DNA of 64,000 nucleotides from Cytobacillus gottheilii (GTDB lineage: Bacteria; Bacillota; Bacilli; Bacillales; Cytobacillaceae): assembly GCF_900166665.1 (NCBI RefSeq), contig NZ_LT800494.1:3632708-3696707 (forward strand), in the 5' to 3' direction. Positions 1 to 64,000 of the stretch are shown piece by piece. Under the pieces are notes generated by a model that was not told the DNA's origin, did no database searches, and saw only the letters and a list, made by a program, of their open reading frames with translations. Position numbers and translations under genes: made by a program. Position 1 is the stretch's first letter; each line of letters begins with the position of its first letter.

Positions 1-142
1 CAACTCCCTGTCAACCATCGAACTATATAGTAACAAGCCGTAATCGTGTGAGTCTAGAGAAACCTTTTTGACCGTTTTTATAAAAGATAGGAGAAGGTAA
101 CTAAGTTGGTTGAGGTCAAAACTGCTTATGTCAGAGTTTTTA

Positions 143-426
143 GGGACAGGTTCCTCGGTTCATTCATATTAGTATCCATTTCAAGTTAAATAAGCGGAGA
201 TTTTCCGCCTATTTGCCATTTGGAGCTCTTTTTGGCGAAAATAAGCGGAGATTTTCCGGTTAAGTCTAGTAAAACCGGTCATTTTCACATATTTTGAGGA
301 AATAGTCGGAATCCCTCCCTCTATTTTGGCTATTTTTTGAGCTTTCTTAGAAATAAGGGGAATTTCTCCGCTTATCGACAAAATCTCTATGTTTTTGTAT
401 TTTCGTGGACAGGTTCCCACGTTCAT
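143..426. repeat. Intergenic block of degenerate AAGCGGAGATTTTCCG-type repeats
   Basis: The first 600 bases hold no convincing gene. Within them the motif AAGCGGAGATTTTCCG occurs twice (about 192 and 243) and a degenerate copy lies near 373 in opposite orientation. The block is bounded by two related motifs reading GGACAGGTTCC (near 147 and 405). A similar motif with AAGCGGAGAAATTCCGG reappears near 39012. I read this as a dispersed intergenic repeat. An 81-codon minus-strand reading frame crosses it, but its protein is only the translation of the repeat. Confidence 0.45.
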
Positions 427-601
427 CCCACTTCTGCTCTAACTTCATCACTATTACAAATATAAAAAGTAGCCCTTCAATTAATTCCCCTTTAATTATT
501 TGAATCATTTCAGTAGTTGATTACCTTGCGAAAATAAGGGAAGTAAGTGTTATAAGTTTCTATTTTATTAAAAATCACTTACATCAGGAGGAATTTTTAA
601 T

Positions 602-1741
602 ATGAAAGCTGTTACTTTCCAAGGTGCAAAAGATATTCAGGTTAAAGAGGTAGCGAATCCAAAGATTGAAAAAAGTGATGACCTTATTATTCGAGTGACA
701 TCTACAGCTATTTGCGGATCAGATCTTCATATTTATCAAGGAGCTCTTCCGGCATCCAAAGATTATGTGATTGGTCATGAACCGATGGGAATTGTTGAAG
801 AAGTGGGTCCAAGTGTGGAGAAAGTAAAAAAAGGCGATCGTGTTGTACTTCCTTTTAATATCTCCTGTGGACACTGTCATTATTGTGCCAATGATATGGA
901 AAGTCAGTGTGACAACTCTAATACAAATGCGCATGTGGACACAGGCGGTTATTTTGGATTTACAGAACGATATGGAGGCTATCAAGGCGGACAAGCCGAA
1001 TTGCTCCGTGTGCCATTCGGTAATTTTGTACCCTTTGTGATTCCTGAATCTGTCGAGCTTGAAGATGAGTCCCTGCTCTTTATGTCGGATGTGCTCCCGA
1101 CAGCGTATTGGAGTGTTGAAAGCGGCGGTGTCAAAAAAGGAGATACCGTTGTGGTTTTAGGGTGCGGTCCAATCGGCTTAATGACACAAAAGTTCGCATG
1201 GATGAAAGGTGCAAAACGTGTCATTGCTGTGGATAATGTAGCGTATCGCTTAAATCATGCCAAGAAAATGAATCAAGTCGAAGTTATTAACTTTGATGAC
1301 CATGAGGACACAGGTGCATATATTGCGGAAATCACAAAAGGTGGAGCAGATGTTGTCATTGATTGCGTCGGAATGGATGGCAAAAAGAATCCTCTGGAAG
1401 TGGTTGAGCAAAAATTAAAACTTTCAGGCGGTACAACAAGTGCAATTCGAATCGGAATGAAGGCCATTAAAAAGTTCGGCACCTTGCAGGTTACGGGTGT
1501 ATATGGTTCCATGTACAACCACTTCCCGCTCGGCAATCTGTTTGAAAGAAATATTACCCTTAAAATGGGACAGGCTCCTGTCATTCATTACATGCCAATG
1601 CTCTTTGACATGATTAAGGAAGGCAAGTTTGACCCAACGGAAATTATTACACATAATCTGCCATTACACATGGCCAGTGAAGCCTATAAGACATTTAATG
1701 ACCATGAAGATGAGTGTATTAAAGTGGTGCTGAAGCCTTAA
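602..1741 (+). CDS. adhB: Zinc-dependent alcohol dehydrogenase (AdhB-like, MDR superfamily)
   Basis: This 379-residue cytoplasmic enzyme should oxidise or reduce an alcohol/aldehyde pair with NAD(P)(H); the substrate cannot be told from sequence. Catalytic zinc ligands are visible as Cys38 in AICGSDLH and the GHE motif at 58-60. The structural zinc lobe is Cys89, Cys92, Cys95 and Cys103. A GCGPIG Rossmann motif lies near 187-192. Length and sequence resemble Bacillus subtilis AdhB, a formaldehyde-dehydrogenase-like branch. The start is fixed by AGGAGG about eight bases upstream. The gene stands alone and is followed by a palindromic hairpin. The symbol is by resemblance only. Confidence 0.88.
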   Translation: MKAVTFQGAKDIQVKEVANPKIEKSDDLIIRVTSTAICGSDLHIYQGALPASKDYVIGHEPMGIVEEVGPSVEKVKKGDRVVLPFNISCGHCHYCANDMESQCDNSNTNAHVDTGGYFGFTERYGGYQGGQAELLRVPFGNFVPFVIPESVELEDESLLFMSDVLPTAYWSVESGGVKKGDTVVVLGCGPIGLMTQKFAWMKGAKRVIAVDNVAYRLNHAKKMNQVEVINFDDHEDTGAYIAEITKGGADVVIDCVGMDGKKNPLEVVEQKLKLSGGTTSAIRIGMKAIKKFGTLQVTGVYGSMYNHFPLGNLFERNITLKMGQAPVIHYMPMLFDMIKEGKFDPTEIITHNLPLHMASEAYKTFNDHEDECIKVVLKP

Positions 1742-1798
1742 CTGATTTTATATTCAAGTATGTTTGTTCCATCTGGCTTTTGACTCTCAATATCAACG

Positions 1799-1862
1799 GG
1801 ATTAGGCTTTTCCCTTGGCAACCCATCGGCGGATTAGGCTTTTCCCTTGGCAACCCATCGGC
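1799..1862. repeat. Two perfect tandem copies of a 32-bp unit
   Basis: The unit beginning GGATTAGGCTTTTCCCTTGG is repeated twice without a mismatch (1799-1830 and 1831-1862). It lies between adhB and the licT terminus. No coding or structural role is visible. Confidence 0.85.
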
Positions 1863-1915
1863 GGCTCAGCCTTTCCACTATTCCATCGTGTATTAATTGA
1901 TAATAATTTAAAAAT

Positions 1916-1956
1916 AGTAAGAGCCTTGCTGCAGTTAATGCAGCAAGGCTCTTACT
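1916..1956. terminator. Perfect 18-bp inverted repeat after adhB
   Basis: Arms starting AGTAAGAGCCTTGCTGCA pair perfectly around a five-base loop. It lies between the converging adhB and licT genes, so it probably ends transcription from one or both sides, although the flanking T-tracts are poor. Confidence 0.6.
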
Positions 1957-2138
1957 AATATTTGCACCCCTAATAAATTTAGCTATAACTATTTATACAT
2001 AGGGTCAGTATAACTGCTCAATGAAATATTTATTATTGAACTTTCTTAGAAGAAAGTCAGATTTTTAAATTAATTAATAGATCGATACTTTTGTCTTTCC
2101 TCAGTAATAAAAAAATTCTAATCGCTGCACAATGTCTT

Positions 2139-2987
2139 TTAAAGTTCATTATAATTAATTAACCGATGAATATGGACAGCTAAATACGCTAATTCCTCGT
2201 TAGGGATTGTTTTTTTATTTACTTGCTCAATATATTCTTTAATTTTAAATGCTCCTGACATTGCTTCCGGGTACAAAGTTGCTATTTGTTCAAATAGTAC
2301 ATTATCTTTGTCATCAATCATCTTATTTGCATAAAAACGTTCTACAAAAAATTTAACATGAGTAATAAATCTCGTATAATGTATATTTTCATTGTTTGTA
2401 TTAATATTAAATGTATATCGGACTAAGTTAACGATGCTTCCAATCATCTTAGCAATTCTCATTCCATTGTTAGAGGAATCCTTTTTTTCTCCTTGAGCAT
2501 TAATTAAATGAAAGGCGATATTCGCTGCTTCTTCTATAGGCAGTTCAAGTTCCAGTCTTTCGTTCAATAGATTAAGGGCAAATACACCAATTTCAAACTC
2601 CTCAGTATAATAATTTTTGATCTCCCAATAGACACGGTTCGTAATATTTATATTTTTGTTAAACCTTTCTACCGCAAAATTCAAGTGATCCATTAGGGTA
2701 AAATATATACCCGTATTAAGATTGGTATTCAATTTCTTTTCAGCATAAGACACAATTTGCTGAGTCAGTTCGATAAAAACTGGTGGAATAGAGTCCAATA
2801 AACCCAAAAATTCTTTTGCCTTTAGGTTTTCAATCGGAATAAACATTTGATCAACTTCTTGATCCGAAATTACGCTGCCAGCTTTCTTTCCATAACCAAT
2901 CCCTTTTCCAAAGAGAATCGATTCTTTCTTATGTTCATCTTCTACTAGCACAACACTGGAATTCAACACTTTTTTTATTGTTATCAT
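2139..2987 (-). CDS. licT: BglG/LicT family transcription antiterminator
   Basis: This 282-residue RNA-binding protein should stabilise the RAT hairpin in the leader of the bgl operon and prevent the overlapping terminator from forming. The order of domains is a CAT RNA-binding domain (about 1-57, starting MITIKKVLNSSVV) and two PRD domains (about 65-170 and 171-282) that in this family are phosphorylated on His by HPr or by the cognate EII. It is the last gene of bglP-bglH-licT, with a hairpin terminator between bglH and licT that would lower its expression. A matching RAT site lies upstream of bglP. The family is certain; the assignment to beta-glucosides comes from its neighbours. Confidence 0.9.
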   Translation of the reverse strand: MITIKKVLNSSVVLVEDEHKKESILFGKGIGYGKKAGSVISDQEVDQMFIPIENLKAKEFLGLLDSIPPVFIELTQQIVSYAEKKLNTNLNTGIYFTLMDHLNFAVERFNKNINITNRVYWEIKNYYTEEFEIGVFALNLLNERLELELPIEEAANIAFHLINAQGEKKDSSNNGMRIAKMIGSIVNLVRYTFNINTNNENIHYTRFITHVKFFVERFYANKMIDDKDNVLFEQIATLYPEAMSGAFKIKEYIEQVNKKTIPNEELAYLAVHIHRLINYNEL

Positions 2988-3040
2988 GGTATTCTCCTTT
3001 CAGTGGAAGGATTTCATAGTCGGTCCCTTAAGAACGGGGA

Positions 3041-3085
3041 AAAAGCAGCTATTAGCACAATTTTTCAGATCATACTAATAGCTAC
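3041..3085 (-). terminator. Hairpin terminator between bglH and licT
   Basis: On the minus strand an 11-base stem containing TAGCTATTAG pairs with CTAATAGCTGC and is followed by a short T-run. It may end most bgl transcripts after bglH. Confidence 0.6.
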
Positions 3086-3103
3086 TTGCCTATGATTTTA
3101 GAT

Positions 3104-4522
<1,419 letters not shown>

Positions 4523-4533
4523 CTACCCTGTGC

Positions 4534-6411
4534 CTATTTTGAAGCTACAGTCATTAACATTTCTTCCTTACCTGCATTTTCTGTTTCTGGAACGATTACT
4601 GAATAACGATCTTGATTCGTTACAACAATTACAGTCGTTGGATCGTAACCTTCTTCAATGATCTTTTCTATATCAAATTTCACTAATAAATCTCCAGCTT
4701 TCACTTCATCATCGACCTTTACCTGAGCTTCGAAATATTTACCGCCTAATTGAACTGTATCTATTCCAATATGGAATAATAGCTCAGCACCATTTTCCAA
4801 CTCCATGCCCAGCGCATGGTTTGTATCAAATATCATTTTAATAACACCGTCAGCAGGAGCATATAATTCACCTATTGATGGGATTACAGCCATTCCATCC
4901 CCCATAATTTTTGTAGAAAACACAGCATCATCGACTTCTGATAGTGGGATAACTTTCCCTTGAACTGGTTGATTTAAAATCACTTCTTCACTAATATTTA
5001 CACTTTTAATGGGTGTATTTTCCTTGTCTTGCTCTTTGCTGCTTGCTGTATGTTCGGGAAGTTCCTTATCTTTCCATGATATAAGAGTAATCAGAAAAGA
5101 TGTTGCAAATGAGATAATCAAGCCAATAATTGCAAAAAGGATATTTTTTGGATTATCAGGCTGTACGAATATTGTAATGCTGGCAATACTAGGATTTGCT
5201 AATGCATAAGCTGCTACGCTTAATACTCCCAAACTAAGACCACCAATTAAACTTGAAATGATTACTCCAATTAATATTGGTTTTCTCTGCAGAGTTACAC
5301 CATACAATGCTGGTTCAGTGATACCAAAGAATGCAGATATCCCCCCAGATAATGAGATAGATTTTAATGATTTGTTTTTTGTTTTAAAAGATAAAGCAAG
5401 GTTCGCACCTGACTCAGCCATATTGTGTGCTAATAAAGCAGGAATCACAAGTCCTTCGCTTCCTGATGAAGAAAGAGATGAAATACCATATGGAACAAGA
5501 ACTTTATGCATGCCTGTGGCAATCATAAAAGGTAGAAGAGCTGCCACAAGGCCTACTGTGATCCATCCGATTTTTGCATATATGAATAAAATTCCTGAAG
5601 TCATAGCCGTTCCGAGTTGAAAACCTAATGGTCCTAATACTAATAATGTTAACGGAACTGTAACAAGCAGAGACATCATTGGTACAAAGAAGACACGAAT
5701 TGGCTTCGGTGAAATTTTTGTAAAAAGTCTTTCCATAAAAGCATAAAGAATGACACCTAATATAGATGGAAAAATCTGTGATGAATAGTTAACATTTGTT
5801 ATAGAAAAAGATAAGAAACTAGCTCCTTCTTGCATTAGGGTTAACATATTAGGAAATAAAAGCATACTCATTGCCGCCATTGCTGCAGTTATATGATCAA
5901 CTTTTAAAGCTTTAGCTACAGTAAAAGCAACTAATATGGGTAAAAAGTAAAAAACAGAATCACTAATGTAAGTTAAGATTAGATATGTCTGCCCTTCAGC
6001 ATTGACAAGATTCAGCGTTGAAAGCATAAGTAAAATAGCCTTTAAGATACCCGCACCAGCCATTGCAGGAACTAACGGCTGAAATACATTAACAATAAAG
6101 TCTAATACAACAGGTCCAATTTTTTTCTTTTTACTTGGAGAATTATTATTATCATTCTCCTGTTGTCCAAATTTACCCATTTTTATTAATTCATCATAAA
6201 CTTCAAGAACATTGTTCCCTATTATGACTTGGAACTGACCTTTGTTTACTACCTCTAATACTCCTTGAACTTTTTTAAGTTCATCTATATTCACTTTGCT
6301 GTCATCAGCAAGTGTAAAGCGCAATCTCGTTGCACAATGACCTAAGTGAACCACATTATTCTCTCCACCAACGGACTTCAGTATGTCGGCTGCTGTTTTT
6401 TTGTAATCCAT
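4534..6411 (-). CDS. bglP: PTS beta-glucoside-specific transporter subunit IIBCA
   Basis: This 625-residue permease imports and phosphorylates beta-glucosides. Domains in order are EIIB (about 1-85, phospho-Cys26 in LGHCATRLRF), a ten-helix EIIC membrane domain (about 105-440), a charged linker with many Glu/Lys residues, and EIIA (about 480-620, phospho-His near 547 in HIGIDTV). It is the first gene of the bgl operon. The 190-base leader carries a sigma-A promoter and a RAT/terminator, so expression should need unphosphorylated-sugar signalling through LicT. Confidence 0.93.
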   Translation of the reverse strand: MDYKKTAADILKSVGGENNVVHLGHCATRLRFTLADDSKVNIDELKKVQGVLEVVNKGQFQVIIGNNVLEVYDELIKMGKFGQQENDNNNSPSKKKKIGPVVLDFIVNVFQPLVPAMAGAGILKAILLMLSTLNLVNAEGQTYLILTYISDSVFYFLPILVAFTVAKALKVDHITAAMAAMSMLLFPNMLTLMQEGASFLSFSITNVNYSSQIFPSILGVILYAFMERLFTKISPKPIRVFFVPMMSLLVTVPLTLLVLGPLGFQLGTAMTSGILFIYAKIGWITVGLVAALLPFMIATGMHKVLVPYGISSLSSSGSEGLVIPALLAHNMAESGANLALSFKTKNKSLKSISLSGGISAFFGITEPALYGVTLQRKPILIGVIISSLIGGLSLGVLSVAAYALANPSIASITIFVQPDNPKNILFAIIGLIISFATSFLITLISWKDKELPEHTASSKEQDKENTPIKSVNISEEVILNQPVQGKVIPLSEVDDAVFSTKIMGDGMAVIPSIGELYAPADGVIKMIFDTNHALGMELENGAELLFHIGIDTVQLGGKYFEAQVKVDDEVKAGDLLVKFDIEKIIEEGYDPTTVIVVTNQDRYSVIVPETENAGKEEMLMTVASK

Positions 6412-6472
6412 TTAAATTTCTCCTTTATTAAAAGCAAATTAATAATACGCTTACATTCTTAACAAAACAAAA

Positions 6473-6551
6473 AGGCAGGATCCAAAAAAGACATACATAA
6501 GAATATCATATAAGAAATATGATTATTCTAGTCTTTTAAAGGATCCTGCCT
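6473..6551 (-). terminator. Leader terminator overlapping the RAT site of bglP
   Basis: On the minus strand GGCAGGATCC at the 3' edge of the RAT pairs with GGATCCTGCC followed by TTTTTG, across a long internal arm that also folds (AAAAGAC with GTCTTTT). The 5' strand of this stem is shared with the RAT hairpin, the classical LicT switch. Confidence 0.85.
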
Positions 6552-6571
6552 GCATTACCAGTCACATGTCC
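6541..6571 (-). promoter_or_regulatory. RAT (ribonucleic antiterminator) site for LicT
   Basis: The minus-strand sequence holds GACTGGTAATGCAGGC, flanked by GGACATGT and AGGATCC. This matches the LicT/SacT RAT consensus core ACTGGTAANGCAGGC. It overlaps the upstream arm of the terminator. Confidence 0.88.
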
Positions 6572-6598
6572 AGTTATTTAATTTGTTTTGTTAATTGT

Positions 6599-6627
6599 AT
6601 TATATTTTATTTATGTTAAAAATACAA
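6599..6627 (-). promoter_or_regulatory. Sigma-A promoter of the bgl operon
   Basis: On the minus strand, TTGTAT (6622-6627) and TATAAT (6599-6604) are separated by 17 bases. The predicted start is just upstream of the RAT site. Confidence 0.75.
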
Positions 6628-7071
6628 TAAAAAAATAAAGCCCTTTCATTGGAAAATTTTCATATAACTTTCATACTCCTTATATAAATATCTTTCTCTT
6701 CATTAGCCAAATACCTACTTCGTATTTAGAATAAACCTCTAAGTTAAAACCTTTTTATTCAACAGACCTGCTGCATTTTTCAAATCGAAGAAGCTGCCTG
6801 ATTGTCAGCTAAGTTTTAATTGTTTTCATGCTTGAAATAAAAAAATAATGTTTATCCCATTAAACAGTATGAGTAGGAGTTAATTTTTTCTTTTTCCTTT
6901 TTTTCATCCTGATTATTGAAATATACAGGACTCGGGTCTTCAGTTTCATTTAGGTTATGATCATTAAAATATATAGATTTAAACATAAATATCCGAATGA
7001 TTAGGATTATTTAATTCCCATCCATTCGGATATATCATTAAATTTAATTCTTATGTCCGAGCCTCACTGGA
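6628..7071. other. AT-rich intergenic stretch, no gene seen
   Basis: No reading frame with a ribosome binding site and no strong hairpin was found between the bgl promoter and the gene remnant at 7072. Confidence 0.5.
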
Positions 7072-7270
7072 TTACCATTTAATCTTATATTTCCTAACAA
7101 CCGGAATCCACATCTCACCATATACCAACCCATCCTTTTGTTCCATCACAACAGCTGCATTGGGACCTCCAACATAGGATACATCCGTTACTTCCATCAA
7201 CACTTCTCCAAAAGCAATTCCTTCGCCCAAGGGGCAGTCGTTTTAAAGGTTTTCAAGTCAAAGACTTCTT
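7072..7270 (-). pseudogene. Remnant of a protein C-terminus
   Basis: A minus-strand frame reading through EVLMEVTDVSYVGG and ending GEMWIPVVRKYKIKW stops at 7072. About 25 codons further upstream the frame must shift (near 7225) to continue into FDLKTFKTTAP, which is itself preceded by a stop. No start codon is left. The fragment directly follows the AraC gene. I do not recognise the parent family. Confidence 0.45.
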
Positions 7271-7290
7271 ATTCTGTACATGTATTTCTT

Positions 7291-8175
7291 TTACTGAAGC
7301 ATTTTCCTCAGTTGGCGGATGTCTCTGATTGGGGACTGGCCAAACCTGCGGCTGTATTCCCTGCTGAAATGGGACGGACTTTCATATCCTACTTGGAATG
7401 CAGCCTCTGCTGCTTCCATATTTTCTGTTAATAGCAATCGGCGTGCTTCCTGCAATCGCAGCTGTTTCTGATACTGTATGGGACTCATGCCTGTAACATC
7501 CTTGAAGTGACTGTAAAACGATGAGGAGCTCATTCTAGCTTCTTTCGCCAGTTCTTCCACCTTTATAGGCTTTGCGAACTCCCGATTCAGAACTCCAATC
7601 ACATCTGCGATCCTCTGGCCTTGACTGCCTACTAGTGCAAAGTGCTTCAATGAATTATTCTGGTCATTTTGCAGAATACGGTAAACAATTTCACGTTTGA
7701 TATTGGAGGCTAGGACTGGTATATCCTGAGGAGTTTCAAGAAGCTTAATCAGCCGCAATACAGCTTCAAGAAGCGAATCATCCACCCGATTAATTTCCAG
7801 ACCAAGACCAGGAGAACGGTTTGGTATTTCTTGATTTGAAGATTGTATAACTTCAAAAATCTGATTCATGTCAAGCTGCAGACTTATACATAGATATGGT
7901 TCTTCATGCGAGGCCGATACAACCTGCCCTTTGATCGGCAAATGAACGGAAGCAGTCAAATAGCTTGCCGAATCATATATAAAACTCTCTTTTTCGAGCA
8001 TAACCAGTTTCGAACCCTGCGCAACAACACATAGGGAAGGCTCGTAAATAGAGTATATAGGTTCAGAGATTTGTGAAGCACGAATAATCTGCAAGCCTTG
8101 GATCGCCGTCTCATGTGTGCCATCACTTGCTGCTTCCCTATTCAGTAAATGAGCTAATTCCTTAACCTGGTCCAT
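7291..8175 (-). CDS. AraC family transcriptional regulator with AraC_N domain
   Basis: This 294-residue regulator has an N-terminal AraC-type cupin-like domain (about 20-170) and two C-terminal helix-turn-helix motifs (about 195-294, with EELAKEARMSSSSFYSHFK and the terminal SHFSREYSRRFG block). The architecture matches E. coli YqhC-type activators of aldehyde reductases. I chose the ATG at 8175 because GGAGGGG lies eight bases upstream; an ATG at 8214 would add 13 residues. It is divergent from an Atu4866-type gene and an SDR gene, which are its likely targets. Confidence 0.85.
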   Translation of the reverse strand: MDQVKELAHLLNREAASDGTHETAIQGLQIIRASQISEPIYSIYEPSLCVVAQGSKLVMLEKESFIYDSASYLTASVHLPIKGQVVSASHEEPYLCISLQLDMNQIFEVIQSSNQEIPNRSPGLGLEINRVDDSLLEAVLRLIKLLETPQDIPVLASNIKREIVYRILQNDQNNSLKHFALVGSQGQRIADVIGVLNREFAKPIKVEELAKEARMSSSSFYSHFKDVTGMSPIQYQKQLRLQEARRLLLTENMEAAEAAFQVGYESPSHFSREYSRRFGQSPIRDIRQLRKMLQ

Positions 8176-8447
8176 GAACAACCCCTCCATATTTTCCAAT
8201 AACTGTTCATTCACTCTTTTTCTTCATCCTATCTCTTATTGGAGGATTAGGCAATAATTATATATCTTCCGGCTACCTCCTTCTGTTAGCTGCAGTTCAT
8301 AATTAACTTATGGTCACACACTTCAATTGGAGGGAGTGAATTTGATCAGGTTTCTATTAGTGGCTTTCTTGTTCATCCTATCTGTCATTCCAATTCTGCC
8401 AAGATTGGACTGCAAGCCCTCTTGTAAACCTAAAAGGAGATGGAGAA

Positions 8448-8723
8448 ATGAAAAAAGAAAATATGAATTCACATCCTTATGTGGGCATGTGGGTAACAGC
8501 GGACGGGTTTATTCGGCATGAATTGCTTCCAAATGGGAGATATGACGAAGCCCGCGGTAACCGCAAAAGCGCCTATCAAGGCGGATATACAGTCACAGGC
8601 AATCATATCGATTATATCGATGATACAGGCTTCACTGCGGACGGTGATTTTATCAACGGCGTTTTGTATCATGCCGGTATGGTGCTCTATCGAGAAGAAC
8701 TGAAGGAAGGGAGCCAGGAATAA
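8448..8723 (+). CDS. Atu4866-like small protein
   Basis: This 91-residue soluble protein has the pattern of the Agrobacterium Atu4866 family (a small lipocalin-like beta barrel): HPYVGMWVTADGFIRHELLPNG, then GRYDEARG and DGDFINGVLYHAGMVLYRE. Its role is unknown, but in this family it usually sits with an SDR and an AraC regulator, as here. AAGGAGATGGAG precedes the ATG. Its stop overlaps the start of the SDR gene (TAATG), so the two are translationally coupled. Confidence 0.8.
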   Translation: MKKENMNSHPYVGMWVTADGFIRHELLPNGRYDEARGNRKSAYQGGYTVTGNHIDYIDDTGFTADGDFINGVLYHAGMVLYREELKEGSQE

Positions 8724-9454
8724 TGTCTTTACTTAATGGAAAAGTGGTTGTAATAACTGGTGCTAGCAGCGGAATTGGTGAAAATGCTGCACGAATGCTC
8801 GCAAATCAAGGTGTTCATCTTGTGATTGGAGCAAGGCGCGTGGATAGACTAGAAGCATTGGCATCAGATATTCGTGCTGATGGCGGTTCTGTAGCTGTTC
8901 AGCTTCTAGACGTTACAGATTTAGAACAGATGCAGGCATTGATTGAACTAGCCAAAAATCGTTATGGACGAGTGGATGCGGTTATTAATAATGCTGGTGT
9001 GATGCCGCTCTCACCGCTGGAAGCATTGAAGATCGAAGAGTGGAATCGTATGATTGATGTGAATATTCGTGGTGTACTCCATGGCATAGCTGCAGGTCTT
9101 CCTGTTATGAAAAAACAGGGTTTTGGGCATTTCATTAATATTGCTTCCATCGGCGCCTATGAAGTATCGCCAACAGCAGCTGTTTATTGTGCAACCAAAT
9201 ATGCTGTACGCGCGATAACAGATGGATTACGTTTAGAGACTGCAGCTCAAGGCATCCGTGTTACTCTCGTATCGCCCGGAGTAACAGAATCCGAATTAGC
9301 CGAAAGCATTACAGACAATGAAGCAAAAGAAGTCATGAAGGAATATCGGCGTATCGCTCTGCCAGCCGCGGCTATAGCCAGCGCAATTGTCTATGCGCTG
9401 GAGCAGCCAGAAAATGTCGATGTAAGTGAAATGATCATTAAACCGGTTGTATGA
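8723..9454 (+). CDS. SDR family oxidoreductase
   Basis: This 243-residue NAD(P)-dependent short-chain dehydrogenase has the cofactor motif TGASSGIG (12-19), NNAG (about 89-92), the catalytic Ser in the FINIAS region and YxxxK in YCATKYA (about 154-158). It is a classical SDR similar to the YdfG type. It overlaps the preceding small gene by one base. With the divergent AraC regulator it looks like an inducible detoxification or carbonyl-reduction unit. Substrate is unknown. Confidence 0.88.
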   Translation: MSLLNGKVVVITGASSGIGENAARMLANQGVHLVIGARRVDRLEALASDIRADGGSVAVQLLDVTDLEQMQALIELAKNRYGRVDAVINNAGVMPLSPLEALKIEEWNRMIDVNIRGVLHGIAAGLPVMKKQGFGHFINIASIGAYEVSPTAAVYCATKYAVRAITDGLRLETAAQGIRVTLVSPGVTESELAESITDNEAKEVMKEYRRIALPAAAIASAIVYALEQPENVDVSEMIIKPVV

Positions 9455-9558
9455 GGAATGGCTTAGAGAGTGAAGGACAATATAGAAATAATATGTATCT
9501 GTGAGAATTTATAAGAGTAAAATAGATATAGTAACCAATACAGAATTGAGCTTTTTTA

Positions 9559-9609
9559 AGCACTGAAAATCATAATGAAGGTTTCCGTTATGATTTTCAG
9601 TGCTGTTTT
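9559..9609 (+). terminator. Terminator of the SDR operon
   Basis: A 17-base stem (AGCACTGAAAATCATAA with TTATGATTTTCAGTGCT) is followed by GTTTTC. The rest of 9455-9757 holds nothing I can identify. Confidence 0.75.
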
Positions 9610-9757
9610 CATATACTTTGTACAATCTTTGAAAATGAAATCCTATATATGTTAGTAACCATTAAGTACACTAGTCACTTTAAATTTATAACATCCGAAC
9701 GTTTTCCAGCTCCAGTCTGTTTAACCAGTTAAGAACAAGTGCATGAAAGAGGTCCGG

Positions 9758-10131
9758 TTATTCAATTTGCAGATTGTGGCCAGCCATATCAAGCACGGCA
9801 AACGCTGCTCTTGGGTATTCCTCCATCAGCTCCCATGTATCCTGATATCCAACTATATGGTCCTGAAGGCCAGTGATGATTAGAGTGGGGTATTCCAATT
9901 TAAATGAAATGTAGAAACTAAAACCATATCCATTCTGTTGTATTTCGTGGCTTCTAACATATCATCCGAGTTTTGAATAGATGGCTGTGACGCGGACTTC
10001 CCCATCCCTGGAAAGTCTATGTATATTCTCTTCCACCCGGTTCGTTGATCAAATAACGGCTCCATTGCATGAAACATCACCTGATGATTCATACAATGGA
10101 GCTTTATAAATTCACCTGTATATTTTCGCAT
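9758..10131 (-). pseudogene. Alpha/beta hydrolase, internally deleted
   Basis: The N-terminal part (from 10131) reads LFDQRTGWKRIYIDFPGMGKSA, the usual strand-turn ahead of the nucleophile elbow of alpha/beta hydrolases. It then runs directly into a second frame reading LIITGLQDHIVGYQDTWELM and ending AGHNLQIE at 9758, which contains the acid Asp and catalytic His regions. The central part with the nucleophile Ser and cap is missing and the frames do not match. This is a decayed gene. Confidence 0.75.
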
Positions 10132-10222
10132 AAAAAGGATAAAAAGTTTTTTTGTTAAAAGTAAACAAGAATAAATTTTTTTTAAAAACCTTGTTTATAT
10201 TATACTTTCTGAAGAAAGAAAA

Positions 10223-10257
10223 GACAGCTGAAGAAGAAGATCTTCTCATCAGCTGCC
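10223..10257 (-). terminator. Terminator after the DHA2 exporter gene
   Basis: On the minus strand GGCAGCTGA pairs with TCAGCTGTC and is followed by TTTTC. Confidence 0.65.
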
Positions 10258-10278
10258 TTTAATAATCTTAATATCTGC

Positions 10279-11706
10279 TTAACCGTTCGGCTCAGTTTGC
10301 TTCCTTGAGCGAATAAATAGTAATGCTACAAGCGCACCAGCAAATGCCACGATTCCTAAATAAAAGAATGCTTGCTGATAGCCTTCATTAAGACTGGCTA
10401 CAGTAGTTCCTCCTGTTGTTGAGGAAGCTGCAGCTGCAAGGGAAACCATGATGGCTAAGCCTACTGCAGAGCCAATTTGGTAAGTGGTATTGTATAATCC
10501 AGATGCAAGTCCTGATTCCTCTGACTTTGCCTCAGACACAGCCGCTGTAGTTGCCGGAAGATAGGCAAGTGCATTACCAAGTGCAGCCAATAACAGCGCA
10601 ATAAACACATCACTCCAATAATCCCCGTTGACTGTATTCCCTGCAAGCAGCAGCCCGGACACTCCAAGGATGATAAAGCCTGCAGCCATTGTGATTTTCA
10701 TGCCAAACTTCGCCATTACCTTTTCTGCTAGTACAATCATAAAAATAGCCATAAGAATTGGTGCAGGCAGCATGCCCATCGCAGCCATGAAAGGTTCAAA
10801 CTTCAGCACCTGCTGCAAATACAGGATTAGAAAATAGATTAGCGGAAACCATGAAGCTGATAGCAAAACAAGTGAAATATTCCCTGCAGACAGGTTAGGT
10901 GTTTTAAAGATCCTGAAAGGAACGAGAGGTTCTTTTCTAGAGACCTGGATAAAGATAAAGATTATGAATAATACAGCTCCAATGACCAATGGCCATATAG
11001 TAGAGGCTGCCTGCCAGCCGCTATGCTCAGCAGTTACGATCCCATAAACGAGCAGCACTAGTGATGCTGTAATAGAAATAGCACCCGCATAATCGATGCG
11101 GCCCGCTTTAGGTGTACCTTTTTTCAAGAGCTTAGGAGCTAGTAAGAAAACGATAATACCGACAGGAACATAAAACAGCAATGTCCAGCGCCAGCTAAGC
11201 AGCTGCGTAAGAACTCCTCCAAGAACAATTCCCAGTGAACCTCCAGCAGCGCCGGAAAGTCCCCAGAAAGCTAACGCTTTGCCCAGTTCTTTCTTATTAG
11301 CTGAAAACAAAAGCATAATAATAGAAAGAGCGGCAGGTGCAATTAAAGCAGAACCGGCACCTTGGATCCCTCTTGCTATATTTAGTGACATCTCATTCCA
11401 TGCTAAACCAGCGAATAAGGAGGATATTGTTAAAATTGTTACCCCCCACATAAAAATGCGGCGCTGACCCAGCAGATCGGCAAGCTTACCTCCCAATAAT
11501 AAAAGACCGCCAAACATGATTAGAAATGCATTCATTACCCATTGCAAGTCAGCTTCTGTATAGCCTAGCGCATCTTTAATGGACGGCAAAGCGACTTGGA
11601 TAATCGCAGAATCCATCATTACTAAGAAATTAGCAAAACATAGCAGAGCAAGTGCCTTCCAACGGTTAGGATCTGGCTGTGCAAGTGATTGTGTATGTGT
11701 TGACAT
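10279..11706 (-). CDS. MFS drug exporter, DHA2 (EmrB/QacA) family
   Basis: This 475-residue inner-membrane protein shows about 14 hydrophobic segments, as expected for the 14-helix DHA2 family of proton-driven multidrug exporters. Family motifs include ALPSIKDALGYTEADLQWVMNA near the N-terminus, GGKLADLLGQRR (motif A) and the ARGIQGAGSALIAPAAL block (motif C region). GGAGG lies before the ATG. A CsoR-like palindrome lies about 60 bases upstream. Substrate is unknown. Confidence 0.88.
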   Translation of the reverse strand: MSTHTQSLAQPDPNRWKALALLCFANFLVMMDSAIIQVALPSIKDALGYTEADLQWVMNAFLIMFGGLLLLGGKLADLLGQRRIFMWGVTILTISSLFAGLAWNEMSLNIARGIQGAGSALIAPAALSIIMLLFSANKKELGKALAFWGLSGAAGGSLGIVLGGVLTQLLSWRWTLLFYVPVGIIVFLLAPKLLKKGTPKAGRIDYAGAISITASLVLLVYGIVTAEHSGWQAASTIWPLVIGAVLFIIFIFIQVSRKEPLVPFRIFKTPNLSAGNISLVLLSASWFPLIYFLILYLQQVLKFEPFMAAMGMLPAPILMAIFMIVLAEKVMAKFGMKITMAAGFIILGVSGLLLAGNTVNGDYWSDVFIALLLAALGNALAYLPATTAAVSEAKSEESGLASGLYNTTYQIGSAVGLAIMVSLAAAASSTTGGTTVASLNEGYQQAFFYLGIVAFAGALVALLFIRSRKQTEPNG

Positions 11707-11766
11707 GATTATTCCTCCTGTTCAAATTTACTAATATAAGATTTAAAGTTTGCTTCCGCTCACCAC

Positions 11767-11783
11767 ATACCGTATAGGGGTAT
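11767..11783. promoter_or_regulatory. CsoR-type operator-like palindrome upstream of the DHA2 exporter
   Basis: ATACCGTATAGGGGTAT has the ATACC...GGTAT symmetry of CsoR-family operators. It lies 61 bases ahead of the exporter start. Binding is inferred. Confidence 0.4.
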
Positions 11784-11791
11784 ATATATTC

Positions 11792-11823
11792 CAAAAAACT
11801 ACTGCTTATATGAAAATAAGCAG
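11792..11823 (-). terminator. Terminator of the His-rich copper-type gene
   Basis: Minus-strand stem CTGCTTA with TAAGCAG, followed by TAGTTTTTTGG. Confidence 0.65.
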
Positions 11824-11849
11824 TCTGGCATAAAGATAACTTTTTATTA

Positions 11850-12539
11850 TTATTTGCTATTTCTCACTTCGATTACGTATGGATATGCATGAACTTGACC
11901 GCCAAATTTAAATTCCGCCCAAAGCTTATATAAACCCGGCTCATCAAACTGTGTCTGAAATACCGCTTTATCGGCTGAAGCTGGATGGACATGGATATAC
12001 TTCTCTCCTGCTTCGTCTAAAATGACCACATGACCTAATGCACCTAAATACGCTTCTGGTTTCTCATCCTTTACATCAAAATGAAAAGCAATCTCTTTGT
12101 TGACTTCAAATGTGTGCGGTGTTAATTCAACGGCTTTCCCATTGATCGTCTTCACAAAATCTGTATCTGCAGCAAGCTTAGATTCACTATGACCATGGTG
12201 CCCTTCCCCTGCATGAAATTCAATAGGAGTTACTTCATATTGAAGTTCTGCTGGAGCAATATCAACAAATGCTTTATACGAATTGGGAGCTAAATGGACC
12301 TCCTTTTTATATACCCCTTCCCCTGCCTGCTGAGGATGCAAGTGATGATATTGTTCTAAATCTGAGCTTACAACAATCAGATGCATGTATTTTTCATGAG
12401 AAACCTCTAACTTTGGAATTTGGTTATGCCGATCCCTCAACTCAATTATAAGCTCACCGTTCACATAAGAAACCTTTGGCACAACTTCACTGCCAGTGCC
12501 CGTCTTATGGTTATGATTATGATGATGTTGATGATCCAT
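11850..12539 (-). CDS. His-rich, probably copper-binding protein
   Basis: This 229-residue protein starts MDHQHHHNHNHKTG and has no signal peptide or membrane helix. Two similar beta-rich halves follow: one with EKYMHLIVVSSDLEQYHHLHPQ, the other with LGALGHVVILDEAGEKYIHVHP, near 55-80 and 160-190. This repeated HLH-P pattern is seen in cupredoxin-like proteins found next to copper-resistance genes. CopZ is encoded just upstream and a CsoR-like palindrome precedes the gene. I infer copper binding or sensing; the family name is not certain. Confidence 0.7.
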   Translation of the reverse strand: MDHQHHHNHNHKTGTGSEVVPKVSYVNGELIIELRDRHNQIPKLEVSHEKYMHLIVVSSDLEQYHHLHPQQAGEGVYKKEVHLAPNSYKAFVDIAPAELQYEVTPIEFHAGEGHHGHSESKLAADTDFVKTINGKAVELTPHTFEVNKEIAFHFDVKDEKPEAYLGALGHVVILDEAGEKYIHVHPASADKAVFQTQFDEPGLYKLWAEFKFGGQVHAYPYVIEVRNSK

Positions 12540-12670
12540 GTTATTTTCCTCCTGATTATAGTTTGTATGTTTAGCGTTTTCCTGGGCTGTGCATTTATAC
12601 CTGCAGAATCAGAAATAAAGCATTGATTTTAAAAAAATAGCTGCAGAGATATTCCCATTAACACACTTAT

Positions 12671-12687
12671 ATACCACCCACAGGTAT
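12671..12687. promoter_or_regulatory. CsoR-type operator-like palindrome upstream of the His-rich gene
   Basis: ATACCACCCACAGGTAT, between copZ and the His-rich gene, has the CsoR-family ATACC...GGTAT symmetry. Confidence 0.4.
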
Positions 12688-12734
12688 AAATATTTGTTTT
12701 TGAAAACGTGCCACAAGCACGTTCCAAACCAATA

Positions 12735-12941
12735 TTATTCAACTGTATATCCTTGTTCTTCTATTGTTTCTTTTATTTTACTAGCTGAAACCTCTGACGA
12801 GTTATATTCAATATCAACATTTCCTTCAGCTAAATGAACCTTTACATTATTTACACCCTGCAGATCTCCTACGCTGCCTTGAATTGATTTTACACAGTGA
12901 CCGCAAGACATTCCATTTACTTTTAAAGTTGCATTTTCCAT
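12735..12941 (-). CDS. copZ: Copper chaperone CopZ
   Basis: This 68-residue cytoplasmic HMA-domain protein carries the Cu(I)-binding motif GMSCGHC near residues 10-16. In Bacillus it hands copper to the ATPase CopA. Here no copA gene follows, which is unusual; the next minus-strand gene encodes a His-rich protein instead. The promoter contains a CsoR-type box, so expression should be copper-induced. Confidence 0.93.
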   Translation of the reverse strand: MENATLKVNGMSCGHCVKSIQGSVGDLQGVNNVKVHLAEGNVDIEYNSSEVSASKIKETIEEQGYTVE

Positions 12942-13046
12942 TTTGATAACGCCTCATTTTTTTTATAAGGTTTCCGTCCAGCTTCGCGATGCATGGTTCG
13001 AAATGAGAATGATGATTAGAAGTTTTGCTGTAACTTCTACACCAAC

Positions 13047-13076
13047 AATATACCATACCCCCCCACCCTATGTAAA
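13047..13076 (-). promoter_or_regulatory. copZ promoter with overlapping CsoR box
   Basis: On the minus strand TTTACA (13071-13076) and TATATT (13047-13052) are 18 bases apart. The spacer holds GGGGGTATGGTA, which matches the half site I recall for the B. subtilis copZA CsoR operator. A bound repressor would block RNA polymerase. Confidence 0.7.
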
Positions 13077-13240
13077 GAGCAAAAATAATTCATTAAATGA
13101 ATACTTCAATTTAGCATTATTAAACACAATTGTTGGGTTCTTACCTTCTATTACAATAAAATACCCGCAAATTTTGTTTTTTAACTTCACTGAAAAATGA
13201 GATTTTCACCAAGAGGAGCTGACTGGAAGGAGATTACCAT

Positions 13241-13516
13241 ATGGCCAAGTAGGGTATTGAAGAATGGGTATTAAGTATGATGAAGGAGAAGGACATCATA
13301 CAGTGTGAAATTCGCTCAGATTATGCTCATAAAGCGACCTCACAAACTTATGCTTTATCTAAAGAAATTTGTGAAGAATGCAGAAAGCGTAAAATTCATT
13401 GTGATGAAATGGTTTTTAAAACAGACGTTTGCAGTGTGACCATGCTGCATTGTTTTAACAGAGGGGACCTTAAAGATTGCAGCAAACAAAACGGATTGAA
13501 ATTCATCAATGTATAG
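13241..13516 (+). pseudogene. Small Cys-rich protein gene interrupted by an early TAG
   Basis: An ATG at 13241 with AAGGAG seven bases upstream opens a frame MAK, then TAG (13250-13252), then continues in the same frame as GIEEWVLSMMKEKD to a stop at 13516. A second in-frame ATG at 13277 would give 79 residues but has no ribosome binding site. The protein contains CEECRKRKIHC and later single Cys residues, a possible metal-binding arrangement. I do not recognise the family. It is either a recent nonsense mutation, a sequence error or a 79-residue gene with a weak start. Confidence 0.45.
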
Positions 13517-13594
13517 TGTGTTTTGCAGTTGTATCTCCAAGTTCTTCCCCCATTTTTTTAGAGATCGACCGTAAAACGACTCCTTTACGGTCCA

Positions 13595-14005
13595 TTATTT
13601 ATTTATAATGATGGATAATTTATAGTTCACATGTTTATTCAAACCCACCAAAAATTCATCCAATACTTCAGTAGAAGGAAATCTGCATTCTAAAAGATAA
13701 CAGCTGTCACCGCTAATCTTATAATTATGGATAACAAATTCTTTTTGTGTATCTAAATATGTAAGATAAGGGTCATGGAACGGGCTATTTGTAATAATAC
13801 TTATCATGGTATGGACAGGATAACCTAACTTATCTTGATTTATTTTAATGGTGTAACCTTCAATGATTCCTCTATCCTCTAATTTTGCCACTCGAGAAGA
13901 GGTGGCGGGTCCGGTCAAATGAACTTTCTCACCCAGATCCTTCATTGTTATCCGACTGTTCTTACAAAGTTCATCTAGGATTAGTCGATCTGTATTATCT
14001 AACAT
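13595..14005 (-). CDS. Lrp/AsnC family transcriptional regulator
   Basis: This regulator of about 136 residues has an N-terminal winged helix (MLDNTDRLILDELCKNSRIT, then LTGPATSSRVAKLEDRGII) and a C-terminal RAM/AsnC effector domain (about 65-136). The start at 14005 has AAAGGA nine bases upstream; alternatives at 14023 and 14035 add up to ten residues. It is divergent from a metallo-hydrolase gene that it may control. Effector is unknown. Confidence 0.87.
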   Translation of the reverse strand: MLDNTDRLILDELCKNSRITMKDLGEKVHLTGPATSSRVAKLEDRGIIEGYTIKINQDKLGYPVHTMISIITNSPFHDPYLTYLDTQKEFVIHNYKISGDSCYLLECRFPSTEVLDEFLVGLNKHVNYKLSIIINK

Positions 14006-14132
14006 CTGTCTAATTCCTTTCATTATTAAAGTCAAACAAGCAAAAGACTTTATTTAATCCATGTATCGATTCTAACCCATAGTATAGAATAAATGTTGTT
14101 GAAATGAAACTAATACAAAAGGAGATAATAAA

Positions 14133-14894
14133 ATGAATATAAAACACATTCGTAACGCAACCCTTGTAGTTGAATACGCGGGAAAGAAATTCTTAGTAGA
14201 TCCAATGTTAGCGGATAAAGGTACAATTCCTCCATTCCCAAATTCACCAAGACAAGATCAAAATAACCCATTAATCAGCTTGCCTACATCTATTGAAAGC
14301 ATTATTGAGAACATCGATGCAGTGATCGTTACTCATCTGCACTATGACCACTGGGATGATGCAGCAAAGAATGCACTGCCAAAAGATATTAAACTATTTG
14401 CTCAAAATGAAGATGACGCTGCAGAAATCGGCAAAGATGGCTTTACAAATATTGAGGTTCTAACAGAAGATACTGTGTTCGAAGGCATCCAATTGGTTAA
14501 AACAAAAGGTGAACATGGACGCGGTGAAATCCTTAAGCTTGCTGGTCTTGTATGCGGAGTTGTGTTCAAACACTCTTCTGAGAAAACTTTATATGTTGCT
14601 GGAGACACTGTATGGTATGATGCGGTTCAAGAAGTTATTGATACACACAAACCAGAAGTGATTGTTGTTAATGCTGGCGATAACCAGTTCTTCCAAGGCG
14701 GTTCTTTAGTAATGGGCAAAGACGATGTATATGAAGTATGCCAAGCTGCTCCAAATGCAAAAGTAGTTGCTGTCCACATGGAAGCTGTAAACCACTGGGG
14801 ACTATCCAGAGAAGACTTAAAGAGCTTCTTAAATGAAAAAGGACTAACAGAAAATGTTCTTGTTCCAAATGATGGAGATGCTTATTCATTCTAA
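14133..14894 (+). CDS. MBL-fold metal-dependent hydrolase (UlaG-like)
   Basis: This 253-residue cytoplasmic hydrolase has the metallo-beta-lactamase motif THLHYDHWDD near 69-78, then GEHGRG, the bridging Asp in YVAGDTVWYD and a late AVHMEAVNHW. It belongs to the UlaG/YtkL-like branch. AAAGGAG precedes the ATG by about nine bases. The SnoaL-like gene follows 40 bases downstream and is probably co-transcribed. Substrate is unknown. Confidence 0.85.
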   Translation: MNIKHIRNATLVVEYAGKKFLVDPMLADKGTIPPFPNSPRQDQNNPLISLPTSIESIIENIDAVIVTHLHYDHWDDAAKNALPKDIKLFAQNEDDAAEIGKDGFTNIEVLTEDTVFEGIQLVKTKGEHGRGEILKLAGLVCGVVFKHSSEKTLYVAGDTVWYDAVQEVIDTHKPEVIVVNAGDNQFFQGGSLVMGKDDVYEVCQAAPNAKVVAVHMEAVNHWGLSREDLKSFLNEKGLTENVLVPNDGDAYSF

Positions 14895-14934
14895 TTGTAG
14901 AAGTTACTAAGACTTCCATGAAAGAAGGATCAAT

Positions 14935-15342
14935 ATGTCAGTTGAAGCAAATAAAGCACTAGTTCGCCGATTTTATGAAAATATTGAACTAGAAAATTAT
15001 GATGCATTAAAAGAGTTTTGCCATGAAAAATTTGTGTTTTATCCACAGATAGATACACCTTTTCCTGGTTTAGAAGGTTTGGTAGAATCTGAAAAGAAAA
15101 ACTTTGATGCATTCCCAGGCTTTAAAATGCCCATTCAATCGATAATTGCTGAAGATGATCAAGTAGCCGTATATCTGATTTTTGAAGGAACTCACACAGG
15201 TATCCCGTTTTTAAATGTTCCTGCCAGCGGGAAGGCTGTTCGATTCTCACTTATGATGAAACTGCGAATTGAAGACGGCAAAATTATTGAGAAAAGATCA
15301 CATGTTGACGTGAACGATATTTTACGTCAGATAAAAGCATAA
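14935..15342 (+). CDS. SnoaL-like / NTF2-like protein
   Basis: This 135-residue protein has the cone-shaped NTF2/SnoaL pattern: N-terminal helix NKALVRRFYENIELENYDAL, then the PGLEGL segment, and a beta sheet ending RSHVDVNDILRQI. Relatives include polyketide cyclases and small hydrolases or isomerases. AGAAGGATC precedes the ATG. It follows the metallo-hydrolase gene and ends at a terminator. Confidence 0.8.
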   Translation: MSVEANKALVRRFYENIELENYDALKEFCHEKFVFYPQIDTPFPGLEGLVESEKKNFDAFPGFKMPIQSIIAEDDQVAVYLIFEGTHTGIPFLNVPASGKAVRFSLMMKLRIEDGKIIEKRSHVDVNDILRQIKA

Positions 15343-15362
15343 TGAATTTAAATAGTTATAAA

Positions 15363-15388
15363 AATAAAGACCCTTTTTGGGTCTTTAT
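15363..15388 (+). terminator. Terminator after the SnoaL-like gene
   Basis: AATAAAGACCC pairs with GGGTCTTTATT around TTTTT and is followed by TATT. Confidence 0.75.
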
Positions 15389-15449
15389 TTATTAGGCAAA
15401 TAGCTGTCTTCTAAACAAAGGCAGTTAGTAAGGTGATTTACCTTTATTT

Positions 15450-15966
15450 TCATAATATATTTTTATAGTCATTATTCTGTATTGAAAATGTTTGCAAGTT
15501 ATTGGAACTAACCCGGTATGGAATCACTTTCTTTTTGTATTGCTTCACTACATCAATGTGCTCATTGTAACAATAAAGATTAAACTTTAATTCATCTTTT
15601 CCTCTTTTAGTCTGAATAACAAACGGTGTAATATTAGTCTCTGAATGTAATAATACTTTTTCAGTGCCCGTAATAAAAAAATACTTATTTAAAAAAGTAG
15701 CTTTATTAAAACCATCAATAAATTCTAGTTTCTCTCTCTCTTCTAATAACTTACCATTATATGTGACATTAACATCTTTTGGACTAAGCTTTGGCTGAAG
15801 CTCGAATTTCCTTAGTACCCATGCAACAATAGCACTCGGAGGATTTGTTGCAAATTTTAGGATTCAGGCAAGTATGATTGCAATTAAATACCAAATCATT
15901 TATATCAACCTCTTTTACTTGATGTATATAGTGATAGATGTGAATTTCTTCTTTATTATACCTCAT
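15450..15966 (-). pseudogene. Frameshifted gene of unknown family
   Basis: The 5' frame starts at 15966 (MRYNKEEIHIYHYIH) and includes a Cys-rich segment NHTCLNPKICNKSSECYCC before a stop at 15784. A second frame, +1 relative to the first, has no start codon and runs from about 15860 through LRKFELQPKLSPKDVN to a stop at 15450. The two overlap around 15790-15850, so one frameshift would join them into about 170 residues. I do not recognise the protein. Confidence 0.5.
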
Positions 15967-16081
15967 AAACTAAGTAATCCTGAACTTAAGTTCAAGCTTA
16001 CATTTACCCTTCACTCTATATTTGGGCAAATGTGGTAAAATAATGATAGCTTTTCATTTTACCAAAGGAAGGTTTCCCCAT

Positions 16082-16891
16082 ATGATCTATTTAAAAAGCT
16101 TTAAACTTTCCCCTCATACAGCCAGGAATCCCAATGCCTATCCATACAATGTGTTTAGGAAAATAACTGGAGAGGTGTTTGTCTTTAAAAATATTACAGT
16201 ATTGTATGGCAATAACGGTTCTGGTAAGTCGACACTCTTAAATTTAATGGCAAACAAGCTGAATATTTCTGGAGCTGAAGAGCTTACGAATAATGGGTAT
16301 AATACATATCCGACAGATTATATGATGGAATGTTCGTACAGTCTAGGTGAAATGATGAGTGACGGAGAGTCCGATCAAATACCGGCTAATAGCCAGTACA
16401 TCAAAAGTGAAGATATTTTATATGAGATTAAGAAGATTCAGCAGGAAGCAGTTCTTAAGGAAGGCTACCTGTACCAGCATTCTAAATTGGGATATACAAA
16501 GGAAAACTTGGAAATGCTGAAAGACTCTTCAAAAATGTACAAAGAAATCGAGATTAGGAAGTTTGCTAATGAGAAGTATTCTAATGGTGAAACATCCATG
16601 CAAATATTTGATGAATATCTTGCACCTGATGGATTATTTCTGCTCGATGAACCTGAAACATCTCTTTCGCCTACAAATCAAATTCTGTTAGCTGAGGAAA
16701 TCAATAAACTGGCTAGATTTTTTAACTGCCAGTTTATTATAGCAACACATTCGCCTTTTATGCTGGGAACACTAGATACTAAAATATATAATCTCGACGC
16801 TCCCCTTTTAAGAACCGATAGTTGGACGGAACTTGAAAATGTAAGGTATTTCTACGATTTTTTCAGAGAGCGGAAAAGTGAATTTGAATAA
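16082..16891 (+). CDS. Stand-alone AAA/ABC-type ATPase
   Basis: This 269-residue cytoplasmic ATPase has Walker A in VLYGNNGSGKST (near 41-52), a signature-like SNGETSMQIF, Walker B in LFLLDEPETSLSP and a switch His in ATHSPFML. Its architecture is that of small SMC/OLD-like ATPases. The ATG at 16082 has AAAGGAAGG upstream; a frame opening 60 bases earlier has no ribosome binding site. The gene is alone and followed by a terminator, so its partner cannot be named. Confidence 0.8.
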   Translation: MIYLKSFKLSPHTARNPNAYPYNVFRKITGEVFVFKNITVLYGNNGSGKSTLLNLMANKLNISGAEELTNNGYNTYPTDYMMECSYSLGEMMSDGESDQIPANSQYIKSEDILYEIKKIQQEAVLKEGYLYQHSKLGYTKENLEMLKDSSKMYKEIEIRKFANEKYSNGETSMQIFDEYLAPDGLFLLDEPETSLSPTNQILLAEEINKLARFFNCQFIIATHSPFMLGTLDTKIYNLDAPLLRTDSWTELENVRYFYDFFRERKSEFE

Positions 16892-16922
16892 ATGACCAAA
16901 CTAATTTCGGAAGAAAAATAAT

Positions 16923-16958
16923 AAAGGCACCTGCAAATTACTTTTGCAGGTGCCTTTT
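16923..16958 (+). terminator. Terminator after the AAA ATPase gene
   Basis: AAAGGCACCTGCAAA pairs with TTTGCAGGTGCCTTTT. Confidence 0.85.
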
Positions 16959-17018
16959 AATTAAGAATAGAATTTGAGAACTACTGCAGACTAAATAAAA
17001 ACTAAAAGGAATGATAAA

Positions 17019-17495
17019 ATGTCACAGCTTTTAATAAAAATTTCTCTATTTTTAATTTCGTGGTTTTCGGTCATCTTTTTCCCTCATAAAAAAAGAATAT
17101 TAATTAAATACCTTCCAGTTGCCTTGTTTTCTTCTTTAAATTTAATGTGTATCATTTTTTATTTTACGAATCACAAATTGTGGAAAGTAAAAGGCGGGCG
17201 AAGAAATGTGACACATACTGCTTTCTTAGTTTTATTTGGACCTTACTTAGTTATGACTGTATGGGTTTTTTACTTATCAAAAGGAAAATTTCTTTTATAC
17301 GCATTGATTAACATAATTGCAGATTTCATCTATGCTTATCCTTTAGTGGCTTTGTTAAAAAAGTTTAAGATTTATCATATTAAAGTGAAATCCTTTGTGT
17401 TTTTCTTAGTCATCTTTGCTGCAGCATTGTTGAACTATTCCTTTCAAAAAGCTGTTGAAAAATTATACCCGCAAACGAAAGATACTTTCGTTTAA
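17019..17495 (+). CDS. Small membrane protein, four predicted helices
   Basis: This 158-residue protein has hydrophobic segments near 5-20, 29-49, 65-110 (two) and 125-145, with Lys-rich loops. It resembles the CBO0543-type membrane proteins in size and helix count but lacks their tryptophan pattern. AAAAGGAATG precedes the ATG. Function is unknown. Confidence 0.6.
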   Translation: MSQLLIKISLFLISWFSVIFFPHKKRILIKYLPVALFSSLNLMCIIFYFTNHKLWKVKGGRRNVTHTAFLVLFGPYLVMTVWVFYLSKGKFLLYALINIIADFIYAYPLVALLKKFKIYHIKVKSFVFFLVIFAAALLNYSFQKAVEKLYPQTKDTFV

Positions 17496-17644
17496 ATTCC
17501 AAAGTTTTTTTTTATGATTTTCCCTCCATAATTTAGGGCAAAATCATTCCTTAGTTTTTTATGTTTAAGTGATCGTGTATTCAGTTAGAAACAATTGATC
17601 CATTTGGTCGGTCAGCAGTGCGATCAACAGTCAAGAATTTCAAA

Positions 17645-17692
17645 TAAAAAAGAGGAGAATGCGTTTGGACACGCTATTTTCTCCTCTTTTTT
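17645..17692. terminator. Bidirectional terminator
   Basis: AAAAAAGAGGAGAA pairs with TTCTCCTCTTTTTT. It separates converging genes and would work on both strands. Confidence 0.85.
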
Positions 17693-17741
17693 GTGTGCAT
17701 TATTAACTGCTTTTTCTGCTAAATAAGCACAGAAAATCAGA

Positions 17742-17954
17742 TCAAGTACAACCTTCACACTCATAATAAGTGTCTTTTAGTTCAATAGCTTTTAGTAATC
17801 TTCCTAATTTTATATCCTCTACATCAGTAAATTCTATATCTGCAATTCGCTCCACTGCTACATTTTTTGCATCAGCTTCATCCTTTGCTACTATGCTATG
17901 CTCCCTGGAAATACCGCTTGAGATAATTTCATATTCAAACAAGAACCTTTGCAT
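17742..17954 (-). CDS. Small acidic protein, unknown
   Basis: This 70-residue soluble protein starts MQRFLFEYEIISSGISREHS and ends YYECEGCT, a C-terminal CxxC-like cluster. GGAGGT lies ahead of the ATG. The pattern of beta strands then a helix (DEADAKNVAVERI) is like small proteins of unknown function. I do not recognise it. Confidence 0.6.
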   Translation of the reverse strand: MQRFLFEYEIISSGISREHSIVAKDEADAKNVAVERIADIEFTDVEDIKLGRLLKAIELKDTYYECEGCT

Positions 17955-18162
17955 GTCATTTAACCTCCCTTATGTCAACTGAAGATTTTCCCGTTTAATC
18001 TGTCATTAAAGGGATATGTCAATCTATCATTATGATATTTCTTAGAATATCATGGTTACATCATATGAAGCCAAAAATCAGCTTAAACTCTCCCCATTCC
18101 TTCAAATTTGAGACGAGATTACCGAATGAGATTCGAAATAGACATCCGCACCACTTTTTACA

Positions 18163-18426
18163 TTATGGTTTTTTCCAAGCTGGATCTTTTAATTCTGAAC
18201 CATTTGGGACTCTAACTGACTTTAAGTAGTCACAGTCACTCGCTCCAAATTTTATAAAATTTCGTTGACCTTGCCTTAAGGATACTATGTTCGCTCCTCC
18301 TTCATAGTCTGGATCTTCAAATTGAATGTGATCATCTTCCCAATAGCAAATTTCACATATAGTAAACGTTCCTGGCGGTTCTTCATATAGTGTTTTATAC
18401 CCGCAGCATGGACAAGTAAATCTCAT
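18163..18426 (-). CDS. Cysteine-rich CPCC family protein
   Basis: This 87-residue protein has the family signature FTCPCCGYKTL at the N-terminus followed by CEICYWEDD, giving four Cys residues for a zinc ribbon. The tail GASDCDYLKSVRVPN is also typical of the CPCC domain. Its function is not known. Confidence 0.8.
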   Translation of the reverse strand: MRFTCPCCGYKTLYEEPPGTFTICEICYWEDDHIQFEDPDYEGGANIVSLRQGQRNFIKFGASDCDYLKSVRVPNGSELKDPAWKKP

Positions 18427-18740
18427 TTTTGCACCTCATGATGAAAACGTCTTACTACTCGGACGATTTCCAATTTTTATAGCATCTCCCCCCATAAAAC
18501 AATGAGGGTTTCAGTAGCCATATTATATGATTTCTCTTCTATATTTTAATACCTTTATATCGAATGCTGCAGCATTTTTATTAAATGGTCTTTTGTCACA
18601 ATTTTAATTCTTAGTTCATAATGTAATTTAGTTATTTGCATTAGTGCTTCTTTGTATTAATACATTAAAAATTAGAAACATATGGCGTATTAGACATTAA
18701 GAATTAATGTGGACGCTAATCATTTTCTGGGGGAGATTAT

Positions 18741-19757
18741 GTGACTAAGACATTGGGAGTTCAAAAAGGTGGATATCGTTCTAAACTTAATTTAATGCAT
18801 ACTGAAATTGCCATTAATGAGGTCAAAAACTGCTTTGAGAATAAACTTTCGGAAGCTTTAAACCTAATAAAGGTATCCACACCTTTAGTGTTAAGTGAAG
18901 GCAACGGAATAAATGATAATTTAAACGGAGAAGAACGGATTGTTTCCTTTGATGCTTTAGATATTAAGCATAAACAAATTGAAGTTGTTCAATCTTTAGC
19001 AAAGTGGAAAAGAATGGCTCTTGGCAGGTATGGATTTACCATTGGCGAAGGACTTTACACGAATATGAATGCTATACGAAGAGATGAGGTTTTAGATAAC
19101 CTTCACTCTATGTACGTTGATCAGTGGGACTGGGAGAAAGTCATTTCCAAAGAACAGCGCAATTTGGACACCTTAAAATCGGAAGTAAAGAAAATTTATG
19201 AGGCTATTAAAATGACTGAGGAATATATGTACGAATTTCATTCTGAATTAGAGCCTGTGTTACCAAATGACATTTATTTTATTTCTGCCCAGGAACTTGA
19301 AATCATGTTTCCTCAGCTCAATCCAAAGGAACGGGAAGATGCTATTACAAAGGAACATGGAGCTGTTTTTATTATGCAAATTGGTGATGTGCTAGCCTCG
19401 GGTGAAAAACACGATGGTCGTTCACCAGATTATGATGATTGGACATTAAATGGCGATATTAATGTTTGGAATCCAGTATTAGAAAGAGCATTTGAACTTT
19501 CTTCTATGGGCATCCGAGTAGATGAACATTCTCTGTTAAAACAATTAAAGATTGCAAATAATGAAGACCGTGCAGTGCTTCAATATCATAAATCACTTTT
19601 AGATGGAAAACTTCCTTATACAATTGGCGGCGGCATAGGACAGTCCAGATTGTGCATGTTTCTCTTAAAGAAGGTCCATATCGGTGAAGTCCAGGCTTCT
19701 GTTTGGAATGATCAGATTATAAAAGAATGCCAGGAAAGCAATATTACCCTGTTGTAA
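18741..19757 (+). CDS. asnA: Aspartate--ammonia ligase
   Basis: This 338-residue enzyme makes asparagine from aspartate, ammonia and ATP. Its sequence follows AsnA throughout: SKLNLMHTEIAINEVKNCFE, then LSEGNGINDNLNG, KWKRMALGRYG, HSMYVDQWDWEK and the C-terminal GGGIGQSRLCMFLL, the class II synthetase-like motif 3. The start is GTG with GGGGGAG nine bases upstream. No T-box sequence was found in the 314-base leader; an imperfect hairpin at 18684-18716 lies next to the ribosome binding site and might control translation. Confidence 0.93.
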   Translation: MTKTLGVQKGGYRSKLNLMHTEIAINEVKNCFENKLSEALNLIKVSTPLVLSEGNGINDNLNGEERIVSFDALDIKHKQIEVVQSLAKWKRMALGRYGFTIGEGLYTNMNAIRRDEVLDNLHSMYVDQWDWEKVISKEQRNLDTLKSEVKKIYEAIKMTEEYMYEFHSELEPVLPNDIYFISAQELEIMFPQLNPKEREDAITKEHGAVFIMQIGDVLASGEKHDGRSPDYDDWTLNGDINVWNPVLERAFELSSMGIRVDEHSLLKQLKIANNEDRAVLQYHKSLLDGKLPYTIGGGIGQSRLCMFLLKKVHIGEVQASVWNDQIIKECQESNITLL

Positions 19758-19780
19758 AAGATGCTTTGCATTCCTCTTTC

Positions 19781-19804
19781 AAGGCTAGTTCTTACTAGCC
19801 TTTT
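19781..19804 (+). terminator. asnA terminator
   Basis: AAGGCTAG pairs with CTAGCC, followed by TTTTCCC. Confidence 0.75.
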
Positions 19805-20081
19805 CCCTTTTATTTTTAGTATCCTCCCCAATTGATACACCCTCTATTTTTGTTGTACCACGTTTATCATCTCAGCTAACCATATTTTCACTGCTGACTA
19901 AGCCCCTTCGATATTCAGCTTGCTTTCCCACTATCAGCTTTAGAATTTAAAAACTGAAAAAGGAGCATCACGGGTGTCGCACATGGTCATCACTTTGATA
20001 CTTTGTAGCATTATATGTGCCGAATACATTCTTTTAATGTTTTTTAGATCTTTTGACAAACTAACAAAAAGGAGGTTTTTT

Positions 20082-20780
20082 ATGTCAATTTTAGAATTAG
20101 CACTCAGGATATTGCTTTCTTTCCTAACTATGCTAGTTATGACGAGGATCATGGGCAGGAAAGAAATTAGTCAAATGACATTTTTTAATTTTGTATCTGC
20201 AATCGCAATAGGCTCAATTGGTGCCAACCTGGCAGTGAGCCAAAATTTAAGTATTCGAAACGGAGTGCTCGCTTTGGTTGGATGGGGTATTATAACCATT
20301 ATCATGGACTTATTAGATATCAAATCTAAAAAAACACGTATTGCTCTAGAAGGTGAACCCTTAATCGTTATTAAAGATGGTCAGATTATGGAAAAAGTTC
20401 TTCGAAAGGTACGATTAGATATTGATGCACTGAATGCAATGCTTAGGCAAAAAAATGTTTTCTCTTTGACTGATGTTAATTATGCAATATTAGAAAATAA
20501 TGGTGAACTTTCTGTTATGAAAAAAGAAAATAAGCAATTTATAACCAAAAGTGATTTAAGCATCCAAAGCGATCCTAATAAGCTTTATCCTATTTCAACA
20601 GGTGTCATATCAGATGGTAAGGTTAATATCGAGAACCTTTCTAAGTTGAACCTTACAGAGGATTGGCTGGATCAGCAATTACGAAAAAATGGAATAACTT
20701 CAGTTTCAGATGTCTTTTATGCCGAGATACAAAATGATGGCACATTATATATTGATAGTAGAAACGATACGGTTCATTAA
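20082..20780 (+). CDS. YetF-like DUF421 membrane protein
   Basis: This 232-residue protein has about three N-terminal transmembrane helices with the family block TRIMGRKEISQMTFFNFV, then two soluble DUF421/YetF repeats (around 80-145 and 165-225; VRLDIDALNAMLRQKNVFSLTDVNYAIL and LTEDWLDQQLRKNGITSVSDV). The ATG at 20082 follows AAAGGAGG closely. A GTG at 19974 in the same frame, itself preceded by AAAGGAG, would add 36 residues including a further hydrophobic helix. In the family some members affect spore germination, but no role is clear here. Confidence 0.85.
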   Translation: MSILELALRILLSFLTMLVMTRIMGRKEISQMTFFNFVSAIAIGSIGANLAVSQNLSIRNGVLALVGWGIITIIMDLLDIKSKKTRIALEGEPLIVIKDGQIMEKVLRKVRLDIDALNAMLRQKNVFSLTDVNYAILENNGELSVMKKENKQFITKSDLSIQSDPNKLYPISTGVISDGKVNIENLSKLNLTEDWLDQQLRKNGITSVSDVFYAEIQNDGTLYIDSRNDTVH

Positions 20781-20896
20781 GACTCTATCACTAACTTCCA
20801 GTTTTTTAATGTAGTTTATTTTCCGTTACTTCTCTAATAAAAGAAGTCCCAATAGGAAATATTAACAAATAAACGTTAAAACTGGGAGGAACTAAT

Positions 20897-22570
20897 TTGA
20901 GTGCAAAAATAAACGGAGTATCAATCTTTGCCTTAGGAGGGCTTAATGAAGTCGGGAAAAACATGTATGCAATTGAGTGCTCAGACCAAATCTTTATTAT
21001 TGATTGCGGCAATAAGTTTCCTGATGAAAGTTTATTAGGGATTGATTTGATTATCCCCGATATTACTTACCTGCTTGAAAATAAAGAAAAGGTAAAAGCA
21101 TTAATTGTCACACATGGGCATGAAGATCATATTGGAGGTATTCCCTACTTCTTAAAAAACATAAATGTGCCCGTCTATTCCACAAGGTTCACGCTCGGAT
21201 TAATAGAATTAAAATTAACAGAGCATAAGCTTCTTGGGGACACAGAAATGATCGAAATTGACTCGAATTCAAACATACAATTTGATCAAATAGGTATTAG
21301 CTTCTTCAAAGTAAATCATAGTATTCCAGATTGTCTAGGAATTGTCTTTAACACACCTGAAGGCAAAATCGTACATACTGGTGATTTCAAGTTTGATTTA
21401 ACTCCTGCAAATAACGAGCATTCGGATATTCATAAGATGGCTGAAATTGGCCGGGAAGGTGTCCATCTGCTATTATCTGAAAGCACAAATGCAGAGCGGC
21501 CTGGCTTAACACCTTCCGAGCAAATGGTAGCCAAACATGTCGAGGATGCTTTTGTGAAAGCAGAACGTAAAGTCATCCTTTCTACGTTTGCTTCAAATAT
21601 TAACCGGGTCCAGCAAGTGGTGGACGCTGCCCAAAAAACGAATCGAAAGATTGCGCTGCTTGGGCGCAGTATGATCAATGTCGTCGATATCGCTTTAGAA
21701 CGCGGTTATTTAACCGCTCCTGAAGACATGTTTATTGACCAGCAGAAAATTCATGAAATGCCACCTGAGAAAGTGGCGATTTTATGCACAGGAAGTCAAG
21801 GTGAACCGTTAGCAGCCCTTGCTCGGCTGTCTACTGGAAACTTTCGCGGTGTTGAAATACTGCAAGGTGATACCGTTATTTTTGCTGCCGGACCAATCCC
21901 TGGAAATGAACGGAATGTAACGCGGATCGTTGACAACTTTTTTGCACTCGGGGCCAATGTCATATACGGATCAGGCAGCACATCCGGCATGCATGTTTCC
22001 GGTCATGGCTATCAAGAAGATTTAAAGCTGATGCTTACACTGATGAAGCCAAAGTATCTTATTCCGATTCACGGTGAATATAGAATGCTGCATCATCATC
22101 AATTATTAGCTGAATCGGTTGGAGTGGATCCTGGGAACACATTTATTTTAAATAACGGTGATGTGATAGATATAGAAAACGCAACTGCCCGCCAGACCCG
22201 GCAAATTCCAGCAGGCAATACCTTCGTCGATGGAATTGGTGTTGGTGATGTGGGAGACATTGTGTTAAGAGACCGCAAACAGCTTTCTGAGGATGGAATG
22301 CTCGTCATTGTATTAACAATGAGCAGAAGAGAAGGAAAACTCATTTCAAAACCGGACATTATTTCACGAGGATTTGTGTACAATAGAGATTCCGATGACC
22401 TTCTAAAAGATATCAGTCGCCTTGTTACAAACACTGTTACCGATCTGCGAAAGGGAAACAGACAGCAATGGAGTGCAATTAAGCAGAGTTTAAGAAAATC
22501 AATAGGGCAATATTTATATGCCGAAACGAAGAGGAAGCCAATGATTCTACCTATCATTATTGAGATTTAA
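20897..22570 (+). CDS. Ribonuclease J family protein
   Basis: This 557-residue protein combines a metallo-beta-lactamase domain with the beta-CASP insert and the short C-terminal domain of RNase J. Catalytic motifs are intact: THGHEDHIGG near 72-81, NHSIPD, HTGDFKFD, and HVSGHGYQED. Length matches RNase J1 (about 555). The start is TTG with GGGAGGA upstream. It differs across its length from the B. subtilis RNase J1 sequence I can recall, so it may be RNase J1's orthologue, J2 or an extra paralogue. It has its own terminator. Confidence 0.88.
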   Translation: MSAKINGVSIFALGGLNEVGKNMYAIECSDQIFIIDCGNKFPDESLLGIDLIIPDITYLLENKEKVKALIVTHGHEDHIGGIPYFLKNINVPVYSTRFTLGLIELKLTEHKLLGDTEMIEIDSNSNIQFDQIGISFFKVNHSIPDCLGIVFNTPEGKIVHTGDFKFDLTPANNEHSDIHKMAEIGREGVHLLLSESTNAERPGLTPSEQMVAKHVEDAFVKAERKVILSTFASNINRVQQVVDAAQKTNRKIALLGRSMINVVDIALERGYLTAPEDMFIDQQKIHEMPPEKVAILCTGSQGEPLAALARLSTGNFRGVEILQGDTVIFAAGPIPGNERNVTRIVDNFFALGANVIYGSGSTSGMHVSGHGYQEDLKLMLTLMKPKYLIPIHGEYRMLHHHQLLAESVGVDPGNTFILNNGDVIDIENATARQTRQIPAGNTFVDGIGVGDVGDIVLRDRKQLSEDGMLVIVLTMSRREGKLISKPDIISRGFVYNRDSDDLLKDISRLVTNTVTDLRKGNRQQWSAIKQSLRKSIGQYLYAETKRKPMILPIIIEI

Positions 22571-22587
22571 TAACCAAACCCGAAAAG

Positions 22588-22611
22588 GAGTCAGCAGAAT
22601 TTTGCTGACTC
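22588..22611 (+). terminator. Terminator after the RNase J gene
   Basis: GAGTCAGCA pairs with TGCTGACTC, followed by TGTTTC. A second hairpin (AACATTGC with GCAATGTT) follows at 22649-22670. Confidence 0.75.
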
Positions 22612-22690
22612 TGTTTCGCGTGAGTATTTCTCCTCGCTCGGAGATTGGAACATTGCTTAAAGGCAATGTTTTATTCATTTTCCTATTCTG

Positions 22691-23068
22691 TTAGTCCTGA
22701 TTAAACCACAATGGATCATTGTCATCCACATCGCCATTATAGTTGATTAGAAGCTCTTCGCCTTTTTTTATGTTTGTGAAAGCATAGAAATCAAATGTAT
22801 GATTACTAAAATTAATTTCATAATCTGTATTCGGTTCATAAGAATGGTTAAAAAGCATTCCGTAGCCTAGAAGGATCGCTGAATGGTTTTTACCATACTC
22901 GAATGCATAATCAGCGAGCAATGTTTTCTCGATATGCTGATGCTGGTCGTTGGGATAAGCAATGACGGGTGCTTCATGTAAAAGCTCTCCTTTTTGAATG
23001 TCACGTGTAGCAAATACCCCTCTATTAAATTCTCCATCACTAAGTGAAGATGTTTTAATTTCAATCAT
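22691..23068 (-). CDS. Small SET-domain protein (putative lysine methyltransferase)
   Basis: This 125-residue protein is little more than a SET domain. The N-terminal strand reads GRGVFATRDIQKGELLHEAPV-like, the pseudoknot has GYGMLFNHSYEPNTDY, and the C-terminal motif is FTNIKKGEELLINYNG. The NHS and the Tyr of INY are the usual cofactor and catalytic positions, so it could bind S-adenosylmethionine. No post-SET Cys cluster is present. Its substrate is unknown. Confidence 0.85.
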   Translation of the reverse strand: MIEIKTSSLSDGEFNRGVFATRDIQKGELLHEAPVIAYPNDQHQHIEKTLLADYAFEYGKNHSAILLGYGMLFNHSYEPNTDYEINFSNHTFDFYAFTNIKKGEELLINYNGDVDDNDPLWFNQD

Positions 23069-23309
23069 GTGTTCACCTACTCGCTTTTAGACTTGGTCTT
23101 TCTATCTTACCATTAATTTTAACATCAAACTGAAAAAGATTCCTCGCAACTCATTAACTTTTCACTTAAAAAGCTTCCCTCACTCTATAGAAGTATGTAC
23201 ATCTTCTTTCTTTGTCACTCCAACGCCAAACTAATTATTCATATTCTCCTTTGCATTTTTTCCCACAAAATGCTCAAACTATGGCTAGAACAGAAAAAGG
23301 AGAATCAGA

Positions 23310-23792
23310 ATGTTTTCTACAGCCTTAGATAATCTCGATCTAGGAGCAAAGGGGTTATGGTTTCCGATCATTGTGAGCATTGCTCTTTTCTTAACACTTT
23401 GCTTTATCCCTAAAAAGAAAATAAATATTGTCGAAATATATATCATTTTTTGTATTGTTGCGTTTGTAACATGGTTATCGGACGGAATTGTTTTAAGAGT
23501 TTTCGATCTGATTGATTTAGGTGCTCCTGACAAACCAGGGTTAGGAGACATTTTATCTTATACCTTTATTCCTCCTTCCCTGGCGTGTATATTTTTATGT
23601 TATTTAGACAGCAGGAACAAGTGGATATTCGTCATATTGTTCTCTGCTATATCCTTTTTAATCGAATTAGGAATGGAATTCTCTGGTTATATGGATACTA
23701 ATCATTGGTTCAAATACGTATCACTAATTTTTTATATCATTACTTTTGCTTTCTTATTGCCGCTTCAATTAAAAATTATTAGGCAGAGATGA
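23310..23792 (+). CDS. Membrane protein, about five helices
   Basis: This 160-residue protein has hydrophobic segments near 17-32, 40-60, 82-96, 103-122 and 133-155. A conserved-looking loop holds DLGAPDKPGLGD. AAAAAGGAG precedes the ATG. It resembles CBO0543-like bacilli membrane proteins in layout but I cannot assign a family. Confidence 0.6.
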   Translation: MFSTALDNLDLGAKGLWFPIIVSIALFLTLCFIPKKKINIVEIYIIFCIVAFVTWLSDGIVLRVFDLIDLGAPDKPGLGDILSYTFIPPSLACIFLCYLDSRNKWIFVILFSAISFLIELGMEFSGYMDTNHWFKYVSLIFYIITFAFLLPLQLKIIRQR

Positions 23793-23951
23793 TCATTATA
23801 TAGTCATTCTTTTTTGTACATGAATGTATTTCCTTGTACCGCTGTCATCATTCCAGTGATCCCTGCTGCAAATTAAGCCGTTTTAGCCGCTCTTTTTCCA
23901 GGGTATAGTCCAATTGACACCGCAATCCATTATAAAAAAGGAGGAATGGTG

Positions 23952-25031
23952 ATGGATTATAATCTATTCGGTCATTCAGGTTTAAGAGTTTCAAAATATG
24001 CTTTAGGAACGATCCCTTTTAGCGGGACAAATGGATTTGAAAAGGCAGCTGACATGGATCAGGAAACAGCCAATTATATGGTCGATTATGCATTAGATCA
24101 AGGGATTAATCATTTTGATACGGCCAACCTTTATGCAAAAGGTGATTCAGAGATTGTCTTAGGCAAAGCCATTAAGGATAAGCGCCATAAGTTGGTCATC
24201 AGCAGTAAAACAGGTTTTCAGATAAACGATCAGCCAAATGATATTGGTGCAACCCGAAGCCAAATCGAGGCGTCCATTGATGCTTCCTTAAAACGGCTCG
24301 GTACAGACTTCATTGATTTATACTATGTTCATTTCTGGGATGGACAAGTACCCGTCTCTGAGACGATCCAAGTGATGAATGATCTGATTAAAAAAGGAAA
24401 AATCCGCTATTGGGGAGTGTCTAATTACAGCGGCTGGGCCCTTGCGAAAACACATACAATGGCAGTCGAAAACAAATTGATTCCGCCAATTTCACAGCAA
24501 ATCTATTATACACCTGAGGCACGTGAAGCAGAATATGAACTACTGCCGGCAGGCAAAGAACTCGGCATGGCAAACAGCATCTGGTCTCCGCTTGGCTCCG
24601 GTCTTCTTACCGGTAAAATTACGAGAAATAAGAAAGCCGAACCTGGAACACGGCAAGGGGAAGGCTGGCAGGAACCGTATATTAAAGATCTGGATTTATT
24701 TTACGATCTGGTCGATGTCCTGCAGGATGTAGCATCCAAACACAACGCTACCGTGCCGCAAGTTGTTCTGGCTTGGCTGCGCGATCGCCCACATGTCGAT
24801 TCAGTTGTGATTGCTGCAAGAAATAAGGAACAGCTGCATGAAAACATTGCATCATATAATGTTAAGCTAAGTGATGATGATTTTAGACAAATCAATGACG
24901 TAACAGCACTTGAACCGCTCTACCCGCTCTGGCATCGCGTGATGAATACAGCAGGCCGGGCTTCGAGTGCAGAGAAAGTATACTTCGAAGATTATAATAA
25001 ACTGATGGAAAGCAAGGAACGGAATATTTAA
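23952..25031 (+). CDS. Aldo/keto reductase
   Basis: This 359-residue NADPH-dependent oxidoreductase has an AKR barrel with the catalytic Asp in GINHFDTANLYAKG (near 57-62), Lys in VISSKTG, His in YYVHFWD, and an NADPH-binding tail around SVVIAARNKEQLHENIAS. It resembles the tas/YajO branch. AGGAGG is seven bases before the ATG at 23952; an ATG six bases upstream is too close to it. A strong terminator follows. Confidence 0.9.
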   Translation: MDYNLFGHSGLRVSKYALGTIPFSGTNGFEKAADMDQETANYMVDYALDQGINHFDTANLYAKGDSEIVLGKAIKDKRHKLVISSKTGFQINDQPNDIGATRSQIEASIDASLKRLGTDFIDLYYVHFWDGQVPVSETIQVMNDLIKKGKIRYWGVSNYSGWALAKTHTMAVENKLIPPISQQIYYTPEAREAEYELLPAGKELGMANSIWSPLGSGLLTGKITRNKKAEPGTRQGEGWQEPYIKDLDLFYDLVDVLQDVASKHNATVPQVVLAWLRDRPHVDSVVIAARNKEQLHENIASYNVKLSDDDFRQINDVTALEPLYPLWHRVMNTAGRASSAEKVYFEDYNKLMESKERNI

Positions 25032-25039
25032 AAAATAAT

Positions 25040-25084
25040 GCAAAAAAGACAAACGCTCTATTCAGTAGCGTTCGTCTTTTTGCA
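25040..25084. terminator. Bidirectional terminator after the aldo/keto reductase
   Basis: GCAAAAAAGAC-AAACGCT pairs with AGCGTTCGTCTTTTTGC, between converging genes. Confidence 0.85.
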
Positions 25085-25088
25085 TACT

Positions 25089-25562
25089 TTAACCTCTTAC
25101 GTCTCTTTCATATTGAACGTCGTAAACATATTCAATAAAACGCTTAAATTGGTCATCATAAATAAACTTAAAAGACCATTTCATCAAATTTGTTGCTGCT
25201 TTATAAAACCAATTAGATGGAACTAAGGTAACTCTTACAGTGAATAATGTTCCTTCAGAAAATTCTTTTAAGGTGTATTCTGTCCTGCTAACACCTTCTT
25301 TTGTTTCAGTTTCAACAACAGCATGATATGGCGGGTTATACTTTGAGTAGATACCATTTAATTCATAAATCTTTTTTTCTATTTTTTGTCTCGTTATGAA
25401 CGTAGAACCTTCTTTTAAATCACTTTCACTGCCTTCGTATATATTTTCTATTATTTGTGTATTCCATTTTAGTACATGTTTATCTTTGTTTAGGCATTCA
25501 AATACTAACTGAATATCAGCTTCAATTTCGTTTTCAAATGTATAACACTCAATCTCTCTCAA
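25089..25562 (-). CDS. SRPBCC (START/Bet v1-like) protein
   Basis: This 157-residue soluble protein has a Bet v1-like pattern: ECYTFENEIEADIQLVFECLNKDKHVLKWN at the start, a central beta sheet and a long C-terminal helix (ATNLMKWSFKFIYDDQFKRFIEYV). Such proteins bind hydrophobic ligands. The start has only a weak ribosome binding site. No clear functional link to neighbours. Confidence 0.7.
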   Translation of the reverse strand: MREIECYTFENEIEADIQLVFECLNKDKHVLKWNTQIIENIYEGSESDLKEGSTFITRQKIEKKIYELNGIYSKYNPPYHAVVETETKEGVSRTEYTLKEFSEGTLFTVRVTLVPSNWFYKAATNLMKWSFKFIYDDQFKRFIEYVYDVQYERDVRG

Positions 25563-25654
25563 TTTTTTCCGTCTCCTACTCCCTATAAAATCAATGCTAT
25601 TATCCTATAAATAACACAATTTACTAGTTTTAGGAAGCGGATTTTAATGAAGGT

Positions 25655-26161
25655 CTATTTAATTTTACTTTGCTTTACAAATCCGATCACAATCGGAATC
25701 ATTGTACTCACTAGTACGACCGGCAAAAACCAAACTCCAAATCCATCTCTTTTCTCTAGTGCAATAGATGCGGATTCAAATAAAATAAAAGCAAAAATCA
25801 TCAAACAAATGTTTTTGATTTGATTCAAAAGTTTTCGGCTGACTAGATAGAATGCTTTTGCATTGTTCTCGTTTAATCTTTCAGGATAATTATGAACCTC
25901 TGGAAACTTTTCAAGTACCTGCATCATTACGCCCATAAACACACCAATTGCCGGTAAAATCAACAGTTCCATTTTTGAACCCCAGCGATCCACTTCCCCA
26001 ACCGCGTTATAATGTGCCGGGACCCTGTCTGGAATATCCTTCCAATGATAAATTAAAAAGATGATCGAACCTAAGAAGACAGTATATCCAATAATATCCC
26101 AGAACCATTCACTCTTTGTTTTCGGTAATTTTATTTTTGGTCTTTTTCCCGTATTGAACAT
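25655..26161 (-). CDS. DUF1648 domain membrane protein
   Basis: This 168-residue protein carries DUF1648 near its N-terminus (KDIPDRVPAHYNAVGEVDRWGSK, around 42-64), between the first two of four or five membrane helices. The start at 26161 has GGAGG nine bases upstream; an upstream in-frame ATG has none. Members include SdpI-like immunity proteins, but the SdpI-specific part is not present here. Confidence 0.8.
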   Translation of the reverse strand: MFNTGKRPKIKLPKTKSEWFWDIIGYTVFLGSIIFLIYHWKDIPDRVPAHYNAVGEVDRWGSKMELLILPAIGVFMGVMMQVLEKFPEVHNYPERLNENNAKAFYLVSRKLLNQIKNICLMIFAFILFESASIALEKRDGFGVWFLPVVLVSTMIPIVIGFVKQSKIK

Positions 26162-26353
26162 TCTCGCTTCCCTCCTATCAAAAAAATTCATAAATCATTT
26201 ATAATGGCATTTATTTAAAATACGTTTGATTTGTGAAAGGGTTTCATTTTTCACTTTACAGTATTCTTTTATAAAAAAATTAGATTAATTAAATAATCAT
26301 CTTCTTTCCCAAATTAACTATACAGTTGCTCCGTTATTATTAGGCTTTTCCCT

Positions 26354-26384
26354 AAAAAAAGAGCCCTTCCGTTTGGAGGAACTC
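26354..26384 (-). terminator. Terminator after the small zinc-ribbon gene
   Basis: Minus-strand hairpin GAGTTCCTCC-AAAC-GGAAGGGCTC followed by seven T residues. Confidence 0.6.
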
Positions 26385-26398
26385 AATATGTACATGAT

Positions 26399-26575
26399 CT
26401 ATTTCTTTCTAAAAATCTCTGTATTTTCAATTCGAATCGAATCAACCTCGCCGCATTCTAAACAAAATGTATAGATTTTATTTCCGCCGCTCATAGACAT
26501 TTTGCTGTTTTTGATCGGCATATAATCTGTACCCTCTTCAGTGCTGCCGCATTTTAGACATTCTCTGTTCTCCAT
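26399..26575 (-). CDS. 58-residue zinc-ribbon protein
   Basis: A short frame on the minus strand begins MENRECLKCGSTEEGTDYM and continues to FCLECGEVDSIRIEN, giving two CxxC pairs 35 residues apart, a zinc ribbon. The middle is a glycine-rich loop. A terminator with seven T follows it. The start region has only a modest ribosome binding site (GGAG close to the ATG). It resembles the 70-residue zinc-ribbon protein at 34041 in layout. Confidence 0.65.
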   Translation of the reverse strand: MENRECLKCGSTEEGTDYMPIKNSKMSMSGGNKIYTFCLECGEVDSIRIENTEIFRKK

Positions 26576-26904
26576 CTCCGCATCCCTCTTCTATTGTTTA
26601 GTATCTTTACATCTTTATACGATCTAGAAGCAACAAAGATTCATAAAAGAGAGACTATTTTTTCTAATATGCTGATATGTATTACTTTACCTTTATTATC
26701 ATTTATTAAAAACACTAAATACGAGGTTATCTTTTTCGTATGGTCATTTAGAGATAAGCGAAAAAGAACTTAAACAAATTACAGAGAAAATGATTAATAA
26801 AAAGGAGCTAGGACTAGACTAAAATTCAACTTTAAATCAAAGATACTTAACAACGTTACTATATATAGGCAAAATATTGAAAGCAGGTATACGAATCGCT
26901 GCTT
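26576..26904. other. Intergenic stretch without identified features
   Basis: No reading frame with a ribosome binding site, tRNA-like fold or strong hairpin was found here. Confidence 0.5.
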
Positions 26905-27369
26905 TCATGACAGCCGCCCTTCCAATTTGGTTATCCACTTATAGTATTGCAGCAGGATCAAGAAAAGGATAGGGTCAATTACAGCCGCATGCCATAAGGT
27001 CCACCAGCCGTAGTTAAAGTATCCCCAAGGTTCCGGAAGTAAGGTAATTGCCTCATAAACCAATATACCTATGCTCCATAAAAGGATATAAACGATTTGT
27101 TTACTCATTTTTTTTCGTAAAGGGTACCAATTAAGAAACATCATATTAACCGGAGGAATTAGAATCGTATGAGGAATAAGGCCTTTCCAATCAATAGCCT
27201 TGTCAAAATACCAGTAGCCATGGTATTTAAATTCAACCATGATGTCAAATGCCTGTTGAAACGCAATGGTAAATGTCCAAATATGGACAATTTGATTAAG
27301 TGTTAGTCTTTTATTTGTTTTAAAAGCTATAAAGTTAAATGAGATAACTGCAGCTATTAGTCCAATCAT
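26905..27369 (-). CDS. CBO0543-family membrane protein
   Basis: This 154-residue protein has four to five hydrophobic helices and the tryptophan-rich motifs typical of the family: YHGYWYFDKAIDWKGLIPH and EPWGYFNYGWWTLWHA. It is one of two related genes in the same orientation (next at 27498). Function is unknown; the family is common in spore formers. Confidence 0.75.
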   Translation of the reverse strand: MIGLIAAVISFNFIAFKTNKRLTLNQIVHIWTFTIAFQQAFDIMVEFKYHGYWYFDKAIDWKGLIPHTILIPPVNMMFLNWYPLRKKMSKQIVYILLWSIGILVYEAITLLPEPWGYFNYGWWTLWHAAVIDPILFLILLQYYKWITKLEGRLS

Positions 27370-27497
27370 AATAGAATCCTTTTACTCTTAGAATATCCCA
27401 CATGACAGTTTGATTATACATCGTTTTCAAGGTGTTCTTTCTATTAGTGAAAAAAAAGCTCCTTAATGGATTATCATCTGTTTTTATTACTGCCATA

Positions 27498-28004
27498 TTA
27501 TTTCCATTCGCTAACCTTCACATCAAAAATACTTAACAGCGCTACAATAATAATGATTGAGAAAAACCAGGCTAACAAAGGTCTCTTGTGGTGTAAAGGC
27601 AGGATTACAAAAATGATAAGAGTAAACATTGCAGACCACCAGAAGTTCCAGCCATTATGGTATGTAATAAAGCCAAAGATACTGTTAACGTATTCAATAA
27701 TTAAATAGACTCCAACCCAGAGTAAAAACCATAATGATCGTTTCATTTTACCTTCTGGCTGTCTTCCTACGTATATTAAGACGGTTGCGGTATAAGACAA
27801 GACCATCGTGCAGATTGTAATGAGGGTATGATTCGGCAAAAAAACGTCATGAAACAGCCACATTGATTTTTCATAGAGGAGAAAATTGTACAAAAAATCT
27901 CCAATAATAAAAAAGAGAATGGTTGGGTAATATTGATTCCAATTTTTCCAATCTCCCCATTTATACGCTGCGACAATATATAATATATTACTTAAAATAT
28001 ACAT
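27498..28004 (-). CDS. CBO0543-family membrane protein
   Basis: This 168-residue protein has five hydrophobic helices, starts MYILSNILYIVAAYKWGDWK and has the family blocks HDVFLPNHTL and FITYHNGWNFWWSAMFTL. It lies upstream of the paralogue at 26905 with a 128-base gap. Function is unknown. Confidence 0.75.
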   Translation of the reverse strand: MYILSNILYIVAAYKWGDWKNWNQYYPTILFFIIGDFLYNFLLYEKSMWLFHDVFLPNHTLITICTMVLSYTATVLIYVGRQPEGKMKRSLWFLLWVGVYLIIEYVNSIFGFITYHNGWNFWWSAMFTLIIFVILPLHHKRPLLAWFFSIIIIVALLSIFDVKVSEWK

Positions 28005-28163
28005 AAAATCATTCCCTTTAGAGTTGCATCCGTTACGAAAGAGCCTTTTAAACTCATATCTTACCGTGTATAGAGAATATTTCGATAAATGTTAACTTCT
28101 TGGGCATTTGTAAAAATATTAGGTTAAATATAATAACAGTTAGCAGTAAGAACCACATCCGCA

Positions 28164-28194
28164 ACCTCACGTCCCTAAGGTTATTTTTTTACTA
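28164..28194 (+). terminator. Isolated hairpin with T-tract
   Basis: AACCT pairs with AGGTT and is followed by ATTTTTTT. No plus-strand gene lies just upstream. The rest of 28005-28372 shows no gene. Confidence 0.35.
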
Positions 28195-28372
28195 GATCAG
28201 ATAAGTTATACTTGTTAATTTTTTAGGGATGTTTGCTTTTCTTCTTCATCCGTTTTCTCTTAATTCTTCTATTACAGGCTATTCTTAATGCAATCAACAT
28301 TTTATTGGTGTACATTGTAGACAGCAGTGCTTCGTAATTACCTGCCCTTATTCTGTTAAAGGGGAAATAAAA

Positions 28373-29323
28373 ATGACTTACATAGAAAAATTTCAAACAC
28401 TTATCATTTTACTTGCTGTTGGTCTAGGACTGATATTAGGCCAGTTCTCAATTTTTGAACAACATGCTGAATTCTTCATCCTGCCTTTTCTGCTGTTTAT
28501 GTTATTTGGACTCTTTTTAACGATTCCATTAAAAGGGCTAAAGAACGCTTTTAAAAATATTAAGTTTCTCAGTACGGATGTGATTTTAAACTTTGTATGG
28601 AATCCTTTATTGGCTTGGGGATTAGGGGCGACTTTTTTATCAGACCATCCTGCTCTATGGCTAGGTTTTATCCTCTTATTAGTAACGCCATGTACAGATT
28701 GGTATTTAATATTCACTTCCATTGCCAAAGGAAATTTGTCACTATCAACCTCTGTCCTGCCTGTTAATCTAATCCTGCAGGTTGTATTGCTGCCTCTCTA
28801 TTTATTCATTTTTGCAGGAACAATGGAAGCTGTTGAATTTCAGTCACTTCTTGAAAGTGTCGTATTAGTCTTACTAGTTCCGTTTGGCCTGGCAAGCATC
28901 ACGCGTTATTTCTTTAGAAAGAAGAAAGAAAAATTAGAGAAAAAAATCATCCCTTTCTTTGCTTCTACACAAATCCTGTTCTTATGTCTAGCGATTGTAG
29001 CCATGTTTGCATCACAAGGAGCTTACCTATTAAAAAATATCGATGTTATCTGGCTTATGCTCATTCCGCTTGCACTTTTTTACATCATCAATTTTATCGC
29101 AGCGCAAACAGCAGGAAGAGTATTTCGATACAATTATGAAGATACCGTAAGCTTGAGCATGACAATGATCGCGAGAAATTCACCTGTCGCACTGGCCATT
29201 GTTCTGACGGCTTTTCCTGACCAGCCGTTAATTGCTCTTGCCCTTATTATCGGGCCATTAATTGAATTGCCTGTTTTGGCTGTTGTTGCACAGATGTTGT
29301 TGAGAATGAGAGCACGATTGTAA
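28373..29323 (+). CDS. BASS/ACR3-like transporter
   Basis: This 316-residue inner-membrane protein has about ten helices and belongs to the bile acid/arsenite transporter superfamily. The segment FVWNPLLAWGLG, then LVTPCTDWYLIFTSIAKGN, resembles the crossover region of ACR3-type arsenite exporters with their Cys, and SLSMTMIARNSPVALAI resembles the second crossover. No arsR or arsC is nearby, so arsenite is only one possible substrate. The ATG follows AAAGGGG. Confidence 0.8.
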   Translation: MTYIEKFQTLIILLAVGLGLILGQFSIFEQHAEFFILPFLLFMLFGLFLTIPLKGLKNAFKNIKFLSTDVILNFVWNPLLAWGLGATFLSDHPALWLGFILLLVTPCTDWYLIFTSIAKGNLSLSTSVLPVNLILQVVLLPLYLFIFAGTMEAVEFQSLLESVVLVLLVPFGLASITRYFFRKKKEKLEKKIIPFFASTQILFLCLAIVAMFASQGAYLLKNIDVIWLMLIPLALFYIINFIAAQTAGRVFRYNYEDTVSLSMTMIARNSPVALAIVLTAFPDQPLIALALIIGPLIELPVLAVVAQMLLRMRARL

Positions 29324-29344
29324 GAGCAGAAGTTGCACATAAAA

Positions 29345-29371
29345 AGGGCCTTCCTACCCTAGGAAGGCCCT
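29345..29371 (+). terminator. Terminator after the BASS/ACR3-like gene
   Basis: AGGGCCTTCCT pairs with AGGAAGGCCCT around ACCCT. Confidence 0.8.
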
Positions 29372-29422
29372 TACCTCACGTATACCCAGGAATCATCTGC
29401 TTTATTTCCTGTTCTGTATTTC

Positions 29423-29526
29423 CTAAACATGATAACCTGCTTCAACCACGTCTACAGGCTCAATATTCAAATCTTTTGCATATTCCGTTGCTGCTTTTGT
29501 AATGTATCTGAATGTTTTGTATTGTA
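29423..29526 (-). pseudogene. Possible C-terminal gene fragment
   Basis: A minus-strand frame of about 34 codons reads YITKAATEYAKDLNIEPVDV and ends VEAGYHV. It looks coding but has no start and stops being open just upstream. Parent family not recognised. Confidence 0.3.
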
Positions 29527-29621
29527 TGTTAAAATATAATGAACGAATTTAAATGACTTATATTTCTTTACTCTATATAAAATACATAAAATTATTTATG
29601 AGCAAAAAGGGAGAATTTCTT

Positions 29622-30083
29622 ATGAATGAAAAACTGAAAGCGTTTGTTGGGCATGATCGATATGAAGATTATTATAAAGGTAAATGGCAGAAGGAATATT
29701 CATGGAATTGGGTAGCTTTTTTCTTTACCGTTCCTTGGCTGGGATACAGAAAAATGTTCGGTCAGATTTTTGCCATAGTTGCACTATATCTAATAACTGA
29801 TTTTATATTTTACTTAACTGCTGATGAAGATACCATTGATTTACTTGGCGCTATTATAGGTCTGATTGTAAGTTTTATCTATGGATTTCTTGGTAATAAA
29901 ATGTATAAAAATAAAGCCGAAAAGACAATAACTCATATTTCCAAGTTAAATTATAGCGAAGATGATGAATTGAATGAAATTAGTAAAAAAGGCGGAGCAA
30001 GCTCAGGTGGAATTTTCACTTCAATTGGTATTTATATCCTTTATTTTCTTGCAAGTTTAGTTCTATATAATATCGTTATATAA
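29622..30083 (+). CDS. DUF2628 membrane protein
   Basis: This 153-residue protein has the DUF2628 signature: an N-terminal FVGHDRYEDYYKGKWQK segment followed by WNWVAFFFTVPWLGYRKM, then two helices, GFLGNKMYKNKAEKTI and a last helix at the C-terminus. The ATG at 29622 has GGGAG upstream; 23 upstream codons in frame have no support. Function is unknown. Confidence 0.8.
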   Translation: MNEKLKAFVGHDRYEDYYKGKWQKEYSWNWVAFFFTVPWLGYRKMFGQIFAIVALYLITDFIFYLTADEDTIDLLGAIIGLIVSFIYGFLGNKMYKNKAEKTITHISKLNYSEDDELNEISKKGGASSGGIFTSIGIYILYFLASLVLYNIVI

Positions 30084-30085
30084 AC

Positions 30086-30129
30086 GGTGCCTGACCCTCA
30101 TCGCATTAACGCACTGAGGGCCAGGCACC
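30086..30129. repeat. Dispersed palindromic repeat, copy 1
   Basis: Arms GGTGCCTGACCCTCA and TGAGGGCCAGGCACC enclose a short loop. It lies three bases after the DUF2628 stop and just beyond the converging monooxygenase stop, so it may also act as a terminator. Confidence 0.85.
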
Positions 30130-30134
30130 AACAA

Positions 30135-30428
30135 TTAATTTAATTTCTCGCCTTGATAAACATTTACTGCAAGTGGAGCAGCCAGTAATTCTTTAGCAGC
30201 TGTGCTGAATTTTTGGAAATGGTTGCTGGTATTATGGTTTTGAACAGCCTCCATGTCTTTCCAGTTTTCCACCATGATAAAGCTGCTAGCATCTTTTGGA
30301 TCCTGGAATAGGTCGTAGTATTCATTGCCCTCTTCTGCACGGCTTCCTTCCAAAACTGCTTCTACTTCTTGAAGGAATTCTTCCCTTTTCTCTTCTTTCA
30401 CTGTCATTCTAGCATGAATAATAATCAT
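30135..30428 (-). CDS. Putative quinol/antibiotic biosynthesis monooxygenase (ABM domain)
   Basis: This 97-residue protein is a single ABM ferredoxin-like barrel: IIIHARMTVKEEKREEFLQE, then DLFQDPKDASSFIMVENWKD and a C-terminal HFQKFSTAAKELL helix. Such proteins act on quinones or as small heme/aldehyde enzymes. AAGGAGG lies before the ATG. It is the third gene of an operon with MarR and a nitroreductase; together they look like a quinone or electrophile stress response. Confidence 0.85.
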   Translation of the reverse strand: MIIIHARMTVKEEKREEFLQEVEAVLEGSRAEEGNEYYDLFQDPKDASSFIMVENWKDMEAVQNHNTSNHFQKFSTAAKELLAAPLAVNVYQGEKLN

Positions 30429-30441
30429 TGTTTTTTCCTCC

Positions 30442-31086
30442 TTATTTCCATTCCGCAACTTGTTCAACCGGCATGCGGTAGGATTGGTAGCCTGCATCTG
30501 CCGCTTTTCCGATCGAAAGCAGCATGACTGGAACATACCGGTCTTTATCTAAATCAAATGCTTCTGCAATTTGATCCTTCTCATATCCGCCAATCGGACA
30601 TGTGTCATATCCAAATGCCTTTGCAGTCAGCATGATTCCCATGGATACTAAACCACTATCAATTAAGATGGTTTCCTTATTCGCCTGCTGAGAAATTCCA
30701 GAAAGCAGACCACGAATGGAAGGTACTTGCTTATCCTTTACATCTTGAGGCATTAACCCAAGCTCGACTGCCTTTCCGTAAATTTCCTCCAGGTAGTCAA
30801 GATTATTCAAATCAGCAAAAACAGCTATGACAGCAGAAGAAGTTTTCACTTGCTGCTGATTAAATTTGGCAAGCGGAGCAAGCTTTGCTTTTGCTTCAGG
30901 ACTTTCAATCACAACAAAACGCCAAGGCTGCAGGTTAACCGAAGATGGCGCCTTCGTAGCTGCTGCGAGAATCTCAGACATCTCTTCTTTACTGATTTTT
31001 ACATTTTCATCATATGTGCGGATGGAACGGCGATCCTGCATGATCTCCAAAAAAGCTTCTTTATTATATTTAGATATTTGGCTCAT
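30442..31086 (-). CDS. Nitroreductase family protein
   Basis: This 214-residue FMN enzyme has the N-terminal QDRRSIRTYDENVKIS motif for FMN binding, KAPSSVNLQPWRFVVIES, a SMGIMLTAKAFGYDTCPIGGYE helix and the C-terminal LLSIGKAADA. GGAGG is eight bases before the ATG. It overlaps the 3' end of the MarR gene by 17 bases and is probably translationally coupled to it. Likely substrates are quinones or nitroaromatics. Confidence 0.9.
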   Translation of the reverse strand: MSQISKYNKEAFLEIMQDRRSIRTYDENVKISKEEMSEILAAATKAPSSVNLQPWRFVVIESPEAKAKLAPLAKFNQQQVKTSSAVIAVFADLNNLDYLEEIYGKAVELGLMPQDVKDKQVPSIRGLLSGISQQANKETILIDSGLVSMGIMLTAKAFGYDTCPIGGYEKDQIAEAFDLDKDRYVPVMLLSIGKAADAGYQSYRMPVEQVAEWK

Positions 31087-31537
31087 GATTTTCTCCTCCA
31101 AGTTGTTTCTTTGTAACACGGGACACATTTTCACTCACTTTACTCAGCATCTGCAGAAATTGTTCTAGCTCAGCTTCTGAAAAGCCGGCAAGAGTTTCAT
31201 CTACAAATTGACTCTTTTCGTGAAAAGATTGCTGTATGTGTCTCTTCGCTTCTTCCTCCAGCTTTACCCATGTAGCTCGCTGATCATTTGCTTTTTTGTA
31301 GCGTATAATCGTACCTGCAGCCTCAAGCTGCTTCAAGTGTCGGGTAACAGCGGCAGCATCTATATTTACTTCGCCTTGCAGCGCGGATTGAGTCACTTCC
31401 TCATGCTGCAGCAAATAATGAAGAATCTCTATGCGAGATGGACTCGCTCCTAAGCAAGACTCGAACTTTGAACAGAGCTCCTTATTCACAGCCTGCAGCT
31501 GCAGGAAAATCTGCAATCGGACAGAACAAGCATTCAC
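31070..31537 (-). CDS. MarR family transcriptional regulator
   Basis: This 155-residue regulator has a winged helix (ASPSRIEILHYLLQHEEVTQ, recognition helix INIDAAAVTRHLKQLE-like) and a wing RYKKANDQRATWVKL. It starts at GTG with AAAGGAG eight bases upstream. Cys residues at the extreme N-terminus (NACSVRL) and at KFESCLG could sense electrophiles. It probably represses its own operon through three operator copies just upstream. Confidence 0.88.
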   Translation of the reverse strand: MNACSVRLQIFLQLQAVNKELCSKFESCLGASPSRIEILHYLLQHEEVTQSALQGEVNIDAAAVTRHLKQLEAAGTIIRYKKANDQRATWVKLEEEAKRHIQQSFHEKSQFVDETLAGFSEAELEQFLQMLSKVSENVSRVTKKQLGGENHEPNI

Positions 31538-31560
31538 AGAAAGAACTCCTTTCTATATAA

Positions 31561-31602
31561 TTGATACATCAATGTTTGATATATCAACTATTGATACGTC
31601 AA
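31561..31602. promoter_or_regulatory. Triple operator for the MarR-type repressor
   Basis: Three 12-base palindromes of pattern TTGATAYRTCAA lie at 31561-31572, 31576-31587 and 31591-31602, evenly spaced by 15 bases, just upstream of the MarR gene. Confidence 0.8.
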
Positions 31603-31707
31603 TAATACAGTGCTGTTATTTAACTGTCAAACAAAGAGCACCGCAGAAACAAGTCTAATACGCATTTTGATTAAGCAGGGTATGTCTTCAAACAATAACA
31701 CCTGCAT

Positions 31708-31741
31708 AAAAAAAGAGATTATGTAACTCACACAAAATCTC
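31708..31741 (-). terminator. Terminator after the SRPBCC gene at 31778
   Basis: Minus-strand stem GAGATT with AATCTC, followed by seven T. Confidence 0.65.
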
Positions 31742-31777
31742 TCTTACACTCATAAAATTCTTTGTCAGATTGCCTTT

Positions 31778-32248
31778 TCACCTTAAAGCAGACGTAGTTT
31801 GATAGTCAGCCTCTGCCTCTTTTTTCACCTTCTCACAAAACTTCACTACAACTCGATCGCCTGCAAAAAATAAAAATAGTTTGAGGAACGCTTTTAGCGG
31901 CTTATTTCTGGTAGTGTATGTAAACTGAGTTTTCTGATCGTTGATTTTTCTTAATTCATACTTTGCGGTAATTTCGAACATTTTTGCTAACGTGAAACCA
32001 ACTTTCAGGTTTTTCTCGTCGGGAGTATTGAGGTATTCTAAAGTTTCAATATCGTATTCTTCTATTCTTTTGCCTTCTTTATATTTTTGGCGATAAATAC
32101 TTCCTACCTTTTCTTCTGTCACTTTAACGGGTTTATTCTCGAGGACTCCCGGAATAATCCTCTGCATGTTCTCAACCGGCCCGTCTAAAAAGTTCCATAC
32201 ATAATCGATTGGTGCATCTATTTCAATGGTCTTTGTCCATTCTTTCAA
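31778..32248 (-). CDS. SRPBCC (START-like) protein
   Basis: This 156-residue protein shows the Bet v1 fold pattern: WTKTIEIDAPIDYVWNFLDG at the start, a central sheet and a C-terminal helix (DRVVVKFCEKVKKEAEADY). It overlaps the preceding serine hydrolase gene by 26 bases, so the two form an operon. Ligand is unknown. Confidence 0.75.
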   Translation of the reverse strand: MKEWTKTIEIDAPIDYVWNFLDGPVENMQRIIPGVLENKPVKVTEEKVGSIYRQKYKEGKRIEEYDIETLEYLNTPDEKNLKVGFTLAKMFEITAKYELRKINDQKTQFTYTTRNKPLKAFLKLFLFFAGDRVVVKFCEKVKKEAEADYQTTSALR

Positions 32249-33287
32249 CGTATTTCACCTCGGAATATTTAGTTGATTTATACACAGTATCTCCAAAAGA
32301 GCGGATGTCACTAAGATAATCGTATCCTTCTGATGAACCATAACGATTCAACATTCTTACTGCGACAAGCTTTTCCTCTGGAATAACGAGCAAAGCTACG
32401 TTTGTATAGCCGAGGAATTGGTAGGAACCTTTTGGCAAAGAATCACCTATTTGGTTTGTTGCATCATTGGTATCCTTTATAAACCATAGAAATCCGTTTT
32501 TATGAATAGGTAGGCTCCTGTTCGGAGTCTGTATGGTTGTTGCCATTTGCATAATTTCTTTAGGAATAAGCTGTTTTTCCTTCCATTTCCCTTCGGTTAA
32601 ATGAAGATATCCCCATAAAGCAAGCTCTTTTGCAGACACATACATATTCATTCCAGAACCATCTGTACTATCTGTTACAGTCCAAAATGGGTTGCCCTGA
32701 TCCCGGATCGTTTCCGCAATCCTTGAATGTGGCTGACTCATTTTAACCCATTCTGTTGATTGAAAGCCCAGTGGCTCAATGATCTGCTCTTTAATAATTT
32801 GGGCAACAGATTTTCCTGTTGTTTTTTTAATAATCTCAGTCAACAGCTCAATGCTTGGACCTCTATATGCCCATGATTCACCCGGTTTATATTCACTGAT
32901 CATCTGTCCTTCAGCTTTCCTTAATCCATGCGTGTGGGTTAAAAGATGTCGAACCGAAACTCCATTATATGCGGGTACATGAGCATGTTCAAAAAAACGC
33001 TGAATAGGATCATCAATGGAAAAGCAGCCCTTGTATACAGCGTAAGCCGCAGCAAAGCCGATATAGGATTTTCTTACAGAGGCAATGTGGAATTGAGTCT
33101 CTGCATCCACTTCTAGGGCATTAGCTGCATTCGACTGTTTCCCAAAATAAGACTCTGCCGCGACTTTGCTGTTATGGATAATATAAAGAGCACCGCCGCT
33201 CGAACCAAGAGTTTCTGCACTATCTTTCACATGAGTAATTACATCATTAAATAAATCAGTTTCATTGTTTACTAGCAGGTTGTCCAT
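32223..33287 (-). CDS. Serine hydrolase, beta-lactamase class C / esterase family
   Basis: This 354-residue protein has the class C-like SxxK motif in HIASVRKSYIGFA (Ser near 70), a LLTHTHGLR block and YRGPSIELL at the usual YxN position. No signal peptide is present, so it is probably cytoplasmic and an esterase or peptidase rather than a beta-lactamase. AGGAGG runs directly into the ATG, an unusually short spacing. It overlaps the SRPBCC gene. Confidence 0.82.
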   Translation of the reverse strand: MDNLLVNNETDLFNDVITHVKDSAETLGSSGGALYIIHNSKVAAESYFGKQSNAANALEVDAETQFHIASVRKSYIGFAAAYAVYKGCFSIDDPIQRFFEHAHVPAYNGVSVRHLLTHTHGLRKAEGQMISEYKPGESWAYRGPSIELLTEIIKKTTGKSVAQIIKEQIIEPLGFQSTEWVKMSQPHSRIAETIRDQGNPFWTVTDSTDGSGMNMYVSAKELALWGYLHLTEGKWKEKQLIPKEIMQMATTIQTPNRSLPIHKNGFLWFIKDTNDATNQIGDSLPKGSYQFLGYTNVALLVIPEEKLVAVRMLNRYGSSEGYDYLSDIRSFGDTVYKSTKYSEVKYVERMDKDH

Positions 33288-33357
33288 CCTCCTATAAAAA
33301 TTGTATTGTGATCATTCTCACCTTCTTATTGTTTTAAGGTTTTACACATTAAGTAAC

Positions 33358-33624
33358 TCACATAGGGATATAACCCTTAGTCAAATACAAATAAATAGCC
33401 ACCGGAATAAAACTAAAAAACATCGCCAAATTGCTTAAAGCCAAAAATCTGTTATGGGCTAGGAAGCCAAAATAAAATCCTAGTGAGTTAAGGATAAAAG
33501 TTAACATCCCGAAAGGCTCTTGTATGTTAAAGATTAGATATGGAGTCCATGCGATTATTCCTGAAATCAAAAGGTATAGGGCAAGATAAAAATAGATTTT
33601 TGTTCTAACGGTGTTGGTTTCCAT
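33358..33624 (-). CDS. Small membrane protein, three helices
   Basis: This 88-residue protein has hydrophobic segments around 10-29, 37-55 and 60-82. GGGAG precedes the ATG. It follows the DUF4181-type gene by 17 bases and is probably co-transcribed with it. Function unknown. Confidence 0.6.
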   Translation of the reverse strand: METNTVRTKIYFYLALYLLISGIIAWTPYLIFNIQEPFGMLTFILNSLGFYFGFLAHNRFLALSNLAMFFSFIPVAIYLYLTKGYIPM

Positions 33625-33641
33625 CTCTGATCATCTCCCGG

Positions 33642-33994
33642 CTAAATTAAGAACTCAATATGATAGATAATAGGTACAGTTAACAATAGAAATGTAAAAG
33701 TGATAATATATTGCTTATTCTTTTTTAAATACACCCACTCTATGACCATTTGAAAACCGAAAGAGATAATTAAGTAATAAATCAGAAACCATCTAATATC
33801 AAAATCCACCTCAAGCACAAACAGAAGTACACTTAGAAAGGCCACCAAAATAATGCCACGTCCCCATTGATCAATCTTTTTCCCGGCACTTTCAGAAAGG
33901 CTTTTCCTCTTAATTCCGAATACTTTAACCAGTCCTCTTTCAAGTGCAAAAAACACTAAAAAAAGGAATAAGAAGAATAAAAAAAATTCATCAT
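33642..33994 (-). pseudogene. DUF4181 membrane protein with a poly-T frameshift
   Basis: The 104 C-terminal residues (open from 33956) match DUF4181: ALERGLVKVFGIKRKSLSE, then KKIDQWGRGIILVAFLSV and three more helices. The natural start, ATGATG at 33994 behind AGGGGGGAAAG, is one base out of frame because of a run of eight T (33979-33986). A ninth T would give MMNFFLFF-like residues fused to the rest, restoring a complete first helix. This may be an inactivating slip, phase variation or a read error. Confidence 0.6.
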
Positions 33995-34040
33995 AACTTT
34001 CCCCCCTACCTATATTGCTTTTTATATTTATCTACTGTAC

Positions 34041-34253
34041 TTACTCATGTTTAAACAGTACTACCCTGCAATCTTCACATCTAATAGCGGGGATTTTTTT
34101 CATTTTAAAAAATGTATCTTTACTTAATGCTTCATGATCATCATCAGCAAAAATGGATTCCGGTGAATCGGACCAGCTAATTCGGCGAGACGAAAAAATA
34201 TATCCGTGCTTCACATTATTATTGCATTGAGGGCATTGTGTCACATCAATCAT
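34041..34253 (-). CDS. 70-residue zinc-ribbon protein
   Basis: This small protein has paired Cys motifs at both ends: VTQCPQCNNNVKHGYIFS near 6-9 and IRCEDCRVVLFK near 58-61. The middle part RRISWSDSPES is seen in bacilli zinc-ribbon proteins of the DUF6487-like type. A ribosome binding site (AAGGTGG) lies upstream. Function unknown. Confidence 0.7.
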   Translation of the reverse strand: MIDVTQCPQCNNNVKHGYIFSSRRISWSDSPESIFADDDHEALSKDTFFKMKKIPAIRCEDCRVVLFKHE

Positions 34254-34332
34254 GTAAATTCAAACCACCTTTTCCATTTCCTTATATTTAAATTCTATGT
34301 GACTTAGGAAGTAACCTCCCCTGTTATAAAAT

Positions 34333-34358
34333 AAAAAAGCTGCCGAATGAGGCAGCTT
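34333..34358 (-). terminator. Terminator after the TrmB-like gene
   Basis: Minus-strand stem AAGCTGCC with GGCAGCTT, followed by TTTTTTA. Confidence 0.8.
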
Positions 34359-34403
34359 AGCACGATTTAATTGGGGCAGACCTAATCCAATATCGTTCAA
34401 TCA

Positions 34404-35234
34404 TTATTTTATATAATGTTTTTTAAAGTCTGGATGCATGGAAAACTTGTGGCGTAAATGGATAAGGTTATCTCCAAAGCTTTCTTCTAATAGACCTCTG
34501 TGCTTCTCCATTATTTCCATGAGATACAAATCATGAATGATAACCTCTGTAATTGGCATCACTAAACCGACGTGTCTTGTCCATGCTGCACGGCTATCTT
34601 TTCCCAATGAAACAATTCCTGCTACGACTTCGGTATCATCTGAACTAATAACGATCCATCGCCCGCCATACTCTTCAGCAATCTCCTCACCCATATAGTG
34701 AAGGTACACATGAGCAAAATCAGACGTGATTTCACCATAAGAGATGATGGTTATATCTACACCCAGTTTGGCTGCCTGCCTTAGTTCAGGCTCCAACGCT
34801 GCATACTCCTCATCCCACACCTCTAAAAGAATTCTCTTTTTGGCAGAGCATATACAATCTTTGACCTTATCGAGGATTTCACTGCTTCCTGTGATATTCC
34901 AGATATTTTCCCTGTCATTAGCAGAACGCTCAAACTCAGCTAATGATTTTTCGGCCAATTCAAAATTCTCCTCCGCTTCCCTGCGGCGATTTTTAATTAA
35001 CTCCTTAGCAGGAACAGGCGTATATTGCGGCGTGCTGCCAGGACTCACCAAAATATCTCCGCGTAAAGCGAGACTGTCCAGAACCTCATAAATTCTCGAC
35101 CGAGGTACACCAGAGTTTTTCGCTACGGCATATCCTGTTAATGGAGATTCCTCCAATAAGGTTAGATAGGCTTTCGCTTCATATTCCGTAAAATGGAGAT
35201 TTTTTAATGTTTCATAAATAACTTCTTTCATCAT
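34404..35234 (-). CDS. TrmB family transcriptional regulator
   Basis: This 276-residue protein has an N-terminal winged helix of TrmB type (LHFTEYEAKAYLTLLEESPLTGYAVAK, PRSRIYEVLDSL), a short coiled coil (RREAEENFELAEKSLAEFE) and a C-terminal ligand-binding domain. It is divergent from a LysE-type exporter gene, with operator-like repeats in between. It probably represses the exporter and itself; effector unknown. Confidence 0.87.
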   Translation of the reverse strand: MMKEVIYETLKNLHFTEYEAKAYLTLLEESPLTGYAVAKNSGVPRSRIYEVLDSLALRGDILVSPGSTPQYTPVPAKELIKNRRREAEENFELAEKSLAEFERSANDRENIWNITGSSEILDKVKDCICSAKKRILLEVWDEEYAALEPELRQAAKLGVDITIISYGEITSDFAHVYLHYMGEEIAEEYGGRWIVISSDDTEVVAGIVSLGKDSRAAWTRHVGLVMPITEVIIHDLYLMEIMEKHRGLLEESFGDNLIHLRHKFSMHPDFKKHYIK

Positions 35235-35251
35235 TTATTCACCCTCAGTAT

Positions 35252-35272
35252 TAGTCGCTACTATAGTAACTA
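35252..35272. promoter_or_regulatory. Operator-like repeat near the TrmB gene
   Basis: TAGTCGCTACTATAGTAACTA is an imperfect palindrome near the start of the TrmB-like gene, related to the site at 35325. Confidence 0.5.
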
Positions 35273-35290
35273 ATATTTTATCAAAACGTA

Positions 35291-35350
35291 TTGATCATTT
35301 CCAAATCCTTCTGCTATACTCATTAAGTAGTTACTTTGGTAGTCACTATT
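35291..35350 (+). promoter_or_regulatory. lysE promoter and downstream operator-like repeat
   Basis: TTGATC (35291-35296) and TATACT (35315-35320) are 18 bases apart. A repeat GTAGTTACTTTGGTAGTCAC lies at about 35328-35347, downstream of the -10 box where a bound repressor would block transcription. Confidence 0.55.
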
Positions 35351-35367
35351 TAAAAAGGAGGGAATAC

Positions 35368-36000
35368 ATGATGGATAGTTTGCTTACATACATATCGATT
35401 GCTGCCATGATGGTCATTATTCCTGGTGCAGATACGATGCTTTTGGTAAAAAACACACTAAGCTACGGCACTAAAGCTGGAAGATATACGGTTCTAGGAA
35501 TGGTCACAGGACTTTCTTTCTGGACGCTTATCGCTATTCTTGGATTATCTGTTGTCATTGCACAGTCTGTTATTCTCTTTAATACAATCAAGTATTTGGG
35601 AGCTGCTTATTTAATTTATTTGGGAATCAGAAGCTTCTTTGCTAAAAGTGTGTTTTCTCTAGAGGAAATGAAAGAACAAGCCAATTCACCTGTGAATTCT
35701 TCAAAGACCCACAATAAAGAATCCTTTATGCAAGCATTACTGAGTAATGTACTCAATCCAAAAACCGTACTGGTTTATATAACAATTATGCCTCAATTTA
35801 TTGATTTAAACGGACACATTAATCAGCAATTAATTCTGTTAGCATCTATTCTTACCTTACTTGCTGTTTTATGGTTTTTAACCCTTGTCTATGTGATTGA
35901 TTACGCCAAAAAATGGCTGAATAATTCTAAATTCCAAAAAGCATTCCAAAAATCAACAGGCATCATTTTAGTTGGGTTTGGTGTTAAGACAGGGATTTAA
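35368..36000 (+). CDS. LysE/RhtB family exporter
   Basis: This 210-residue membrane protein has the LysE-type layout: MVIIPGADTMLLVKNTLSYG in the first helix region, GLSFWTLIAILGLS, the YLGAAYLIYLGIRSF helix and SNVLNPKTVLVYITIMPQF. Six helices are visible. Family members export amino acids. AAGGAGG precedes the ATG. It is divergent from the TrmB regulator. Confidence 0.9.
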   Translation: MMDSLLTYISIAAMMVIIPGADTMLLVKNTLSYGTKAGRYTVLGMVTGLSFWTLIAILGLSVVIAQSVILFNTIKYLGAAYLIYLGIRSFFAKSVFSLEEMKEQANSPVNSSKTHNKESFMQALLSNVLNPKTVLVYITIMPQFIDLNGHINQQLILLASILTLLAVLWFLTLVYVIDYAKKWLNNSKFQKAFQKSTGIILVGFGVKTGI

Positions 36001-36060
36001 AATGCTAGTACAATACTAAAATACTAATTTCAATGTCATGGTTTGGTTATTGAAACAAGC

Positions 36061-36191
36061 CCGTTCCATTGCGCTGCGGACCCTCGCTTTCCGTGGGGAG
36101 GAAACTGAGCCTCCTCGAAGCAAAAGCTTCTGCGGGGTCTCACCCTTTCCTCTATTGCCCACAGGAGTCGAGGGTCCTCCGCTCCATTTCA
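36061..36191. repeat. Large imperfect palindromic repeat of Bacillus type
   Basis: Arms GGACCCTCG (36078) and CGAGGGTCC (36169) enclose a GC-richer core with GCTTCTGCGGGGTCTCACCC. The layout is that of a dispersed repeat I know from many Bacillus genomes, lying here in a non-coding gap between lysE and a cupin remnant. Confidence 0.65.
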
Positions 36192-36317
36192 CTCATGTAT
36201 TAAAAGATAATTAATAAAAAACCGGATGATTAGAAAGCGACACTTCCTAATCATTCAGTTCTATGGTCGTGTTAAATACTTAATTACCAAACCCTTTTTT
36301 CTACTGTTTCGAATAAC

Positions 36318-36545
36318 TTAAAACGCTGGCGGAGTGACAGAAAAAAGAATCGAAGCATGCTCGCTGAACTGATTTTCCCATTTATGCTTCATATATGCTG
36401 GGATTTTGACACTATCTCCGGTGTCTAAAATATACTCCTGATCGTTTAGGTACACTTTACTTTTCCCCTGCAAGACATATGCTACTTCTTCTCCTTTATG
36501 TTCAAGAAGCTTTTCAGAAGATGATGAGTTAGGGGGAACATTCTC
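36318..36545 (-). pseudogene. Cupin-domain remnant of a regulator-like gene
   Basis: A minus-strand frame without a start codon reads HKGEEVAYVLQGKSKVYLND, then TGDSVKIPAYMKHKWEN and ends VTPPAF. This is the C-terminal cupin of the XRE-plus-cupin regulators; the N-terminal helix-turn-helix part is missing. It abuts the DUF6979-like gene. Confidence 0.7.
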
Positions 36546-36550
36546 TCTAT

Positions 36551-36943
36551 CTATATTCTAATGTATTTCTTTTCAATTAACGCTATCACAACATCTAATT
36601 GACCATTATGAGATTTTTTATTATCGTTTGTGACTTCTTTCCAAAGGTTACGTCGATCATCGATCATACTTTTGTTTTCTCTGATTATATTTACTGCTCT
36701 ATTTGCATATTCTTTATTCTTTGATGTCTTCTTAAAGTTATAGTTCCCCTGAGGAATGGCCTCAATAAATCCTTCCTCACATAACCCTAGGAAAGCGTTT
36801 TTAGGACACCCTTTCTTTTGCCCCCAAGAACCATGACCAAATAATTCTGATGTTGCCCTATCCCAAGCTGCTTTTGGAGAATCTACAACACTTTCATTTA
36901 TAAATTCAACGGCTTTTACAGCAGCTAATCCATACTTGCTCAT
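36551..36943 (-). CDS. DUF6979-like protein
   Basis: This 130-residue soluble protein starts MSKYGLAAVKAVEFINESVV and has the motif GSWGQKKGCPKNAFLGLCEEG, known from a family of uncharacterised bacterial proteins. The ATG at 36943 has GGGAGG upstream; an ORF six codons longer exists. Function unknown. Confidence 0.7.
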   Translation of the reverse strand: MSKYGLAAVKAVEFINESVVDSPKAAWDRATSELFGHGSWGQKKGCPKNAFLGLCEEGFIEAIPQGNYNFKKTSKNKEYANRAVNIIRENKSMIDDRRNLWKEVTNDNKKSHNGQLDVVIALIEKKYIRI

Positions 36944-37113
36944 AAGCTTTCCTCCCATCAAAATTCAACATATTTTTATAGAATAAAACTGTAGAATACT
37001 TTACAAAGTTTCTAGCACTTACTGAACTCCCAGTTTTTTCATTTATGCTCCGCTGTTTTTAATATCTAAAAATTTTCACTTCATCAGCTGGAATTTAACT
37101 TAGCTGCTGTATA

Positions 37114-37578
37114 TTATTTATCTATAACAGGCACCCAAAGCTCATTACTAGGTTGACGTTCTGGCGGATAATAACACTCAATGCAAGGCACATTAGCCAG
37201 TTCGTAGCCAGAGCTTGGAGCCCATTCTGTATATAATCCCTTCCATGCAGTGGTTATGTCAGGAAAAACTGCCCAAGTTCGATGAGAAATAATTAGGGAT
37301 TCCATATCACTTGGCACTTCACCATCGTATCTTACACCCATAAAGTATGAAAACTCATCATCTAGAATGACAGCCTCTTTTCCACAAACCCCCAACAGAC
37401 CTTCCAGCTTACATTTAGGTTTTTCCCACGACAGATTCACCAATTTCTGTACAAAGCCATCCTTTGTTGCCGTATTCCAAATCGCTGGAATTGCTTGAAA
37501 CGCTGTGCTTGTTTGAACCTGCGTTCCTCTGCCGATCAATTTTATATGAAAATCCAAATGTTCTATTCGATACTCCAT
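37114..37578 (-). CDS. GyrI-like effector-binding domain protein
   Basis: This 154-residue protein is a stand-alone AraC-effector/GyrI-like domain: MEYRIEHLDFHIKLIGRGTQ, TWAVFPDITTAWKGLYTEW and the C-terminal YYPPERQPSNELWVPV with the family's usual acidic end. Such proteins bind hydrophobic ligands or gyrase. An AGAGAGG element precedes the ATG. Confidence 0.82.
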   Translation of the reverse strand: MEYRIEHLDFHIKLIGRGTQVQTSTAFQAIPAIWNTATKDGFVQKLVNLSWEKPKCKLEGLLGVCGKEAVILDDEFSYFMGVRYDGEVPSDMESLIISHRTWAVFPDITTAWKGLYTEWAPSSGYELANVPCIECYYPPERQPSNELWVPVIDK

Positions 37579-37813
37579 TTCATTACCTCTCTTTTATTAA
37601 ATTTTGAAGAGCACCTATTTTAACTGATCAATTCTGAATATAGTCATTTAATGTTTCTCTTAAAATTATTCAAATTCCTTCTCTCATTGTGCGAACCATG
37701 ACTATTCGAGAGCTTTATTTTTTCAGGTAGTTCTTAACCGCCCCTGTCATGTTCTCATTTTTTGAGAGACCAGTTAGTCTTCTTATTAAACAAACCAGTG
37801 GTTATAAAGCCTT

Positions 37814-37842
37814 TTGACATTCATACCTCATGGGGGTATTAT
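37814..37842 (+). promoter_or_regulatory. ydhK promoter with CsoR-type operator
   Basis: TTGACA (37814-37819) and TATTAT (37837-37842) are 17 bases apart. The spacer holds ATACCTCATGGGGGTAT (37823-37839), the CsoR-type palindrome, so copper may control this gene. Apart from this, 37579-37891 holds nothing I recognise. Confidence 0.72.
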
Positions 37843-37891
37843 AAATAAAATAGCTTTTAGCTAACTAAAATGTTTGAATGGAGGAATTCAG

Positions 37892-38503
37892 TTGAACAAA
37901 TATGTATTGATAGGAATACTGACCTTACTAACAGTGTTCGGCTTATCAGCTTGCGGCGGAAGTGATGAGAATGTCTCAGATGAAAATAACGGCAGCGGCT
38001 CTCATTCACATGAAGAGATGGATGCAGTGACAGATGAAGAGTCAGATGCTCATTCTGATCATGAAGGAATGAATCATTCTGGTTCTAGTGAAGTACCAGA
38101 AGGTTTGACAGAAGCAAAAAAACCAGCCTATCCTGTTGGCAGCAAGGCGATTATCAACGCACAGCACATGGCTGGAATGAACGGTGCTGAAGCGGAAATA
38201 TCCGGTGCCTTTGATACAACAGTTTATTCTGTAACGTATACCTCAACAACCGACGGTGAATTAGTGAAAGATCATAAATGGGTAGTACATGAAGAGATTG
38301 AAAATGAGGGTTCCGCACCCTTTCAGCCTGGAGATGAAGTGGTTTTAAAGGCTGATCATATGGATGGGATGAATGGAGCAGCAGCGGTTATTGATTCTGC
38401 TGAGCACACTACAGTATATATGGTTGATTATATTGACACTGAAACGGAAGAAGCAGTTACCTATCATAAATGGGTGACAGAAGGCGAATTATCCTCGTTA
38501 TAG
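37892..38503 (+). CDS. ydhK: YdhK family lipoprotein (two DUF1541 domains)
   Basis: This 203-residue protein starts with a lipoprotein signal (LTLLTVFGLSACGGS, lipobox LSAC), has a His/Asp-rich linker (around 40-75) and two DUF1541 repeats, each with the motif HMAGMNGAEAEI or HMDGMNGAAAVI and ending DHKWV or YHKWVTE. It should be anchored on the outer face of the membrane. The start is TTG with GGAGG seven bases upstream. The Met/His content and CsoR-type operator suggest copper handling. Confidence 0.88.
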   Translation: MNKYVLIGILTLLTVFGLSACGGSDENVSDENNGSGSHSHEEMDAVTDEESDAHSDHEGMNHSGSSEVPEGLTEAKKPAYPVGSKAIINAQHMAGMNGAEAEISGAFDTTVYSVTYTSTTDGELVKDHKWVVHEEIENEGSAPFQPGDEVVLKADHMDGMNGAAAVIDSAEHTTVYMVDYIDTETEEAVTYHKWVTEGELSSL

Positions 38504-38571
38504 CCAGGGTTACAGTTAAAGAGTGCCGTTGGTATTTTTAACCCTTAAATCTTCCTGTACATCTAACATTA

Positions 38572-38606
38572 AAATAGGAACCCTTCCACTGAACGGGTTC
38601 CTATTT
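38572..38606. terminator. Bidirectional terminator between ydhK and a small ORF
   Basis: AAATAGGAACCC pairs with GGGTTCCTATTT. Confidence 0.8.
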
Positions 38607-38619
38607 CTGAAATTTTAAT

Positions 38620-38727
38620 TCATTCACCAAACACAAACAATACAAGAAAGGCAACTATAAATATTACGAGAAATAAACCTAATGCGTAAAGAAAAGATGG
38701 TTTCTTCTTTTTTAAACTTGGTTCCAT
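38620..38727 (-). CDS. 35-residue membrane peptide
   Basis: A short frame MEPSLKKKKPSFLYALG continues as one hydrophobic helix of about 20 residues and ends FVFGE. AAAAGGG is about seven bases upstream and a terminator follows. The Lys-rich start and single helix are typical of small membrane proteins. Confidence 0.45.
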   Translation of the reverse strand: MEPSLKKKKPSFLYALGLFLVIFIVAFLVLFVFGE

Positions 38728-39007
38728 AAAAACAGCCCTTTTGTACAAGTTTCATAATTTCAGCATAACATTTTCACTAGTTATTTCATTCATAAGTGCA
38801 AGTGATTTTTATTATTCTCAACAATGACCTTATTACAATATATCTTAAATCTATTAAGAAAGTTCGGTTTCGCAACATCTTCAAAATGGCGGTTTCATTT
38901 AAACATTTTAAAGAATATCTTATCCGTGACCATTCACATATTCTACAATCATGCATATTTTACCTTTTGCTTTTGATAAACGGCGCCTAACAACTCTAGA
39001 TTCCTAT

Positions 39008-39072
39008 TCATAAGCGGAGAAATTCCGGTTAATGTGTAAAAAGAGGTTAAAATGGAGGAAATAAGCGAATTA
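39008..39072. repeat. AAGCGGAG-type repeat element
   Basis: A stretch with AAGCGGAGAAATTCCGG and a partner AAATAAGCG, related to the block at 143-426. It lies directly before palindrome copy 2. The rest of 38728-39256 has no convincing gene. Confidence 0.4.
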
Positions 39073-39074
39073 AC

Positions 39075-39126
39075 GGTGCCTGACCCTCAACATGCTAAAG
39101 CTTTAACGCAGTGAGGGTCAGGCACC
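39075..39126. repeat. Dispersed palindromic repeat, copy 2
   Basis: Arms GGTGCCTGACCCTCA and TGAGGGTCAGGCACC enclose an AAAGCTTTAA core. It is almost identical to copy 3 at 39429. Confidence 0.85.
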
Positions 39127-39256
39127 AAAGTACCATACTTTCAAAATATCCTGACCAGTGATAAAATTGAATTATGTAACATTTTCCAAATAATAATACA
39201 TCCTAGGTAAACTATTATTTGGTCTTTTAGTCATTATGAGAAAGGAGTTCTAATTG

Positions 39257-39427
39257 ATGTCACTTGTTCGAATACTATCCTTATTGCTTTTTATTTTTTC
39301 GATATTAGGATTAATAGGGATCATTTTTGATAGACAATTAGTTCCTATTGCAATAAATTATATAGTCATATTCTTTTTGTCTTTAACGATTGCAATTCTT
39401 GCTTCTAATGTGAAGTATAAAAATTAA
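39257..39427 (+). CDS. 56-residue membrane protein
   Basis: A short frame starts MSLVRILSLLLFIFSILGLI and has two hydrophobic helices separated by FDRQLVPIAINY, ending NVKYKN. AAAGGAG is nine bases before the ATG, so it is probably a real small gene. It lies between two near-identical palindromes (39075 and 39429). Confidence 0.6.
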   Translation: MSLVRILSLLLFIFSILGLIGIIFDRQLVPIAINYIVIFFLSLTIAILASNVKYKN

Positions 39428-39428
39428 C

Positions 39429-39480
39429 GGTGCCTGACCCTCAACATGCTAAAGCTTTAACGCAGTGAGGGTCAGGCACC
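39429..39480. repeat. Dispersed palindromic repeat, copy 3
   Basis: Near-identical to copy 2. It begins one base after the 56-residue gene's stop codon and may end transcription of both it and znuB. Confidence 0.85.
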
Positions 39481-39537
39481 CTTTATTTCTGCAATGAAAA
39501 AAATCTGCACAAAGTGCAGATTCATTCACATGATAAT

Positions 39538-40371
39538 TTATGCCCTTTTCATACGGCCTAATCTTACCTGGCGCAGTATATATTTGAACAATGTCGTTGC
39601 AGCAAAGATGATCATTAAAATTAAGGTAATGGAAGCACCAGGCGGGGTACCTAATTCATAGGAAGCGACCAATCCGCTCAGCATGCCGGCAAGGGCGATA
39701 ACCATTCCTAAAAAAATGACCCCCATGAAGCTTTTGCTTAGCCGCAGTGAGATGGCCGCGGGCAAAATGATGATGGCCGAGACCAGCAAAGCTCCGACGA
39801 TCGGCATGATAATCGCGATCGTAACTCCTGTTAGCACATTAAACAATATGGACATCAGTTTAATAGGCAAACCAGCAGTAAAAGCTGTTTCCTCGTCAAA
39901 CGTAAGAATGTACATAGGCTTTCGAAAAATAAAATAAAGGACACCAATAATAGCTGTTAAGGCGATTAACATCCAGATTTGCTGTTCACTAATGGTCACG
40001 ATGGAACCAAATAAAAACTGTGTCATGCTCAGTGTTGCTCCACCATCGTTTAACCCCATTAAGACCAATGCCAGAGCCATTCCAGCAGACATTAATATCG
40101 CAACTGAAATTTCTGAATAGGTCCGGTACATTTGCCGTAAAAATTCTAATAAAATAGCAATAACAGCCACTACTAAAATATTGGTCCATGTAGGATTCAC
40201 ACCCATTAACAGACCAAGTGCCACACCCGCTAAAGAGATATGTGATAGAGTGTCCGCCATAAGCGATTGTCTGCGGAGAATCAAAAACAACCCTAATATG
40301 GGGGCAATGAGAGAAATTAGGATGGAAGCTTGGAAAGCTCTTTGCATGAATCCATAGAGAAACATCTCCAA
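39538..40371 (-). CDS. znuB: Zinc ABC transporter permease
   Basis: This 277-residue membrane protein belongs to the ABC-3 permease family (ZnuB/AdcB/TroC). It has about eight helices and the motif LILRRQSLMADTLSHISLAGVALG (near 27-50) used to contact the ATPase. The preferred start is TTG at 40371 (GGAGG seven bases upstream); an ATG lies two codons later. It overlaps znuC by 55 bases, and with znuA defines a zinc uptake system. Confidence 0.9.
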   Translation of the reverse strand: MEMFLYGFMQRAFQASILISLIAPILGLFLILRRQSLMADTLSHISLAGVALGLLMGVNPTWTNILVVAVIAILLEFLRQMYRTYSEISVAILMSAGMALALVLMGLNDGGATLSMTQFLFGSIVTISEQQIWMLIALTAIIGVLYFIFRKPMYILTFDEETAFTAGLPIKLMSILFNVLTGVTIAIIMPIVGALLVSAIIILPAAISLRLSKSFMGVIFLGMVIALAGMLSGLVASYELGTPPGASITLILMIIFAATTLFKYILRQVRLGRMKRA

Positions 40372-41030
40372 GGCGAGCCCTCCTTCCGCAATAACTCAAT
40401 ATGCTTATTAGCGTAATGGCGAATTTCTTCATGATCATGTGTAACCATTAGAATCCCCTTGCCATGCTCTAGGCAATTGTGTCTTAATAATTGATAAAAT
40501 TCTTCTCGGGAATGAACATCCATACCCGTAGTGGGTTCATCCAGAATAAATAGATCAGGGTCAGTTGCGAACACACGCGCAATAGAAATCCGCTGCTTTT
40601 GCCCGCCTGACAATTCCCCTATCTTTTTATGGCGCATGTCCCACATTCCAACAGATTCTAAAGAACGGCGAACATGCTCTTTGTCTGCTTGATCGAGTCG
40701 TTTAAACCATTTGCCTCTTTGATACCGTCCGGATTGAACCAGTTCCAGAACGGTACTCGGAAAACCAGCATTAAAAGAGGCAATCTGCTGTGATACATAA
40801 CCAACTACCAGCTTCTCACCGTATTGATTTTTCTTTGAAAGCTGAACCCTTCCTTTTGATGGTTTTAATAGACCCAAAATATTTCGTAAAAGCGTCGTCT
40901 TCGCTGCACCGTTTTCTCCCGTCAGCATCACAAAATCTTTTGGACCTACCACAAAAGAGATATTCTCTAATACAGGTTCTTCTTTATAATGAAAGGCGAG
41001 GTTTTCTACTTCAATATAATGCACAATCAT
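40317..41030 (-). CDS. znuC: Zinc ABC transporter ATP-binding protein
   Basis: This 237-residue ATPase has Walker A GENGAAKTT (Ala replaces the usual Gly/Ser-type residue within GENGAGKT), the Q-loop, the signature LSGGQKQRISIARV, Walker B DLFILDEPTTGMD and a switch His in MVTHDHEE. It is the partner of ZnuB. No Zur box was seen directly upstream, so it is probably transcribed from the znuA promoter through a stretch of 52-bp repeats. Confidence 0.92.
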   Translation of the reverse strand: MIVHYIEVENLAFHYKEEPVLENISFVVGPKDFVMLTGENGAAKTTLLRNILGLLKPSKGRVQLSKKNQYGEKLVVGYVSQQIASFNAGFPSTVLELVQSGRYQRGKWFKRLDQADKEHVRRSLESVGMWDMRHKKIGELSGGQKQRISIARVFATDPDLFILDEPTTGMDVHSREEFYQLLRHNCLEHGKGILMVTHDHEEIRHYANKHIELLRKEGSPWRCFSMDSCKELSKLPS

Positions 41031-41147
41031 GCGACCTTTCTTTTATGGGATTCTAGTATATTTATATTTTGACTGAGGAGGAATATGACAAATTAGGGTA
41101 GTGGTGTAACTCCCCGACTTTGGGGAGTTACTAGGGTTCGGCTGTTA

Positions 41148-41350
41148 TTAACTACCCAACTTTCGGTTTTCATGTTACTTCGGGCGTTTAAATTCCTGGT
41201 TAACTACCCATCTTACGACTTTCACCCGACTTCGGGCGTTTAAATCCTCGGTTAACTACCCATCTTACGACTTTCACCTGACTTCGAGCGTTTAAATCCT
41301 CGGTTAACTACCCATACCCCGGAATCCACTGGCCTTCAAGCGTTAGCCAG
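41148..41350. repeat. 52-bp tandem repeat, about 3.8 copies, between znuC and znuA
   Basis: Units start at 41148, 41200, 41252 and 41304, each beginning TTAACTACCC. The second and third are nearly identical; the first differs in the middle and the fourth decays after its first part. The core reads CTTCGGGCGTTTAAATCC. It is non-coding on both strands. Confidence 0.85.
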
Positions 41351-41371
41351 AATCCACGCCACCCTGCTCAA

Positions 41372-43042
41372 TTACTGAACACTCAGCTGCAAAGATTCCA
41401 GGTTTTCCCGCATTGCTTCAATATATCCTAAATCATTTTCTTCCAATTCTTTTGACAGTACTTCTAAATCAAATAATGTAGCTGTCTCTGTTCCTGTTTC
41501 GGCTGCAACTGTTTCAGCAATGCTTGAGTTGGCACCCTGCTGATAGTAGATGATTGGCACTTTATGTTCTTTTACTAAGTCTCCAATCTCTGCTATACGG
41601 GAAGGACTTGGTTCCACTTCTGTTGATAAGCCGCCAATGGCAATCTGTTCTAAATCATATCGGTCTGCTAAGTAGCCAAAAGCTTGATGCTGTACGACAA
41701 ACACACGTTTTTTTGCATCTTCTAAAGCACCTTCGTAGTCCTCATGCAATTCCTGCAATTCATTATTAAAAGCATCTGTATTTTTTTCATAGACTTCTTT
41801 TCCATCTGGATCTGCTTCGATAAGTGCATCACGGATGATTTTCACTTGCTCTTGTGCTAAAACAGGATCGAGCCAAATATGGGGATCCTTATTTTCATGA
41901 TCGTCGATTAAAACGGAAACTGTTTCTGATTCGGCATACGTATTATGATCATCATCAAGCAGGACTGCTTTTACGTCAAAGCTTTCTCCTGTATTTTTAT
42001 ATTCAAAATGATCGGTTTCCTGGCCAGAAATAGCTTCCCATTCCTCATTTTCTCCTGAGCGTGTGTACCAATGCCAATGCTGATAGTCCGTCTCAGCTTG
42101 CAGTTGGGCAACAAGGGTTACAACATCACCCGTATGATAGTGGTCTGCTAATCCAATGATCTCTACTGACTGTGCACCTTCTGCACTTTCATGTTCATGA
42201 TCGTGATTTGTTTCCTCGTCTTCACCATGACTGTGATCATGCCCAGCTTCATCACCATGCTCATGACTATGTTCTTGCCCCGCCTCATCACTATGATCAT
42301 GATTATGACCTTGCTCTTCATCGCTATGCTCATGGCCTTCTTCTTCACCGTGAGCAGGTGTTTCACCATGGTTATCAATGACAATTTTTACAGGCTCAGA
42401 CTCTGCAAGCTCTCTATGATTATCATCAAATAAGACAGCGCGTACTTCGAAATTGTCAATGGATGCTAAATATTCAAGCTCAGAGGAGAATTCATTTGGT
42501 ATTGCTACCCACTCCTCATCAGCACTTTTTCTCGTATACCAGTGCCAATGTTCAAACTCTGCACCATTATCTGTTACTGCACTTAATTTGATCATATCAC
42601 CAGTATGGTAATGTTCAGCAGCACCTTGAATTTCAATGTTTACAGGTTCTTGTTCCTCACCACCACTATGTTCATGGCTATGGGCTGATTCAACACCATC
42701 AGCTGTACGCGCAACAACTAATTTATCATTCTCAGTCGTCTCTATTAAGCTTTCAGCCCAATGTTCCATCTCTTCACTGCTATAGACAAAGACATCTGCT
42801 TCATTTACCCTTGCAACATCTTTAGCACTTGGCTCATAATGATGTGCATCTTCACCGGCAGATACCATTAGAGAGACATCTGCTCGATCTCCTGCTACTT
42901 GACGGGCAAATTCATACATCGGATAAAAGGAAGTGACAACAGATAACTTACCCTCCGTATTTTCTTCACTGTTTTCATCTGAATTTTGACAGCCATATAA
43001 AATAGTAGACATGACTAGCACCAAACCAAACCATTTTTTCAT
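41372..43042 (-). CDS. znuA: ZnuA-type zinc-binding lipoprotein with two HWHWY repeat domains
   Basis: This 556-residue lipoprotein (lipobox ending Cys18) is a cluster A-I substrate-binding protein for zinc. The N-terminal half has ASGED-like metal His in SAGEDAHHYEPSAKDV and the C-terminal half has DPHIWLDPV (near 383) and a terminal EVLS block. Between them, where ZnuA normally has a His loop, lie two copies of a domain of about 90 residues (near 134-226 and 290-380) with HYHTGD at the start and HWHWYTR in the middle, joined by a His/Glu-rich linker (about 227-289). The same domain occurs in the ZinT gene next door. A Zur box lies upstream. Confidence 0.9.
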   Translation of the reverse strand: MKKWFGLVLVMSTILYGCQNSDENSEENTEGKLSVVTSFYPMYEFARQVAGDRADVSLMVSAGEDAHHYEPSAKDVARVNEADVFVYSSEEMEHWAESLIETTENDKLVVARTADGVESAHSHEHSGGEEQEPVNIEIQGAAEHYHTGDMIKLSAVTDNGAEFEHWHWYTRKSADEEWVAIPNEFSSELEYLASIDNFEVRAVLFDDNHRELAESEPVKIVIDNHGETPAHGEEEGHEHSDEEQGHNHDHSDEAGQEHSHEHGDEAGHDHSHGEDEETNHDHEHESAEGAQSVEIIGLADHYHTGDVVTLVAQLQAETDYQHWHWYTRSGENEEWEAISGQETDHFEYKNTGESFDVKAVLLDDDHNTYAESETVSVLIDDHENKDPHIWLDPVLAQEQVKIIRDALIEADPDGKEVYEKNTDAFNNELQELHEDYEGALEDAKKRVFVVQHQAFGYLADRYDLEQIAIGGLSTEVEPSPSRIAEIGDLVKEHKVPIIYYQQGANSSIAETVAAETGTETATLFDLEVLSKELEENDLGYIEAMRENLESLQLSVQ

Positions 43043-43066
43043 TTCCTCTTTCCCTCCAACTGCATA

Positions 43067-43087
43067 AAAACGTAATAATTACGATTT
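43067..43087. promoter_or_regulatory. Zur box upstream of znuA
   Basis: CGTAATAATTACG (43071-43083) is a palindrome flanked by A/T tracts, as in Bacillus Zur sites. It lies 28 bases upstream of the znuA start. Confidence 0.85.
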
Positions 43088-43150
43088 AATGTCTAGAATT
43101 CTCCTTATTTCAACAAATTTCTATGGTGTACTCTCTTTTATCTTATAAAA

Positions 43151-44140
43151 TTAATGTGCTAACATGTCACGCACTAGACCGTCAGCATCCAAGTCGGAAG
43201 GATAGTAGGTTGGCCAATGATCCATTTCCTCTAATAGCTCTGCACGGTCATCTCCCCAATATAAATGGTAATGATGGGATTCAACCGGGAATATATTATG
43301 ATCGCTAAATTGGATAAATTGAGGCATATTTTCGGCGCCATCTGTTAATTTAAAGATAAATCGTACTCCTCTGTTCCCTTTTTCATACTGAAGAATTTCA
43401 TAGCCGTCTGACTCATATGTTCCAGAATTCTCTTGACCATTCTCATAAAAAGTGACGACGTTATCTTCAATCGTGATGGTGTCAACATCGGTTACATATC
43501 CTGTTGTGTAATACTCTTTGTATTCCTCTGCCGTCATATCTCCATGTTCAGCTTTATGTTCAAAAACAACATCTAAATCTCCAGATTCAAGATATGGATA
43601 TACAGACTGCCAATCACCTTCCCAATCTGACAATGGGCGATCCTTTACTTGCTCATCTTCAAAATAACCATTATAGATTTGTTTGCTCGCTTCATCGTTT
43701 CCGTGATGATCATCAATTACGATTGTTACAGGAGCTGATTGTGCGCTTGGATTATGGTCATCATCTAGCAAAACGGCTTTAACTTCTAATCCATTAATCT
43801 CTGCTTCAGCCGTAAATACATCTGATTCCTGTCCTTCAATACTTTCCCATTCAGCATCAGCTGATTCTCTGCTATACCAGTGCCAGTGATCATATTCCGT
43901 TTCTCCATCCTGGACAGCCGTTAACTTAATTTCATCACCAGTATGATAATGATCACCAAGGCCTTCTATTTTTACAGTTTCAGGTGCATTTTGTTGATTC
44001 GTTTCTTCATCATGTTGATGTTCCTCTTCTTCATGTACCTCTGCTTCTGTTTCCTCTGTTCCATTAACCTGGTCATTCGATCCTTGGCATGCTGCTAAAA
44101 ATAGACTTAGGAACAGCAAACTAAATAATAGTTTCCTCAT
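43151..44140 (-). CDS. zinT: ZinT-like zinc lipoprotein with an N-terminal HWHWY domain
   Basis: This 329-residue lipoprotein (lipobox LAAC, Cys18) has an acidic His-containing region, one HWHWY repeat (about 52-147, with HYHTGD and HWHWYSRESADAEW) and a ZinT domain (about 150-329, with QSVYPYLESGDLD, EYYTTGYVTDVDTI and HYHLYWGD). ZinT domains bind zinc under starvation and pass it to ZnuA. The ATG at 44140 has GAGAGG upstream. A Zur box precedes the gene. In streptococcal AdcA the ZinT and ZnuA parts are fused; here they are separate but share the repeat. Confidence 0.9.
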   Translation of the reverse strand: MRKLLFSLLFLSLFLAACQGSNDQVNGTEETEAEVHEEEEHQHDEETNQQNAPETVKIEGLGDHYHTGDEIKLTAVQDGETEYDHWHWYSRESADAEWESIEGQESDVFTAEAEINGLEVKAVLLDDDHNPSAQSAPVTIVIDDHHGNDEASKQIYNGYFEDEQVKDRPLSDWEGDWQSVYPYLESGDLDVVFEHKAEHGDMTAEEYKEYYTTGYVTDVDTITIEDNVVTFYENGQENSGTYESDGYEILQYEKGNRGVRFIFKLTDGAENMPQFIQFSDHNIFPVESHHYHLYWGDDRAELLEEMDHWPTYYPSDLDADGLVRDMLAH

Positions 44141-44173
44141 CTTTCCCTCTCCCCATCTCATATGTATTTAAAT

Positions 44174-44186
44174 CGTAATTATTACG
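44174..44186. promoter_or_regulatory. Zur box upstream of zinT
   Basis: CGTAATTATTACG within an AT-rich context, a perfect Zur-type palindrome related to the site at 43071, 34 bases before the zinT start. Confidence 0.85.
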
Positions 44187-44483
44187 TTTTAAAAATTAAC
44201 ACTTGATTACATCCTCTGTCAAGCTTTTTTAGAGGTGAAATGGTAAAAATAGCAAATTGAGAATATATGATCAAATAAGCCAGATTACAGATAGGGCCAC
44301 TTATCCTGGGAAATACACTGGCAATTCTCTATGGTCCATACCCAAATCAATATTATGTCCTGAAATGATCATTTATGTTTTTTATTCTATAAGAAGGTGC
44401 TTGAGGTATTTCCGCCTGCTGGGGTCTGTAGTAAGATAGGTAAAGACTATATGAGATATACATCTTTAGAAGGAAGGTTAGCC

Positions 44484-45323
44484 GTGAAGAAAAGAGTTAT
44501 TGATATAATTTATATTTTACTAGGTTCTTTTATTTTTGCATTAGCCGTGAATCTTTTTATTATCCCGAATGATCTAGGGGAAGGCGGAGTAACAGGTATT
44601 ACTATTATTCTATTTTACCTGTTTGAATGGGCGCCTGGGTTGGTTAGTTTAATATTAAACGGAATATTAATTATTGCAGGATATAAATTTTTAAGTAAAA
44701 TAACAACGATTTATACCATTATCGCTGTTGTTTTTCATTCCCTTTTTCTGCAGCTGACCATGTCGTGGAGCATCTCTTCAGATGAAATCATGATTAATGC
44801 CATTTTTGGAGGAATCTTTGCCGGAGTAGGGATCGGGTTAATTATCCGTGTTGGCGGCACAACGGCGGGAACTACTATTCTGGCCAGAATCACAAATAAG
44901 TATCTTGGCTGGAGCATCAGCTATGGATTATTATTTTTCGACTTGATTGTGGCGTTTTCATCCTACTTTATTATAGGTATGGAAAGTCTTATGTTTACGA
45001 TTGTAATGCTTTATATAGGAACAAAAGTAATGGAATATATCATTGAAGGAGTTAATCCAAAAAAAGCGGTTACCGTTATTTCCGAATGTCCGGATATTAT
45101 TGCACAGCAAGTAAACAGCTTAATGGACCGAGGAGTGACCGTTTTTTCCGGCCATGGCTATTACTCAAAAACATCGAAAGACATTTTATATATCGTCATC
45201 AGTAAACAGGAAGTTGTAAAATTGAAAAGAATTGTACAAAAAACTGATAAAAATGCCTTTTTGACCATCCATGATGTGCGCGATGTATTCGGTGAAGGTT
45301 TTCTGGATATCTCAAAGACGTAA
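44484..45323 (+). CDS. YitT family membrane protein (DUF2179)
   Basis: This 279-residue protein has five or six helices with the family block FIIPNDLGEGGVTGITIIL and GVGIGLIIRVGGTTAGTTI, then a cytoplasmic DUF2179 domain at the C-terminus (about 200-279, DVRDVFGEGF). I chose the GTG at 44484 because AGGAAGG is six bases upstream; upstream ATG codons in frame lack a ribosome binding site. Function is not known. Confidence 0.87.
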   Translation: MKKRVIDIIYILLGSFIFALAVNLFIIPNDLGEGGVTGITIILFYLFEWAPGLVSLILNGILIIAGYKFLSKITTIYTIIAVVFHSLFLQLTMSWSISSDEIMINAIFGGIFAGVGIGLIIRVGGTTAGTTILARITNKYLGWSISYGLLFFDLIVAFSSYFIIGMESLMFTIVMLYIGTKVMEYIIEGVNPKKAVTVISECPDIIAQQVNSLMDRGVTVFSGHGYYSKTSKDILYIVISKQEVVKLKRIVQKTDKNAFLTIHDVRDVFGEGFLDISKT

Positions 45324-45327
45324 TTGT

Positions 45328-45361
45328 AACTGCCTCCTGTCAAAAACAAATGGAGGCAGTT
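45328..45361 (+). terminator. Terminator after the YitT gene
   Basis: AACTGCCTCC pairs with GGAGGCAGTT, followed by TTAT. Confidence 0.75.
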
Positions 45362-45495
45362 TTATCTATGGCATTGTTCACTGATATTTTGCAATTAAAT
45401 CTTTGCGAGAATCTTTGTTACTAAAATCCTCCTATAGTTCTTTCCCTGCAAAGAACCCGAATATTAGCAGACAAACAAAAACTATGAAGACAAAT

Positions 45496-45539
45496 AAAAA
45501 CCCCGGAACATATCGGGAGGCCGATATTTGTTCCGGGAT
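45496..45539 (-). terminator. Terminator after the HesB-like gene
   Basis: Minus-strand stem TCCCGGAACAAATATCGG with CCGATATGTTCCGGGG, followed by TTTTTATT. Confidence 0.85.
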
Positions 45540-45580
45540 AATCAGTTGTGCATGGATCTCTTAAAAGCCATTTTACAGAT

Positions 45581-45868
45581 TTAAAGGTTAATAACTTTAA
45601 ATTGCCCGCCTCCAAAAAATCCTTTAACATAATCAATTTTGACATTATTAAAATACACTTGATCTCTGTCATTCACTAAAAATTGAATGTCATTTACTTC
45701 TGTTATTTCATCATTCTCTAAAGCTGACTCTTCCAGAGCCAGACGAAGCTGTGGACCCCCTCAGCCAATGCCCATTGATAACCGAATCATCGGCTTTTTA
45801 TCTTCATCAATTAGGTTTTGTATTTCTGTTGTGATTGCTGATATAGCTGCTGGTGTCACTTTTACCAT
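45581..45868 (-). CDS. HesB/IscA-like protein with in-frame TGA (candidate selenoprotein)
   Basis: A frame of 95 codons starts at 45868 behind AAGGAGG and reads MVKVTPAAISAITTEIQNLI, then MIRLSMGIG, TGA at codon 36 (45763-45761), and continues as GGPQLRLALEESALEN to KIDYVKGFFGGGQFKVI and a stop at 45581. In HesB-like proteins this position is a Cys in a GCGGP motif, so TGA replaces a Cys codon. A hairpin lies at the right distance for a bacterial SECIS. The reading on both sides of the TGA is coding and family-like, which argues against random decay. No selenocysteine machinery gene is in the window. If not read through, it would be a pseudogene. Confidence 0.85.
45733..45754 (-). promoter_or_regulatory. 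SECIS-like hairpin after the TGA of the HesB-like gene
   Basis: Minus-strand stem CCACAGC with GCTCTGG (one C-C mismatch) encloses the loop TTCGTCTG; the loop's GTC begins about 17 bases after the TGA, similar to fdhF-type SECIS. It is within the coding frame. Confidence 0.6.
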
Positions 45869-45909
45869 GAATAATTCCTCCTTAATATCTTTTTACAGAT
45901 GATTATTGA

Positions 45910-46347
45910 TCAGTTTTGTACAGTAACTTTTCCTTCAATATCAATTTGTGCATTTGCTGCTTTTAGCAGGTTTCCAACTGCACATGCTTTATCAGCTGAT
46001 ACAAATGTTCTTTGTGCTGCCTGAACCTGTTCTTCTGTTGCTTCAGCAGACATTGTAATATGAGGGTAATGAGTTATTTTTAATCCTTCTTCTTTTGAAA
46101 GAGATGATTCTGAATCCACTGTTAACCCAGAGACTGGCAGCTTTCTAGCTTCAAGCATCGCCACCAAAGTCAACGTAAAACATGATGCTGCAGAACTTAT
46201 TAGTAACTCTTTTGGTCCTGCGCCCTCTCCACTGCCGCCTAAAGATTCAGGTATTGCCACGTTTGTTTCAAGATTACCTGCTTTTAAACTTCCATTTCCT
46301 TTACTGTCACCATTCCAAACAATTTTTAAGTTAGCTGTATCTGCCAT
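45910..46347 (-). CDS. OsmC family protein
   Basis: This 145-residue peroxiredoxin-like protein has the two OsmC Cys residues, one in ISSAASCFTLTLVAML (near 58) and one in ADKACAVGNLLKAA (near 124), and the N-terminal Arg/Glu region. OsmC proteins reduce organic peroxides. The ATG at 46347 has AGGAG nine bases upstream. It lies 41 bases upstream of the HesB-like gene in the same direction and is probably in its operon. Confidence 0.88.
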   Translation of the reverse strand: MADTANLKIVWNGDSKGNGSLKAGNLETNVAIPESLGGSGEGAGPKELLISSAASCFTLTLVAMLEARKLPVSGLTVDSESSLSKEEGLKITHYPHITMSAEATEEQVQAAQRTFVSADKACAVGNLLKAANAQIDIEGKVTVQN

Positions 46348-46610
46348 GTACTCCAACTCCTAAATAACAATTTTATTGGTTAACTAATTGATTAATTAAC
46401 TATACATATATAATAGTTATTCATCCTGTTTTTTGTCAATAATTTCGTTTTACAAAGTGATGTGCATTTAAGAAGCATGCTTGATTTTATCAGGTCTTCC
46501 AACAGCCTGTACTCCGCATAGCCAAGCATGAATAACTTGATTTTTTCATTCTTCTTTATTAAGCTAAACATACCTAAACAAATAGTTAACCGAGAAAGTT
46601 GGTTGTACAA

Positions 46611-47291
46611 ATGGATCGTTCAAGTTTACTTTTTACTATCGATGCCCAATCTCCCCTTCCGATCAGTGTACAGATCAAGGATCAGATCAAATGGCTCATC
46701 GGAAAAGATTTACTCAAACCGGGAGATACTCTTCCATCGACAAATCAATTAGCGGATCAGCTGTCCATTAATCGAAATACGATTCAAGGCGTCTATTCTC
46801 AACTGAAGGAAGAAGGTCTTCTGCAAATAAAAAAAGGACGCGGAACTCAAGTTGCCGACGAAAAGGAAATAGCAAATTTTAAAAGACAGAACCCCTATTT
46901 CTCTTTTGTGGAAAAAACGATAAAAGATGCTTTCGAATTTGGGTACGATATTGAAAATATGCTGCTGTCTGGATTTGCCTATATGCAGCTTTTCGGACAG
47001 CCGCTAGAACGCAAGCTCCGTTATCTTTTTATTGAATGCAAGGTCAACTCATGCATTTTTTATCTGGATGAAATCAAACGGATGACATCAGCAGAGATTG
47101 ATACAATTGATGTATCTTCATCATCAGAAAATAACCTGATCGAGGCAATCAGCAATGCCGATGTCATTGTAACCAGAACAGATTTTGCTGAAAGAATACA
47201 AAAATTCGCCAGCCCAGCACAAAAAACAGTCATCACAGTTGGCTCAACAAATGATGTTTCATTGCTGCTAAATATGCTTAGGCCTAATTAG
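46611..47291 (+). CDS. GntR family transcriptional regulator
   Basis: This 226-residue regulator has an N-terminal GntR winged helix (SPLPISVQIKDQIKWLIGKD, PSTNQLADQLSINRNTIQGVYSQL and the wing GRGTQV). The C-terminal part (about 90-226) is short of a full UTRA or aminotransferase domain and carries a Cys-containing segment ECKVNSCIFYL and a helix-strand end. The start at 46611 has only a weak ribosome binding site. Its target is unknown; it is divergent from the OsmC gene. Confidence 0.8.
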   Translation: MDRSSLLFTIDAQSPLPISVQIKDQIKWLIGKDLLKPGDTLPSTNQLADQLSINRNTIQGVYSQLKEEGLLQIKKGRGTQVADEKEIANFKRQNPYFSFVEKTIKDAFEFGYDIENMLLSGFAYMQLFGQPLERKLRYLFIECKVNSCIFYLDEIKRMTSAEIDTIDVSSSSENNLIEAISNADVIVTRTDFAERIQKFASPAQKTVITVGSTNDVSLLLNMLRPN

Positions 47292-47370
47292 TTTATAGTA
47301 GGAGAAGAAAAGCGCTTTAGTTATAGGCAAAAACAGATCTAAGGCGAATGGGGGGTATTCTTCCCCTCCA

Positions 47371-47604
47371 TTATTTAAGGGCAGCCATGATTTTCTCCGG
47401 AGCAAAGCCAAAAACCCATACTCCATTTATATTAGTCTGCGGAACAGAGAATCTGCGAGTTTTCGCTACTAGTTTTAGCATCGCCAACGGATTTATATCG
47501 ACATTAACCTCTTTATATTCCATATTCATATGTGTTAAAAACTCCCTAACCATGGCACATACCGGGCACATGGCAGTTGTGTAAATGGTTATATCCTGAT
47601 TCAT
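47371..47604 (-). CDS. Glutaredoxin-like protein
   Basis: This 77-residue thioredoxin-fold protein has the redox motif AMCPVCAMV near 11-19 (CPVC) and a cis-Pro in FSVPQTNING. The length and fold are those of glutaredoxin-like proteins in bacilli. It is the last gene of a minus-strand group of three rhodanese genes, which suggests a link to persulfide metabolism. Confidence 0.85.
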   Translation of the reverse strand: MNQDITIYTTAMCPVCAMVREFLTHMNMEYKEVNVDINPLAMLKLVAKTRRFSVPQTNINGVWVFGFAPEKIMAALK

Positions 47605-47631
47605 TCAGCATAGCCTCTATTTCTTAGATTT

Positions 47632-47931
47632 TCACTCCGTTATTCCATTCCAATTATTCATGCCGCCTGCCATGTCCTCGACCTTATAACCTAATGCTTC
47701 CATTATTCCACAAGCTGCTTTGCTGCGGTTGCCTGATTGACAAGTAACAATATAATTTTTTTCCTTATCCAGTTCCGCCTTGCGCAATACAAGCTGGCCT
47801 AACGGGATATTTTTTGCTCCTGGAATTAAACCAGCTGCTGCTTCACTCTTTTCTCGAACATCAATAATATTCACTGCTTCACCATTCTGAATCCTTTTCG
47901 CTACTTCTTCAGGTGTTACTTGTTTTGCCAT
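47632..47931 (-). CDS. Rhodanese-like sulfurtransferase
   Basis: This 99-residue single-domain rhodanese has the active-site loop CQSGNRSKAA with Cys near 65. It starts MAKQVTPEEVAKRIQNGEAV. It shares a gap of 15 bases with the preceding rhodanese gene and is part of the CstR-type sulfur operon. It should transfer sulfane sulfur. Confidence 0.88.
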   Translation of the reverse strand: MAKQVTPEEVAKRIQNGEAVNIIDVREKSEAAAGLIPGAKNIPLGQLVLRKAELDKEKNYIVTCQSGNRSKAACGIMEALGYKVEDMAGGMNNWNGITE

Positions 47932-47946
47932 AACTATTTTCCTTTC

Positions 47947-48306
47947 CTACATCCAGGCACTCATTCCGCCTTTAACGTTGTAAATCTGATGAAAGCCATG
48001 TTTCTTAAGAGTTTTCGCTGCCTTAGCACTTCTCATTCCGCTTTGACATATGACAACAATCTCTTTTTCCTTATCCAGCTTATCTATTTGACTGGATAAG
48101 TTAGACAGCGGAATGTTATGAAATGGCTTGCGATGGTTTGATTTATATTCACCAGGTGTACGAACATCAATAAATTGTATCCCTTTTTCCTTAAATTTAG
48201 CTTTAGCCTCTTGAACACTTATATTCTTGACGCCTTTTACAGGCATAAAACGACTAACGAGAAACGCAAAAACAATGAACAACAGCATCCATTCAATGAT
48301 CCCCAT
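47947..48306 (-). CDS. Membrane-anchored rhodanese
   Basis: This 119-residue protein has an N-terminal transmembrane segment (MLLFIVFAFLVSRF) and a rhodanese domain with the loop CQSGMRSAKA (Cys near 90). The catalytic side faces the cytoplasm or periplasm depending on the helix orientation. Part of the sulfur operon. Confidence 0.87.
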   Translation of the reverse strand: MGIIEWMLLFIVFAFLVSRFMPVKGVKNISVQEAKAKFKEKGIQFIDVRTPGEYKSNHRKPFHNIPLSNLSSQIDKLDKEKEIVVICQSGMRSAKAAKTLKKHGFHQIYNVKGGMSAWM

Positions 48307-48352
48307 ATGATCACTCCTATTTTGTAAATTTGACTGGAAGAGAAAAAGAGAT

Positions 48353-48649
48353 CTACTCTATTTCTCCTTCCCACTCCAGCATGCCGCCTGCGATATTTGT
48401 TACATTAAAACCATTTTGAATGAGAAATTGACATGCTTTGCTGCTTCTCCCGCCTGAACGGCATACGATGTAGTAGTGCTCCTGTTTAACTAATTCAGCT
48501 ATTCGAGCTGAAATCTGACCGAGAGGGATATGCTTTGCTCCCGGGATTATCCCCATTGCGACTTCTTCGTCTTCTCTAACATCGACAATATTTACTATTT
48601 CTCCTGTATTCTGTTTCAGTTCTAATTCTTTTGCAGTAATTTCTTTCAT
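48353..48649 (-). CDS. Rhodanese-like sulfurtransferase
   Basis: This 98-residue single-domain rhodanese has the loop CRSGGRSSKA (Cys near 64) and ends EWEGEIE. It starts 32 bases below a perfect CstR-type palindrome (48681-48698), so it is the first gene of the rhodanese group. Confidence 0.87.
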   Translation of the reverse strand: MKEITAKELELKQNTGEIVNIVDVREDEEVAMGIIPGAKHIPLGQISARIAELVKQEHYYIVCRSGGRSSKACQFLIQNGFNVTNIAGGMLEWEGEIE

Positions 48650-48680
48650 ATATAGCCCTCCGTTTCAAAACGCACAACCA

Positions 48681-48698
48681 TATACCCAATTGGGTATA
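48681..48698. promoter_or_regulatory. CstR operator palindrome
   Basis: TATACCCAATTGGGTATA, a perfect palindrome. It is the promoter region of the rhodanese group and downstream of cstR. Confidence 0.85.
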
Positions 48699-48715
48699 TT
48701 TTATTCTAAAAAAAC

Positions 48716-48976
48716 TCATCTGCTTTTCACTAATAAATCAACTGCTTCTTTTACCACTTGTTTTGTGCTTTGGCCATTTTCTATATTTTCCCGAACACAT
48801 TGCTCTAAGTTCGAGCTTACAATTAAGCCGATGGTACGATCAATCGCACTGCGCGAAGCTGATAACTGAGTTATCACTTCTTTACAATCTTGGTTCTTCT
48901 CAATCATACTTAATGCGCCTTTAATCTGTCCTTCAATTCGTTTTAAGCGATTGACAACCGCTTTATCATACTCCAT
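48716..48976 (-). CDS. cstR: Persulfide-sensing repressor CstR
   Basis: This 86-residue helical protein belongs to the CsoR/RcnR family. It has Cys31 in QDCKEV and Cys60 in LEQCVRE and no His at the copper-ligand position of CsoR, the pattern of CstR, which senses reactive sulfur. It binds the palindromes found around this cluster. It lies between the rhodanese group and the TauE-TusA group, in the same direction. Confidence 0.92.
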   Translation of the reverse strand: MEYDKAVVNRLKRIEGQIKGALSMIEKNQDCKEVITQLSASRSAIDRTIGLIVSSNLEQCVRENIENGQSTKQVVKEAVDLLVKSR

Positions 48977-49048
48977 TTACCATCTCTCCTGTACCTTGCA
49001 CGGTCTGTTATTTATTCATTCAATAGCCACTTAGAGCTCAGACCGCTT

Positions 49049-49828
49049 TTACACTAAAATATCAAACCAAATTTTCACTGCTGTTCCTGCAATCATAAGT
49101 GCCAAAAGCATTTGCAGGATTTTCGTATTTATATTTTTGCCAGCCTTTGCGCCAAACGGAGCAGCTAACAGGCTTGCTGCAATCATAATGATTGCAGGCC
49201 AATAATCTACTTGGCCGGTAACGAGTTTCCCTATACTGCCGCCTATTGAAGATATAAACGTAACGGCGAGACTTGTTGCAATTGTCATTCGTGTTGGAAT
49301 GTGCAGAAGTGTCAGCATGATCGGCACAAGCAGGAATCCTCCTGCAGCACCAACAATTCCAGATGCTATTCCAACGATTAGTGCTAAAATGGCTGCAAGT
49401 CCCTTATTAAATGTCACTTCATTTAGCGGCACATCATCTGCCTGCTTTTTAGGCATCATCATCATAACAGCTGCAATGACAGCAAGAATTCCATATACAA
49501 TGTTCACTGTCTGCTCTGATAAATAGCTGGATCCAAAACTGCCGATTAGGCTGCCGATCAGAATGGATACGCCCATATAGATAATGAGCTGCTTATTTAA
49601 ATATCCGCCTTTCCGATATGCCCAGACTCCGGCAATCGAAGCAAACAGCACTTGTACGGCACTTATGCCTGAAACCTCATGAGCTGTAAAAGCTGTAAGG
49701 CCGAATAATGGCGGAATATACAATAACATTGGATATTTAATGATTGAACCGCCAACACCTAACATACCGGATAAAAAAGAACCAATAAATCCAATAGCAA
49801 ATACCACGATGAAAAATATTATGTCCAT
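49049..49828 (-). CDS. TauE/SafE family sulfite/organosulfonate exporter
   Basis: This 259-residue membrane protein has about eight helices with the family motif GMLGVGGSIIKYPMLL and a second repeat GIVGAAGGFLLVPIML. It is encoded in the CstR regulon in several Firmicutes, where it is thought to export sulfite or thiosulfate. It follows tusA in the operon. Confidence 0.9.
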   Translation of the reverse strand: MDIIFFIVVFAIGFIGSFLSGMLGVGGSIIKYPMLLYIPPLFGLTAFTAHEVSGISAVQVLFASIAGVWAYRKGGYLNKQLIIYMGVSILIGSLIGSFGSSYLSEQTVNIVYGILAVIAAVMMMMPKKQADDVPLNEVTFNKGLAAILALIVGIASGIVGAAGGFLLVPIMLTLLHIPTRMTIATSLAVTFISSIGGSIGKLVTGQVDYWPAIIMIAASLLAAPFGAKAGKNINTKILQMLLALMIAGTAVKIWFDILV

Positions 49829-49851
49829 GATTCCGCCTTCTTTCCAGTATA

Positions 49852-49879
49852 GAAAAGCGAGCGATGATCCCTGCTCGCT
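49852..49879 (-). terminator. Hairpin between tusA and tauE
   Basis: Minus-strand stem AGCGAGC with GCTCGCT, then TTTC; it may reduce readthrough into tauE. Confidence 0.4.
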
Positions 49880-49891
49880 ATTTGATTTTCA

Positions 49892-50119
49892 TCATGCTTT
49901 TTGTATATAAAAATATAGAATGTCTTCCTCTGTTTTTTGTTCTAAAATGATATGACCGCCTGATTTTGCCCAAGCTGGAATATCGCTCAGTGCGCCTTTA
50001 TCCGTTGTCAGTACTTCGAGGATTTCCCCGGAATGAATAGTGTCCATTGCCTTTTTTGTTTTAACGATCGGCATGGGACATGCAAAACCTTTTGCATCTA
50101 ATGTTTTGGTAATGTTCAT
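49892..50119 (-). CDS. tusA: Sulfurtransferase TusA
   Basis: This 75-residue protein has the TusA motif GFACPMPIVKTKKAM with Cys near 14 and the IPAWAKSGGH helix. It carries sulfane sulfur to other enzymes. It follows the persulfide dioxygenase gene by 51 bases in the operon. Confidence 0.92.
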   Translation of the reverse strand: MNITKTLDAKGFACPMPIVKTKKAMDTIHSGEILEVLTTDKGALSDIPAWAKSGGHIILEQKTEEDILYFYIQKA

Positions 50120-50170
50120 GTGAATAGCCCCTTTTTTTTGCTTTTTTTTGGATCAGCTCCCGTTTTTTGC

Positions 50171-51301
50171 CTAGCGAACTGCACAGCGGTTCGGTCCAAT
50201 TTCCATTTCGGTTTGTTCATCATGGTCAGGATTCATTTTCCCCATATTGACTTGACGAATTTGCTCGTACGCATTGGGCTGCGGAGGCAAATGATCTGTA
50301 ACCGTACGGCGGAATTCCGCTTCGTCTTCAATGTTTAGACCATGGTTTTCTTTCAATAGATCACCTAAGCGTCTTGCTACCGACCCATCTTCATTTAATT
50401 CATCAATGATCATGAAATGCGCAGGCAATACAATCAGGTCCTCAGCAAGCTCTCGGTAACGGGAGTATAATGTTTCACGCAGATCTCCAACCCAATCTTC
50501 TGCAAGTCCCGCTAAGTCTGGACGGCCGATTGAGTCGATAAAGAGGATATCCCCTGTCAGCAAAAACTTATTATGGTCAATCACAAATGAAGTGGAGCCG
50601 ATCGTATGGCCAGGTGAATATAGTGCACTTACGTTTATTTGTGATGAACCGATTTTCACGTTTAGATCATTGGTTAATGGTGTATATTCAAATACTGCTT
50701 CTGCAGCATCTTCCTGAGGCAGATAATAAACTGCACCTGTTTCAGCAGCAATATGTCTTCCTCCTGAAATATGGTCCGCATGCAGGTGTGTATCAAACAC
50801 ATGCTTAATTTTTACACCTTTTTCTTTTGCGAAATTGATAAACACATCTGTAAATCGTACTGCGTCAAAAATGGCAGCTTCTCCTTCTGAAATGAGCATA
50901 TAAGAAAGACAGCCTTTTCCTAAACGAACAAATTGATATAGCTCTCCGCCATTTTCTAAATCCGCTGCTTTTATAGGCTCTAAATAGCTGCTCCAGGATT
51001 TCATTCCGCCTTCAAGGTAAGCAACTTCCTTGCCTGCTTCAGACAGCATTTCTGCTACCATCACAGAAGACCCCTCTTTTGCACATACAACTAAAATTTC
51101 TTTATCCTCTGGCAGTTTTGGCAGAATTTCTTCCACTCCATCCAGTAAATCAAAATAGGGAATATTTAAATATTCGAACTGATGGCCTTCAATTTTCCAA
51201 TCTCCAAATGCATCCTCATTACGAACATCTAAAATAAACAGTTCTTCTTTATCAATTACTTTTCGGGCAACTTTTGCTGCACTCCATTTGTTTACAGTCA
51301 T
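50171..51301 (-). CDS. cstB: Persulfide dioxygenase-rhodanese fusion (CstB-like)
   Basis: This 376-residue protein has an N-terminal rhodanese domain (about 1-105, loop VVCAKEGSS) and a C-terminal MBL-fold persulfide dioxygenase domain with HxHxDH in [11 protein letters not shown], then [11 protein letters not shown] and [16 protein letters not shown]. It should oxidise persulfides to sulfite or thiosulfate. S. aureus CstB, as I recall it, is longer and has the rhodanese at the other end, so the domain order differs. It is the core gene of the sulfur operon. Confidence 0.88.
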
Positions 51302-51308
51302 TTCTTAA

Positions 51309-51325
51309 TTACCCCCATAGGTATA
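51309..51325. promoter_or_regulatory. CstR-type operator upstream of cstB
   Basis: ATACCTATGGGGGTAA on the minus strand, directly upstream of cstB. Confidence 0.65.
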
Positions 51326-51383
51326 TTATTGGTTATTTTTTTGCAGCGGAGGATACCCCGCTGCATGAAGTTAGTTCAGCAGA

Positions 51384-51779
51384 TTAAAAAGATAATGTTG
51401 GTGCTGCATCTTTAGCAAATTCCAAGAATGTTACAGCTCCGCCAACCTCAATACCATCAATAAAATCTTCTTTTACAAGACCCATAACATCCATCGTCAT
51501 TTGGCATGCAATCAGTTTAACGCCAATATCTTGTGCCATTTCCACTAGCTCTGGAATGGACGGGACATTAGCTTTTTTAAACCCTTCTGCAAAATGCTCT
51601 TTTCCAGCTGGCATTTCTAAAGCAAACATTGCTTGTTTGTGAATTAAGTTTAGACCTTCAAACGTGAAGAAGATTTCTACCTCTTTTTCAGACGCAGCTG
51701 CTGCTGTTGCGATATTAAATACCTTGTATGCATCAAACATTCCACCGTTTGCTGCGATAATAGCTACTTTATTTGACAT
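51384..51779 (-). CDS. DsrE/DsrF-like protein
   Basis: This 131-residue protein is a DsrE-like protein (MSNKVAIIAANGGMFDAYKVF, KLIACQMTMDVMG). The Cys near 94 is a likely sulfur carrier. It lies in the sulfur operon between the TusA-rhodanese fusion gene and cstB and probably takes part in persulfide relay. Confidence 0.87.
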   Translation of the reverse strand: MSNKVAIIAANGGMFDAYKVFNIATAAAASEKEVEIFFTFEGLNLIHKQAMFALEMPAGKEHFAEGFKKANVPSIPELVEMAQDIGVKLIACQMTMDVMGLVKEDFIDGIEVGGAVTFLEFAKDAAPTLSF

Positions 51780-51791
51780 ATTAAATTCCTC

Positions 51792-52343
51792 CTAAATTTC
51801 TTTTGTTAGACTGCCGTTCCACTCATTCATACCAGGCAGAACATTATAAACTTTTGTAAAACCGTTTTTCGCTAATAGCTGTGCTGCCAAGTCAGAACGT
51901 TTCCCTGTACGGCAAATCACATAAATTTCTTCATTCTTATCTAATTCCCCGAGACGTGATTCCAGCTCACCCATTGGAATGGATTTGGCATCATCAATAT
52001 GGCCAAATGCATATTCAGCTGCCTCACGCACGTCTAGAATCAACCCCCCTCGGGTATCTAATTCTTCCAGTGCAACAGTTTGCTCAAAAGCCTTTTCCAC
52101 TTCTGGTTCATTGTTGCCCTTTCGAATATAGTGGTAAAGAAGATCGCCATCTTCTACTGTTCCGATATACTGATGTCCAACAGAATTAGCCCATGCAGCA
52201 AGATCTGCTTTTGAACCTTTGTCTGTTGCTAAAACTTCCAGTACTTGACCTTCTTCAAGTGCGGTCATGGCTTTTTTGGTTTTTACAACCGGCATAGGAC
52301 ACGCTAACCCTTTTGCATCCAGCTGTACATTTGCTTGGATCAT
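51792..52343 (-). CDS. cstA: TusA-rhodanese fusion protein (CstA-like)
   Basis: This 183-residue protein joins a TusA domain (about 1-75, with GLACPMPVVKTKKAM and Cys near 15) to a rhodanese domain (about 85-183, loop CRTGKRSDLAA). This is CstA-like. It is the first gene of the operon. Three CstR-type palindromes lie upstream. Confidence 0.88.
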   Translation of the reverse strand: MIQANVQLDAKGLACPMPVVKTKKAMTALEEGQVLEVLATDKGSKADLAAWANSVGHQYIGTVEDGDLLYHYIRKGNNEPEVEKAFEQTVALEELDTRGGLILDVREAAEYAFGHIDDAKSIPMGELESRLGELDKNEEIYVICRTGKRSDLAAQLLAKNGFTKVYNVLPGMNEWNGSLTKEI

Positions 52344-52347
52344 CTAA

Positions 52348-52488
52348 TTACCCCCTTAGGTATTTTTTTATTGTAAATTTTTATACCCATACAGGTATGT
52401 TTTCAACCAAAAAAATTTAGTTTTGTTGCTAAAATATTTTCTTAGTGAAAATCAATTACAAGACTCATATTATACCCCCTAGGGTAAT
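52348..52488. promoter_or_regulatory. Three CstR-type palindromes upstream of the cstA-like gene
   Basis: TTACCCCCTTAGGTAT (52348-52363), ATACCCATACAGGTAT (52383-52398) and ATACCCCCTAGGGTAAT (52472-52488). The spread over 140 bases suggests a strongly controlled promoter region. The rest of 52344-52746 holds no gene. Confidence 0.75.
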
Positions 52489-52682
52489 ATGTCAATCCAT
52501 TTGTTTATTTTTTATAAATATCTGTTTTAAATGCGATACTGCTTCACTATTCAAAAAAAGTATATCTGCAGCAATGCCTCTACTCTAAATACCTAATCTA
52601 TTAGATTGTAAATTCTTAAGACTTCAGCCGCTTTCCATTCTCGGTTTTAACTAATTTAATGAAGATCAAGAACTATAAAACA

Positions 52683-52733
52683 GCGCCTGACCTCATACAC
52701 ACTAGAGCTTTAATGTGTTAGAAGCCAGGCACT
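52683..52733. repeat. Dispersed palindromic repeat, copy 4 (degenerate)
   Basis: GCGCCTGACC and GCCAGGCAC arms with several mismatches compared with copies 1-3. Confidence 0.6.
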
Positions 52734-52746
52734 TGAGTTAAACCCT

Positions 52747-53064
52747 TTATACGTTTTGAAGGTGGAGAACCAGTACACCAGCAATAATAATTGCAACAGA
52801 AGTAATTTTTCGTTTACTGGCTGATTCATTAAAGAAGAGGATACCGATAATGGTCGTAGCTGCAATGGTTACCCCTGACCATATGGCATAGGCAACACCC
52901 ATTTCGATCTGTTCAAAGCTGAGCGATAAAAAGTAAAGACAAATACTATAAAAGAGAAAAACAGCTATACTTGGCCATTTTCGTTGAAAGCCTTGAGATA
53001 ATTTCACTGACAAATTACCAAGAACAGCAAAAAACAAACTGATCAACAAAAAAAGATAGCCCAA
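52747..53064 (-). CDS. Small multidrug resistance (SMR) protein, subunit B
   Basis: This 105-residue protein has four helices. The conserved Glu near the N-terminus of SMR proteins is not obvious in helix 1; IEMGVAYAIWSGVTIAATTIIG matches the family's helix 3. It starts at TTG overlapping the upstream SMR gene's stop (TAATTG), so the two are a translationally coupled heterodimeric pair of EbrAB or YkkCD type. Confidence 0.87.
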   Translation of the reverse strand: MGYLFLLISLFFAVLGNLSVKLSQGFQRKWPSIAVFLFYSICLYFLSLSFEQIEMGVAYAIWSGVTIAATTIIGILFFNESASKRKITSVAIIIAGVLVLHLQNV

Positions 53065-53415
53065 TTACACCACCGCCTTTTTCATTTCATTACGCCGTTC
53101 AGGCAAGTTTAAGCCAATGACTCCCGCTACTATACAAAGAATGCCAATCAGCTTTATAAATGTTAGTGATTCATGGAAAAAAACAATACCGGTTACAGAG
53201 ACTAACACGGTTCCTCCTCCAGCCCATAGTGTATTCACAATACCAAGCTCATGTTGTTTTGTTAGTAAAATATATAGTGATAAAGCTATACTGTAGGAGG
53301 CAATCACGATGATTGCAGCTCCCAGCTGGGTAAATCCTTCCGATATTTTCATAAAAGATGCCCCAACAATTTCAAGGATAATAGAAAAGCTTAATAGAAT
53401 ATAGTATCGTAACAT
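53065..53415 (-). CDS. Small multidrug resistance (SMR) protein, subunit A
   Basis: This 116-residue protein has four helices with the SMR-type Glu14 in LEIVGASFMKISEGFT and the ELGIVNTLWAGGGTVLVSVTG helix. The ATG at 53415 has AGGAGG upstream; a longer in-frame ORF lacks one. It pairs with the next gene as a drug/metabolite exporter, possibly of guanidinium-type cations. Confidence 0.9.
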   Translation of the reverse strand: MLRYYILLSFSIILEIVGASFMKISEGFTQLGAAIIVIASYSIALSLYILLTKQHELGIVNTLWAGGGTVLVSVTGIVFFHESLTFIKLIGILCIVAGVIGLNLPERRNEMKKAVV

Positions 53416-53455
53416 AAAGATTCCTCCTGCTATTAATAAAAGGACGTGTAAACAG

Positions 53456-54292
53456 ATGAATTTGCAAATGCTTGAATATTTTTTAACAATTACAAGGGAA
53501 AAAAGTATATCAAAAGCTGCCGATAAACTGTTTGTTTCGCAGCCTGCTTTAAGCAAACAAATAAAAAAATTAGAAGAAATATTAGGTTTTCCGCTTTTTG
53601 TTCGATTGTCAAAAGGAATTACGTTAACCAACAAAGGACAGCAATTTTACAATGATATTGAGCCAATTATTGGCCAATTAAAGTATCAGCTGCAAAAACA
53701 TATGAATGATCATGTCGTTCATATAGGCAGTGATCCGCTCTTAGCTTCTTACTATTTTCCGGATTATATAAAAAATGAAAATGCCTTAAAAATAAAACTG
53801 ACAAGTATTAAAGATGACACTATAGATCTAATACCATTGCTGGAGTCAGGTGAAATAGATGCTGCAATCATTCAAGATCATCCGAAACAAAAAGGATTAT
53901 ATTCAGTATTTTTATTTAGTGATCATTTTTATGCAGCTGTACCGGTAAACCATCCACTTGCAAACTTAAAAAGTGTTTCTCTGCTGGAATGCTTCAAATT
54001 CACACAGCTGCTGCCGCTGAAAACAACACAGCTATACAAAAAAATAACGTTACTTATGACGGAACTTTCCATCCCACTACCCGAAATTATTGAACTTTCC
54101 TATCATGCACTAGTTGGTTTTGTTGCTCAAAATCAAGGAATTTCATACCTGCCCTCCATGATGGTTGAGAAAATTGATTATAAAGGTGTAGTTTTTATCC
54201 CATTGAAAGATGCACCTCTAAAAAGAGACATGTATTTATATGCACATGATCAAGAAACATTAAAAGCGTTGAGAATACGATTTGATATATAA
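53456..54292 (+). CDS. LysR family transcriptional regulator
   Basis: This 278-residue regulator has an N-terminal winged helix (MNLQMLEYFLTITREKSISK, SQPALSKQIKKLEE) and a periplasmic-binding-like effector domain (about 85-278). It is divergent from the SMR pair and 41 bases from it, so it probably controls it. AAAGGACG precedes the ATG. Confidence 0.9.
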   Translation: MNLQMLEYFLTITREKSISKAADKLFVSQPALSKQIKKLEEILGFPLFVRLSKGITLTNKGQQFYNDIEPIIGQLKYQLQKHMNDHVVHIGSDPLLASYYFPDYIKNENALKIKLTSIKDDTIDLIPLLESGEIDAAIIQDHPKQKGLYSVFLFSDHFYAAVPVNHPLANLKSVSLLECFKFTQLLPLKTTQLYKKITLLMTELSIPLPEIIELSYHALVGFVAQNQGISYLPSMMVEKIDYKGVVFIPLKDAPLKRDMYLYAHDQETLKALRIRFDI

Positions 54293-54372
54293 ATTATAGG
54301 TGGGAATCTTGGCTGAAGGAAATATCTAAAATTCATGGTGTTATAACTTAAAGTTATATCATAGCTAAAAAG

Positions 54373-54424
54373 GGGGCCTGACCCCCGCCGCGTTAAAGCT
54401 TGAACGCAGTGGGGGTCAGGCACC
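54373..54424. repeat. Dispersed palindromic repeat, copy 5
   Basis: Arms GGGGCCTGACCCCC and GGGGGTCAGGCACC with a loop AAAGCTTGAA, between LysR and the SCO gene. Confidence 0.85.
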
Positions 54425-54426
54425 CT

Positions 54427-55020
54427 TTAAAAATCAGCCAACAACATAATATCCTCTACTATATCATCTTTCTTCACCGGCTCATCCGCAAAGGCCATAT
54501 CATATAATGCCCGGATGTTATTCTCTTCATCTACTAAATACATGGTTGTAGAATGATAGAGTACTGTTTCGGAGTCTAATTCATATTGCATCTGAAATTC
54601 GCCCGCAATTTTCTTTATTTTCTCGGGGGTGTCTCTTAACCACTTCCACCCTTTTGTATCCGTCTCAAAGATTTGTGCATATTCCTTTATGACCTCTTGG
54701 GTATCATATGCAGGATCGAGCGTAATGCTGACAAGCTCAACCTCGTCTCCAAACAAACCTTTATCTTTTAACATAGACTGTATTATTTTAAAATCCATCA
54801 TCGTTAACGGACAAATATCCGGGCAGTTAGTATAAAAAAATGCAATCAATTTCACTTTGCCATTCTCAGAATGATAACGTTCTCCATGAACATTGTCTAA
54901 CTCAAAGGCATCCACTTTATCAAGAATTGGCAAGCCATCATCACTTGGCCATAACCAGTAAACCAGGAAAAAACCAGCGACGATGACCAAAAGAATAAGG
55001 AACTTGTTTGTGATTTTCAT
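54427..55020 (-). CDS. SCO1/SenC-type copper chaperone
   Basis: This 197-residue protein has an N-terminal membrane anchor (FLILLVIVAGFFLVYWLW) and a thioredoxin-like SCO domain with the copper motif YTNCPDICPLTMMD (CxxxC) and the ligand His in LYHSTTMY. It should sit outside the membrane and supply copper to an oxidase. It is 31 bases downstream of mnxG, so the likely client is MnxG. MnxC of Bacillus mnx operons is of the same type. Confidence 0.9.
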   Translation of the reverse strand: MKITNKFLILLVIVAGFFLVYWLWPSDDGLPILDKVDAFELDNVHGERYHSENGKVKLIAFFYTNCPDICPLTMMDFKIIQSMLKDKGLFGDEVELVSITLDPAYDTQEVIKEYAQIFETDTKGWKWLRDTPEKIKKIAGEFQMQYELDSETVLYHSTTMYLVDEENNIRALYDMAFADEPVKKDDIVEDIMLLADF

Positions 55021-55051
55021 CCTTCAGCACACTCCAGCATAGGAATCACAG

Positions 55052-58000
55052 TTAGATTTTATTTTCATTTTTATTTTTCTTTTTCAAGACAAAGAGATGG
55101 TTTTGCTTGGACTTGTGAACGCGGAAAATCCCCCACATTCCTGCCTCGATATCCCAGCGGATATTGCCGGAGCGGTACATATAATCTCCTGGATATTGAT
55201 ATAAGCTGCCTGCTCCGTAATGCAGCGGCAAGTCAACGGCATGACCTGCAACAATTTCACCTTCCACAGATCGCACTTCAGACGTAATGTCTTTGTCATC
55301 GTTATTCCAATAATGGCCATGAAGATGGAATGTGTGGGCACGCCGGCGTTCTGATGGATTAACTAAACGTATTGTGATGGGATCGCCAGGATATGCTTCA
55401 AATAACGGTGTCGACGGATCGCCAAACGCCCTCGAACTGAATAAATCCTTTAATACTGGGTGCTCTCGGAGACGGTTGATTAATCGTTCCGTCCGATAAT
55501 TAAATCCTCTTGAGCCATTATCATACGTATCAACCAAATCATCACGATCTTCTGGATCTACTCCGCCTAGGATGGCATCTACCGGATCCACAATTAAATC
55601 ACCTTTTTGATCTACCAGCCTTGCGCCATCATACAGAACAAGAACAAACTCACGGGTATCTGGCAAATAGGGATTACGCAGCACGACATTCGCACCTGTT
55701 TTCACTTCTTCTCCAGTTGAAGGATTCAAATACTTCGTTCCTTTCGCCTCAGCGATAAAGCAGCCGAATGTACCAAGGGAACGGTGGTTGCGAATATCGG
55801 TCATATCCCATAAACCGCAGGCGCCTACCGGATTGTCGACATACCATTTATACGTGATGATTTCACCGGGAGCTGCTGACTGATCAGGGTTAAACCCAAC
55901 CGTTTCCCCCGCAGAAGTTCTCACATCATAATCAAGGAGCTGCGCATGCAGGGAGATCCTAACTGACGGCGGGTAAAAGGCCTGCTCTTTTACAGGAGGA
56001 TAAGGCCAAATACCATCTGGAAACGGAAACTGATCAAACTGCAGCCGGGACGTCAGGTTAATTTCCACCACATCTCCCTGGTTGGCACGGATAATCAGCG
56101 GTTCAGGATTTTTCCCTTTTAAAATATCGTCTACATCTTCTTCGAGAGCAAAAATAATTCCAAAGGGATCACGTTCATCCCATTTGCTGTAAGTTATTGG
56201 TCTATGAAAGGCGACGATATTGAACGTTTTGACAGGTGCATTTACAGGTCCTGGAGATGGAACGATTTTTGCTTTCTCCGGCGGTTTTCCTGTCGGCTCC
56301 GGCAGCGCTTTGGTGCGTTCTGGAGGCGGTTCACGGTCAGGCAGCGGAATAAGAAAATCCACTTCTTCATCAAAGGCCCTAATTAGTCCCCATAAACCAT
56401 TCCATAAGTCTTCTTCTGTTTCAAACGTCCATAAATAATCCCCAGACCTTGGAACATCCATTTCCAGTGTAAAAGATTCAGAGATTCCAATATGCTGCTG
56501 ATCTCTAAACTTTGTTTCAGAGTCAGGGTGCTCCGCCTTCCAGCGCAAGCCATGAAGGTTAAAACTGTGCGACTCCTCATGAGACCCTTGAAGAAGTCTG
56601 ACACGAATCGGATCACCTTCATAACAGAGCAGAATTGGCGTAACCGGATCACAATTAACATATGAACTAAAGGAATACGCTGGATCTTTGTCTTTTCCTA
56701 ACCGGAATTGAAGCGGTTCATTTTTATAGTTGACTCCAAATAATCCTGGATCATCCTGGGAGCCAGGGAAGTCCGGCTGCTGAAGAGGACAGCCATCTTT
56801 GTCATATAGCATAGCAAAATCCTGAACCATCAGAACCATATCCCGGTAATCAGGAATGAGCGGATGAACCGCGGTAATTTGCACACCATGATCCACTTCT
56901 TCTCCTGTTTTTGAATCCAAAAACTTGGTGAAGCGCGGATGAACGACTCCTGTTCCAAAGACACCATGCTGCTGATGAAAATTCGCAAACAAATGGTCAT
57001 GGAAAAACCATGCTTTTAACTCTACATCTGCAAAATATTCATAGCGGATTGTTTCGCCAGATAGAACACTAGAGTCATAGTTCCAGCCAACATTTGCACC
57101 ATCGGATACAAGCACATCGAATTTAACAAAATGCACATGAACGCCCGCTTCATATGTTCTTGTCACAAGCTGGAATGCGCTGCCGCCCACCACTTCCGGA
57201 AGACGATTTGTAAAATTAATGCGCACGCACGTATTGGCTGTCATATGCAAAACTAATGGTTCCGGCTCTTTTCTTCCGCTTAACACATCCTCTATATCTT
57301 CATCTAAAACATAAATTCTTCCGATTGGATCGTTCCAGCCTTGGCGATTATACACAATCGGAAGCTGGATCAGAGAAACATTAAACTCCTGCACCACAGG
57401 GTTATCAGCAAGGGCACAAGGATCCACAAATACAGCACCTGGTCTGGCATTTGGCACCGCGGCGTTTCTTTCCAATTCGGTCATATCGCGTCCGCCCACG
57501 ATTCCAAGCGGCGGCCGCGGTGCTTTACAGCCAAGCTTTCCTGGAATAAAGTTAGGGAATCCTGGTCTCTCTTTTGTTGGCTTCGGCGGACAAGGACGGT
57601 CAGGCAGCGGCTGCAGCGCCTGGATCGGCTCGCCGTTTGGATAACAGCCGGTTCCATCCTGGAGTGTATCAAAGATGCGGTTAATCCCCCACATTCCGAC
57701 ACCAAAGTGAGGATAAAGATGACAGTGAATGATTGCGTCCCCAATCGCCCCTTGAAGAGAGCCTAATCCATAATGAGGCTGAACTGTGTACCAGGATTGC
57801 GGGCTGACTGCCTGGGCATCCAAGATTTCTGATTCTGTATTTTTCGCATCTTTTGACCACTGATGCACATGATAATGCAGAACATGGGTCTCTTTCACAC
57901 CCCCATGAACCAGCCTAAGTTTTACAGGGTCCCCGCGGTATCCCCGCAAAATAGGCGTTGCCGGATCGCCAAATACCCATGAATCGTGGTGTACCTCCTC

Positions 58001-58726
58001 TCCATGACCATCCGGACTAACGACTCCTTCTTCTAATAACCGGACCCGATTTTCCATCGGTTCATAGCGATAGTTTACCGCATGAGTAGATTCACGCTCT
58101 TGATTGGTCATTGGATCCAGCGGAGAATTTCCCGTTACATCCCTCGTTGGCATTTCATCATGAAAAATCCATCCATATTCCCGGTAGGATGGCAGAAAAG
58201 GATGATGGATATCGGCGTACACACCGCTGTTAATCGGTCCCCCTGTTACCGGGTCTGTCCACCATGAGCCGCGCGGCTGCACAAACAGACAGCCAAACAT
58301 CCCGTTAATATTCGTTCCCTGATCACTGCTGTCCGGGTTTCCTAGATCTGTAAACATATACACACCTTCATGATTTACATTTAGCGTATAAGTAATTTTC
58401 TCACCAGGCTCTGCTAAGGAACTGGGATTGAAGCCAGCATTGGCGCCATCTGAATCTTGCGGATCATAATCAGCTTCCTGAAAATGCATGCCTGTTGCGT
58501 AATGGATCTGATTTTCAAATAAAATCTCCACCTCGTCCCCAACATTGGCCCGGATACAAAGCGGCTGCACTAAATCAACTGGTGTGAAAGGGTTTTTCTT
58601 GACTAAATCCTTCACCTTTTGTTCGTTTTCCTTTAAGACATACATGATGCCATTTCGGTTGTAGTCACCAAAGTTGTTGAGCACAATCCGAATCGAAATC
58701 GCCACAACATGATATTTGCGTTTCAT
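55052..58726 (-). CDS. mnxG: Manganese-oxidising multicopper oxidase MnxG
   Basis: This 1224-residue protein has a chain of cupredoxin domains and matches MnxG in length (about 1217 in marine Bacillus) and N-terminal sequence style (KYHVVAISIRIVLNNFGDYN). Copper motifs are visible: HVLHYHVHQW, IIHCHLYPHFGVGMWG near 333 (the HCHxxxHxxxGM type of multicopper oxidases), HVHF near 530, WFFHDHLFANFHQQHG near 575 and HTFHLHGHYW near 1132. Other repeats resemble SNKDAANVGFNPS-like blocks. MnxG oxidises Mn(II) to Mn(III/IV) oxide on the spore surface; no signal peptide is seen, in keeping with assembly from the mother cell. AAGGGGG precedes the ATG. Confidence 0.93.
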   Translation of the reverse strand: MKRKYHVVAISIRIVLNNFGDYNRNGIMYVLKENEQKVKDLVKKNPFTPVDLVQPLCIRANVGDEVEILFENQIHYATGMHFQEADYDPQDSDGANAGFNPSSLAEPGEKITYTLNVNHEGVYMFTDLGNPDSSDQGTNINGMFGCLFVQPRGSWWTDPVTGGPINSGVYADIHHPFLPSYREYGWIFHDEMPTRDVTGNSPLDPMTNQERESTHAVNYRYEPMENRVRLLEEGVVSPDGHGEEVHHDSWVFGDPATPILRGYRGDPVKLRLVHGGVKETHVLHYHVHQWSKDAKNTESEILDAQAVSPQSWYTVQPHYGLGSLQGAIGDAIIHCHLYPHFGVGMWGINRIFDTLQDGTGCYPNGEPIQALQPLPDRPCPPKPTKERPGFPNFIPGKLGCKAPRPPLGIVGGRDMTELERNAAVPNARPGAVFVDPCALADNPVVQEFNVSLIQLPIVYNRQGWNDPIGRIYVLDEDIEDVLSGRKEPEPLVLHMTANTCVRINFTNRLPEVVGGSAFQLVTRTYEAGVHVHFVKFDVLVSDGANVGWNYDSSVLSGETIRYEYFADVELKAWFFHDHLFANFHQQHGVFGTGVVHPRFTKFLDSKTGEEVDHGVQITAVHPLIPDYRDMVLMVQDFAMLYDKDGCPLQQPDFPGSQDDPGLFGVNYKNEPLQFRLGKDKDPAYSFSSYVNCDPVTPILLCYEGDPIRVRLLQGSHEESHSFNLHGLRWKAEHPDSETKFRDQQHIGISESFTLEMDVPRSGDYLWTFETEEDLWNGLWGLIRAFDEEVDFLIPLPDREPPPERTKALPEPTGKPPEKAKIVPSPGPVNAPVKTFNIVAFHRPITYSKWDERDPFGIIFALEEDVDDILKGKNPEPLIIRANQGDVVEINLTSRLQFDQFPFPDGIWPYPPVKEQAFYPPSVRISLHAQLLDYDVRTSAGETVGFNPDQSAAPGEIITYKWYVDNPVGACGLWDMTDIRNHRSLGTFGCFIAEAKGTKYLNPSTGEEVKTGANVVLRNPYLPDTREFVLVLYDGARLVDQKGDLIVDPVDAILGGVDPEDRDDLVDTYDNGSRGFNYRTERLINRLREHPVLKDLFSSRAFGDPSTPLFEAYPGDPITIRLVNPSERRRAHTFHLHGHYWNNDDKDITSEVRSVEGEIVAGHAVDLPLHYGAGSLYQYPGDYMYRSGNIRWDIEAGMWGIFRVHKSKQNHLFVLKKKNKNENKI

Positions 58727-58745
58727 AGCTGTCCCCCTTGATGAC

Positions 58746-59054
58746 TCAGAAATTGGTCTTTAACTCAGGAATTCGCGGCATTCCTTTTTGTTGAATATAG
58801 AATACCTCGATTGAATGAATGTGAATAAACCACTGCCGATTTTCCAATTCAGAAATGGAGGTGACCTTCACATCTACCACCACCTGATCCTCAATCACAT
58901 CTACCAGCTTTCCGATAAAAACAAATGGATAGGATGGAGTTAAAATAAAGATATTCTTGCCAATTCCCTCAACAAATGCCTCAATCAGCGCCTGATCATG
59001 GATGACATTGACAGTTGGGAAGTTCAATTCTGCCATACTATTTTCATGACTCAT
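58746..59054 (-). CDS. mnxF: MnxF-like small partner of MnxG
   Basis: This 102-residue protein begins MSHENSMAELNFPTVNVIHD and continues as a beta-rich domain (FVFIGKLVDVIEDQVVVDV, WFIHIHSIEVFYIQQ). Size and place just upstream of mnxG match MnxF. MnxE and MnxF form a complex with MnxG. The alternating strand pattern is like an Sm fold (strand, GKLVDV turn, DQVVVDV, IHIHSIEV). Symbol inferred from position. Confidence 0.75.
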   Translation of the reverse strand: MSHENSMAELNFPTVNVIHDQALIEAFVEGIGKNIFILTPSYPFVFIGKLVDVIEDQVVVDVKVTSISELENRQWFIHIHSIEVFYIQQKGMPRIPELKTNF

Positions 59055-59068
59055 TTTCAGGTCCCTCC

Positions 59069-59389
59069 TTACGTTAATGGAATTCTTTCATTACAGTCAA
59101 AGTCAGGTGTAAAGTGAGCAATTTTCTCAAATGGAATACTAAGAGGTGTGGGAAAATTAAATTGTGGGGCATTTATTATTTTTATATTAACTGGGAATAA
59201 AGTTAGATGACCTGGCTGTACATCAATTATTTCGCCGCAAAAAACGGGACGAAACGTTTGGCCAAATAAATTGAGCTGATCGGATTCGGTGACAATTAAG
59301 ACACTGGTGCCCTTTAAGGCCAATAGCTCTCTGAAAAAACGATCTTCCAACTCTCCAATGCTGCTGCGCGGATTGTTCTCACTCGTCAT
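59069..59389 (-). CDS. mnxE: MnxE-like small partner of MnxG
   Basis: This 106-residue protein (MTSENNPRSSIGELEDRFFR) has a beta-rich core: LKGTSVLIVTESDQLNLFG, FCGEIIDVQPGHLTLFPVN and ISIPFEKIAHFTPDF-like ends. It has the length expected for MnxE. Its Sm-like strand pattern resembles that of the MnxF-like protein. GGGGGAGG lies before the ATG. Confidence 0.75.
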   Translation of the reverse strand: MTSENNPRSSIGELEDRFFRELLALKGTSVLIVTESDQLNLFGQTFRPVFCGEIIDVQPGHLTLFPVNIKIINAPQFNFPTPLSIPFEKIAHFTPDFDCNERIPLT

Positions 59390-59410
59390 ATGACATCCTC
59401 CCCCATTGTC

Positions 59411-60196
59411 CTACTTTTTATAGTAATTTTTAAAGCCATAAGTAAATACGCTTAACAACCGAATGGTCTCAATATAACGTATCTCATCAAATTGTATTTC
59501 TTCTTTCTTTCCCATAAACGCAATGATTAATTTGTCTTCGGAATCAATAATCTTACCAAGCTTTTTGATATCACTGTCGATCCAGACATTTACCCATGTG
59601 CCCTTCCAGGTGTTTAAATTCGTCTTTAATGTTTCTTCAATAAATTGCTGCTTTAGAAGATCACGTTTCGAAACGGTTTCCCCGAATTGCCGCAGCAGCT
59701 TCGTCCGCAAATTATTATCATACAGATAATGCTGATGGGTGTTGGAATAGTTCGGAATTCCGTACACAATATTAGCTGATTGAATGACAGAATAAGGAAT
59801 CCACACCCGTTCCTTTAAGTTGGTCAGCATCACAAAATCACGGCCAACTGTACTGACTTTTCCTTCTTTGTAATGAGATTCAGAACCGATGTCAGAATAA
59901 ATTTCCACCTGCTGATTTCGTTTTGATTTAAAGAATTTCCTAAGCTTTAACGACTTTCCGCGTTTTTCATTGTTCTCCAATAGGTGGAAGATATTTGCTC
60001 GGTCTATATATTCCATTAGTAACCGTGTTTCTTCTGTCGTCGTCATTGTTGAAGGAGAAGTAAGCCCCTCTCCTTTTCGTTCATTCAGTTCATTAACAGG
60101 ATCCTTCTTTCTGACTTCATGCTTTCTTTGCTCTAGCAATCTTTCCATATATTCATTTAAGTGAATTCTTTTTTTTGCCTCCTGTCTGTTCTCCAT
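59411..60196 (-). CDS. Mnx operon protein with two Sm-like segments
   Basis: This 261-residue soluble protein has a charged N-terminal region (about 1-90), then KSKRNQQVEIYSDIGSESHY, EGKVSTVGRDFVMLTN and VWIPYSVIQSANIVYG (about 95-150), and a second similar unit TWVNVWIDSDIKKLGKIIDSE with FDEIRYIETIRLLS (about 205-255). Both halves follow the pattern G-V-strand-DF-V-L...WIPY-I found in Sm-like spore proteins. GGAGAGGAGG is upstream. Position suggests an mnxD-like role; its name is not certain. Confidence 0.6.
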   Translation of the reverse strand: MENRQEAKKRIHLNEYMERLLEQRKHEVRKKDPVNELNERKGEGLTSPSTMTTTEETRLLMEYIDRANIFHLLENNEKRGKSLKLRKFFKSKRNQQVEIYSDIGSESHYKEGKVSTVGRDFVMLTNLKERVWIPYSVIQSANIVYGIPNYSNTHQHYLYDNNLRTKLLRQFGETVSKRDLLKQQFIEETLKTNLNTWKGTWVNVWIDSDIKKLGKIIDSEDKLIIAFMGKKEEIQFDEIRYIETIRLLSVFTYGFKNYYKK

Positions 60197-60229
60197 TCAG
60201 CCTCCTCTCCTTTCAAATATCTATATTAT

Positions 60230-60706
60230 TTATACTCGCAAGGAGTAAAATAACAAACCAAATGTGGCAAACACTAAACCTGTGCCAAATAAACTAAATA
60301 GAATCATATTATTCTCCACATCGTTAAAATAAGCAGCAGGCAATCCGCATAATGCTGGGTTTTCCACTACTGCTCCAACCATCGTTCCCATAATGGAGCC
60401 AATGCTGCCATGGGAGAAGCCAGCCAATAAAGACTGAAAGCGGACGAGTGCACCATACAGTAAGCCAATACTGCCGCCTATGACAGTGGATAAGATCGCC
60501 AGCACACCGATTTCAAAAGGAAAAATGAAGTGAAGAAGCATGGCCAGATTCATGCAGAAAATGCTGCTGCCTGCCGCGGCCATCACCATCCCGTAACGGT
60601 CCGCAAAGAGTTTCCTTTTTTTATACATGACAAAATATAAGAAAAACCCCATAAGACCATTTACAAGAAACAGCATAATAAATAGAGGGGATAATTCCAC
60701 ATTCAT
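60230..60706 (-). CDS. Mnx operon membrane protein (paralogue 1)
   Basis: This 158-residue protein has five helices, with the repeating Gly-rich pattern GGSIGLLYGALVRFQSLLAGFSHGSIGSIMGTMVGAVVENP. It is paralogous to the next gene upstream at 60717. A SD (AAGGAG) lies only two bases from the ATG, so a GTG seven bases further in is possible. It may be a membrane channel or scaffold for the Mn oxidase. Confidence 0.6.
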   Translation of the reverse strand: MNVELSPLFIMLFLVNGLMGFFLYFVMYKKRKLFADRYGMVMAAAGSSIFCMNLAMLLHFIFPFEIGVLAILSTVIGGSIGLLYGALVRFQSLLAGFSHGSIGSIMGTMVGAVVENPALCGLPAAYFNDVENNMILFSLFGTGLVFATFGLLFYSLRV

Positions 60707-60716
60707 GACTCCTTAC

Positions 60717-61130
60717 TTATGTATTTTTAGCAGACAGGAAAACAAGCAGAAGAGAAAGCAGGAATACCGCTTCAATAAAAATTATAAAGAGAATGCTCGT
60801 ATTGGCCGCTGCTCCTACCATCGGTGCCATAATGCCCATCATTAGACCATTTATATATCCAGTTAATAGAGTCTGATAATCAAATAGCGCACCAAAAAAG
60901 CCGCCAATCAGCATCCCGATTACAGCAGTAATCATCGTGATGACAACAAATTTTAATGGAAACTGATAAATGAGGATCACTCCTGTGGCAATTGCACAAA
61001 AACCTCCTGCCAGCATTGAAATATTCATCCCCAGCTGAAAACCGATGAGTTTGCGGATTTTGTAAAGATATAGATAAAGAAATAAGATCAGTACAAGGTT
61101 TCCATATAACAAAAACCCTAAATAGCCCAT
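60717..61130 (-). CDS. Mnx operon membrane protein (paralogue 2)
   Basis: This 137-residue protein has four to five helices with GGFFGALFDYQTLLTGYINGLMMGIMAPMVGAAANT, clearly similar to its neighbour. The ATG at 61130 has GGAGGAG nine bases upstream; an in-frame TTG at 61148 lacks one. It is the first gene of the mnx operon. Confidence 0.6.
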   Translation of the reverse strand: MGYLGFLLYGNLVLILFLYLYLYKIRKLIGFQLGMNISMLAGGFCAIATGVILIYQFPLKFVVITMITAVIGMLIGGFFGALFDYQTLLTGYINGLMMGIMAPMVGAAANTSILFIIFIEAVFLLSLLLVFLSAKNT

Positions 61131-61308
61131 GTCAAAAGTCTCCTCCAAGTTTTCGTTTGTAATTTTTATGACTCGAAATGCTTGGTCTATGACCCAATAT
61201 GTATATTTTTACAATTTCATTTAGAAATGCACAGATCTTAGTCATTTGCCCAACCACAAATTAATGACCATCCATACACTAGGTATATGTACAGATAAAA
61301 GGAGGTTG

Positions 61309-62148
61309 TTGACCATTTCAGCTTATAAAAAGAGAAAAACTGCTGTTAAGGAACTGAGGAATATAAGGGTTTGGGATGAGATTGAATGTTTAGAAGAAGA
61401 GTTCATCCATGGAAAAACACCATTTCGCTGTCCAGAGATGGTGCCTGCGGGAGTAAAGGATGATGATTTTTGTGTACCTGAAGATTGTCCAAAAACGCTT
61501 CCGCAGCCGAAATTCACTTCCCCTTTCAGTTCCTTTCCACAGAATGAACTTGAGGAATTAGAAAGGTGCATTACCCTTGCGAATGAACTCCTGCTGGCCC
61601 TTTCTACTGAGGATGATGACGACGAAACGAATGCAAGAGCACTTCAAGTAAGCCTTCGTTCCTTCAGAAACCAATTTGTAACCGTCTATTATAGATGCAG
61701 GAAAAAAAAGGAAGAAGTCTGCGGATACTTCCTGGATGCAGGAAACGATTTTATTATTATTGAAAATGCAGATACCAACAATATCACCATTCTTCCAACG
61801 GGGAGACTTCTGTCTATTCACAATATGGACAGAAGAAAAAAAACGGATGATCACGAAGAACCAGAACTGCTCTGCATCAACCCATGCCTAAGACGAAACC
61901 TGACATTTCATTTCGGTGAAATCGTTACACGGAGTCCTTATTTGCTGAACATATTTTTCGGCTTAAAACTTAGCATGCTCCTTGAAAACTATGTTGGTTA
62001 TTACGCCTACATTCAAACTGAAACAGACAAATTTGAACAGGATGGCACCTTAGAGAAAGTAGATGAGAGCGATCTGCTCCTCAAAAAATACGATGAAGAA
62101 CAATGGATCGACTTTGAAGATATTTGTTTGATTGAGCTGGAGAAATAA
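61309..62148 (+). CDS. Divergent gene of the mnx locus, Sm-like centre
   Basis: This protein (about 279 residues from TTG at 61309) has a Cys-containing N-terminal region (RCPEMVPAG, FCVPEDCPKTLP), a helix and an Sm-like segment around 120-180 (FVTVYYRCRKKKEEVCGYFL, NDFIIIENADTNNITILPTG), and an acidic C-terminal helix. The frame is open from 61246 but the only good ribosome binding site, AAAGGAGG at 61299-61305, lies just before 61309 with very short spacing; an ATT at 61315 would fit better. Probably a spore-surface protein; function unknown. Confidence 0.55.
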   Translation: MTISAYKKRKTAVKELRNIRVWDEIECLEEEFIHGKTPFRCPEMVPAGVKDDDFCVPEDCPKTLPQPKFTSPFSSFPQNELEELERCITLANELLLALSTEDDDDETNARALQVSLRSFRNQFVTVYYRCRKKKEEVCGYFLDAGNDFIIIENADTNNITILPTGRLLSIHNMDRRKKTDDHEEPELLCINPCLRRNLTFHFGEIVTRSPYLLNIFFGLKLSMLLENYVGYYAYIQTETDKFEQDGTLEKVDESDLLLKKYDEEQWIDFEDICLIELEK

Positions 62149-62244
62149 AGGCTGAAACGCAAAGTTTACAATTGTAGGGCAAACCTAAGATGAAGCATCA
62201 AATATAAAAGGAAGGAACCTTTCCCGGCACCTTCCTTTTTTGAG

Positions 62245-62940
62245 CTAATCAAAGTGATCCGATAGATCCAGCTCCAGGACAACCTTACAGCCTTTGTGCT
62301 TGAATAGCTTGTATTGAAAGCTATCCGTCAATCCAGCTAACCGTAAATGAATCCGGTCATCACAGTAGGGAATAACAGGATCCTTGATGCGGTGGAACTG
62401 ATTGCCGCAATGGCAGTTATGATGGTCTCTATGGCAATGGGAACAGTGTGAATCCAGGTATGAATCTATGAATTTTTCCCTAGCGCCCACACCACAATGA
62501 CATTCTTGCTGATGTCGGCCGCAATGAGAGCAGTGCCCATCATGATGATCATAATCTCTTCCTATTTTATTGAAATCGGAATTGTTTTTGTGTTTTATAC
62601 CACAGTGGCAATCTCGGTGATGCCGGTCGCAATGGGAGCAGTGCAGATCATTGTCTCTGCCTCTGCATGCCTTCTCAAAATCCACATGATCCAGGCATCT
62701 GTTTCGGCAATGATGATCGACCCAATGAATGTTCTTAATTCGTCTTGTTAACACCCTAACAACACTATGATCACTCTGCAGCAAATCTACATAATCCGTT
62801 CCGATTCTATGGATGATTCCGGCTTCTTTGTAAGAATGTTTTCTTTTATGGCTGTGTACTTTGAAACGCTTCGATTCCTGGACAGCTGGGGAATGATCGT
62901 GATGTGCATGGTTATCATCTGTTGATTGTTTGTTGTTCAT
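62245..62940 (-). CDS. His/Cys-rich protein with three CSHCxRHxxxCHCG repeats
   Basis: This 231-residue protein has an N-terminal HSYKEAGIIHRIGTDYVDLL segment (near 36-55) with RVLTRRIKNIHWVDHH, again the Sm-like pattern, and three Cys/His repeats: HCSHCDRHHRDCHCG, HCSHCGRHQQECHCG and HCSHCHRDHHNCHCG, separated by spacers. It ends in a hydrophobic C-terminal segment. The repeats could bind Mn, Cu or Zn. AAAGGAGG precedes the ATG. The gene is just upstream of the mnx locus on the same strand. Confidence 0.7.
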   Translation of the reverse strand: MNNKQSTDDNHAHHDHSPAVQESKRFKVHSHKRKHSYKEAGIIHRIGTDYVDLLQSDHSVVRVLTRRIKNIHWVDHHCRNRCLDHVDFEKACRGRDNDLHCSHCDRHHRDCHCGIKHKNNSDFNKIGRDYDHHDGHCSHCGRHQQECHCGVGAREKFIDSYLDSHCSHCHRDHHNCHCGNQFHRIKDPVIPYCDDRIHLRLAGLTDSFQYKLFKHKGCKVVLELDLSDHFD

Positions 62941-63034
62941 GCTCGTCCCTCCTTTCAGTACTATAGGATATGATAAGGGGGGTGGGGGTGTTTATGTGAT
63001 TGTACGGGGTTGTTTAAAAAACGGTGCCAAAAAC

Positions 63035-63086
63035 GGTGCCTGACCCCCGCTGCGTTAAAGCTTTAACGCAGCGGGGGTCAGGCACC
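63035..63086. repeat. Dispersed palindromic repeat, copy 6
   Basis: Perfect palindrome, arms GGTGCCTGACCCCCGCTGCG around AAAGCTTT. A partial copy AACGGTGCC lies at 63020. Between the His/Cys-rich gene and the LytTR gene. Confidence 0.9.
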
Positions 63087-63101
63087 ATAAATTTTATTCT
63101 A

Positions 63102-63836
63102 TTACTTTTCCCAAACCTTTTGCAACCCTTTAAGAAAACGGGCAGATGAATAACAAACCTCTCCATTAACCATCGTAATCTCACGTGTTTTTTTATCTAT
63201 AGCCGAAATATTTTCGATGTTGACGACAAAGGAATTGTGGCAGCGATAGAAATCTGCACTATTCTCTTCTATTTCCTTTAACTTTCCGTAAAATTCTACC
63301 TGCCTGGAATCAGTATGCATAATAATTTTATGCAGTTTGGAACTTGTTTCAAAGAATAGTATATTGTCGTAATCCTCGCTGATCACCTTATCGCCGTTTT
63401 TAATCTGAAATCGTTTTTTCGCCTCATTACTGCCAGACAAGTGACGTTCATTCGCCGTCACGATACAATCGATGACACGCTTCTGTAAATCCGTAAAATC
63501 GTCTTTGATAATATAGTCTAGTGCTTCCACTTTATATAAAAACGTCAAATAGGTAAGCTCTGAATGCGTGGTAACAAAGACAATCGATCCTCTTGCATCG
63601 TATTTTCTAATTTCAGCCCCTAACACGATCCCGCTTTTTTCATGCTTTAAATCCACGTCAAGAAAATACAATCCAGTGACCTTGTTAGACTTTACATAAT
63701 CGATAATTTCATCTGGGTTATCGGTAGAAAGGGTGATTCTCATATCTAATTGTTCGATCATAATATAGTTTTTGATATAGTTTGTGATTTTTTCCTTTTG
63801 CTGTTGATCATCTTCACAAATAAAAATATCCAGCAT
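63102..63836 (-). CDS. LytTR response regulator (AgrA-like)
   Basis: This 244-residue protein has a receiver domain (about 1-125, MLDIFICEDDQQQKEKITNY, with phospho-Asp in YFLDVDL and the Lys/Thr switch VTTHSE) and a LytTR DNA-binding domain (about 140-244, with FYRCHNSFVVNIENISAIDK). This matches AgrA of peptide-pheromone systems. The histidine kinase gene lies just upstream. No pheromone gene was seen in the window. Confidence 0.9.
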   Translation of the reverse strand: MLDIFICEDDQQQKEKITNYIKNYIMIEQLDMRITLSTDNPDEIIDYVKSNKVTGLYFLDVDLKHEKSGIVLGAEIRKYDARGSIVFVTTHSELTYLTFLYKVEALDYIIKDDFTDLQKRVIDCIVTANERHLSGSNEAKKRFQIKNGDKVISEDYDNILFFETSSKLHKIIMHTDSRQVEFYGKLKEIEENSADFYRCHNSFVVNIENISAIDKKTREITMVNGEVCYSSARFLKGLQKVWEK

Positions 63837-63850
63837 ATGTATTCCTCCGT

Positions 63851-64000
63851 CTAATCAGCAATCTCTAATTCCTGAAAAAACATTCTTCCCTTTATTTTCG
63901 TCTCCAGTGTCACATTTTCACATTTAGAGACGATTTCCTTTAAATTACTTAAACCTAACCCTCTGTTTTCCCCTTTGGTCGAATATCCTTGCTGGAATAC
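63851..64000 (-). CDS. AgrC-like sensor histidine kinase, C-terminal part
   Basis: The last 49 codons of a kinase gene, cut by the window edge: the GHKL ATPase G2-box GENRGLGLSNLKEIV is visible. It ends 14 bases before the LytTR regulator, so the two are one operon and form a two-component system of AgrCA type. Confidence 0.75.
   Translation of the reverse strand, partial: VFQQGYSTKGENRGLGLSNLKEIVSKCENVTLETKIKGRMFFQELEIAD

Follow-up and report, generated by a model that had tools for sequence, protein, structure and literature searches.

A putative HesB/IscA-like selenoprotein of Bacillaceae, cysteine-free in most members, and its sulfane-sulfur gene neighbourhood

A-type Fe-S carriers contain three ligand cysteines, two of which belong to a C-terminal CGC motif. 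HesB-like selenoproteins are an established family, and the accessible parts of two papers count 11 such proteins (PMC1794560) and 90 in 86 organisms (PMC5029168). The HesB-like protein of M. maripaludis was found by mutagenesis and 75Se labelling, and its function is called not clear (PMC11097638); the available parts of PMC11097638 and PMC13188914 assign no clear function to HesB-like selenoproteins in general. Sulfane-sulfur genes form the second point of comparison. In B. licheniformis, YrkD senses sulfane sulfur, and the MBL-rhodanese encoded there is considered a hypothetical PDO, according to the accessible part of PMC9918477.

Here, we report the analysis of a HesB/IscA-like gene with an in-frame UGA that lies in the window, i.e., the whole 64,000-nucleotide stretch of Cytobacillus gottheilii DNA that was analysed. 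The gene very probably encodes a selenoprotein, and its recurrent neighbours are sulfane-sulfur genes.

The interrupted frame and the reading of its UGA

The preliminary description had proposed a 95-codon HesB/IscA-like frame with TGA at codon 36 and had left the strand unstated. Such a frame was located on the minus strand (the translation of the plus strand contains several stops); it opens with an ATG at 45868, is interrupted solely by the TGA at 45763-45761 and ends with the TAA at 45583-45581. The AAGGAGG said to precede the ATG is indeed there, 8 nt away, and what had been taken for a terminator after the gene is a terminator-like hairpin with a T run at 45518-45501 (Table 1). The protein reads MVKVT...RLSMGIG-U-GGPQLRLALEESALENDE...GFFGGGQFKVINL, with FGGGQF as its C-terminus, and the proposed HesB/IscA-like identity agrees with a match to PF01521 (Fe-S_biosyn) of 32 bits, above the cut-off of 26.3.

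Table 1. Features of the selenoprotein locus and its surroundings in the window.
Feature	Coordinates	Strand	Remarks
Predicted HesB/IscA-like selenoprotein CDS	45584..45868	-	95 codons, UGA = codon 36, no Cys codon; TAA stop 45581-45583
Predicted Sec36 codon UGA in motif GIG-U-GGP	45761..45763	-	TGA in 69/70 related loci; tRNA-Sec, selA, selB and selD in genome
Predicted bacterial SECIS	45724..45742	-	8-bp stem CUGGCUCU/AGAGUCAG, GGA triloop 45734-45732; 26 nt after UGA
RBS AAGGAGG	45877..45883	-	8 nt 5' of ATG; read from sequence
Terminator-like hairpin with T run, 3' of gene	45501..45518	-	1 found; shuffles mean 0.6
OsmC-like gene directly upstream	45910..46347	-	Pfam OsmC 49.9 bits; neighbour rarely conserved
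Glutaredoxin-like gene	47371..47604	-	relative immediately upstream of selenoprotein gene in closest named relative, L072 (C. gottheilii)
Three small rhodanese-like genes, sulfane-sulfur cluster	47632..48649	-	
PF02583 repressor, CstR/YrkD-like by context	48716..48976	-	
TauE, small TusA-like, MBL-rhodanese (persulfide-dioxygenase-like), DsrE and TusA-rhodanese genes	49049..52343	-	

A search of the genome for selA, selB, selC and selD had been named as a check on the reading of the UGA as selenocysteine (Sec), and all four are present. In this genome of 4.78 Mb (four contigs), tRNA-Sec, SelA, SelB and SelD each score above the curated or Rfam cut-off: the tRNA-Sec, with the anticodon UCA, reaches 57.1 bits and passes the Rfam cut-off, and selA, selB and selD reach 563, 374 and 404 bits, respectively. 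The selD gene (L018; C4:2435041-2435967 of the same genome, plus strand) holds an in-frame TGA of its own (AG-U-GCK). The gene adjoining that of the tRNA-Sec (selC), at L001:216-1301 on the minus strand, resembles by eye a bacterial nitric-oxide-synthase oxygenase. The co-occurrence of tRNA-Sec, SelA, SelB and SelD in one genome is that expected of a bacterial selenoprotein gene, and the predicted UGA-encoded Sec in a UxGP motif at the conserved Cys position is that of a HesB-like selenoprotein. It is exceedingly improbable that a general code change or a natural suppressor causes the UGA to be read as some other residue; no point in support of such a reading was found, several predicted long genes of the same genome terminate at TGA, and a tRNA-Sec with a UCA anticodon is present together with SelB.

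The TGA is conserved across genomes. At the family level, 147 of 193 genomes gave a match at E <= 1e-8. Among the 150 matches listed (counted by hand), 148 have exactly one TGA, one of them with a TAA as well, and two are C-terminal fragments; in 13 of the 147 matching genomes the match was too weak for listing and its TGA was not read. Additionally, patterns omitting the Sec column were run over 84,980 species genomes and yielded 70 loci, and the aligned codon is TGA in 69 of them although the patterns left this column out; the 70th, from Streptomyces (L141), is a spurious match. The conservation of the TGA in 148 of the 150 matches listed and in 69 of 70 loci excludes chance, and since the identical TGA is found again in other genomes, the sequencing error at 45761-45763 that had been considered earlier can be dismissed. 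The named hosts include Cytobacillus, Neobacillus, Schinkia, Robertmurraya, Aquibacillus, Halalkalibacter and Salinibacillus, and five loci are deltaproteobacterial. In the deltaproteobacterial L136, L137, L139 and L140, the C-terminal Cys precedes another in-frame TGA (SCSG-UGA-G), which may be a stop or a second Sec, and L138 ends at a TAA instead.

In an order-level sample, a match at E of 1e-10 was found in 53 of 397 genomes. The 63 matches listed at this level comprise 58 with exactly one TGA, one decayed copy with several stops and four without TGA. The last four were considered as close Cys forms and rejected: those of G318 and G257 are SufA-like, G364:C33 is a Cys protein of only 33% identity, and that of G454 is the downstream part of a frame-broken copy. 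As the TGA-less matches are SufA-like, distant or broken, no close full-length Cys orthologue was found among the 63 order-level matches listed and the 70 loci.

The occurrence of a HesB match is associated with that of selA, which scores above the cut-off in 172 of the 193 family genomes. When both groups of HesB matches are pooled, a match is present in 144 of the 172 selA genomes versus 3 of the 21 others (Fisher p = 2.4e-10, hand tally), and 28 of the 172 have none. Group A, the window's own group, shows 56-99% identity and comprises 49 matches in 47 family genomes (counted by hand among the matches listed); taken alone, it occurs in 44 of 172 versus 3 of 21 genomes, a comparison that proves nothing by itself. 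The genome also encodes a HesB-like paralogue (C4:2415463-2415750, minus strand; L059:10464-10751), 38% identical and with one in-frame TGA, which shares the core of the GGA-loop hairpin and adds a bulged U. It scores below the NCBIfam cut-offs of all four models matched, and its relatives are widespread in the family.

That the UGA is a true stop, leaving a pseudogene or a 35-residue peptide, is highly improbable. The retention of the gene in two Sec-minus genomes would fit a stop, as would the broken copies known from G454, G046 and G452 and a fragment in G158. However, the downstream half, for which decay had been considered, is conserved: alignment A1 (43 sequences) has 22 invariant columns, 16 of them after the UGA, purifying selection acts there (pN/pS 0.26 over codons 51-94 versus 0.31 before the UGA), almost every locus read has a frame that continues past the UGA and ends at nearly the same point, and the silent sites of a hairpin in this part are frozen. 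A stop is thus largely refuted by the conservation seen downstream in Sec-competent genomes. Those checks named in the preliminary description that were run came out in favour of Sec, and we put the probability that Sec is inserted at codon 36 of this HesB-like protein, as judged from sequence, at about 0.95.

The AlphaFold2 model, based on 41 sequences, consists of one confident domain (pLDDT 93.0, pTM 0.83) with residue 36 in a turn between two long strands. Its best Foldseek match is IscA (1x0g), with AQ_1857, HI1723, SufA, YneR and DsrR as further matches; the model, its best match and the 32 bits to PF01521 assign the protein to the A-type (HesB/IscA) fold. Scores lie under the cut-offs of both NCBIfam Sec-HesB models, TIGR01911 (26.2 bits versus 66.35) and NF038090 (41.6 versus 85), which suggests that the protein is related to the modelled families and falls outside them. 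For NF038090, the best E-value over the 43 members of A1 is 1.7e-11, which we judge to be well under the cut-off, with a bit score for one member only.

Sec36 occupies the position of the first conserved Cys of A-type carriers, and the set of three ligand cysteines of an A-type Fe-S carrier is absent. No Cys at all was found in 55 of 57 group A proteins (L072-L129 without L120); more distant relatives from Bacillota, e.g., L130 and L132-L135, end in Cys. With the C-terminal CGC cysteines gone, Sec would be the sole chalcogenol. The protein might still be a Sec version of a true Fe-S (or Fe) A-type carrier whose iron is ligated by Sec36, perhaps with one Sec per tetramer subunit, as suggested by the A-type fold, by IscA and SufA among the nearest structures and by Sec at the first-ligand Cys position. 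We regard this as unlikely: both C-terminal ligand cysteines are missing, with 55 of 57 members having no Cys whatsoever, the genome has a separate Cys-bearing SufA-like protein with a CGCG motif (L143), and the neighbour clusters that could be named are sulfur-relay genes, no suf or isc being recognised among those, which are only part of all clusters.

A predicted SECIS hairpin

Bacterial SECIS elements (bSECIS) have been modelled with a 3-9 nt loop, a 4-16 bp stem, a G in the first two loop positions, a spacing of 16-37 nt and an MFE <= -7.5 (accessible part of PMC13188914). The preliminary description had pointed to a hairpin with a GTC loop, beginning about 17 bases after the TGA; the conserved element is instead a GGA-loop hairpin at 45742-45724. 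Codons 43-50 fold as CUGRCUCU-GGA-RGAGUCRG, and the 3-nt GGA loop, 8 bp, 26 nt and sub-element MFE of -9.9 kcal/mol of this predicted hairpin fall within the bSECIS model.

The silent sites of these codons are strongly constrained. Over codons 43-50, synonymous identity is 0.863, versus a permuted mean of 0.372 and a maximum of 0.419 in 300 permutations (53 sequences). Codons were permuted within each protein, and the 53 sequences were obtained from the window and L072-L129 by leaving out four that have a deletion and two that are near-duplicates. CTG is frozen in 53 of 53 sequences at codons 43 and 45, as is GAG at codon 47 (53 of 53), and at codon 50 all 50 Leu codons are TTA. Other stretches show synonymous identities of 0.50 to 0.58, also above their own permuted means (0.31 to 0.50).

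In alignment A3 (50 of 69 sequences), 99.2% of cells are paired, versus at most 54.0% when the pairing is slid by 1-3 columns; of seven pairs checked, all are kept in 62 of the 69 sequences and six in the other 7. No two-sided (compensatory) change of the stem was found within the subfamily (A3), so that the subfamily structure rests on silent-site constraint and one-sided changes, and the 48-nt stretch does not surpass its shuffles in folding energy (z = 0.24). The nearest four-pair version of the GTC-loop hairpin has 80.9% of cells paired, and among 47 distinct sequences 25 break one of its pairs and 10 break another; it was rejected because of these broken pairs and the 80.9% versus 99.2% for the GGA-loop hairpin.

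The paralogue has the core CUCU-GGA-RGAG in 21 of 21 loci read, mostly with a bulged U below, and one of its loci (L167) displays a two-sided change from CUG/CAG to CUU/AAG. For four of the 21 loci, minimum-energy folding predicts a structure other than this hairpin. The core shared with the paralogue provides independent support for the predicted SECIS.

Gene neighbourhood and probable plasmid spread

An OsmC gene had been noted beside the selenoprotein gene and taken as a hint of a redox role. It does adjoin the gene upstream, on the same strand, but it is near in only 2 of 58 other loci, and OsmC was therefore rejected as a general partner; the recurrent partner is a sulfane-sulfur gene cluster. 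The selenoprotein gene is likewise next to these OsmC and GntR ORF clusters in L073 and L094, two loci showing no sulfur gene within 4.5 kb. In the window, the sulfur cluster (47371-52343) is separated from the selenoprotein gene by an opposite-strand GntR gene and OsmC. CstR-like, TusA, DsrE, rhodanese, persulfide-dioxygenase-like and TauE genes lie close by one another there, which makes it a cluster of the yrk/cst kind; for the small TusA-like gene (49892-50119), the name comes from visual inspection and from an annotated relative in plasmid pBO1. Elsewhere in the window (39538-44161, minus strand), genes for an ABC permease and an ATPase stand beside two His-rich HWHWY-motif proteins, and by ORF inspection this group looks like zinc or manganese uptake.

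Of 58 group A loci, 30 have a CstB-like, TauE or DsrE gene no more than 7 kb away, and 28 show none of these three sulfur markers; for the 48 loci whose 7-kb flanks are complete, the numbers are 26 and 22. The same 7-kb test on the paralogue gave 0 of 20 loci, picked by hand from the listed family matches. The commonest one-strand orders are rhodanese(s)-MBL-rhodanese-TusA-TauE-[HesB-U] and TauE-DsrE-DsrE-[HesB-U], with gene names given by inspection. As to further neighbours, 19 of 65 loci have a glutaredoxin-like cluster and 22 have a membrane/thioredoxin-like one, the latter named by eye.

These neighbours bear on another possible role of Sec36, that of a catalytic selenol reducing peroxides or disulfides as an antioxidant, with only an indirect coupling to the sulfur genes. 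The OsmC gene adjoining in the window and the glutaredoxin-like and membrane/thioredoxin-like clusters point in this direction, as does the expectation of redox functions for most uncharacterised selenoproteins expressed in the accessible part of a 2026 review (PMC13188914). Nevertheless, the protein has no resolving Cys and no UxxC or CxxU motif, and the rarity of OsmC at the other loci argues against it, so that we find an antioxidant role somewhat doubtful.

Two genomes, G171 and G175, carry the UGA gene (L052, L053) with no tRNA-Sec, SelA or SelB over the cut-off. Their locus is 99.98-99.99% identical to the Cytobacillus oceanisediminis plasmid pBO1 over 13.7 and 11 kb (for G171, the comparison used L125, judged by its length to be the same contig), and this near-identity makes a recent transfer likely; the cluster appears to have moved recently into hosts unable to read UGA as Sec. 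G171, G175 and L125 thereby offer a natural test of the fate of a stranded selenoprotein gene. A further group A genome without selA over the cut-off, G179, is 81% complete and has a tRNA-Sec and a piece of SelB.

The expectation that ordinary gene callers may miss the gene was supported by pBO1, whose annotation has 22 features over the stretch and a 319-nt gap at the selenoprotein gene, between two annotated genes of the run. In the four plasmid records found, no annotated feature lies under the match, the gene table being incomplete by its own description. Since the gene is absent from plasmid annotations, a family model together with the SECIS could improve the annotation of many genomes. 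No match to the gene was obtained in phage records. As regards copy number, G158 (L057, 4436-9102, minus strand) has three copies within 5 kb, two intact with UGA and one a fragment from codon 43. Broken copies are L058 (G046), L173 (G454) and L177 (G452), and an intact copy exists elsewhere in G046 and G452.

Possible function and comparison with known systems

In the mechanism that we propose, the GGA-loop SECIS, 26 nt past the UGA, would direct SelB to deliver Sec-tRNA(Sec) at codon 36; the use of the GGA hairpin by SelB is what we infer here. Translation would then continue past codon 36 to the TAA, giving a 95-residue A-type (HesB/IscA-fold) selenoprotein. The selenol of Sec36 would take sulfane sulfur (Se-S) from a TusA/DsrE/rhodanese relay and would either pass the sulfur on or yield sulfide to a glutaredoxin- or thioredoxin-like reductant, and such uptake and transfer may buffer reactive sulfur. 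The single selenol, the lack of a resolving thiol and of cluster ligands, and the sulfane-sulfur genes near by together favour a sulfur carrier/transferase, and we infer a one-selenol sulfane-sulfur carrier or reductase rather than a classical Fe-S carrier. The sulfur-carrier role as such, which draws on linkage and lost cysteines only, is in our estimate a little short of an even chance. More tentative is the fuller picture of a Cys-free A-type protein whose single Sec carries sulfane sulfur as a selenopersulfide, together with a Bacillaceae persulfide-detoxification cluster that is partly plasmid-borne. If true, it would mean a selenium-dependent sulfur-relay role for the IscA fold without a known close Cys counterpart.

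A subfamily that lacks Cys and whose genes often close a sulfane-sulfur cluster of a known kind provides a direct, testable hypothesis on function. It is also a lineage for which no close Cys form was found, in a family where 172 of 193 species genomes have a selA above the cut-off. For the most part, these bacilli are aerobic or facultative. Aerobic bacteria seldom retain selenoproteins, according to the accessible part of the 2026 review (PMC13188914). Our literature searches found no report linking a selenoprotein with Neobacillus, or selenoproteins and selenocysteine with Bacillaceae, and no HesB selenoprotein in a sulfane-sulfur cluster in the accessible parts of the sources; recent selenoprotein papers may already cover the subfamily. 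As far as the literature was searched, what is new is the subfamily of Cys-free Bacillaceae proteins, together with its predicted SECIS and its association with sulfane-sulfur genes; no priority is claimed.

The IscA/SufA/ErpA carriers (PF01521) resemble the protein in fold (Foldseek 1x0g, 1r94, 2d2a) and in the position of the active residue, whereas the subfamily lacks the C-terminal Cys pair, in 55 of 57 members any Cys, and has a UGA-coded Sec. DsrR of Allochromatium vinosum (2k4z) and YneR of B. subtilis (9a4q) share the A-type fold by Foldseek. DsrR is part of a sulfur-oxidation operon and is without Fe-S cysteines, and to our knowledge neither DsrR nor YneR is known as a selenoprotein.

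The described HesB-like selenoproteins (TIGR01911; Geobacter, Desulfovibrio, Methanococcus and others) belong to the same fold family and carry Sec where the first conserved Cys would stand, and the UxGP motif is common to both (accessible part of PMC13188914). They differ from the window's subfamily in that the latter occurs in Bacillaceae, with about half of its loci near sulfane-sulfur genes, and in that the deltaproteobacterial relatives L136-L140 have a C-terminal Cys, unlike 55 of the 57 group A members. The yrkD-yrkJ/cst clusters of B. licheniformis and S. aureus contain genes of the same kinds, for a CstR-like repressor, DsrE, rhodanese, TusA, MBL-rhodanese and TauE (PMC9918477, accessible part). 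The 11-gene cluster of B. licheniformis, as given in that part of PMC9918477, has no HesB gene, whereas the loci described here include a selenoprotein gene as well, in many cases immediately after tauE or a second dsrE.
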